Source: an uncultured Halieaceae bacterium (lineage in GTDB: Bacteria; Pseudomonadota; Gammaproteobacteria; Pseudomonadales; Halieaceae). Taken from it: a DNA stretch of 32,538 nt. The notes below the pieces were generated by a model. That model was given only the letters and a program-made list of their open reading frames with translations. It was not told where the DNA came from and ran no database searches. Positions within the stretch are counted from its first letter, which is position 1; every line of letters begins with the position of its first letter. Positions 1-32,538 of this stretch are shown here, piece by piece. The stretch covers positions 1 to 32,538 of the forward strand of contig CAJWWA010000008.1 in the NCBI GenBank assembly GCA_913048495.1. Reading direction: 5' to 3'. The translations under genes and the position numbers were made by a program.

Positions 1-2
1 TC

Positions 3-1415
3 GAGGACGGCGACGAGCCGGTGGTCTACCACCTCGGCTCGCCGGCCTACGACGTGCTGGTGGAGCTGCGCCGGGTCATCGGCGGGCCCTTCCGCCTGCA
101 GCCCCTCAAGGAGACGCTGTTCCAGCAGCGCTTGAGCCAGGCCTACCAGCGCGGCAACAGCGAGGCCGTGCAGATGGCCGAGGACATCAGCGCCGATGTC
201 GATCTCGGCCGCCTCGCCGAGGAGATCCCCGACGCCGGCGACCTCATGGAGGCCGAGGACGACGCGCCGATCATCCGCCTGATCAACGCCATCCTGTCGC
301 AGGCGGTGCGCGAGCAGGCCTCGGATATCCATATCGAGACCTTCGAGCACCGCCTCAGCGTGCGTTTCCGCATCGACGGCGTGCTGAATGAAGTGCTGAC
401 GCCGAAGCGTATGCTCGGGCCCCTGCTGGTTTCGCGGCTCAAGGTCATGGCGCGCCTCGACATCGCGGAGAAGCGCGTGCCGCAGGACGGGCGAATCTCC
501 ATCCGTATCGCCGGGCACGCCGTGGATATCCGCATGTCGACGATTCCCTCGGCCTACGGCGAGCGCGTGGTGCTGCGGCTCCTCGACAAGCAGGCGGGGC
601 AGCTGGAACTGGCACAGCTCGGCATGCCCGAGGCCGTGTTCAACGGTTTCCGCCGGGCGCTGCGCAGCCCCCACGGCATCATCCTGGTCACCGGCCCCAC
701 GGGCTCGGGCAAGACCACCACGCTCTACGCCGGTCTCGCCGCCATCAACGAGACCGAGCGCAACATCCTCACCATCGAGGATCCGATCGAGTACATGCTG
801 CCGGGCGTGGGCCAGACGCAGGTCAACCCGAAGGTCGACATGACCTTCGCCCGGGGTCTCCGGGCCATTCTCCGCCAGGACCCGGACGTGGTCATGGTCG
901 GCGAGATCCGCGACCTCGAGACGGCGGAGATCGCCGTGCAGGCCTCGCTCACCGGGCACCTGGTGCTGTCGACGCTGCACACGAACACGGCGATCGGCGC
1001 GGTGACCCGGCTCCAGGACATGGGCATCGAGCCCTTCCTGCTGTCGTCGAGCCTTCTCGGGGTCATGGCGCAGCGCCTGGTCCGGGTGCTGTGCCCGGAA
1101 TGCAAGGCGCCGCACGTGCTCAGCGACAGCGAGGCGGAGCTGCTCGGCGGCGACGACTGTCGCGGCCGCAGCGTGTTCCGCCCCGTGGGCTGCGACCACT
1201 GCAATCACAGCGGCTACCGCGGGCGCATGGGCATCTACGAGCTCATCGAGGTCCGCGATCAGCTGCGGGCCATGATCCACGAGGGCGCCAGCGAGCAGGA
1301 GATGCTGCGCGAGGCGCGCCGCCAGTACCCCAGCATCGAGGACGACGGGCGCCGGCGGGTGCTCTCGGGGCACACCAGCCTCGAGGAAGTCATGCGCGTG
1401 ACCGCGCTGGCCTGA
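3..1415 (+). CDS. gspE: Type II secretion system ATPase GspE (5' end cut off by the window)
   Basis: GspE is the cytoplasmic hexameric ATPase that powers pseudopilus assembly in type II secretion, docking on GspL and GspF. The frame is open to the window edge, so the N-terminus is missing; a GTG at 21 is internal. The Walker A motif GPTGSGKTT is encoded at 693-719. The downstream block [18 protein letters not shown] (Walker B) and the His-containing LSTLHTNTA follow as expected. A zinc-binding tetracysteine motif has two CxxC pairs (CPEC at 1092-1103, CDHC at 1191-1202) separated by 29 residues, which is the spacing typical of GspE and absent from many PilB-like relatives. About 470 codons are visible; the family is usually 500-570 aa. 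gspF follows after 7 nt. The identification is secure because the rest of a gsp operon follows in order. Confidence 0.97.
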
Positions 1416-1422
1416 GGCGCCC

Positions 1423-2661
1423 GTGCCCGCTTTCCGCTACCGCGCCCTCAACCCCGCCGGGAAGCTCGTGCGCGGCGTGCTCGAGGGCGACTCGGAGCGC
1501 GCCGTCCGCCAGCAGCTGCGCACGCAGAGCCTGCGCCCGGTGGAGGTCAGCGCGGCGAACCGCGCGCCGTCCCGGGGCGAGGGCTCGCGCCTGCACAAGG
1601 GGCTTGGTCTCGGGCTGGGCGGGCCCCGGGTCAGCCCGGCGGACCTGTCGCTGCTGACCCGCCAGCTCGCCACCCTGGTGCTGTCCAACCTGCCGCTCGC
1701 CGAGTGCCTGCAGGCCGCGGCCGAGCAGAGCCGCAAGGCGGGCACCAAGGCGCTGCTGCTGCAGGTGCGCTCCCGGGTGGCCGAGGGGCACACCCTGGCC
1801 TATGCCCTCGGCGAGTTCCCGCAGGTGTTCAGCGAGATGTACCGGGCCATGGTCAACGCCGGCGAGCACGCCGGCTTCCTGGGCCCGGTGCTTTCGCAGC
1901 TGGCGGACTACGCCGAGCAGCGCCAGTACACGACGCAGAAGCTGAAGATGGCGATGATCTACCCGGTGATCCTCCTCGCCGTGGCGGTGGCGGTGGTGAC
2001 CGCGCTGCTCGTCTTCGTGGTGCCGGAGCTCATCGGCATCTTTGCGCACAGCAACCGGGAGCTGCCGCTGCTGACCCGGGGTCTCATCCTCACCAGCGAC
2101 TTCCTCGAGGCCTGGGGCCTGTGGCTGTTCCTCGCGCTCGCCGGCCTCGCGGTCGGGCTGCGCCGCTTCCTGCGCGCCCCGGCGAGGCGCCGGGCCTGGC
2201 ACCGCTGGCTGCTCAGGGTGCCGGGGCTGTCGCGGCTGCTGATCGCTGTCGACACGGCGCGCTTCGCCTCGACCCTGAGTATCCTCATGGCGAGCGGCGT
2301 GCCCCTGCTAGAGGCGCTGCGCATCGCCGGCCAGGTGCTGTCCAACCTCGTGCTGCGCGACGAGAGCCTGCGCGTGGCCGAGCGGGTGCAGGAGGGCGCG
2401 AGCCTGAGCAAGGCCCTCGGCCGCAGCGAGCTGTTTCCGCCGATGATGGTGCACATGGTCGCCAGCGGCGAGGCCAGCGGTGAGCTCGAGACCATGCTCG
2501 AGCGCAGCGCTGCCAACCAGGAGCGGGAACTGGAGATGACCCTGGGTACGGCCATGGGCCTGTTCGAGCCGCTGATGGTGGTGGTCATGGGCGGCCTGGT
2601 ACTGGTGATCGTCCTGGCGATCCTGCTGCCGATTTTTGATCTCAACACGATGGTAAGGTAA
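1423..2661 (+). CDS. gspF: Type II secretion inner-membrane platform protein GspF
   Basis: GspF is the polytopic inner-membrane protein at the base of the type II secretion platform, contacting GspE and GspL. The 412-residue product has the usual plan. It begins PAFRYRALNPAGK. A first cytoplasmic T2SF domain contains LTRQLATLVLSNLPL. A membrane span lies near residues 178-205, with a second span near 228-245. A second T2SF domain contains FASTLSILMASGVPLLEAL and the MVASGEASGELETML motif. A C-terminal span is followed by ILLPIFDLNTMV. The start is a GTG 7 nt after the gspE stop. Length and domain duplication are normal for the family. Confidence 0.97.
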   Translation: MPAFRYRALNPAGKLVRGVLEGDSERAVRQQLRTQSLRPVEVSAANRAPSRGEGSRLHKGLGLGLGGPRVSPADLSLLTRQLATLVLSNLPLAECLQAAAEQSRKAGTKALLLQVRSRVAEGHTLAYALGEFPQVFSEMYRAMVNAGEHAGFLGPVLSQLADYAEQRQYTTQKLKMAMIYPVILLAVAVAVVTALLVFVVPELIGIFAHSNRELPLLTRGLILTSDFLEAWGLWLFLALAGLAVGLRRFLRAPARRRAWHRWLLRVPGLSRLLIAVDTARFASTLSILMASGVPLLEALRIAGQVLSNLVLRDESLRVAERVQEGASLSKALGRSELFPPMMVHMVASGEASGELETMLERSAANQERELEMTLGTAMGLFEPLMVVVMGGLVLVIVLAILLPIFDLNTMVR

Positions 2662-2665
2662 CGAC

Positions 2666-3115
2666 ATGAACCGACAGACGATACGGTCGCAGAGCGCCGG
2701 CTTCTCCCTCGTGGAGATCCTGGTGGTGCTGGTGATCATGGGCCTGCTAATCAGCGTGGTGGCACCGACGGTGCTCAACCGGGCCGACGAGGCGCGGGTG
2801 CAGAAAGTCCAGGCCGACTTCAAGGCCATCGAGACGGCGCTGAAAATCTACCGCCTCGACAACTACGTCTACCCGACCACGGAGCAGGGGCTCGAGGCGC
2901 TGGTGGAGCCCAGCACCCTCGACCCGGAACCGCGCAACTTCAAGGAGGGCGGCTACCTCGCCGAGGTCCCCGTGGACCCCTGGGGCCGCCCCTATCTCTA
3001 CCTGAGCCCCGGCGAGCGCGGCGAGGTGGACATCTACACGCTGGGCGCCGACGGCCTCTCCGGGGGTGAGGGGCAGAACGCGGATATCGGTAACTGGCGC
3101 GACGACAGGGAGTAG
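2666..3115 (+). CDS. gspG: Major pseudopilin GspG
   Basis: GspG is the major subunit of the type II secretion pseudopilus. The 149-residue preprotein has a short basic leader ending in AG, then the prepilin peptidase site G|FSLVEILVVLVIMGLL, with Glu at +5 of the mature protein. Next come the N-terminal hydrophobic helix, the conserved YPTTEQGLEALV segment, the VDPWGRPYLYLSPG block and an acidic calcium-loop region near the C-terminus (GADGLSGGEGQNADIGNW). These are all hallmarks of GspG rather than of a type IV pilin. The ATG lies 4 nt past the gspF stop, and AAGG within the gspF end can serve as ribosome-binding site. Confidence 0.98.
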   Translation: MNRQTIRSQSAGFSLVEILVVLVIMGLLISVVAPTVLNRADEARVQKVQADFKAIETALKIYRLDNYVYPTTEQGLEALVEPSTLDPEPRNFKEGGYLAEVPVDPWGRPYLYLSPGERGEVDIYTLGADGLSGGEGQNADIGNWRDDRE

Positions 3116-3119
3116 TGCC

Positions 3120-3785
3120 GTGGGGCACCAGCGCGGCTTCAGCCTGCTGGAGATGCTCGTGGTGCTGCTGGTCGTGGTGGTGATCGTGTCGCTGGCCAGC
3201 CTCAACACGGGCAGCGGCGCCGAGGAGCGGCGCCTCGCCGAGGAGGTGCGCTTCCTCGCCGATGTCGCCGCCTACGCGCGGGACGAGGCCGCCTTCAGCG
3301 GCCGCGACCACGGCCTGCTGCTGGGCGAGGAGCAGCGCGACGGCGAGCGGGTCACGGTGCTGCGCTTCCGCGAGCGACAGTTCCCCGGCGAGCGCGGCCC
3401 CGTACCCGTCGGCGTCGCCGGCAGCAGGGACAACAGCATCCAGGGTGACGCGGGAAGCAGCCGGCCGCAGGCTGCGCGACGCGGCGAGGACCGGCCCTGG
3501 GCGCGGCCGCGCAGTGGCGGCGAGCTGTTCGAACCGCTGGTCTTTCCGCCGGCCCTGGCCGTCGAGCTGTCGCTCGAGGGCGTGCCGGTGGTGCTCGACC
3601 GCGGCGCGGCGGGAAACGTCGCGGACGCCGTGCCCCAGGTGATCTTCTACGCCAGCGGCGAGGCGACGCCGGGCAGCCTGTCCTTCCGCCGCGGGGCGAC
3701 CGGCGAGTTTCTCTGGCAGCTGCGCTGGGACCTGCTCGGCCGCATCGAGGTCACCGACGATCCGCTGGAGGCCGGGGATGCGTGA
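3120..3785 (+). CDS. gspH: Minor pseudopilin GspH
   Basis: GspH is a minor pseudopilin thought to join the major pseudopilus to the I/J/K tip complex. I place the start at GTG 3120, 4 nt past the gspG stop. An AGGGAG ribosome-binding site at 3107-3112 precedes it by 7 nt, and this start gives the short leader MGHQRG before the peptidase site G|FSLLEMLVVLLVVVVIV. Starting further upstream would overlap the gspG end and give an implausibly long leader. The 221-residue product is somewhat longer than many GspH proteins. Its middle (RDNSIQGDAGSSRPQAARR) looks like a low-complexity insertion. The C-terminal DPLEAGD overlaps gspI. Confidence 0.9.
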   Translation: MGHQRGFSLLEMLVVLLVVVVIVSLASLNTGSGAEERRLAEEVRFLADVAAYARDEAAFSGRDHGLLLGEEQRDGERVTVLRFRERQFPGERGPVPVGVAGSRDNSIQGDAGSSRPQAARRGEDRPWARPRSGGELFEPLVFPPALAVELSLEGVPVVLDRGAAGNVADAVPQVIFYASGEATPGSLSFRRGATGEFLWQLRWDLLGRIEVTDDPLEAGDA

Positions 3786-4185
3786 GCATCGCCAGAACGG
3801 TTTCACCCTCGTCGAGGTCCTGGTCGCCCTCGCCATCGTGGCGCTGGCAGTGCCCGCGCTGCTCTTCGCCCTCGACCAGCAGGTGGACGGGACCGCCTAC
3901 CTCCGTGACAAGTCCCTGGCGCGGCTGGTGGCGGGCAACAAGCTCACCGAGGTCCGCCTCCTCGCCGACGCCCGCGGCCAGCTCCTGCGCGGCAGCGAGA
4001 GCGGCGAGGCGCGCCTGGCCGGCCGCGACTGGTACTGGTGGCTCGACAGCGAGGGCACGGAAGTGCCGGGCTTCAACCGCGTGACCGTGCGCGTGGGTCT
4101 CGCGCCCGGTGACGGCGACAACAGCCTGGTGACGCTGGTCGGCTACCTCGATGACCCGGGAGGCGCCGATGCCGCGGCACCCTGA
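3778..4185 (+). CDS. gspI: Minor pseudopilin GspI
   Basis: GspI is one of three minor pseudopilins forming the quasi-helical tip complex with GspJ and GspK. The 135-residue preprotein has leader MREHRQNG followed by G|FTLVEVLVALAIVALAVPAL. Then come the conserved AGNKLTEVRL region and an aromatic DWYWWLDS stretch typical of GspI. The ATG overlaps the end of gspH by 8 bp, indicating translational coupling. Size is normal for the family (about 120-135 aa). Confidence 0.95.
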   Translation: MREHRQNGFTLVEVLVALAIVALAVPALLFALDQQVDGTAYLRDKSLARLVAGNKLTEVRLLADARGQLLRGSESGEARLAGRDWYWWLDSEGTEVPGFNRVTVRVGLAPGDGDNSLVTLVGYLDDPGGADAAAP

Positions 4186-4843
4186 CTCACCCGCCGGCCG
4201 CCGCGCCCGCCGCGGCTTTACGCTGGTCGAGGTGCTGATCGCGCTCGCGGTCACCGCCTTTGTCGCCGCCGCGGCCTACGCGGGCCTTTCGGCGGTGATC
4301 GACGGGGTGGACGCGACCCGCGCGGTAGCACGGCGCACGGAGGACCTGAACCGGGCCCTCATGATCCTCTCCCGCGACCTGCGGCAGTTCGCGCCGCGCC
4401 CGGTGCGCGACGAGTTCGGCGAAATGGAACCGGCCCTGAGCGGCGGTCCGCTTGCGCCCTTTCCGCTCACGCTCACGCGCACCGGCTGGCACCCGAGCGC
4501 GGAGCAGCCGCGCAGCCACCTCGAGCGCGTCAGCTACTACCTCGACGGCGACGCGCTCTGGCGCCTGTCCTGGCCGGTGCTCGACCGGGCGAGTTCCGTC
4601 GAGCCGCAGCGCGTGCGCCTCCTCGACGGGGTGGAGCGGCTGGAGCTGCGCTTCCTGCCCCGGCTGGACACGCTCACCGCCGGCCGCGGCAGCGACATCG
4701 ACAGCCGCGACTGGGAGCGGAGCTGGATCCGCGAGGTGGGCGTCGATACGCCGTTGCCGCCCCCGCCGGCGGCCCTCGAGGTTTACCTGGAGCTGGCGTC
4801 CCTGGGTGAATTGCGGAGGCTCTATGCGCTGCCGAGGCCCTAG
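4169..4843 (+). CDS. gspJ: Minor pseudopilin GspJ
   Basis: GspJ is a minor pseudopilin of the type II secretion tip complex. The product shows the processing site G|FTLVEVLIALAVTAFVAAAAY after a basic leader. It then has the ILSRDLRQFAPRPVRDEFG segment typical of GspJ and the central strands LERVSYYLDGDALWRLSWPVLDRA. I choose ATG 4169 over the in-frame ATG at 4151 because GGAGG sits 5 nt before 4169, while no ribosome-binding site precedes 4151. This gives 224 aa and a 16-residue leader. The start lies inside the last codons of gspI (17-bp overlap). Confidence 0.94.
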   Translation: MPRHPDSPAGRRARRGFTLVEVLIALAVTAFVAAAAYAGLSAVIDGVDATRAVARRTEDLNRALMILSRDLRQFAPRPVRDEFGEMEPALSGGPLAPFPLTLTRTGWHPSAEQPRSHLERVSYYLDGDALWRLSWPVLDRASSVEPQRVRLLDGVERLELRFLPRLDTLTAGRGSDIDSRDWERSWIREVGVDTPLPPPPAALEVYLELASLGELRRLYALPRP

Positions 4844-5873
4844 CCGGTCGCTGCGCCGGCGACCGCGCCGCGGCGGCCGGCAGGACGGCGTCGCCCTGGT
4901 GGTGGCGCTGCTGGTCTTTGCCCTGGCCGCGGTGCTGCTGGTGGCGCTGCAGCGCGAGTTCAGCCTGTTCTACCGCCGCGCCGGCAACCAGCTGCTCGCG
5001 GAGCAGGCCTGGGCCTACCTGCGCGGCGCCGAGGCGCTGGCTGCCCTCGCCCTCGCCCGCGACTACGAGCTCGACCAGCAGCGCGAGGCCCCGCGGGACG
5101 ATCTCGACGAGCTGTGGGCGCAGGAGAGCGCGCCCTACGCCCTCGACGAGGGCGGCTGGCTTTCCGGCAACCTGCAGGACCTGCAGGGCCGCTTCAACCT
5201 CAACCTGCTCGTCGCGCGCAACGGGGCGGAGGAGGCCGGCGGCCTGCCGTCCTGGACGCCGGCGCAGGCGTTCTTCATCCGCCTGCTGGTGAGCTTCGAG
5301 GACCTGGCGGTGGACCAGGCCACGGCCATTGCCGTGACCGAGGCCATCGGCGACTGGCTCGACGCGGACCAGGTGCCGCGGCCGAATGGCGCCGAGGACG
5401 ACAGCTATGTCATCCGCACACCGGCCTACCGCGCCGCCAACCGGCCGATGGCGAGCGTGAGCGAGCTGCGCGCCGTCGCCGGTATCACCCCGGCGCTCTA
5501 CGCCCGCCTCGAGCCACTGGTCACCGTGTGGCCGGAAACCCCGGGCGGCCTCAATATCCACACCATGCCGCCGGCGCTGCTGCGCGCCGTGAACCGCGAC
5601 GGCAGCCTCGAGCCGCTGCCGCCGGGCGACGTGGAGGCGCTGGTGGAGCAGCGCCGGAGCGTCGGCTTTGCCGACAAGCGCGCCTTTCTCGACGACCCGG
5701 TCTTCGGCGGCGAGCCCCTCGAGGCGGTGGCGACGCTGCTCGGCGAATCCTCGAGCTGGTTTCTCCTCGCCGCCCGCGTCGAGATTGCCGACCGGGAGCA
5801 GCGCTTGTACAGTGTGCTGCACCGTGAATTCCGCGACGTGCGCAGCGTACTGCGCGCCAGCGGGAGCCTGTGA
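4824..5873 (+). CDS. gspK: Type II secretion tip pseudopilin GspK
   Basis: GspK is the large minor pseudopilin that caps the pseudopilus with GspI and GspJ. I place the start at ATG 4824, behind a GGAGG in the gspJ end; it overlaps gspJ by 20 bp and gives 349 aa. A very basic leader (RSLRRRPRRGGRQDG) precedes the site G|VALVVALLVFALAAVLLV. The mature protein lacks Glu at +5, the expected exception for GspK. Recognisable blocks are DLQGRFNLN, the IGDWLDADQVPRPNGAED segment, YRAANRPMASVSELRAV and the LNIHTMPPALLRA region of the helix-hairpin-like domain. The stop overlaps the GTG start of gspL. Confidence 0.95.
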   Translation: MRCRGPSRSLRRRPRRGGRQDGVALVVALLVFALAAVLLVALQREFSLFYRRAGNQLLAEQAWAYLRGAEALAALALARDYELDQQREAPRDDLDELWAQESAPYALDEGGWLSGNLQDLQGRFNLNLLVARNGAEEAGGLPSWTPAQAFFIRLLVSFEDLAVDQATAIAVTEAIGDWLDADQVPRPNGAEDDSYVIRTPAYRAANRPMASVSELRAVAGITPALYARLEPLVTVWPETPGGLNIHTMPPALLRAVNRDGSLEPLPPGDVEALVEQRRSVGFADKRAFLDDPVFGGEPLEAVATLLGESSSWFLLAARVEIADREQRLYSVLHREFRDVRSVLRASGSL

Positions 5874-7120
5874 CCAGCCGTGTCTCCACCTATGCCCCCA
5901 CCCTTCAAGAGAAGCCCGTGAGCGAGAACCTGAACGTGCTCCGCCTCGCCGGCGGCGACCTCTACTGGTACCGCGCCGGCAGTGGCGACGGGCCCGTGCC
6001 GGTCAGTGAGCCCGGCGTCACCGAGCGGCTTGCGGGGCTGCTGGCCGAGCGCCGGGAGGCGGTGGTCTTTGCCGCGCCCGGCGAAGATGTGCGCCTGGTC
6101 GAGCTCACGGTCACGCCCGAGGAAAAGAAACACCTGCGCGCGTCGCTGCCCTTCATGCTGGAAGAGGCCGTCGCCGAGGACATCGAGGCCCTGCACGTGG
6201 TCCCGCATCACCGCGGCGACCTCGACTACACCGCCATGCTTTGCCGCCACGAGCGCATGGCGGCCTGGGCCGAGGCGCTCGCGGTGCTGCCCGCCGTCAC
6301 CTGCTGGACACCGGAACCGCTGCTGCTGCCCTGGCGGGCGGGCGAATGGTGCCTGCTGCTCGAGGGCGACCGCGCGCTCCTGCGGCACGGCGCCGGCGCC
6401 GGCACGGCGGTGGAGCGCGACCTGCTGCCGCCGCTGCTCGCCGCGCTCCTCGCCGGTGACGACGCGCCCGCTGCGGTCGTCGTCTACGGCGAGGACCAGG
6501 CCGCGGATACGGCCCTGCTCCCGGAGGCCATCGCCGGGCGCTGCCAGTGGCGGCGCGGCGGCTTTTCCCAGGCACTGTGGCTGGAGGCGGGCGGCGACCG
6601 GCCGAACCTCCGCCAGGGGGACTACGCGCCGCGGCTGCCGCTGCGCCGCTGGTGGACCCAGTGGCAGCGCGTAGCCGTGGTGCTCGGCGTCGCCTTCGCG
6701 CTGCAGCTCGCGGCGACCGCGGCCGAGTACCGGCAGCTGCGCGCCGTCAACCTGTCGCTGCGCGAGGCCATCCAGGAACGCTACCGGGAGGCCTACCCGC
6801 GCGGCGCCGTGGTCGACGCGGAAACGCAGCTGCGCCGCCAGCTGGCCTCGCTCAAGGGCTCGGGCCAGGGCAGCGGTTTCACCAGCCTGCTCGCGCGCGT
6901 GGGCGCGGTCATCGACGGGCAGCGGGGCACCTCGATCGAGAGCCTCAACTACAGCCAGCGCGGCAGCGAGATGCGCCTGAACATCCGCGCGCCGGACTTC
7001 GGCGCCGTCGAGCGGGTCCGCGCGGGTCTCGCCGGCGCGGGGGTCGAGGCGGTGATGGAAAGCAGCACCAACGACGGTGACGGCGTGCGCGCGCGGCTGC
7101 GGGTCGGAGGGCGCAGCTGA
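5870..7120 (+). CDS. gspL: Type II secretion platform protein GspL
   Basis: GspL links the ATPase GspE to the periplasmic part of the inner-membrane platform. The protein has a large N-terminal cytoplasmic actin-like domain (for example AVVFAAPGEDVRLVELTV). A single membrane span lies near residues 268-288 (VAVVLGVAFALQLAATAAEY), followed by a coiled-coil-prone segment and a periplasmic ferredoxin-like domain (IESLNYSQRGSEMRLNIRA). The coordinates use GTG 5870, which overlaps the gspK stop (GTGA) with GGGAG just upstream. GTG 5918 (product beginning MSENLNVLRL) is a credible alternative that resembles starts of other GspL proteins. The 416-residue length is usual. Confidence 0.94.
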   Translation: MTSRVSTYAPTLQEKPVSENLNVLRLAGGDLYWYRAGSGDGPVPVSEPGVTERLAGLLAERREAVVFAAPGEDVRLVELTVTPEEKKHLRASLPFMLEEAVAEDIEALHVVPHHRGDLDYTAMLCRHERMAAWAEALAVLPAVTCWTPEPLLLPWRAGEWCLLLEGDRALLRHGAGAGTAVERDLLPPLLAALLAGDDAPAAVVVYGEDQAADTALLPEAIAGRCQWRRGGFSQALWLEAGGDRPNLRQGDYAPRLPLRRWWTQWQRVAVVLGVAFALQLAATAAEYRQLRAVNLSLREAIQERYREAYPRGAVVDAETQLRRQLASLKGSGQGSGFTSLLARVGAVIDGQRGTSIESLNYSQRGSEMRLNIRAPDFGAVERVRAGLAGAGVEAVMESSTNDGDGVRARLRVGGRS

Positions 7121-7590
7121 TGCGCTGGCTGGAACGCTTCACGCCGCGCGAGCAGCTGAGCCTGCTGCTCATGGCCCTGGCGCTCGTCGCCTGGTCGGGC
7201 TGGATGCTGCTGTGGACCCCGCTGCGCGATGCCCGCAACGAGATGGCCCAGCGCAACGACGCCACGGCGGTGGTTCTGCAGCGGGTCGACGCCATGGTCT
7301 CGGAGATCCTCGCGCTGCGCGAAAGCGGTAGCGGCGCGGGCCAGCGCGGCAACCTGGTGGCGCTGATCAACCGCAGCACCGGTGCAGCGGGCCTCGCCGT
7401 CAGCCGCCTGCAGCCGAACAGCCGCGGCGAGGTGCAGGTGCGCTTCGAGGCCGCGGCCTTCGACGACCTGTTCGCCTGGCTCCACCGCCTCGAGAGCGAG
7501 GAGGGCGTGATCGTGGGCGAGGTCGCCATCAGCCGGGCGGGCACGCCGGGCCGGGTCAACGCCACCGTGCGCCTCGGGCAGGGCGGCTGA
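7120..7590 (+). CDS. gspM: Type II secretion protein GspM
   Basis: GspM is a small bitopic inner-membrane protein that partners GspL. The 156-residue product has a short cytoplasmic N-terminus (MRWLERFTPREQ), one membrane span near residues 13-33 and a helical segment. It ends in a periplasmic ferredoxin-like domain with VQVRFEAAAFDDLFAWLHRL, close to the classic GspM pattern of a strand followed by F..LL.WL..L. The ATG overlaps the last base of the gspL stop, so translation is coupled. Position between gspL and gspN supports the call. Confidence 0.95.
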   Translation: MRWLERFTPREQLSLLLMALALVAWSGWMLLWTPLRDARNEMAQRNDATAVVLQRVDAMVSEILALRESGSGAGQRGNLVALINRSTGAAGLAVSRLQPNSRGEVQVRFEAAAFDDLFAWLHRLESEEGVIVGEVAISRAGTPGRVNATVRLGQGG

Positions 7591-7596
7591 CGCCGC

Positions 7597-8367
7597 GTGC
7601 GCAAGGCCCTCGTTCCCCTCCTGCTGGCATTCGGCTGCCTCCTTGCCGCGGTGGTGCTGCTGCCGGCACGGCTGGCCGGCTGGGTGCTGCCGCCGTCCGC
7701 GATCGTCGCCGACGGCTACGCCGGCACGCTCTGGCGGGGGCGGGCGGCCCGGGCGCTGGTCGCCACGCCGGGAGGCTACTTCCATCTCGGCGGCCTGCGC
7801 TGGGAACTTTCGCCGCTGTCCCTGCTTCTCGCGCGCCCGACCGCCACGGTCGAGGCCGCCTGGGCGGACCAGCGCCTCGCCGGCACGGTGACCTGGCGCG
7901 GCGGCGACAGCCTGCGGCTGCGCGATGCGCGCTTCGCCGTGGACGCCGCGCTGCTCAAGGAGGTCGTTCCGGTCGCGCTGCGCGGCCGCATCGCCGGTGA
8001 CCTGGCGCAGCTGGCCGTCGCCGAAGGCCTGGTGCAGCGCCTGGAAGGGCGCCTGACCTGGGAGCGGGCGGCCTGGGACGCTCCCGGCAGCAGTTTTGCC
8101 CTCGGCAGCTACGCGGTAGACTTCGCCCCCGCGGCGGGCAGGTCGCAGGCGGAAGGTCAGGACGCCGTGCAGGGCGAGGTGCTGACCCTGGCCGGCCCGC
8201 TGGAGGCGGCGGGCACCCTGGTCCTGGCGGAGCGCCGCTACCGCATCGATCTCACCCTGACCAGCGAACGGTCCCTGCCGCGGCCCCTGGCGGAGGCCCT
8301 GTCGCTGCTCGCAACGCCGACGGACCGCGGTTTCCGCCTGGTCCTCGACGGCGAATTGCAACGCTGA
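7597..8367 (+). CDS. gspN: Type II secretion accessory protein GspN
   Basis: GspN is a bitopic inner-membrane protein present in some but not all type II systems; its exact role is unsettled. The 256-residue product has an N-terminal membrane anchor ([19 protein letters not shown]) and then the family blocks [10 protein letters not shown] and [15 protein letters not shown], with repeated beta-rich segments ([36 protein letters not shown]). The GTG start is 6 nt past gspM. It is the last gsp gene here. In Xanthomonas-type operons gspD follows gspN, but here a rubredoxin gene follows, so gspD must lie elsewhere, perhaps upstream of gspE beyond the window. Confidence 0.9.
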
Positions 8368-8384
8368 ACCCGCAGGAGGAAACC

Positions 8385-8558
8385 ATGGCGGACGACTATC
8401 GCAAGTACGAGTGCATTGTCTGTGGCTTCATTTACGACGAGGCCGAGGGGCTGCCGGACGAGGGCATTCCCCCGGGAACGCGCTGGGAAGACCTGCCGGA
8501 AGACTGGCTCTGCCCGGACTGCGGCGTAGGCAAGGAAGACTTCGACCGCCTCGACTGA
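8385..8558 (+). CDS. Rubredoxin (57 aa)
   Basis: A small iron protein that carries single electrons in the cytoplasm, for example to alkane hydroxylases, oxygen- or superoxide-detoxifying enzymes or other oxidoreductases; the partner is not indicated here. The ATG follows an excellent ribosome-binding site (AGGAGG at 8374-8379). The protein has the two Cys-x2-Cys hairpins that bind one iron: [15 protein letters not shown] (Cys10, Cys13) and [13 protein letters not shown] (Cys43, Cys46). Conserved aromatic and Pro residues of the fold ([15 protein letters not shown]) are intact. It sits between gspN and an M24 peptidase with short gaps, so it may be cotranscribed with either, but no functional link is obvious. 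Confidence 0.96.
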
Positions 8559-8594
8559 GGCGGCCCCATCACCCCCCGACTGCCGGAGACCCCC

Positions 8595-10373
8595 ATGACC
8601 GATGCCCTTGCCGCCCTGCGCCCGCTGCTCGCGGAGCGCGGCTACGACGCGCTGGTCGTCCCGCGCGCCGACGAACACCTCGGCGAATACCTGCCGGCGC
8701 ACAACGAGCGCCTGCGCTGGCTCACCGGGTTTACCGGCTCGGCCGGTGTCGCCCTGGTCCTCGCCGACCGCGCGGCGGTCTTCGTGGACGGCCGCTACAC
8801 GGTGCAGGTCCGGCGCCAGGTCGACAGCGCCGCTTTCTCCCTGCACCACCTCATCGACGAACCGCCGGTCGCCTGGCTGGCGGCCCAGCTGCCCGAGGGC
8901 GCCCGCGTGGCCTGCGACCCGCGGCTGCACAGCCTGGCCTGGTTCGAGGCGGCCGAGCAGCAGCTCGCCGCCGCGGGCATCAGCCTGGTCGCCGACGCGG
9001 ACAACCTCGTCGACGCCGCCTGGGCCGACCGGCCGGCGCCCTCGGTCGAGCCGGCGCTGCTCCTCGACAGCCGCTACACCGGCGAGGACAGCCTCGCGCG
9101 CCGGCGGCGCATCGGTGCGACCCTCGAGGAGGCCGGGGCGGACGCGGCGCTGGTGTTCGCGCCGGATTCCGTGAGCTGGCTCCTCAACGTGCGCGGCGAG
9201 GACGTGCCGCGCACGCCGGTGCTGCAGGCCTGGGGCATCCTCCACCGCTCCGGTGAGCTCGACCTCGTCTGCCACGCCGGCCGGCTGCCGACGGGCTTCC
9301 ACGACCACGTCGGCGAGGGCGTTGCCGTCTACGCCGAGGCCGACGCCGCGCAGGTGATCGGCGCCTGTGCCGGCAGGACGGTGCTCGCCGACCCGGTCAC
9401 CGCCAACGCCTGGACGCAGCGCGCGCTGCGCGAGGCCGGGGCGACCCTGAAGGCCGGCAGTGATCCGGCGCTGCTGCCCAAGGCCTGCAAGAACGCCACG
9501 GAGATTGCCGGCGCGCGCGAGGCCCACCGCCGCGATGGCCTCGCGGTAGTGCGCTTTCTCGCCTGGCTCGACGGCGAGGTGGCGGCGGGGCGCCTGCATG
9601 ACGAGGCGCGCCTCGCGGAGCAGCTGCTCGCCTTCCGCCGCGAGCAGCCGCTGTTCCGCCAGCCGTCCTTCGACACGATCTCCGCCGCCGGCGCCAACGC
9701 GGCCATGTGCCACTACAACCACCGCGACAACACGCCGGCGGCACTCGAGGCAGACAGCGTCTACCTCGTCGACAGCGGCGGGCAGTACCTCGACGGCACC
9801 ACGGACATCACCCGCACCGTCGCCATCGGCGACCCGGGCGATACGGTGCGCCGGCTGTTCACCCGGGTGCTCAAGGGGCACATCGCCCTCGACACCGCGG
9901 TGTTCCCGCCGGGTACCACGGGTACGCACCTCGATGCGCTTGCGCGCCAGTTTCTCTGGCAGGCGGGCTGCGACTACGACCACGGCACCGGCCACGGGGT
10001 CGGTGCCTTCCTCAGCGTGCACGAGGGCCCGCAGCGCATCGCCAAGGCCTGGAACGATACCGCGCTGGCCCCGGGGATGATCGTGAGCAACGAGCCCGGC
10101 TACTACCGCGACGATGCCTTCGGCATGCGCTGCGAGAACCTGGTGGTGGTACAGGCCGTCGATAACCCGGCCTTCGAGAAGCCGATGCTCGGCTTCGAGG
10201 CGCTCACGCTCGCGCCTTTCGACCTGCGGCTGGTCGTCCCCGAGCTGCTCACCGCCGACGAGCGCGCCTGGCTGGACCGCTACCACGCGCGGGTGCGCGA
10301 GACGCTGACCCCGGACCTCGACGCGGCCACCGCCGCCTGGCTTGCGGAGGCCACGCGCGCCCTGGGCAGCTGA
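8595..10373 (+). CDS. M24B family Xaa-Pro aminopeptidase (592 aa, two creatinase-like N domains)
   Basis: A cytosolic metallo-aminopeptidase expected to remove N-terminal residues preceding proline. The long form carries two creatinase-type N-terminal domains (beginning near residues 5 and 155) ahead of the pita-bread catalytic domain, like eukaryotic-type aminopeptidase P1 rather than the 440-aa E. coli PepP. All five dinuclear metal ligands are visible: Asp393 (VDSGGQYLDG), Asp404 (TTDITRT), His467 (GTGHGVGAF), Glu500 (SNEPGYY) and Glu514 (MRCENLVVV). The catalytic-domain motif HEGPQRI is also present. ATG 8595 is preceded by GGAG at a good distance. A terminator-like hairpin follows the stop. 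Confidence 0.95.
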   Translation: MTDALAALRPLLAERGYDALVVPRADEHLGEYLPAHNERLRWLTGFTGSAGVALVLADRAAVFVDGRYTVQVRRQVDSAAFSLHHLIDEPPVAWLAAQLPEGARVACDPRLHSLAWFEAAEQQLAAAGISLVADADNLVDAAWADRPAPSVEPALLLDSRYTGEDSLARRRRIGATLEEAGADAALVFAPDSVSWLLNVRGEDVPRTPVLQAWGILHRSGELDLVCHAGRLPTGFHDHVGEGVAVYAEADAAQVIGACAGRTVLADPVTANAWTQRALREAGATLKAGSDPALLPKACKNATEIAGAREAHRRDGLAVVRFLAWLDGEVAAGRLHDEARLAEQLLAFRREQPLFRQPSFDTISAAGANAAMCHYNHRDNTPAALEADSVYLVDSGGQYLDGTTDITRTVAIGDPGDTVRRLFTRVLKGHIALDTAVFPPGTTGTHLDALARQFLWQAGCDYDHGTGHGVGAFLSVHEGPQRIAKAWNDTALAPGMIVSNEPGYYRDDAFGMRCENLVVVQAVDNPAFEKPMLGFEALTLAPFDLRLVVPELLTADERAWLDRYHARVRETLTPDLDAATAAWLAEATRALGS

Positions 10374-10391
10374 CTGGCGCCTGACGCGGCA

Positions 10392-10436
10392 CCGGCGGCG
10401 CTGCTAGCTCGAGCGCTGCACCGCCGGGGCCTTTTG
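10392..10436 (+). terminator. Probable intrinsic terminator after the M24 peptidase gene
   Basis: CCGGCGG (10392-10398) pairs with CCGCCGG (10421-10427). An inner CGCT/AGCG pair allows an imperfect extended stem, and the sequence GGCCTTTT follows. It lies 19 nt past the peptidase stop and upstream of the transporter pair, so it probably separates the two transcription units. The T run is short. Confidence 0.55.
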
Positions 10437-10438
10437 TG

Positions 10439-10463
10439 TAGACTCGCGCGATAGCAGAATAAT
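10439..10463 (+). promoter_or_regulatory. Candidate sigma-70 promoter for the NSS/AGCS transporter pair
   Basis: TAGACT at 10439-10444 is a plausible -10 box, followed by CGCGCGATAGC. The 17-nt block matches the region upstream of scpA (31560-31576) at all but two positions, which supports this reading. An alternative -10 is AATAAT (10458-10463), 18 nt after TTGTGT (10434-10439). No strong -35 accompanies TAGACT. The leader before ATG 10478 contains CTGGAG as ribosome-binding site. Confidence 0.4.
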
Positions 10464-10477
10464 CCTGGAGTCCCCCG

Positions 10478-11833
10478 ATGGCAGCAGCTGGCGGTGCCCA
10501 CGCGCACTGGTCGTCCCGGTTCGGTTTCCTCATGGCCTCGGTGGGCTTCGCCGTCGGGCTCGGCAATATCTGGCGCTTTCCCTACGTCGCCGGCGAGAAC
10601 GGCGGTTCGGCCTTCGTGATCATCTACCTGGTCTGTGCTTTCGTCATCGGCGTGCCCGTGCTCATGGCGGAGCTGCTTATCGGCCGCCGAGGCGATGCCG
10701 CACCGCCCATCGCGATGGCGCGGGTCGCCGAACGCAGCGGCCGCTCCCGTTCCTGGGGGCTGGTCGGCGGTATGGGGCTGCTCGCGGCTTTCTCCATCGA
10801 AGTCGTGTACTCGGTGGTGGCGGGCTGGGTGCTCTGGTACCTGTTCAAGGCGATCACCACGGGTTTTGCGGGCATCGACACGGCCAATGCCGAGGCGCAG
10901 TTCAGCGCCGTACTCGCGAGCAACGACGGCATGCTGCTGTGGACCCTCGCGGGGCTGGCCATCACCGGGCTGATCATCTACGCCGGCGTGAAGGACGGCA
11001 TCGAGCGTGCCGTTACCATCATGATGCCGCTGATGTTCGCCCTGCTGGTCTTCCTGGCGATCTTCAACGCTTTCTCCGACGGCTTCACCGAGGCCCTCGC
11101 CTGGCTGTTCACCCCGGACTGGAGCAAGGTCGGTTTCGGCACGCTGCTTGCCGCCATCGGCCAGGCCTTCTTCTCCATCGGCGTCGCCATGGGCGGCATG
11201 ATGACCTATGGGTCCTACCTGCCGCGCAGCATCAGCATCACCAACTCCGTGTTCATCGTGGTGATCGCCGACACCCTGGTCGCGCTCCTCGCCGGCCTGG
11301 TGATTTTCCCGGCGGTGTTCCGCTTCGGCCTCGACCCCGGTGCCGGTGCCGGCCTCATCTTCCAGACGCTGCCGGTCGCCTTCGCGCAGATGCCCGGCGG
11401 TTACCTGTTCAGCGTGCTCTTCTTCCTGATGCTCTCGGTGGCGGCAATCACCTCCATGGTGGGGCTCATCGAGTCCGTGAACGCGTGGATCGAGGAGCAG
11501 TACGGCATCGCCCGGCACAAGAGCGCCGTGGTGGTGGTCGGCAGCGTCGCGGTGCTCAGCATCCTCAGCATCCTCTCCTACAACGTGCTCGGCGAGCTGC
11601 GCATCGGCGGCCGCAACTTCAACGACACCATGGACTTCTTCTCGAACCAGATCCTGCTGCCCCTGGGCGGCCTGTTCATCGCCCTGTTCACGGGCTGGTT
11701 CATGCTGAAGGAGGAGAGCCGGGATGAGCTCACCACCCTGTCGCCCGCCGGGCACCGCCTCTGGTACCTGCTGGTGCGCTACCTGGTGCCGCCGGCGCTG
11801 GCGGTGATCTTCATCATGGGCGTGACGGAGTAA
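10478..11833 (+). CDS. Neurotransmitter:sodium symporter family (NSS/SNF) transporter
   Basis: An inner-membrane Na+-coupled uptake carrier of the LeuT/MhsT fold, most likely for an amino acid; the substrate cannot be read from sequence. The N-terminal signature GFAVGLGNIWRFPYVAGENG is the unwound TM1 Na+/substrate site, with WSSRFGF just before it. TM6 (FGTLLAAIGQAFFSIGVAMG) and TM8 regions (FFLMLSVAAITSMVGLIES) also carry family patterns. About 11-12 hydrophobic spans fit within 451 residues, usual for bacterial members. The next gene, an AGCS symporter, starts 2 nt after this stop, so the two are surely cotranscribed. Confidence 0.95.
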   Translation: MAAAGGAHAHWSSRFGFLMASVGFAVGLGNIWRFPYVAGENGGSAFVIIYLVCAFVIGVPVLMAELLIGRRGDAAPPIAMARVAERSGRSRSWGLVGGMGLLAAFSIEVVYSVVAGWVLWYLFKAITTGFAGIDTANAEAQFSAVLASNDGMLLWTLAGLAITGLIIYAGVKDGIERAVTIMMPLMFALLVFLAIFNAFSDGFTEALAWLFTPDWSKVGFGTLLAAIGQAFFSIGVAMGGMMTYGSYLPRSISITNSVFIVVIADTLVALLAGLVIFPAVFRFGLDPGAGAGLIFQTLPVAFAQMPGGYLFSVLFFLMLSVAAITSMVGLIESVNAWIEEQYGIARHKSAVVVVGSVAVLSILSILSYNVLGELRIGGRNFNDTMDFFSNQILLPLGGLFIALFTGWFMLKEESRDELTTLSPAGHRLWYLLVRYLVPPALAVIFIMGVTE

Positions 11834-11835
11834 CC

Positions 11836-13233
11836 GTGCCGCCCATTCTTGCCGCGGCGAACGATTTTCTCTGGGGCCAGCTCCTGCTGGTGGTGCTGGT
11901 GGGCGTGGGCCTGCTCTTCACCATCGCCTCCCGCGGCGTGCAGTTCCGCTATTTCGGGCGCATGTTCGGCGTACTCGCAGGCGGCTTCCGCCACGAGGCC
12001 GGGCACGTCAGCTCCTTCCAGGCCCTGGTAGTCAGCGTGGCCGGCCGCGTCGGCGGCGGCAACATCGCCGGGGTCGCGGTCGCGATCACCCTCGGCGGCC
12101 CGGGCGCCGTGTTCTGGATGTGGCTTATCGGCCTCATGGGCATGGCCACCAGCTTCTTCGAGTGCTCCCTGGCCCAGCTGTTCAAGCGCAACGAGCCGGG
12201 CGGCACCTACCGCGGCGGGCCCGCCTACTACCTCGTGCACGGGGTCGGCCAGCGGGGCCTCGCCGTGGTCTACTCGGTGCTGCTGCTCATCACCTTCGGC
12301 CTGGGCTTCAACGCGGTGCAGTCCTACGTGGTGGCGACGTCGCTGGAGGCCTCCTTCGGCGTGCCGCCCTGGGCCTCCGGCGCTGCCCTGGTGCTGCTTC
12401 TCGGCATCACCATCTTCGGCGGCATCCAGCGCATCGCCCGCGTGGCCGAGGTGGTGGTGCCGGTGATGGCCGTGAGCTACCTGCTCTCGGCGCTGGTGGT
12501 CATCGGGCTGCATATCGACGAGGTCCCCGCCGTCTTCGCCCTCATCGTCAAGAGCGCTTTCGGCCTCGAGCCCGCCGTCGGCGGCGGCCTCGGCGTCGCG
12601 GTGATGCAGGGCGTGAAGCGCGGCCTGTTCAGCAACGAGGCGGGCCTGGGCAGCGCGCCGAACGTGGCCGCGGTAGCGCACGTGCCGCACCCGGCGAACC
12701 AGGGCGTGGTGCAGGCGCTGAGCGTGTTCATCGACACGCTGATCATGTGCAGCTGCACGGCGCTGATTATCCTGCTTTCAGACCTGTATGTGCCCGGCGA
12801 CGTCAGCGTCGAGGGCGTCGCCCTGACCCAGGGGGCGCTGGCCAGCCACCTGGGCCCCTGGGGGGCGCAGTTCCTGTCCGTCTGCTTGGTGCTCTTCGCC
12901 TTCAGCTCGATCATGTACAACTACTACCTCGGCGAGAACAGCCTGAACTTCTTCCGCGAGGAGGACCAGCGCCTGTTCACGGTGTTCCGCGTGGCGGTCC
13001 TCGGGCTCGTGTTCTGGGGGGCCGCCCAGGACCTGGGCACGGTGTTCGGCTTCGCCGACCTCACCATGGGCCTGCTCGGCCTGGTCAACCTCATCGGCCT
13101 GCTCTGGATGTACCCGCTGGCGATGCGCCTGCTGCGCGACTACGACGCGCAGCTCGCCGCCGGCGGGGAACCGCGCCTCGACCCGGCGGCCTGGCAGGAC
13201 GTCGACATCGACCCGGCCGCCTGGCGCGACTGA
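11836..13233 (+). CDS. Sodium:alanine symporter family (AGCS) transporter
   Basis: An inner-membrane Na+ (or H+)-coupled alanine/glycine carrier of the AGCS family. Diagnostic blocks are VAGRVGGGNIAGVAVAITLG, GGPGAVFWMWLIGLMGMATS and ECSLAQLFKR, then PGGTYRGGPAYYL and the central GLFSNEAGLGSAPNVAAVA. The length of 465 aa and about 11 spans are typical. The start is GTG 11836, with GGAG in the stop region of the NSS gene as ribosome-binding site. The C-terminal tail contains a small repeat (DPAAWQDVDIDPAAWRD). The gene converges on cls with a 20-nt gap. Confidence 0.95.
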   Translation: MPPILAAANDFLWGQLLLVVLVGVGLLFTIASRGVQFRYFGRMFGVLAGGFRHEAGHVSSFQALVVSVAGRVGGGNIAGVAVAITLGGPGAVFWMWLIGLMGMATSFFECSLAQLFKRNEPGGTYRGGPAYYLVHGVGQRGLAVVYSVLLLITFGLGFNAVQSYVVATSLEASFGVPPWASGAALVLLLGITIFGGIQRIARVAEVVVPVMAVSYLLSALVVIGLHIDEVPAVFALIVKSAFGLEPAVGGGLGVAVMQGVKRGLFSNEAGLGSAPNVAAVAHVPHPANQGVVQALSVFIDTLIMCSCTALIILLSDLYVPGDVSVEGVALTQGALASHLGPWGAQFLSVCLVLFAFSSIMYNYYLGENSLNFFREEDQRLFTVFRVAVLGLVFWGAAQDLGTVFGFADLTMGLLGLVNLIGLLWMYPLAMRLLRDYDAQLAAGGEPRLDPAAWQDVDIDPAAWRD

Positions 13234-13253
13234 CGCGGCCGGGCTGCCCGGGG

Positions 13254-14690
13254 CTACAGCACCGGGGCCAGCAGCCGCGCCGCGCCCATCGCGAAGGGAA
13301 ACCAGAACGGCTTTGCCGCCAGCTCCTCGGCCTCGACCAGCCGCGAGTCGGCGAAGTCGCTCACCAGCATGGCCTCCACCTCGGCGCAGAAGCCCGGGTC
13401 GTGGACCAGGGCCGTGATCTCGAAATTCAGGCGGAAGCTGCGGTTGTCAAAGTTGGCGGTGCCGACGCCGGCGAGCCGGTCGTCCATGAGAAACACCTTC
13501 TGGTGCAGGAAGCCGTCCCGGTAGCGGTAGATGCGGATGCCCGCGGGCAGCAGCTCCCGGGTGAAGGCCCAGTTCGCCATGCCCACCACCACCTTGTCCG
13601 GCCGGTCCGGGATCAGCACGCGCACGTCGACACCGCGCAGCGCCGCCAGCTGCAGCGCCGAGATGATGCTGCGGTCTGGCACGAAGTAGGGGCTGGCGAT
13701 CCAGATGCGGCGCCGGGCCGAGGCGATGACCTCGTGGTACATGAGCCCCGCCTCCTCGAAAACGCTGGCCGGGTCCGACGGAAAGATGAGCACGGCGCTG
13801 TTGCCCGGTGCGTCGCCGCGGAAGCGCCATTCCAGGTCGATGCCGCGCTGCGTCGCCCAGCGCCAGTCCGTGGCGAAGGCGAGCTCGGCGCCCATGACCC
13901 CGGGCCCCTCGAGGCGCAGGTGCGTGTCGCGCCAGGGGCCGCGGCGGCTGAGGCCGAGGTACTCGTCGCCCACGTTGTGGCCGCCGATCCAGGCACAGGC
14001 GCCGTCGACGACGACGATCTTGCGGTGGTTGCGGAAGTTCAGCTGGAAGCGGTTGCGCCGGCCCTGGGTAGTGTTGAAGGCCGCCAGCCTGACTCCGGCG
14101 CGCTGCAGGCGGCGGAACAGCGGCGTGCGGTTGAAGCGGGGCGAGCCGATCTCGTCGTAGAGCAGGTAGACGCGGACGCCGGCGGTGGCCTTGCGCGCCA
14201 GGATATCGCCGATACGGGCGCCGAGGCTGTCGTCGCGGATGATGTAGAACTGGAACAGGATGTAGCGCTCCGCGCCCTCCATGCCTTCCATGATGCTGCG
14301 GAACGTCGCGTGGCCGTTGATCAGCAGCTCGACCCGGTTGCCCCCGGTCGCCGGCAGCCGCGCCAGCCGGCGCAGGCTGTTGTATAGCGGCAGGTCGTCG
14401 CCCGGCGGCAGGATGTGCTGGCGCACGGCGGCGAGCGTGTCCTCGGATAGGGCCTCGGTCTGCGCCTCGATCTCCGCGCGCTGCTCGAAGTAGCCGTTGA
14501 AGCGGTTGCGCCCGAAGACGAGGTAGAGCGGCACGGACAGGTAGGGCAGCGTCAGCAGCGAGATCACCCAGGCGATGGCGCCCTGGGCCGTGCGCACGGT
14601 CATCACGGCCTCGATGGCCGAGCCGATGGCCAGCAGGTAGAAGAGCACAACGGCAACGGCGATGAGCTCGCTGTAGGGCAGGGCGGGCAT
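13254..14690 (-). CDS. cls: Cardiolipin synthase (ClsA type)
   Basis: A membrane phospholipase-D-family enzyme that joins two phosphatidylglycerol molecules into cardiolipin and glycerol. Two hydrophobic segments near the N-terminus (ELIAVAVVLFYLLAIGSAI and GAIAWVISLLTLPYLSVPLY) precede two HKD catalytic motifs, HRKIVVVDG and HQKVFLMDD, each followed by the expected GG/GT and Asn residues (IGGHN, VGTANFDNRS). The C-terminus ARLLAPVL is typical of ClsA. I use ATG 14690 (478 aa). GTG 14708 would add six residues, but a possible -10 box (TACACT at 14705-14700) overlaps that start. No ribosome-binding site is clear for either. The gene stands alone, divergent from the secreted-protein gene. Confidence 0.94.
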   Translation of the reverse strand: MPALPYSELIAVAVVLFYLLAIGSAIEAVMTVRTAQGAIAWVISLLTLPYLSVPLYLVFGRNRFNGYFEQRAEIEAQTEALSEDTLAAVRQHILPPGDDLPLYNSLRRLARLPATGGNRVELLINGHATFRSIMEGMEGAERYILFQFYIIRDDSLGARIGDILARKATAGVRVYLLYDEIGSPRFNRTPLFRRLQRAGVRLAAFNTTQGRRNRFQLNFRNHRKIVVVDGACAWIGGHNVGDEYLGLSRRGPWRDTHLRLEGPGVMGAELAFATDWRWATQRGIDLEWRFRGDAPGNSAVLIFPSDPASVFEEAGLMYHEVIASARRRIWIASPYFVPDRSIISALQLAALRGVDVRVLIPDRPDKVVVGMANWAFTRELLPAGIRIYRYRDGFLHQKVFLMDDRLAGVGTANFDNRSFRLNFEITALVHDPGFCAEVEAMLVSDFADSRLVEAEELAAKPFWFPFAMGAARLLAPVL

Positions 14691-14742
14691 GGCCGGGCTA
14701 GTGTACACCGCGACCGTGAAGCCCGCCCGCGGCGGTGCGCCC

Positions 14743-14771
14743 CTTGAAAAACCTTGCGCTGTGCCCCGTGT
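14743..14771 (+). promoter_or_regulatory. Sigma-32 (heat-shock) type promoter upstream of the 146-aa secreted protein
   Basis: CTTGAAA (14743-14749), a 14-nt spacer and CCCCGTGT (14764-14771) match the heat-shock sigma factor consensus CTTGAAA-N13-15-CCCCATNT except for one base in the -10 element. The upstream CC before CTTGAAA also fits. Predicted transcription starts near 14780, giving a leader of about 95 nt before ATG 14877. A competing sigma-70 reading (TTGCGC 14755-14760, 16 nt, TAGGGT) is weaker. Confidence 0.6.
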
Positions 14772-14876
14772 GAACTAGGGTGAAAGGGTGCGCGGTTGCC
14801 GGGGGGGTTACTGTCCCGGGCGGTAGCGGCAGCCGCGGACGTTTTCTACTAAAGCAGAAAAACCAAGGAGAACAAC

Positions 14877-15317
14877 ATGTTGAGATTTATCACGGCCGCC
14901 GTACTGGCGCTCTGTCTGCCGCTGGCGGTATCGGCGCAGGACAACTTCAAGGGCGGCAGTTTCTGGGCGATATCGAGCATCGCTACCAAGCCCACGCGCT
15001 TCGATGACTACGTCGGTGACATCTCCGGGCTCTGGCGCTCGCAGATGGAGGCCCTCAAGAAAGACGGCAAGGTGCTGAGCTACATGATGCTCAGCAATGT
15101 GCACCCCCGGGATGGCGAGCCGGATCTCTGGCTGATGGTCGAGTGGGCCTCCGCCGCGGCGATGCTGGATACGCCGTGGGAGTACTACGAGGAGCTCATG
15201 GAGGAAATGGGCGAGGACGAGGACGACGTCGAAGAGGCGGCGCGGGACCGCGAGGAGCTGCGCACGCTCATGAGCAGCGTGCTCGCGCGCGAAATCATGT
15301 TCAAGGACGACGACTGA
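14877..15317 (+). CDS. Secreted (periplasmic) protein of unknown function, 146 aa
   Basis: I do not recognise a named family. A clear Sec signal peptide (MLRFITAAVLALCLPLAVSA) is followed by a predicted cleavage after AVSA. The mature part of about 126 residues begins QDNFKGGSFWAISSIATKPT. The pattern TKPTRFDDYVGDISGLWRSQ, then GKVLSYMMLSNV and EPDLWLMVEWASAAAM, resembles small dimeric alpha/beta-barrel proteins, but this is a guess. The C-terminal third is strongly acidic (YEELMEEMGEDEDDVEEA). The ribosome-binding site AAGGAG (14867-14872) precedes the ATG. A sigma-32-like promoter lies upstream and a strong terminator downstream, so it is a single-gene unit. Confidence 0.85.
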   Translation: MLRFITAAVLALCLPLAVSAQDNFKGGSFWAISSIATKPTRFDDYVGDISGLWRSQMEALKKDGKVLSYMMLSNVHPRDGEPDLWLMVEWASAAAMLDTPWEYYEELMEEMGEDEDDVEEAARDREELRTLMSSVLAREIMFKDDD

Positions 15318-15331
15318 CCGACCCTTCCTGC

Positions 15332-15365
15332 CCCGCCCGCCGGAGCCCGGCGGGCGGGCCTTCTC
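15332..15365 (+). terminator. Strong intrinsic terminator between two converging units
   Basis: A perfect 12-bp stem (CCCGCCCGCCGG at 15332-15343 with its complement at 15347-15358) closes an AGC loop, followed by CCTTCTC on the + strand. It lies 15 nt past the secreted-protein stop and 16 nt from the end of the oppositely oriented micro-ORF, so it could act on both strands. The T-rich tail is poor on either strand. Confidence 0.65.
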
Positions 15366-15380
15366 GACCCCCGCCGGGCG

Positions 15381-15461
15381 TCAGCCCGGAATGAACTGGA
15401 TCACGCCGATGACGGTGAGAAAGACCGCCAGGGCGATCCATTTCCAGGCCTTGCTGCTCAC
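15381..15461 (-). CDS. 26-residue single-span membrane micro-ORF coupled to the Deg-type protease
   Basis: The GTG start at 15461 overlaps the protease stop (GTGA), the usual sign of translational coupling. The predicted peptide is MSSKAWKWIALAVFLTV followed by IGVIQFIPG, then TGA. It has two lysines near the N-terminus and a continuous hydrophobic stretch of about 18 residues, so it should insert with its C-terminus outside the cytoplasm. Such peptides often bind and modulate larger membrane proteins. Nothing identifies a partner, though the upstream HtpX, DUF1499 protein and Deg protease are obvious candidates. It is the last gene of the unit, facing the terminator at 15332-15365. Below normal gene-finder limits, so existence is inferred from coupling and composition. 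Confidence 0.5.
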   Translation of the reverse strand: MSSKAWKWIALAVFLTVIGVIQFIPG

Positions 15462-16519
15462 TGGGACTCCGACAGGGTGACGTCCAGCGTTTCCTCGTCT
15501 TCGCCGCGGCGCACGGTGACCGTGATGCGGTCGCCGACCTTGCGCTTCTCGAGAATAGACAGGTAATCGTCGTTGCTGCGTACCGGTTCGCCGTCGATGG
15601 CGACGATGATGTCGCCGAGGACGATGTCGCCGCGGGCGCTGCGGAAGGCGCCGCGAAGGCCCGCCTCGTCGCCGGGCAGGTCCGGGTAGACGCGCACGAT
15701 CGGCAGGCCCTCGATGCCGTAGCGGCGGATCCAGCGGTCGCTGGCGAGTTCCACGCCCATGATCGGCCGCAGCATGCGCCCGTAGCTGATGAGCTGCGGC
15801 ACCACGTCCTTCACCGTGTTTACCGGGATGGCGAAGCCGATGCCGGCGCTGGCGCCGGAGGGGCTGTAGATGGCCGTGTTCACGCCGACGAGCTGGCCCA
15901 GCGAGTTGAGCAGCGGGCCGCCGGAGTTGCCGGGGTTGATGGCGGCGTCGGTCTGGATCACGCCGCGGATGCGCCGGTTGCTGGGGGCGCGGATCTCCCG
16001 GCCGAGGGCGCTGACCACGCCGGTGGTCAGCGTCGTGTCGAGGCCGAAGGGGTTGCCGATGGCGAGCACCTTGCGGCCGACGGACAGCTCCGAGGAGTCG
16101 CCGAGGGGGAGGCTGACCAGCCCCGCCGGCGGCTCGAGGAGCCGGAGTACGGCGAGATCCTTCTCCGGCGCAATGCCGATGACCTCGGCGTCGTGCTCGC
16201 TGCGGTCCTGGAGCGTCACGGTGAGGCGCTGGGCCCCCGCGATGACGTGGAAGTTCGTGACCACCAGCCCGCTCTCGTTCCACACGAAGCCGGTGCCGGA
16301 CCCGCGGGGGATCTCCTCCACGTTGAGGGTGAGCAGGTTGCGCCGCAGGGTCGTGCTGGTGACGTAGACCACCGCCGGGCTGGCGGCGTTGAAGATCTCC
16401 ATCGTGTTGGCTTCGTCCTCGGTGGCGAAGCTCAGGTAGTCGACCTCGTCGCCGGCGCCGCAGCCCGGCGCCAGGAGCAGGGCCAGCAGGAGCGCGATTA
16501 CGCGGCCCGCGGCCGGCAC
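15458..16519 (-). CDS. HtrA/Deg-type (S1C) serine protease with one PDZ domain
   Basis: An envelope serine protease that degrades or senses misfolded proteins. Counting from GTG 16519 (353 aa), the catalytic triad is His91 (TNFHVI), Asp121 (KDLAVL) and Ser199 (GNSGGPL). One C-terminal PDZ domain contains GDIVLGDIIVAIDGEPV. An N-terminal hydrophobic segment (VIALLLALLLAPGCGA) is either a membrane anchor, as in DegS, or an atypical lipoprotein signal (APGC). The blocks TLRRNLLTLNVEEIPRGSG and AIGNPFGLDTTLTTGVVSAL resemble the DegP/HhoA-like group common in cyanobacteria and plants more than E. coli DegS. GTG 16528 is an alternative start overlapping the DUF1499 gene end. The stop overlaps the micro-ORF start. 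Confidence 0.93.
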   Translation of the reverse strand: MPAAGRVIALLLALLLAPGCGAGDEVDYLSFATEDEANTMEIFNAASPAVVYVTSTTLRRNLLTLNVEEIPRGSGTGFVWNESGLVVTNFHVIAGAQRLTVTLQDRSEHDAEVIGIAPEKDLAVLRLLEPPAGLVSLPLGDSSELSVGRKVLAIGNPFGLDTTLTTGVVSALGREIRAPSNRRIRGVIQTDAAINPGNSGGPLLNSLGQLVGVNTAIYSPSGASAGIGFAIPVNTVKDVVPQLISYGRMLRPIMGVELASDRWIRRYGIEGLPIVRVYPDLPGDEAGLRGAFRSARGDIVLGDIIVAIDGEPVRSNDDYLSILEKRKVGDRITVTVRRGEDEETLDVTLSESQ

Positions 16520-16520
16520 T

Positions 16521-17252
16521 TCAGGCACCGCTGCCGAAACGCTCGGCAAAGGCGCGGATGCGCGCCGCATTGGCGCCCAGGTCGCTCACCCCTACCCGGG
16601 ACGCCGAGCGCAGGTCGACCCGGCTGCCGTCTTCGTCACTGCGCACGCGGATCACGACGTCGTCCTTGAAGGCCATGATCGCCGTGGTGTCCACCGCCTC
16701 GATGAAGCCGGCGTTTTCGTCGCTGCGCAGCACCTCCCAGCCGAGGTCGCGGGCGATCGCCTCGGCGCGGGCGAAGGTCTCGCCGTAGGGGGCGCTGCTG
16801 TAGAGCGTGTCGAGGTCCGGGTAGGCCTGCGCCTGCTGCGCCTGGACCGCCGGGTCGAGCTCGAGGCTGTTCGCCTCCGGGCCGCGGGCCTCGCGCACCG
16901 CTTCGAAACGGGGCGGATCCGCGAGGTCGGTGGTGATGTCGTGGATCGGCGGCACGTCCCGGGCGGCCATCGCGCTCACCAGCAGCAGGGCGCCGGGCAG
17001 CGCGGGCAGGGCGCGCAGGGCGATGGCCCCGCGGCGGCTGCCGTTGCGCGGCAGCAGCGCGGCGACGGCGTACCAGGCGAGCACGAGCAGGCTGGCCAGG
17101 CAGGCGACGGCGTAGAGCATCAGCCCCTGCTGCCACTGGCCCGCGCGCACGGTGAGCACGGCCAGCGCGACCAGCGTGAGGAAGGCCCAGGCCAGGTAGC
17201 CGGGCCAGCGCAGGAGCGCCGGCAGGGTCCCGGCTGTCGCCGCGGTACTCAT
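16521..17252 (-). CDS. DUF1499 family membrane protein
   Basis: The 243-residue protein has about three N-terminal membrane spans: [36 protein letters not shown] and [17 protein letters not shown] soluble DUF1499 domain follows, starting at the hallmark [16 protein letters not shown] and ending with [20 protein letters not shown] and FAERF. The molecular function of DUF1499 is unknown. Its ATG overlaps the htpX stop (ATGA at 17249-17252), and the protease start lies at its end, so it is translated in lockstep with two membrane quality-control proteases. That context is the best clue to its role. Confidence 0.92.
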
Positions 17253-18139
17253 GCGCCACCCCGCAGGGCGCGGATGCGGTCGTCGAGCGGCGGGTGGCTG
17301 GCAAGCAGTCGCATGAAGCCCTCCTTGAAGCCCTCGCTGATGCCGAAGGCGGTGAGTTCCCCGGGCAGGTCATCCTGCTTCGGTTGCCCGGCGCGGAGCC
17401 GTTCGAGGGCCCCGACCATGGCGGACGTGCCGGCGAGGCGGGCGCCGGCGGCGTCGGCGCGGTACTCGCGCCAGCGCGAGAAGCGGGCCACGATCATGCT
17501 CGCCAGGATGCCGAGGACGATCTCGGCGACGATGGTCACGATGAAGTAGCCGATACCGTAGCCGCGCTCGGTCTTGAACACCACCCGGTCCACGGTGTGG
17601 CCGATGATGCGGGCGAAGAACATGACGAAGGTGTTGACCACGCCCTGGATCAGCGTGAGCGTCACCATGTCGCCGTTGGCGACGTGGCCGATCTCGTGCG
17701 CCATGACCGCGCGCACCTCGTCCTGCGGGAAGTGGCGCAGCATGCCGGCGCTCACCGCGACCAGGGCGGCGTTGCGGTTCCAGCCGGTGGCGAAGGCGTT
17801 CGGCTGCTCAGAGGGAAAGATGGCGACCTCGGGCATGGCGATGCCCGCGTCCTTCGCCAGCTCACCCACGGTGGCCACGAGCCACTGCTCGGAGCCGTTG
17901 CGCGGCTGCTCGATCACGTAGGCGCCGGTGGCGCGCTTCGCCATCCACTTCGACAGCAGCAGCGAGATGAACGCGCCGCCCATGCCGAAGAGCCCGCAGA
18001 AGACCAGCAGCGCCTGCAGGTTGAGGTCCACGCCGTTGGCGGCGAGGATGCCCTGGAAGCCGAGCAGGTTGAAGATCGTACCGACCAGCACCAGCACGGC
18101 GAGGTTGGTGGCCAGGAAAAGCAGGATGCGCATGGGCAT
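17249..18139 (-). CDS. htpX: Membrane-bound zinc metalloprotease HtpX
   Basis: HtpX cleaves misfolded inner-membrane proteins on the cytoplasmic side, overlapping functionally with FtsH. The 296-residue protein aligns well with E. coli HtpX. It shows two N-terminal spans, [19 protein letters not shown], and the zinc motif HEIGH (His148, Glu149, His152). Two further spans and the third ligand Glu225 ([15 protein letters not shown]) follow, with the C-terminal [12 protein letters not shown]. The start ATG 18139 follows GGGAGG. ATG 18133, two codons downstream, matches the E. coli N-terminus equally well. Regulation is probably by heat: a near-consensus sigma-32 promoter lies at 18185-18213. It is the first gene of a four-gene unit. 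Confidence 0.97.
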
Positions 18140-18184
18140 GACGGGGTTCCTCCCGAGGAACTGCTAACGCCTGTTGGACAGCCT

Positions 18185-18213
18185 TAGATGGGGCCTGCCG
18201 GCCGGGGTTCAAG
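18185..18213 (-). promoter_or_regulatory. Sigma-32 (heat-shock) promoter for the htpX operon
   Basis: On the minus strand CTTGAAC (18213-18207), a 13-nt spacer and CCCCATCTA (18193-18185) match the heat-shock consensus CTTGAAA-N13-15-CCCCATNTA with a single -35 mismatch; the preceding CC also fits. Predicted start is near 18178, leaving about 40 nt before ATG 18139 with a GGGAGG ribosome-binding site. The -35 element abuts the stop codon of the upstream 79-aa gene. htpX is a known heat-shock gene in E. coli. Confidence 0.75.
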
Positions 18214-18217
18214 GGGT

Positions 18218-18457
18218 TCAGGCGGCACTGGCCGGGGCGGGCTCCAGGGTCGGCTCGCCGCGCTCGCCGAGCGGCGCGGCCTCGATGCGGCCGCGCAGGT
18301 CCACGTTCTTCGCGCTCAGCTCGACCAGGGTGTTCACGGCCTCGTCGCGATGCCGGTAGCGGGCGACCTGGCGCGGGTCGCGACCGTCGACCCACTCCTT
18401 GCCCTTGCTCCAGTAGGCACCCTGCTGGTTGCGAATGACGTAGACCTCCTGCTCCAT
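18218..18457 (-). CDS. Conserved-looking hypothetical protein, 79 aa
   Basis: I do not recognise a family. The product is soluble, beginning MEQEVYVIRNQQGAYWSKGK, and reads like a small domain describing a displayed or echoed value (YVIRN..G.YW.....W), then HRDEAVNTLVELSAKNVDLR and a proline/alanine tail. It has no signal peptide or membrane span. AGGAG lies immediately upstream of the ATG, with a second GGGAG 8 nt further. It sits between the J-domain gene and the htpX promoter on the same strand, so it may be cotranscribed with the VWA/J-domain pair. Codon use matches its neighbours. Confidence 0.75.
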   Translation of the reverse strand: MEQEVYVIRNQQGAYWSKGKEWVDGRDPRQVARYRHRDEAVNTLVELSAKNVDLRGRIEAAPLGERGEPTLEPAPASAA

Positions 18458-18507
18458 GGCTCCTGTCTGTCTCCCTTCCGGCTGAATCCTGTGGCTGGAC
18501 CGCTATG

Positions 18508-19242
18508 CTAACGCAGCAGCAGGTCCTTTGCCTCGTTGACCTTGGCGGCCAGGTAGTCATTGCCGCCGCGGTCCGGGTGAAGTTTCTGCATCAGGCGCCG
18601 GTGCGCCGCGATGATGTCGTCCCGGGTCGCCGCCTCGCCGAGACCGAGGACCGCCAGCGCCTCGCTGCGGGTCATGCCGCCGTTGTCCTGTGACTCCTGC
18701 TGCGCACGTTCGCCATCGCCGCCGTCGCCGGGCGCCTCGCCGGGGAAACGCTGCTCGAGGTAGCTGTCGAGCAGCTGCACCGCCTCCGGGTCTTCCGCCG
18801 CGCACCAGCGGCGCAGCTCGCCGAGCTGCGAGCGGTCCATCTCGTCGAGGCGCCAGTCCTGCCAGGGGCCGGCGAGCACCTCGCCGGAGAGCGCGCCGCT
18901 GTCGTGGTCGAGGTGCATGGCGAGGGTCCGCGTCTTCACCGTGGACTGGCCGCCGCCGGCCGGTTGCGCCCCCGCGGACTGCTGCCGCCACTGGGCGAGC
19001 ACGGGGAACAGGCGCAGCAGCACCGGCAGGGCCTGCCGGGCGGCCACGAGGAGACCGGTCAGGGCGGCGCCGACCCAGTGCATCTTTCCGGCGAGGGTCA
19101 GCAGCACCACGGCCACCACCGCCACGCCCACCGCGATACGCAGCATCTCGCCGCGCCGCTTGTGCGGCGGCAGTGCCTGCACCCGGCGATAGAGCAGGTA
19201 GGCCGTGGCGAGCACGGCCAGGAGCAGTACGATTCGGGGCAC
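18508..19242 (-). CDS. Membrane-anchored J-domain (DnaJ-like) protein
   Basis: A probable co-chaperone that recruits DnaK to the inner membrane. The 244-residue protein has two N-terminal hydrophobic segments (VLLLAVLATAYLLY and IAVGVAVVAVVLLTLAG) and a linker rich in Gln and Gly. The middle region contains MHLDHDSGALSGEVLAGPW and LLDSYLEQRFPGEAP. A C-terminal J domain (about residues 187-244, MTRSEALAVLGLGEAATRDD) includes the HPD tripeptide at 222-224 (LHPDRGGNDYLAAKVNEAKD). The C-terminal J domain behind a membrane anchor resembles TIM14-like and DjlA-like proteins rather than DnaJ itself. The start is GTG 19242, 12 nt after the VWA gene. The middle region resembles a conserved segment of TerB/J-type proteins, but I cannot assign it. 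Confidence 0.88.
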   Translation of the reverse strand: MPRIVLLLAVLATAYLLYRRVQALPPHKRRGEMLRIAVGVAVVAVVLLTLAGKMHWVGAALTGLLVAARQALPVLLRLFPVLAQWRQQSAGAQPAGGGQSTVKTRTLAMHLDHDSGALSGEVLAGPWQDWRLDEMDRSQLGELRRWCAAEDPEAVQLLDSYLEQRFPGEAPGDGGDGERAQQESQDNGGMTRSEALAVLGLGEAATRDDIIAAHRRLMQKLHPDRGGNDYLAAKVNEAKDLLLR

Positions 19243-19254
19243 GGGGCGGGGACC

Positions 19255-19941
19255 TCAGCGCTCGAGCTTTTCGAGCAGGAGTCTAGCACCGTCCGAGGGG
19301 CTCTTCTCCAGCGCCTCGCGGCCGCCGGCGGCATAGCGGGCGACGGCGCCGAGGAGGCCGGCCAGCCGGTCGGCGCTGGCGCGGTCGAAGTCGAGGCGGG
19401 CGCCGCCGCTCAGCCGGGCGAGCTGCTCGAAGCAGGCGGTCACGGCGGGCTGCCCGCCCTCCTGGAACAGGAACAGCGGCAGGCGCTTCAGGCCGCACTC
19501 CCCCGCGAGCCCGGCGAGGCCGCCGGCGTCCTCCTCCATGGCGTCGCCGATGAAGATCGCCGCCCGCACAGGCCGCCGGGCGTGCTCGGCGAGGGCGTGG
19601 CGCAGCACGCGGGTGAGCTGCGTCCGCCCCGCCGCGCACTGTACCCGGCTCATGGACCGCGCCAGGGCGCCGGCGCTGCCGGTCCAGGCCGTGGCCTGGA
19701 ACTCGCCCAGGCCGCGGTAGTAGCACAGCTGTACCGACAGGCTCGCCAGGCGCTCCGTGGCGAGGAACATCTCGCCCTGCAGCTGGCAGGCGAGGTCCCA
19801 GGTGGGTTGGCGGCTGGCCGTGGCATCGACCGCGAACAGCAGCCGCGGGCTGCGCTCGGCAAAGGCCTGGAGGTTGCGCCGCTTGTCGAGGAAACGCGCG
19901 ACCTCGCCGCGGCCGGCGGGTTTGGCGGGGGAGCGGCTCAT
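19255..19941 (-). CDS. VWA-domain protein paired with a J-domain protein
   Basis: A cytosolic von Willebrand factor A-like protein of unknown target. I choose ATG 19941 (228 aa) because GAGG precedes it at good distance; the frame stays open further upstream without a good start. The MIDAS metal site is present as Asp39-x-Thr41-x-Ser43 (LLFAVDATASRQPTW), with a later acidic loop FIGDAMEEDAGGLAGLAG and the intervening strand LSVQLCYYRGLGEF. There is no signal peptide. The next gene, 12 nt downstream, encodes the membrane J-domain protein, and a TTGGAG-N17-TAAGAT promoter lies upstream. The pair may act together in protein handling, but this is inference. Confidence 0.85.
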   Translation of the reverse strand: MSRSPAKPAGRGEVARFLDKRRNLQAFAERSPRLLFAVDATASRQPTWDLACQLQGEMFLATERLASLSVQLCYYRGLGEFQATAWTGSAGALARSMSRVQCAAGRTQLTRVLRHALAEHARRPVRAAIFIGDAMEEDAGGLAGLAGECGLKRLPLFLFQEGGQPAVTACFEQLARLSGGARLDFDRASADRLAGLLGAVARYAAGGREALEKSPSDGARLLLEKLER

Positions 19942-19967
19942 GATCGGGGCCTCGGTCTCATGGGTCG

Positions 19968-19996
19968 ATCTTAGCGCCGGGGCCCGGTGGCTCCAA
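19968..19996 (-). promoter_or_regulatory. Candidate sigma-70 promoter for the VWA/J-domain genes
   Basis: On the minus strand TTGGAG (19996-19991) and TAAGAT (19973-19968) are separated by 17 nt. Predicted start is about 20 nt upstream of ATG 19941. It faces a TACACT box (20014-20019) that could serve as -10 for msrA on the other strand, though no good -35 accompanies that box. Confidence 0.5.
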
Positions 19997-20121
19997 GGCG
20001 CCCGCAAGCGCGCTACACTTGCGGCTGGCGACCCGCCGGCCAGCGGCAGGGAATGCGAGCCTGCAACGCGAACAGGTAACGGGACGTCGCCACCGGAACC
20101 AGCAACGAGCGCAGCGAGGAG

Positions 20122-21267
20122 TCACCCATGGCCAGCCTGTTTTCCATCCGCAAGAAGCACGCCCTGCCTTCCGCCGAGGAGGCGCTGCCCGGCCGTGACG
20201 AGCCGATGGCGGTGCCGGAGCGCCACGCGGTCCTGGCGACACCGCTGCGGGGGCCCTTCCCGGCACCCCTGGAGCAGGTGGTGCTGGGCATGGGCTGTTT
20301 CTGGGGCGCCGAGCGCCGCTTCTGGGAGCAGCCGGGCGTCTACACCACGGCCGTCGGCTATGCCGGCGGTCACACGCCGAACCCGGGCTATCGCGAGGTG
20401 TGCTCGGGCAGGACGGGCCACACGGAAGCCGTGCTCGTCGTCTTTGACCCGGCGGTGCTGTCCTTCGACGCGGTGCTGAAGCTGTTCTGGGAGGGGCACG
20501 ACCCGACCCAGGGCATGCGCCAGGGCAACGATATCGGCACCCAGTACCGCTCCGCGATCTACACCGCAAACGCGGCGCAGCAGCAGGCGGCGGAGGCCTC
20601 CCGGGCACAGTACCAGGCGGCGCTCACCGCCGCCGGCTACGGCGAGATCACCACGGAGATTGCGCCGGCGGGCCCGTTCTATTACGCGGAGGATTACCAC
20701 CAGCAGTACCTGGCGAAGAACCCCGGCGGTTACTGCGGTCTCGGCGGCACGGGTGTGAGCTGCCCGGCGGGGCTGGATATCGCCGGCTGAAGCGGGGCCT
20801 GCGCCGGCAGGCCCCCAGAAGTCCTCGTCGACTTCGTCGAGACTTTCCTCGGGTTCCACCAGCTCCAGCTGTTCCATCAGGTGGATGGCGATGGCGACGA
20901 AGTCCGAGTCTGTGATGATCCCGACCAGGGCGCCGTCCCGGGTCACCGGCAGGCACCCCATGCGCTGCTTCTGCAGGTGCAGCGCCACGCCGCGCAGGCT
21001 GGCGTGTTCGTCCACGGTCTGGACCGGCGAACTCATGACCGCCGACAGCGGCACGGCCGCGTGGTCCTCGCGGTGGCTCTCGAGGGTCGAGTCGCTGGCC
21101 GCGAGCACATCGCGGTGGGAGACGAGGCCGATGATCGTGTGCTCGGCACTCACTACCGGGATATGGCGGATGTGGTGCGCGTTCATCAGGCGACGCGCGT
21201 CCGCCAGCGTGTCATCGGGCCCCAGGGTGTAGGGCTCGCGGGTCATGATCTCTGCAACACTCAGCAT
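20122..21267 (-). CDS. Two-CBS-domain protein; frame continues antisense through all of msrA
   Basis: The first 150 residues form a normal stand-alone pair of CBS domains, which bind adenosyl ligands and regulate partner proteins. CBS1 spans roughly residues 5-58 ([37 protein letters not shown]). CBS2 spans roughly 76-130 ([39 protein letters not shown]). An acidic end [11 protein letters not shown] is a typical terminus. No stop follows: codon 151 is TGG, and the frame stays open for 231 more codons to 20122, antisense to the whole of msrA. That extension is Arg/Leu/Ala-rich and looks like a frame shadow. The functional gene is probably about 20815-21267, with the stop lost by mutation or a sequence error. 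The start ATG 21267 has no strong ribosome-binding site. Confidence 0.8.
20128..20790 (+). CDS. msrA: Peptide methionine sulfoxide reductase MsrA
   Basis: MsrA repairs oxidised proteins by reducing methionine-S-sulfoxide, using thioredoxin as electron source. The 220-residue product aligns closely with E. coli MsrA over its length. The catalytic Cys57 lies in [12 protein letters not shown], and the blocks [37 protein letters not shown] and [15 protein letters not shown] are intact. Resolving cysteines are Cys203 (GYCGLGG) and Cys212 (VSCP). The ATG follows GAGGAG. A leader of about 100 nt separates it from a possible -10 box TACACT (20014-20019). The entire gene is overlapped on the opposite strand by the read-on frame of the CBS-domain gene. 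Confidence 0.97.
20794..20815. terminator. Hairpin between the convergent msrA and CBS genes
   Basis: GGGGCCTGC (20794-20802) pairs perfectly with GCAGGCCCC (20807-20815) around a GCCG loop, 4 nt past the msrA stop. It is placed as a bidirectional terminator would be, but no T run follows on either strand. On the minus strand it begins exactly at codon 151 of the CBS gene, where a stop would be expected. Confidence 0.4.
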
Positions 21268-21396
21268 CTCGATTCCATGTCTCGTCTGATCGTTATCATT
21301 TGTTGGCCTGCTGCCGGCCCTTCCCGGCCGGTTGTTGCTGGTGACGTTACTGCGCGCGAGCCGCCCTGTCCTTGATACCGGTCAACGGTTGCATGC

Positions 21397-22122
21397 TCAG
21401 GCGAGGCCCGCGGGGGCGCCCAGGCGGCCGAGGGCGGCCACCAGCGCGGTCTCCACGCGCAGGGTGCGCGGGCCCAGGGAGACGGGCGTACAGCCCGCCG
21501 CCTCGAGCAGCCCGATCTCGAAGCGGTTGAACCCGGCCTCGGGGCCGATGGCGAGCAGGAGGGGGCCGGTAGGCGAGGCGGGGCAGGGCAGGGCCGCGCC
21601 GGGGTCGGCGACCAGGGCCCGGCGGCCGGCGCAGAGTGCCGGCAGCTCGTCCTCGGCAAAGGGGCGGAAGCGGCGGCGCAGGGTGACGGCCGGCAGCCGG
21701 GTGTCGCGGGCCTGCGCCGCACCGGCGAGGCAGTAGTCGCGCAGCGCGGCGTCGGCGAGCAGGTCGGACTGCCAGAAGCTCTTCTCGACGCGCTCGCTGT
21801 TGATCAGCACCAGGTCGCTGACGCCGAACTCGGCGACGGCGCGCAGCAGCCGCCTGAGCATCTTGGGCCGGGGCAGGGCGAGCACCAGCACCAGCGGCAG
21901 GCGCGGCGGCGGATCGCGTTCGAGGGCCACGGCGAGAAGGGCATTGTCGCCGTCGAGGTGAAGCAGCGTTGCCGTGCCCAGGCGCCCGCCGATCTCGCCG
22001 ACCGGCAGCGTGTGTCCCGGGGCGGCCTCGAAGACCTCGCGCAGGTGCCGGGCGCGGCGCCCGCGGATGCGCACCCGGTCATCGCCCTCCCGCTCGGATG
22101 CGTCGAACAGCAGCAGGTTCAC
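21397..22122 (-). CDS. rsmE: 16S rRNA (uracil-1498-N3)-methyltransferase RsmE
   Basis: RsmE methylates U1498 of 16S rRNA in the assembled 30S subunit, near the decoding site, using S-adenosylmethionine. The 241-residue protein has an N-terminal PUA-like domain (VRIRGRRARHLREVFEAAPG) and a C-terminal SPOUT knotted methyltransferase domain. Signature blocks are LALPRPKMLRRLLRAVAEFG, LLLAIGPEAGFNRFEI and VSLGPRTLRVETALVAALG. The usual GPEGGF reads GPEAGF here, a mild variation. The gene starts 21 nt downstream of the rimO stop, so it is probably cotranscribed with rimO, another 30S-modifying enzyme. Confidence 0.94.
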   Translation of the reverse strand: MNLLLFDASEREGDDRVRIRGRRARHLREVFEAAPGHTLPVGEIGGRLGTATLLHLDGDNALLAVALERDPPPRLPLVLVLALPRPKMLRRLLRAVAEFGVSDLVLINSERVEKSFWQSDLLADAALRDYCLAGAAQARDTRLPAVTLRRRFRPFAEDELPALCAGRRALVADPGAALPCPASPTGPLLLAIGPEAGFNRFEIGLLEAAGCTPVSLGPRTLRVETALVAALGRLGAPAGLA

Positions 22123-22143
22123 GCGGCGTCGCCGTTCGGCGCG

Positions 22144-23457
22144 TCAGCCCGCCCGGAGGTCGTAGGCGTCTGCCGCCGTGACCTGGGCCTCGACGAGGTC
22201 GCCGGGGGAGAGCTCCGTGATGCCGTCGAGGAACACGCGGCCGTCGATCTCCGGCGCATCGCCCCGCGAGCGGCCGACCGCGCCGTTCCCGTCCACCTCG
22301 TCGATGAGGACCTCGATCCACTGGCCGACCTTCGCCTGCTGTTTCTCCTCGCTGATCGCCTGCTGCACTTCCATGAAGCGCGCCCAGCGCTCTTCCTTGA
22401 CCGCCTCCGGTACCGGGTCCGGCAGGTCGTTGGCCGCGGCCCCGGCGACCGGCGAATACTGGAAGCAGCCGACGCGATCGAGGCGCGCCTCGCGCAGGAA
22501 GGCCAGGAGTTCCTCGAACTCCGCCTCGGTCTCGCCCGGGAAGCCGACGATAAAGGTGCTGCGCAGCGTGAGTTCGGGCACGGCGCTGCGCCAGCGGGCG
22601 ATACGCTCGAGGACTTTCTCCGCGGCCGCGGGGCGGCGCATGCGATTAAGTACCGTGGGGCTGCCGTGCTGGAAGGGGATGTCCAGGTAGGGAAGGATCC
22701 GGCCCTCGGCCATCAGCGGGATGATGTCGTCCACGTGCGGGTAGGGGTAGACATAGTGCAGCCGCACCCACACCCCGAGCTCGCCGAGGGCGCTGCAGAG
22801 AGACTGGAGGTTGCTCTTCAGCGGCCGGCCGTCCCAGAACCCCGTGCGGTACTTGAGATCGACGCCGTAGGCGCTCGTGTCCTGGGAGATGACCAGCAGT
22901 TCGCGCACACCGCTGCGCACCAGCCCCTCGGCCTCCGCCATGACGTCGCCGATCGGCCGGCTGACCAGGTCGCCGCGCATCGACGGGATGATGCAAAAGC
23001 GGCAGCGGTGGTTGCAGCCCTCGGAGATCTTCAGGTAGGCGTAGTGCCGCGGCGTCAGGCGCAACCCCGTACCGGGGACCAGGTCGACGAAGGGGTCCCG
23101 CTCGGTGGCGGGCGGAACGAACTCGCGCACGGCACCCACGACCTCTTCGTAGGCCGCCGGGCCGGTGACCGAAAGCACGGACGGGTTGGCCTTGCGGATC
23201 CGCTCGGCGTCCTCGCCGCGCCCCATGCAGCCGGTGACGATGACCCGGCCGTTCTCCGTCACCGCCTCGCTGATGGCGTCCAGGGACTCCTGCTTGGCGC
23301 TGTCGATGAAGCCGCAGGTGTTGACCACGACCACGTCCGCATCCTCGTAGGTCGGCACGATGTCGTAGCCGTCCAGCTTGAGCTGGGTGAGGATGCGCTC
23401 CGAGTCCACCAGCGCCTTGGGGCAGCCGAGGCTGATGAAGCCGACCTTGTTGCTCAT
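22144..23457 (-). CDS. rimO: Ribosomal protein S12 methylthiotransferase RimO
   Basis: RimO is a radical-SAM enzyme that adds a methylthio group to the conserved aspartate (Asp88 in E. coli numbering) of ribosomal protein S12. The 437-residue protein has the N-terminal UPF0004 domain with cluster cysteines Cys12 ([13 protein letters not shown]), Cys48 ([10 protein letters not shown]) and Cys77 (TGCMGR). The radical-SAM motif follows with Cys148, Cys152 and Cys155 ([17 protein letters not shown]). A C-terminal TRAM domain begins near [15 protein letters not shown]. The start ATG 23457 has no Shine-Dalgarno sequence; it is the last in a series of 14-bp repeats that each carry a copy of the start region. 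A strong promoter sits at 23572-23600. Confidence 0.97.
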
Positions 23458-23558
23458 GGGAAGTTGCTCACAGCGGGTTGCTCATTGCGGTTCGCTCATA
23501 CAGGGCTGCTCGTGGAGGGTTGCGCATGCGGCGTGGCGCAGGCCGTTGCTCCGGTGCG
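23449..23558 (-). repeat. 14-bp tandem repeat array in the rimO leader
   Basis: On the minus strand the consensus is CCNCNATGAGCAAC. Units lie at 23462-23449 (contains the rimO ATG), 23476-23463, 23490-23477, 23504-23491, 23518-23505 and 23532-23519, all exactly 14 bp. A shortened 12-bp unit (23544-23533) and another diverged copy (23558-23545) follow. Units 1-3 share GAGCAAC exactly; units 4-6 differ at a few positions. Because 14 is not a multiple of 3, successive start-codon copies fall in different frames. Confidence 0.85.
23454..23499 (-). other. Chain of three 5-codon minicistrons leading into rimO by stop/start overlap
   Basis: Three repeats encode short open frames: ATG 23499 (MSEPQ, stop 23484-23482), ATG 23485 (MSNPL, stop 23470-23468) and GTG 23471 (MSNFP, stop 23456-23454). 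Each TGA overlaps the next start as ATGA or GTGA, and the last overlaps the rimO ATG at 23457, whose product begins MSNKV. None has a clear Shine-Dalgarno site. The arrangement is what termination-reinitiation coupling would use. Translation of these frames is not shown. Confidence 0.5.
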
Positions 23559-23571
23559 GCGTGAACCGGCG

Positions 23572-23600
23572 ATTATACGGCGGCGGGAGTCCCCGGTGAA
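23572..23600 (-). promoter_or_regulatory. Sigma-70 promoter for rimO-rsmE
   Basis: On the minus strand TTCACC (23600-23595) is followed after exactly 17 nt by a perfect TATAAT (23577-23572). Transcription should start near 23565, giving a leader of about 107 nt that contains the whole 14-bp repeat array before the rimO ATG at 23457. Confidence 0.65.
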
Positions 23601-23671
23601 CGGTGGGGTGTCCCCGCGCCGGGTGATCTGTCAGACTGCACCATGACATGAACAGGAAGGGGCCTCGTGCC

Positions 23672-23968
23672 ATGCGACATTTCATTATCCTGGCCGCCGT
23701 GTGCGCCGCGGCAATCAGTGGCTGCGCCAGCAACTCGACCGCCGATGCCGCCGCGGGCGACCAGGTGGCTGCCAGCGGCGAAAAGCCCGAGCTGGTCTGC
23801 GAGCGGATCAAGACGACGGGCACGCGCTTTACCGAGAAGGTCTGCATGACCGAAGAGCAGTGGGAAGCCAAGCGCGCGGCGATGCAGGAAGGCGGTGCCA
23901 ACAGTACCCGCGAGTGGCAGCGCCGCGGCAAGATGGCCAACGATATCGGCTCGCCCACCGGGGGCTGA
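23672..23968 (+). CDS. Small predicted lipoprotein, 98 aa
   Basis: I choose ATG 23672 because GGAAGGGG (23655-23662) lies 9 nt upstream and the product then begins with a compact lipoprotein signal, MRHFIILAAVCAAAISGCAS, with Cys18 in the lipobox ISGC. ATG 23648 in the same frame is less likely. The mature part has a low-complexity linker and then ELVCERIKTTGTRFTEKVCM and TEEQWEAKRAAMQEG. This two-cysteine pattern (CERIKTTGTR..EKVC.T..QW) is seen in small secreted proteins of many gammaproteobacteria and xanthomonads, with no established function. It is transcribed away from rimO, with no other gene in its unit. Confidence 0.85.
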   Translation: MRHFIILAAVCAAAISGCASNSTADAAAGDQVAASGEKPELVCERIKTTGTRFTEKVCMTEEQWEAKRAAMQEGGANSTREWQRRGKMANDIGSPTGG

Positions 23969-24011
23969 CACCACGCCCCGCGTGCCTGAAGTTCGTTACT
24001 GAAGGCCCGCC

Positions 24012-24515
24012 CTACAGGTGACGCTGTGCCTGCGGGCTGCTCGTGCCCACGCGGATTTCCGCGCGCAGCAGGCCGAGCAGCGACAGCGCGTCGTCCCGGT
24101 TGAGGAAGTCGCCGACGGGCACCCGGTGATCGGGGCTGTAGACGGCGAGCCGGGGCCCCTCCCAGGGGTGCTGTTCCGGCGTGACGGCAAGCGCGGTTCC
24201 CTGCCGCGCCAGCCGCCAGGAGCGCACCGGCGCCGTGAGCCCTTCATCAATGCACACGTCCCGCTCGCTCAGGGTGATGACCTGTCGGAACTGCAGCTTG
24301 CGGTTCACGCGGTAGAGCGCCCAGCCGAGGGCGGAGAGTTCCAGGCCGGCGAAGGGCAGCACGAGCCAGGCACCGTAGAGGGCCAGGATGACGCCGACAC
24401 CGAGGGAAGGCACCGCGAGCGCCAGCAGCACGAGCTGGTTCGCCTGCCAGGTCGACGAGTGGTTGGGCCGCGCGATGATGCGCAGGCCGGATACTGAGCG
24501 CTCGCTGCTGACCAC
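24012..24515 (-). CDS. DUF2244 family membrane protein, 167 aa
   Basis: A small inner-membrane protein of unknown function. It begins with a cytoplasmic segment ending in RPNHSSTWQANQLVLLALAV, the conserved entry into the first span. A tight hairpin of two spans follows (VPSLGVGVILALYGAWLVL and PFAGLELSALGWALYRVNRK). A beta-rich C-terminal domain has VITLSERDVCIDEG, LARQGTALAV and PVGDFLNRDDALSLLGLLR. GTG 24515 is preceded by AAGGAG at 6 nt. In many proteobacteria such genes lie near cytochrome oxidase genes, but none are present here. It diverges from sseA. Confidence 0.88.
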   Translation of the reverse strand: MVSSERSVSGLRIIARPNHSSTWQANQLVLLALAVPSLGVGVILALYGAWLVLPFAGLELSALGWALYRVNRKLQFRQVITLSERDVCIDEGLTAPVRSWRLARQGTALAVTPEQHPWEGPRLAVYSPDHRVPVGDFLNRDDALSLLGLLRAEIRVGTSSPQAQRHL

Positions 24516-24585
24516 GCTTTCTCCTTTTCCTGTGGCAGAATTTTAGTCAACTTTCCCGAAAGCGCCCAGCGCGCAGGAGGCTGCG

Positions 24586-25398
24586 ATGACGGACGCAACC
24601 CTGGTCGAGCCCGGGGCGATCGGCGGCGGTGAGGCGGTGATCGTCGATTGCCGTTTCGACCTGACCCGGCCGGCCGCGGGCCGCGAGGCCTGGCTCGCGG
24701 GGCACATCCCCGGCGCGCTGCACCTCGACCTGGACCGCGATCTCTCGGCGCCGCGCGGCGAGCACGGGGGGCGGCATCCGCTCCCGGCGCCGCCGGACTT
24801 TGCCGCCACGCTCGCCCGCTGCGGTATCGACCTCGCCACCCCGGTCATCGCCTACGACGACAGCGGTTTCGCCATCGCCGGGCGACTCTGGTGGATGATG
24901 CGCGCCCTCGGCTACCGGCCGCCGGCGCTGCTCAACGGCGGCTACAGCGGCTGGCTCGCGGCCGGCGGCGAGCCCCAGGCCGGTGAGGTCGCCGCAACAG
25001 CCTGCCCGGTGCCGGTGGTGGGTGACTATGCCGGCCGGCTGACCATCGACGACGTGCGCAGCGCGCAGGCGGCGGGTGCCGCGCTGGTGGATGCCCGTTC
25101 TGCCGATCGCTACCGCGGTGAGAACGAGACCATGGACCCGGTCGCCGGGCACATCCCCGGTGCCGAGAACCGCTTCTGGGGAGACGCGACCGACGGCAGC
25201 GGCCGCCTGCTGAGTGACGAGGCCCTCGCCGTCCACTGGGGCGAGCTGCTCGAGGCAGAGCAGCTGGTGGGCTACTGCGGTTCCGGCGTCTCCGCCTGCA
25301 TCAACCTGTTCACCCTGGCCCGCCTCGGGCGCGGCGATGCGCAGCTGTACGCGGGCAGCTGGAGCGACTGGTGCTCCTACCTGCCGGCGGACGACTGA
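24586..25398 (+). CDS. sseA: Sulfurtransferase SseA (thiosulfate / 3-mercaptopyruvate type)
   Basis: A two-rhodanese-domain sulfurtransferase moving sulfane sulfur from 3-mercaptopyruvate or thiosulfate to an acceptor. Domain 1 (about residues 15-130: VIVDCRFDL, GHIPGALHLDLDRDLS, LLNGGYSGWLAAGGEP) is inactive, as usual. Domain 2 (about 150-268: ALVDARSADRYRG, GHIPGAENRFWGD) carries catalytic Cys231 in CGSGVSAC. A CGSG loop points to mercaptopyruvate preference over the CRKG of rhodaneses, although specificity is not certain. The 270-aa length is normal. AGGAGG precedes the ATG. It converges on rluA with a 15-nt gap. Confidence 0.93.
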   Translation: MTDATLVEPGAIGGGEAVIVDCRFDLTRPAAGREAWLAGHIPGALHLDLDRDLSAPRGEHGGRHPLPAPPDFAATLARCGIDLATPVIAYDDSGFAIAGRLWWMMRALGYRPPALLNGGYSGWLAAGGEPQAGEVAATACPVPVVGDYAGRLTIDDVRSAQAAGAALVDARSADRYRGENETMDPVAGHIPGAENRFWGDATDGSGRLLSDEALAVHWGELLEAEQLVGYCGSGVSACINLFTLARLGRGDAQLYAGSWSDWCSYLPADD

Positions 25399-25413
25399 CC
25401 CGGAAGACCGGGG

Positions 25414-26070
25414 TCAGAACGGCGGCGGGCAGTGCCGCTCGAGCCGGGCGCCGCTGACCGGGTGCGGGAAGGCGAGGCGGCTCGCGTGCAGGAGCAGCCG
25501 CGGTGCCTTCGCCAGCACCGGCTCGGGCGCGTAGAGGTCGCAGCCGAGGATCGGGTGGCCGATCGCCGCGAGATGCAGCCGCAGCTGGTGTGACCGCCCG
25601 GTCACCGGCGTGAGCAGCAGCCGCGTGCGATCGCCCGAGCGTTCGAGAACCCGGTAGCGGGTCAGGGCCGAGCGGCCCGTCTCGGCGCAGACTTTCTGCC
25701 GCGGCCGCCGCTCCCAGTCCGGGGCGATCGGCAGGTCGATCTCGCCGGCGTCGTCCGCGACCGCGCCGTCCACCACGGCCACGTAGTCCTTCTCCACGCG
25801 CCGTTCCTGGAACAGCCGGCCGAGCGCCGACTCGGCCCGCCGGGTGAGCGCGATCACCATGATCCCCGAGGTGTCGAGGTCCAGCCGGTGCACGGTGCGG
25901 GCGCCCGGGTAGTCCACCTGCAGCCGGCTGATCAGGCAGTCCTTGTTCAGTGGGTGCTTGCCCGGTACCGAGAGGAGCAGGTCCGGCTTGCGCACCAGGA
26001 GCAGGTGCCCGTCCCGGTGCAGGATATCGATCGGCTCGCGGCTGTGCGGTACGAGGTAGGGGGTGGCCAC
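25414..26070 (-). CDS. rluA: Dual-specificity pseudouridine synthase RluA
   Basis: RluA converts U746 of 23S rRNA and U32 of several tRNAs to pseudouridine. The 218-residue product lacks an S4 domain and aligns over its length with E. coli RluA (219 aa). Shared blocks are PDLLLSVPGKHPLNKDCLIS and the catalytic HRLDLDTSG with Asp64, the same position as in E. coli. Also shared are ERRVEKDYVAVV, DWERRPRQKVCAETGRSA, PVTGRSHQLRLHLAAIGHPI and APRLLLHASRLAFPHP. That match favours RluA over RluC/RluD. The GTG start at 26070 has no obvious ribosome-binding site. The gene diverges from the methyltransferase gene 40 nt away. Confidence 0.93.
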   Translation of the reverse strand: MATPYLVPHSREPIDILHRDGHLLLVRKPDLLLSVPGKHPLNKDCLISRLQVDYPGARTVHRLDLDTSGIMVIALTRRAESALGRLFQERRVEKDYVAVVDGAVADDAGEIDLPIAPDWERRPRQKVCAETGRSALTRYRVLERSGDRTRLLLTPVTGRSHQLRLHLAAIGHPILGCDLYAPEPVLAKAPRLLLHASRLAFPHPVSGARLERHCPPPF

Positions 26071-26098
26071 GGCGGCTGTCCGGCGGAAAACGAGGCGC

Positions 26099-26104
26099 TA
26101 TGAT
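26099..26104 (+). promoter_or_regulatory. -10 box immediately upstream of the methyltransferase ATG
   Basis: TATGAT at 26099-26104 is a near-consensus -10 element; the base 7 nt downstream is the A of ATG 26111. A weak -35 (CTGTCC at 26076-26081, 17-nt spacing) is possible. No ribosome-binding site fits between, so the transcript may be leaderless. Confidence 0.4.
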
Positions 26105-26110
26105 GCCGCG

Positions 26111-26779
26111 ATGACTCGACAACGCAACCCGGCGCTCAGCGCCCGCCTGCCGCCGGCGCTCGCCGGCGGCTCTATCGAGGCGACGGCGCTGCCGGGTGCG
26201 GGGGGCATCGCACTTTACCTGCTGAATGCCGATTACCCGCAGTGGGAACTCGATGGCGACGCGGTGCGGGCGCTGATGGACAAGCCGCTCTACTGGGTCT
26301 TCTGCTGGGCCGCCGGGCAGGTGCTGGCGAGCCGGATTCTCGCCAACCCGCAGTGGGTCGCCGGCCGGCGGGTTCTCGATTTCGGCGCCGGCTCCGGGGT
26401 GGTCGCCATCGCCGCCGCCCGCGCCGGCGCGAGAGAGGTGGTGGCCTGCGACCTGGACCCGGATGCGCTCGCGGCCTGCGCGGAGAACGCGGCGCTCAAC
26501 GGCGTCTCTCTCGAACTCGCCGACGACTTCGCGGCGGTAGAGGGCCCGGTGGACCTGGTGACGGCGGCCGACGTTCTCTACGACCGCGCCAACCTGCCCT
26601 GGCTCGACCGGCTGTGCGAGCGCGCGCCGGCCGTGCTCCTGGGCGATTCGCGGGTGCGGGACTTCTCCCATCCTTCGTTCCGGCGCCTGGGTGAGTGGGA
26701 GGCGAGTACCTGGCCGGACCTCGACGAATCCCCGGCCTTCCGGCGGGTGAGCCTGTACGCCGCGGGGATGCTGGACTGA
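26111..26779 (+). CDS. Class I SAM-dependent methyltransferase, ETFB-lysine / PrmA-like
   Basis: A predicted protein lysine methyltransferase of the group that includes ETF-beta lysine methyltransferase (METTL20) and is often mislabelled as ribosomal protein L11 methyltransferase. From ATG 26111 (222 aa), the pre-motif WVFCWAAGQVLASRILANPQ leads to SAM-binding motif I at residues 88-96 (VLDFGAGSG). Motif post-I (VVACDLDPDALAACAENAAL) and a DLVTAADVLYDRANL block follow. A C-terminal LLGDSRVRDFSHPSF resembles family members. Electron-transfer flavoprotein beta would be the likely substrate if this is the bacterial ETFB enzyme, but this cannot be read from the sequence. It converges on pdxJ with a 4-nt gap. 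Confidence 0.85.
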   Translation: MTRQRNPALSARLPPALAGGSIEATALPGAGGIALYLLNADYPQWELDGDAVRALMDKPLYWVFCWAAGQVLASRILANPQWVAGRRVLDFGAGSGVVAIAAARAGAREVVACDLDPDALAACAENAALNGVSLELADDFAAVEGPVDLVTAADVLYDRANLPWLDRLCERAPAVLLGDSRVRDFSHPSFRRLGEWEASTWPDLDESPAFRRVSLYAAGMLD

Positions 26780-26783
26780 GCTG

Positions 26784-27551
26784 TCAGGCCTTGCCCAGGG
26801 CGCGCTGGTAGGCGCGCACCGTCTCAGCGAGGCCGAGGCGCAGGGCGTCGACCGTGAGCGCGTGACCGATGGAGACCTCGAGCAGGCCGGGAATCGCCGC
26901 GCGGAAGGGCGGCAGGTTCTCCAGGTTGAGATCGTGGCCGGCGTTGACGCCGAGCCCGGCCCCCTGCGCGGCCTCTGCCGCGGCGCTGAAGCGCGCGAGC
27001 ACGGCGTCCACGTCGTTGCCAGTGGCAAAGGCGCGGGCGTAGCTTTCGGTGTACAGCTCGACCCGGTCGGCACCGACCTCGGCGGCCAGGGCCATCTGCG
27101 CCGGCTCCGGGTCCATGAACAGGCTCACGCGAATGCCGAGGCTCTTCAGTTCCCCGACCAGCGGCGCCAGCCGTTCGCCGTCCCGGTGCAGGTCGAAGCC
27201 GTGGTCCGAGGTGAGCTGCGCGTCGCCGTCCGGCACCAGGGTGCACTGCGCGGGCCGCGTCTCGCGCACCAGCGGCAGGAAACCCGGGTAGTCGTCGACC
27301 CCGGCGCGCTCGCTGCGCCGAGGGCCGGCGAAGGGGTTGCCCTCGATGTTGAACTCCACCGTGAGCATGGCGGCCAGCTCCCGGCAGTCGCTGGCGCGGA
27401 TGTGGCGCTGGTCCGGCCGCGGGTGCACGGTGATGCCGTCGGCGCCGGCGTCGATGCACAGCTGCGCGTGGCTGGGGACGTCCGGCGAGCGTGTATCGCG
27501 GGAGTTGCGGATCAGCGCGATCTTGTTGAGGTTGACGCTGAGCGCGGTCAC
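26784..27551 (-). CDS. pdxJ: Pyridoxine 5'-phosphate synthase PdxJ
   Basis: PdxJ closes the ring of pyridoxine 5'-phosphate from 1-deoxyxylulose 5-phosphate and 3-amino-2-oxopropyl phosphate, the last step of de novo vitamin B6 synthesis before oxidation. The 255-residue TIM-barrel protein has the catalytic [10 protein letters not shown] (His43, Arg45, His50), [50 protein letters not shown] and [11 protein letters not shown]. The pattern [12 protein letters not shown] and QLTSDHG is that of the Xanthomonas/alphaproteobacterial type rather than E. coli PdxJ. GTG 27551 overlaps the stop of the cyclophilin gene, implying coupled translation. A Cys-containing LCIDAGADG segment is unremarkable. 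Confidence 0.95.
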
Positions 27552-28129
27552 AGCAGGGATTTCTTGCGGATCGTCCTGATGACGATCGGCTCCACGGGCA
27601 CGTCCGTGTGGCCGCCCACCTCCTGCACCGGCGCGGTGGCGATGAAGTCGACCACGTTCATGCCGTCGGTCACCTCGCCGAACACCGTGTAGCCGGGCTG
27701 CCCGGGCATCCAGTCCAGGCGCAGGTTAGTGCGCTGGTTGATGAAGAACTGCGCGGTGGCCGAGTCCGGGTCCGAGGTGCGCGCCATGGCGACGGTGCCG
27801 CGCACGTTGTGCAGCCGGTTGCGCGATTCGTTGGGGATCGGCTCGCGGGTCGGCTTCTCGGTCATGTCGGGCATGAAGCCGCCGCCCTGGATCATGAAAT
27901 TGGGGATCACGCGGTGGAAGATCGTGCCGTCGTAGAAGCCGTCTTCCACGTACTGGAGGAAGTTCTCGACCGTGGCCGGCGCCTTGTCGCGGAACAGCCG
28001 CACGGTGATGTTGCCCTGGGTCGTCTCGATGACGACCTGCGGGTTGGGCAGGCTGCCTTCCGCCGCGGCGGGCGTGGCGAGGAGGACGGCGAGCAGCGGC
28101 AGGAACAGGCGGTAGAAGCGTCGTGTCAT
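27548..28129 (-). CDS. ppiA: Periplasmic peptidyl-prolyl cis-trans isomerase, cyclophilin type
   Basis: A cyclophilin that speeds proline isomerisation during folding in the periplasm. The 193-residue product begins with a Sec signal peptide ([20 protein letters not shown], cleaved near AAAEG). The cyclophilin domain (residues 31-190) follows with [68 protein letters not shown] and [18 protein letters not shown]. The catalytic FHRV and Gln of MIQGG are present. GGAG precedes ATG 28129. The stop overlaps the pdxJ start. PpiA is preferred over cytosolic PpiB because of the signal peptide. Confidence 0.93.
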
Positions 28130-28182
28130 GCTCGGGCTCCGGTGTGCTGTGAGCGGGCGATGGATCGGGCGCCGTAGGTCGG

Positions 28183-28869
28183 TCAGGCCCAGCTGGAACT
28201 GCTGCGCCGGCGCGGCCAGAGGCGCGGCACCACGAGCGTGATGATCACGCCGAGGAGGACGGCGAGGGCGCCGTCGAGAAAGGCGCTGCTCTGCAGCTTG
28301 TCCTGCAGGCGCTGGTTGTCCGCCTTCAGCACGTCCAGCTCGGAGCGCAGCGTCTCGACGGTCTCGTTGAGCTGCCGGTTCTCCTCGTCCAGGGCCAGGG
28401 CGCGCCCGGACACCTGCTTGATGTTGGCGAGCTCCTCGCTGGTCGCGGCCAGCCGTGCCTCGGTTTCCGCGAGGCTGCCGCTGGTGTCGGCTTCGGCGGC
28501 GCGCACGGACGCGAGGTTGTCCTCGAGCTCCTTGACCCGGGCCTGCAGCCGTTCGGCGCGCGCCTCGGCGGCGGGCAGGCGCACCTGGGCCGGGGGCTGG
28601 CGGGTGAGGAACTCGCTGCGGACCCAGCCCTCGGTGCCGCGGTCGGTGGTGACCTCGGTCCAGGCGCCGTCCTCGGCGGTGCCCTTCGGCTCCAGGGCCG
28701 TGCCCGGGTTCAGCTTGGCGACCCAGCGGTAGTTGGTTCCCGGGCCGGCGTGCAGCACGATGAAGACTTCATCGCCGACCCAGGCGGTGTCCTGGGCGGC
28801 GGCGCTGCCGGCGCCGGCAAGGCAGGCGGCACAGGCGATGGCAGAGAGCAGGCGAGCCAGCGCGTTCAC
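28183..28869 (-). CDS. TIGR04211 / YgiM-like SH3-domain membrane protein
   Basis: A cell-envelope protein of the YgiM type, whose function is not established. The 228-residue protein has a signal peptide (ACAACLAGAGSAAAQ) and a bacterial SH3 domain (about 29-88: WVGDEVFIVLHAGPGTNYRW, WTEVTTDRGTEGWVRSEFL). A long coiled coil (about 100-195, many heptads of Leu/Glu/Ala) leads to a C-terminal membrane span (AVLLGVIITLVVPRLW) with a basic end RRRSSSS. So it should sit in the periplasm, tethered by its C-terminus. The start is GTG 28869, preceded by GAGGAG. A small inverted repeat lies in its upstream leader at 28898-28916. Confidence 0.9.
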   Translation of the reverse strand: MNALARLLSAIACAACLAGAGSAAAQDTAWVGDEVFIVLHAGPGTNYRWVAKLNPGTALEPKGTAEDGAWTEVTTDRGTEGWVRSEFLTRQPPAQVRLPAAEARAERLQARVKELEDNLASVRAAEADTSGSLAETEARLAATSEELANIKQVSGRALALDEENRQLNETVETLRSELDVLKADNQRLQDKLQSSAFLDGALAVLLGVIITLVVPRLWPRRRSSSSWA

Positions 28870-28897
28870 GAAACGGTCTCCTCTTTACTCGGCATCA

Positions 28898-28916
28898 GTC
28901 ACTGGGCACCAGTGAC
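28898..28916. repeat. Perfect short inverted repeat upstream of the SH3-protein gene
   Basis: GTCACTGG (28898-28905) and CCAGTGAC (28909-28916) flank GCA, giving a perfect 8-bp palindrome with a 3-nt centre, 29 nt upstream of GTG 28869. It could be an operator half-site pair or an RNA hairpin. No terminator T run follows, and nothing identifies a binding protein. The rest of the 148-nt gap between this gene and yciI shows no gene. Confidence 0.5.
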
Positions 28917-29017
28917 CGGTTGGCAGGGTGGTGCCGGCTGGCGGTCCGGGTTGGCTGAACCTCCGGCATGGCCTCCTGGCAATGGTTCGCGGCGGCAGAG
29001 AATAGCACGTGCCGCCC

Positions 29018-29317
29018 TCAGGGCAGCACCGGCAGGAAGGGTTTTACGGTCACCGAGGCGAAGACCCCGGCTTCCGTGTACGGGTCGCCGGCGGCCCAGG
29101 CCTCGGCATCGGCCAGGCTGTCGAACTCGGCGACGATCAGGCTGCCGCTGAAGCCGGCCTCGCCCGGGTCGCTGGTGTCGAGGGTCGGGTGCGGCCCGGC
29201 CAGCAGCACCCGGCCGGCGTCGACCAGCGCCTGGATACGCTTCAGGTGGGCGGGGCGTGCCGCGCGGCGCGCGTCCAGGGTCTCCGGTGCATCCTCGGCG
29301 ATGATGGCGTAATACAC
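29018..29317 (-). CDS. yciI: YciI family protein, 99 aa
   Basis: A small cytosolic ferredoxin-like-fold protein, often described as a possible enzyme because of a conserved His-Asp pair; function unknown. It matches YciI closely: YAIIAEDAPETLDARRAARP, AHLKRIQALVDAGRVLLAGP, then GEAGFSGSLIVAEFDSLADA, AEAWAAGDPYTEAGVFASV and VKPFLPVLP. His24 (ARPAHL) is the conserved histidine. The gene follows yciB by 18 nt, as in E. coli where yciB and yciI are close neighbours; yciA is not in between here. Length is that of the family. Confidence 0.93.
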   Translation of the reverse strand: MYYAIIAEDAPETLDARRAARPAHLKRIQALVDAGRVLLAGPHPTLDTSDPGEAGFSGSLIVAEFDSLADAEAWAAGDPYTEAGVFASVTVKPFLPVLP

Positions 29318-29335
29318 GGTCCGGTCTCCTCCCGG

Positions 29336-29947
29336 TCAGGCGTCGTCGCCGGCGACCCGGGCCTCCGGGCCCTCGCCGTCGTCTTTGAGGTGCGGGCTGA
29401 TAAGCAGGGCGGTCAGCACCGTGAGCAGCAGCGTGAAGCCGATCGCCGAGTAGAGCTTGTAGCTCACCCAGGTGGCTTCGCTGTAGCTGTAGGCGACGTA
29501 CAGGTTGAGGGCGCCGACGATGAGGAAGTTGCCGACCCACAGTGCATTCAGGCGGAGCCAGACGGCCCGCGGCAGGTGCAGCTGCGTGCCCAGGGTGCGC
29601 TCCATGAGCGTTCGCTCGCCGACGTAGCGGAACACGATGAAAGCGAGGGCGAGGGCCCAGTTGAAGATCGTCGGCTTCCACTGGATGAAGGTTTCGTCGC
29701 GCAGCAGCAGCGTGGCCCCGCCGAAAACGAGCACGGCGACCAAGGTCCACAGCGCCCGCTTCTCGACGTGGCGGGCGAGCAGCGAGCCGACGATGAACTG
29801 CAGCGCCGTGGCCGCGATGAGCACGCCCGTGGCGGTGAAAATGCCGTCGACGGTGTAGGCCCAGCTGCCCAGGGTCACCGTCTCGCCGTCGAGCTGGTAG
29901 ACGATGAAGAACAGGGCAATGGGAATGAATTCGAGCAGTTGCCGCAT
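29336..29947 (-). CDS. yciB: Inner-membrane protein YciB (septation protein A family)
   Basis: YciB (also called IspA/IspZ or intracellular septation protein A) is a polytopic inner-membrane protein affecting envelope integrity and septation. The 203-residue protein has about five spans and the family start MRQLLEFIPIALFFIVYQLD. Also present are IFTATGVLIAATALQFIVG, FGGATLLLRDETFIQWKPTI and NWALALAFIVFRYVG. It has LNALWVGNFLIVGALNLYVA, WVSYKLYSAIGFTLLLTVLT and a short acidic tail. It diverges from the PHP phosphoesterase gene and leads into yciI, 18 nt downstream. AAGGAA is a possible ribosome-binding site about 11 nt before ATG 29947. Confidence 0.95.
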   Translation of the reverse strand: MRQLLEFIPIALFFIVYQLDGETVTLGSWAYTVDGIFTATGVLIAATALQFIVGSLLARHVEKRALWTLVAVLVFGGATLLLRDETFIQWKPTIFNWALALAFIVFRYVGERTLMERTLGTQLHLPRAVWLRLNALWVGNFLIVGALNLYVAYSYSEATWVSYKLYSAIGFTLLLTVLTALLISPHLKDDGEGPEARVAGDDA

Positions 29948-30047
29948 GGGGTGGGGGGTTCCTTCCGTGCTAAGCTCGCCGGCCAGCCGCGGCGGTGGGC
30001 GCCCGGCGCGGGGCAGAGGGCAGTCAAGAGGCTAATGGTAGCGAACT

Positions 30048-30914
30048 GTGCTGGTCGACTTCCACACCCACACGAGCGCCTCCGACGGCGCCCTGGCGCC
30101 GGCGGCGCTGATCGAGCGCGCCCGCGCCGCGGGCGTCACTGAGCTCGCCATCACCGACCACGACACGCTCGCCGGTTACCGCGCGGCGGCAGCGCTGGCC
30201 GACGGCCTCGTGCTGCACCCCGGCGTGGAACTGTCCTGCCAGTGGAGCGGCGCGACGATCCACGTGGTGGGCCTCGGCGTCCGCGTGGATGACCCGACCC
30301 TGGCGGCGGGCCTTGCCGCCCTGGACAGCGCCCGGCAGCAGCGGGCGCAGACCATTGCCGAACGGCTGGCGAGCCGCGGCTTCCCCGGCGCCCTCGCCGG
30401 GGCGCGGGCGATCGCCGGCGAGAGCCAGCTGGGCCGGCCCCATTTCGCGCGCTGGCTGGTCGAGGCGGGGCACCTGCCCGACGAGGCCACGGCCTTCAAG
30501 CGCTACCTGGGCCGCAACAAGACCGGGGACGTCAAGGCGTTCTGGCCCGGGCTCGCCGAGGTTACCGGGTGGATCACCGCTGCCGGCGGCATCGCCGTGC
30601 TCGCCCACCCGCTGCACTACAAGTTCACCCGCATGAAGCTGCGCCGGCTGGTGACCGACTTCGCCGGTGCCGGCGGCGGCGCGATCGAGGTCGTCAGCGG
30701 GCGCCAGGCGCCGGGGCAGGCGACGGCCCTTTCGCAGCTGGCCGCGGATTTCGATCTCGCGGTCTCCGTCGGCAGTGATTTTCACGCCGACACGCCCCAC
30801 GGGCCTCGCCTTGGTGTAGCATCGGCGCCCTTCGCCGACCGGCCCAACGTGTGGTCGCGGCTGGCGGCCCGGGCCGGCGCGCGGGCAGCATCCAGGGAGT
30901 CGACAGCACCGTGA
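30048..30914 (+). CDS. PHP-domain phosphoesterase, RNase AM / YciV type
   Basis: A metal-dependent phosphoesterase of the TrpH/YciV group. E. coli YciV (RNase AM) trims 5' ends of rRNA and hydrolyses 3',5'-nucleoside bisphosphates. The 288-residue product shows the PHP motifs DFHTHTSASDG (His6, His8, Asp13), ITDHDTLAGY, GVELSCQWSG and SQLGRPHFARWL. Metal ligands near the C-terminus lie in GIAVLAHPLHY and VGSDFHADTPHG. The start is GTG 30048, which lacks a clear ribosome-binding site. It overlaps yciO by 4 nt (GTGA), the same gene order as in E. coli, which supports the YciV assignment. Confidence 0.92.
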   Translation: MLVDFHTHTSASDGALAPAALIERARAAGVTELAITDHDTLAGYRAAAALADGLVLHPGVELSCQWSGATIHVVGLGVRVDDPTLAAGLAALDSARQQRAQTIAERLASRGFPGALAGARAIAGESQLGRPHFARWLVEAGHLPDEATAFKRYLGRNKTGDVKAFWPGLAEVTGWITAAGGIAVLAHPLHYKFTRMKLRRLVTDFAGAGGGAIEVVSGRQAPGQATALSQLAADFDLAVSVGSDFHADTPHGPRLGVASAPFADRPNVWSRLAARAGARAASRESTAP

Positions 30915-31534
30915 GCCAGTTCTTCCAGGTCCACCCGGACAACCCCCAGGCCCGGCTCGTGCGCCAGGCGGTGGATATCATCCGTGCCGGCGGCGTCATC
31001 GTGTACCCGACCGACTCGGCCTATGCGCTCGGTTGCCAGATCGGCGACAAGGCGGCGCTCGACCGGATCCGCCGCATCCGCCGCCTCGAGGCCGATCACA
31101 ATTTCACCCTGGTCTGCCGCGACCTCTCCGAGCTCGCCACCTACGCCCGGGTGGACAACACCCAGTACCGGCTGCTGCGCAACAACACGCCGGGTCCCTA
31201 CACCTTCATCCTCAAGGCCACCTCCGAGGTGCCCCGCCGCCTCATGCACGCCAAGCGCAAGACCGTAGGCCTGCGCGTGCCGGAGAACAACATCGCCCAG
31301 GCGCTGCTGGCAGACCTCGGCGAACCGCTCATGAGCGTGACGCTGATCCTCCCGGGGGACGAGCTGCCGCTCATCGACCCGTACGAGATCCGCGATACGC
31401 TGGAGCACGATGTCGACCTCGTGATCGACGGCGGCTACTGCGGCATGGAGCCGACCTCGGTGATCGACCTCGCCGACGACCTGCCGCTGGTGCTGCGGGT
31501 GGGCAAGGGCGACGTGACGCCGTTCGAGGCCTAG
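30911..31534 (+). CDS. yciO: Sua5/YciO/YrdC family protein YciO
   Basis: A Sua5/YrdC-fold protein related to, but distinct from, the threonylcarbamoyl-AMP synthase TsaC; its role is uncertain. I choose GTG 30911 (207 aa), which overlaps the PHP gene stop as GTGA and gives MSQFFQVHPDNPQ, closely matching the E. coli YciO N-terminus. An earlier start would give an extra 20-residue leader overlapping the PHP gene. Other blocks are GVIVYPTDSAYALGC, NFTLVCRDLSELATY, NTPGPYTFILKAT, KRKTVGLRVPENNIAQALL and VDLVIDGGYCGMEPTSVIDL. The PHP-yciO pair is probably cotranscribed. Confidence 0.93.
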   Translation: MSQFFQVHPDNPQARLVRQAVDIIRAGGVIVYPTDSAYALGCQIGDKAALDRIRRIRRLEADHNFTLVCRDLSELATYARVDNTQYRLLRNNTPGPYTFILKATSEVPRRLMHAKRKTVGLRVPENNIAQALLADLGEPLMSVTLILPGDELPLIDPYEIRDTLEHDVDLVIDGGYCGMEPTSVIDLADDLPLVLRVGKGDVTPFEA

Positions 31535-31559
31535 TGTCCCGCCGCCAGCCGCCGTCAGG

Positions 31560-31576
31560 TATACTCGCGCGAAAGC
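31560..31576 (+). promoter_or_regulatory. Candidate -10 box and start region upstream of scpA
   Basis: TATACT at 31560-31565 is a good -10 element followed by CGCGCGAAAGC. The 17-nt block differs at only two positions from the one upstream of the NSS transporter (10439-10455). No clear -35 is present. Transcription would start near 31572, about 20 nt before GTG 31592, with AAAGGA as ribosome-binding site. Confidence 0.5.
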
Positions 31577-31591
31577 GATAAAGGACCGCGC

Positions 31592-32446
31592 GTGAGCACT
31601 TCCGAAGACCGCAGCAGCACCGGCGAGGCCGCGCGCCCGCTGGCCCCGCCGACGACCGCCCCCGAGCAGGGCGAGATGCCCTTCGCGATCGTCATGGGCA
31701 AGGCGGTGACGGAGCTGCCAAAGGACCTGTACATCCCGCCGCGGGCCCTGGAAGTGATCCTCGAGGCCTTCGAGGGGCCCCTCGACCTGCTGCTCTACCT
31801 GATCCGGCGGCAGAACCTCGACATCCTCGAGATCGACGTCTCCCGGATCACCGAGCAGTACATGGAGTACGTCGAACTCATGGACGCCATGCAGTTCGAG
31901 CTGGCGGCGGAATACCTGCTCATGGCCGCGGTGCTCGCCGAGATCAAGTCGCGCATGCTGCTGCCGCGCTCGGTGGATGTCGACGAGGACGAAGAGGACC
32001 CGCGGGCCCAGCTGATCCGCCGGCTGCAGGAGTACGAGCGCTTCAAGAAGGCCGCCGAGGACATCGAGGAGCTGCCGCGCAACGAGCGTGACACCTTCGT
32101 CGCCAGCGCCGAGCCGCCGGACCTGCAGCGCGCCCGGCCGGACCCGGACGTCGACATGCGCGAGCTGCTCGTGGCTCTGTCCGAGGTGCTGCGCCGCGCC
32201 GACATGTACGAGCATCACCACATCCAGCGCGAGGCGCTGTCGACCCGCGAACGTATGTCCGAGGTGCTCGAGGCCCTCGCCGGCCGGCAGTTCGTGCCCT
32301 TCGTCACCCTGTTCGACCCGAAGGAGGGTCGCCTGGGCGTAGTGGTCACCTTCCTCGCGGTCATGGAACTGATCAAGGAGTCCCTGGTGGAAATCGTCCA
32401 GAGCGAGCCGTTCGCACCGATCCACGTCAAGGCGAGGGCCGAGTAG
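31592..32446 (+). CDS. scpA: Segregation and condensation protein ScpA
   Basis: ScpA is the kleisin that bridges the two SMC heads and binds ScpB in the chromosome-organising condensin complex. The 284-residue protein has a low-complexity N-terminal extension of about 50 residues, then the kleisin core: LEAFEGPLDLLLYLIRRQNL and DILEIDVSRITEQYMEYVEL. These are followed by ELAAEYLLMAAVLAEIKSRM and LLPR. A central linker (QLIRRLQEYERFKKAAEDIE) leads to a C-terminal winged-helix region with TFLAVMELIKESLVEIVQSE. The GTG start lies behind a -10-like TATACT and AAAGGA. scpB begins at the stop codon, overlapping TAG/GTG. Confidence 0.96.
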   Translation: MSTSEDRSSTGEAARPLAPPTTAPEQGEMPFAIVMGKAVTELPKDLYIPPRALEVILEAFEGPLDLLLYLIRRQNLDILEIDVSRITEQYMEYVELMDAMQFELAAEYLLMAAVLAEIKSRMLLPRSVDVDEDEEDPRAQLIRRLQEYERFKKAAEDIEELPRNERDTFVASAEPPDLQRARPDPDVDMRELLVALSEVLRRADMYEHHHIQREALSTRERMSEVLEALAGRQFVPFVTLFDPKEGRLGVVVTFLAVMELIKESLVEIVQSEPFAPIHVKARAE

Positions 32447-32538
32447 TGGCTGAGACGGGCCTGGTACAGATCATCGAGGGCGCGCTGCTCGCCGCGGGCA
32501 AGCCGCTCACGGTGGCGCAGCTCGCCGAGCTGTTCGAG
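32446..32538 (+). CDS. scpB: Segregation and condensation protein ScpB (3' end beyond the window)
   Basis: GTG 32446 overlaps the last base of the scpA stop codon (TAGTG). The 31 visible codons read MAETGLVQIIEGALLAAG, then KPLTVAQLAELFE, matching the N-terminal winged-helix start of ScpB (the usual pattern is I.EALLFAAG.PL....LA..F). ScpB dimers bind the ScpA kleisin. Only the first 93 bases are in the window, so the call rests on this segment and on the scpA neighbour. Confidence 0.85.
   Translation, partial: MAETGLVQIIEGALLAAGKPLTVAQLAELFE

Follow-up and report, generated by a model that had tools for sequence, protein, structure and literature searches.

Architecture of the CBS–msrA locus

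The window, by which we mean the whole stretch of DNA analysed, comprises all 32,538 bases of contig 8 (70.9% GC) of a 3.52-Mb genome assembly with 424 contigs and an estimated contamination of 2.3%. On the reverse strand, positions 21267–20122 form a single open reading frame (ORF) that begins with ATG and has 381 codons. Codons 1–150 (20818–21267) encode a CBS-pair protein: a Pfam scan of the 381-residue frame places PF00571 in two stretches (E = 1.4e-27), and the whole protein scores 96.2 bits against a PF00571 cut-off of 24. Residues 148–150 are E-D-F, and the window reads EVDEDF followed by TGG at codon 151 (20815–20817, reverse strand), where the ancestral gene had its stop codon. A sequence-only reading of the same DNA had stated that the CBS pair ends at residue 150, and that the stop is missing and the frame open for 231 codons to position 20122; both statements are confirmed, with codon 151 counted in the 231 and the frame closing at an in-frame TGA (20122–20124).

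Beyond codon 151, the frame (20122–20814, reverse strand) runs antisense to msrA, which encodes a 220-residue peptide methionine sulfoxide reductase on the forward strand (20128–20790; PF01625, E = 6.5e-63) and is covered completely by the extension. The 24-nt gap from the msrA stop to codon 151 holds a perfect hairpin (20794–20815), the two fully complementary 9-nt arms of which (20794–20802 and 20807–20815) enclose a 4-nt loop. A perfect hairpin had been described before, together with the statement that it starts exactly at codon 151; strictly, hairpin and TGG overlap by one base, 20815.

Codon 151 and the length of CBS proteins in relatives

A family search for the CBS gene covered 140 genomes, 28 of which gave no match. 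The closest relative found corresponds to Pseudohaliea rubra DSM 19751, referred to here as the sister, which is the one same-genus genome among the matches listed and has a CBS protein 94% identical over 150 of 150 residues. Its protein reads EADEDF and then TAG, at exactly the codon aligned with TGG in the window, and the flanking DEDF is kept in both. Inspection of this codon across relatives had been proposed as a check, and it shows an ancestral stop: in all 25 relatives with at least 61% identity, the sister included, the protein ends at 144–171 residues, many of them with a short acidic tail that varies in length, and the 381-residue form is absent from every one. In a named collection that includes Vibrio, 59 of 63 CBS loci likewise end at 144–171 residues, although many of these loci come from the same genomes as the family search, and the two surveys, together with the comparison of gene ends described below, are thus not independent. 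The other four loci are distant (33–40% identity): two are longer proteins, of roughly 225 and 420 residues, and two match only in part.

The neighborhood is shared as well. Many of the 25 relatives have RsmE adjacent to the CBS gene. The CBS-pair proteins encoded next to rsmE and msrA in Halieaceae have the same domain and a similar length; the window gene differs from them in having no stop at 144–171 residues. The gene ends were surveyed in 24 of the 63 named loci and in the window, with the CBS end of the latter set by hand at codon 151. The CBS gene is convergent with msrA in 19 of the 24 relatives, the two lying within 10–84 nt of each other in 16 and about 1.1 kb apart in three; the remaining five have no convergent msrA in the DNA examined.

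Length of the antisense frame

An extension codon begins at the final base of the msrA stop codon. The extension codons are therefore exact reverse complements of msrA codons, and, in consequence, only TTA, CTA or TCA in msrA could close the antisense frame. These three codons account for 14 of the 9868 codons in 34 ORFs of the window, which were chosen by length and codon-position GC without a gene caller and with the CBS gene left out; 4452–5873, which was kept in the set, contributes four of the 14 antisense stops. The same antisense register is wholly open in 24 of the 34 ORFs, and the chance of 231 open codons, (1 − p)^231, is 0.72 if codons are taken as independent. In one relative, 295 codons are open beyond an intact CBS stop. 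The length of the extension thus follows from the GC content of about 71% and the exact antisense codon register of the two genes. A long open frame is expected here and the missing stop alone is unexpected; of the anomaly pointed out by the sequence-only reading, the absence of the stop stands, with TAG in the sister, and the length of the frame is unremarkable in itself.

Where GC content is very high, the loss of a single stop codon, or a single wrong base, at convergent gene ends can thus give rise to an ORF of hundreds of codons antisense to a neighbor, the length of which is no evidence of coding and calls for caution in annotation. It is plausible, as the sequence-only reading remarked, that a gene caller that limits overlap would omit one of the two genes, CBS or msrA, at such a locus.

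Selection on the extension

Substitutions between the window and P. rubra were counted by the method of Nei and Gojobori in a scripted analysis. The ratio dN/dS is 0.049 for the 150 CBS codons and 0.098 for msrA. When the msrA bases are read in the extension register, dN/dS rises to 2.06 with 59% amino-acid identity, and the register is broken in P. rubra by two in-frame stops over the msrA part. Of 118 differences in msrA, 86 fall on its third codon positions, which are the first positions of the antisense codons, and a ratio of 2.06 is what is expected where selection acts on msrA only.

The 231-residue tail is basic (calculated pI 11.8) and arginine-rich, and matches no Pfam family at E 0.001. 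Protein-level conservation of the extension, the mark of a selected fused or overlapping coding sequence, was not found in relatives. On these comparisons, the extension appears to be passive, with no function of its own and no sign of selection. A real C-terminal extension was therefore rejected, on the grounds of the two stops in the sister, the dN/dS of 2.06, the lack of a Pfam match and the absence of the extension from relatives.

The hairpin between the convergent gene ends

From its position between the ends of msrA and the CBS gene, the hairpin may act as a bidirectional terminator, with some of the results pointing the other way. A terminator scan of 20000–21500 returned no terminator-like site. 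Compared with shuffled sequences, the fold of the window is no better on the CBS strand (z = −0.55) and has z = −1.89 on the msrA strand. In P. rubra, the distance from CBS stop to msrA stop is also 24 nt and contains a different hairpin of 6 bp, and its 50-nt folds fall short of shuffled sequences on both strands (z = 1.54 and 1.49). Among the 16 relatives with msrA convergent within 10–84 nt, four, including P. rubra, have a perfect hairpin of at least 5 bp in the gap and 12 do not.

Two further possibilities were considered and rejected. The hairpin is not a repeat element inserted at the gene end, given a single exact copy genome-wide (with two further matches at three mismatches) and the same 24-nt spacing in the sister. 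A search of IMG/VR gave one match to an 18-letter junction pattern, which we take to be due to chance and not to a viral contig sharing the CBS/msrA junction, since the surrounding DNA examined has no CBS match better than E 0.35 and does not align with the window at E 1e-5.

Integrity of the window sequence

Seven aligned blocks with 82–90% nucleotide identity span most of the window on a P. rubra contig, in reverse orientation. Besides the CBS gene, 31 ORFs have a match in the sister, every one of them in one stretch and in one frame, and the sister stop aligns exactly in 26 of them. The ends of the remaining five (7597–8367, 15458–16570, 21397–22122, 24586–25398 and 30851–31534) differ by short local changes; the large end offsets initially obtained for 24586–25398 and 30851–31534 were an artefact of gap placement. 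Alignment gaps that are not multiples of three occur in many ORFs, and those that do not cancel sit near the picked starts or ends. Three of the 35 ORFs (14877–15317, 23482–23958 and 26063–26779) have no match on the sister contig and were left out of the stop comparison. With 31 of 31 ORFs in a single frame, 26 exact stops and local changes at the other five ends, the window sequence looks sound.

Origin of the missing stop

Of the three options put forward by the sequence-only reading, stop-loss and sequencing error are in agreement with the relatives, which have the stop, and a selected fusion is disfavored, with a dN/dS of 2.06 and the stops in the sister. Stop-loss and error are what remains because the closest relative has TAG, all 25 close relatives end at 144–171 residues and none shares the extension. 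On balance, we favor an ordinary 150-residue CBS-pair gene, convergent with msrA, in which TGG has recently taken the place of the stop in this lineage. A single event would have changed one stop codon, TAG in the sister, into the sense codon TGG. If the change is real, ribosomes would make a 381-residue fusion with a basic, arginine-rich tail; alternatively, on a message ending at the hairpin they would stall without a stop codon and be rescued by tmRNA, a gene for which is present in the genome with a score above the Rfam cut-off.

A base error in the draft assembly, such that the living organism has the stop and a protein of 150 residues, is a serious contender that we hold to be somewhat short of an even chance. 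Base calling can fail at sites such as a run of G next to a GC-rich hairpin, and codon 151 adjoins both; furthermore, the assembly is fragmented and carries some estimated contamination, the stop near codon 151 is present in all close relatives, and the CBS part has been under strong purifying selection since the split from the sister with no sign of decay, which counts against a real stop-loss. An error has to be set against the 31 other sister-matching ORFs, however, which are free of frameshifts and include no other long stop-loss. We lean slightly towards TGG being a real mutation.

The position of the hairpin, which shares one base with the missing stop, together with the tmRNA gene, could suggest a programmed non-stop gene similar to arfA, with a transcript that ends in the hairpin and a full CBS protein made only when trans-translation is limiting. 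We consider this very improbable: the terminator scan was empty, the CBS-strand fold is no better than shuffles, 12 of the 16 relatives in which msrA is convergent and nearby have no perfect hairpin of at least 5 bp in the gap, and the arrangement is not conserved, with the stop kept at 144–171 residues in all 25 close relatives. We give equally little credence to the variant in which the loss of a stop beside a strong hairpin has produced a natural non-stop CBS message in this organism, its level set by trans-translation. Least probable of all is a functional 381-residue fusion in which the antisense-encoded tail serves as a new C-terminal domain. The 231 open codons and the high pI of the tail could be cited in its favor, but that open length is expected by chance, the tail belongs to no Pfam family, and none of the 25 close relatives examined has the fusion, with two stops in register and a dN/dS above 1 in the comparison with the sister.

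The explanation for the missing CBS stop is an ordinary one. Non-coding sequence that follows a gene enters its reading frame by loss of the stop, and in arfA a hairpin lies close to the end of the frame. New protein C-termini arising from non-coding sequence are treated in PMC4494051, and in the CBS gene, likewise, sequence 3′ of the gene has been taken into frame; in contrast, the part that would be added here lies antisense to a conserved gene and owes its length to GC content and register. PMC10107115 describes the stop-less message of Escherichia coli arfA. A message without a stop codon is the trait that the CBS gene would share with it, whereas the scan showed no terminator signature at the CBS locus and its arrangement is not conserved.

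Other features of the window

A smaller stop shift, which counts in favor of a recent stop-loss in the CBS gene, is seen at 7597–8367 (forward strand), where the sister has TAA and the window CAA, and the window frame is two codons longer. The 473-codon frame at 4452–5873 (forward strand), one of the 31 ORFs above, has a counterpart in the sister that is 82% identical and contains three in-frame stops, and may be a gene broken in the sister or a non-gene.

Among the ORFs without a match on the P. rubra contig, 14877–15317 (forward strand) is a gene-like frame of 146 codons with no Pfam family, in a region where the DNA alignment between window and P. rubra is interrupted from 14734 to 15385. 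Between the end of this putative gene at 15317 and the convergent reverse-strand frame ending at 15458 lies a GC-rich perfect hairpin (15333–15357) with arms of at least 9 bp, similar to that at 20794–20815. The frame at 23482–23958 (reverse strand, 158 codons; unusual codon-position GC of 0.61, 0.59 and 0.80) also has no Pfam family and may not be a gene. A methyltransferase-like protein is encoded at 26063–26779 (forward strand; best Pfam match PrmA, E = 1.6e-14); it has no counterpart in the segment of the sister contig compared, where its neighbors do match.

The frame at 19255–20007 has no Pfam match, and the protein of 18508–19242 (reverse strand), just downstream of it, matches DnaJ weakly at its C terminus (E = 2.1e-5), with 25 bits, below the Pfam cut-off of 27.8.
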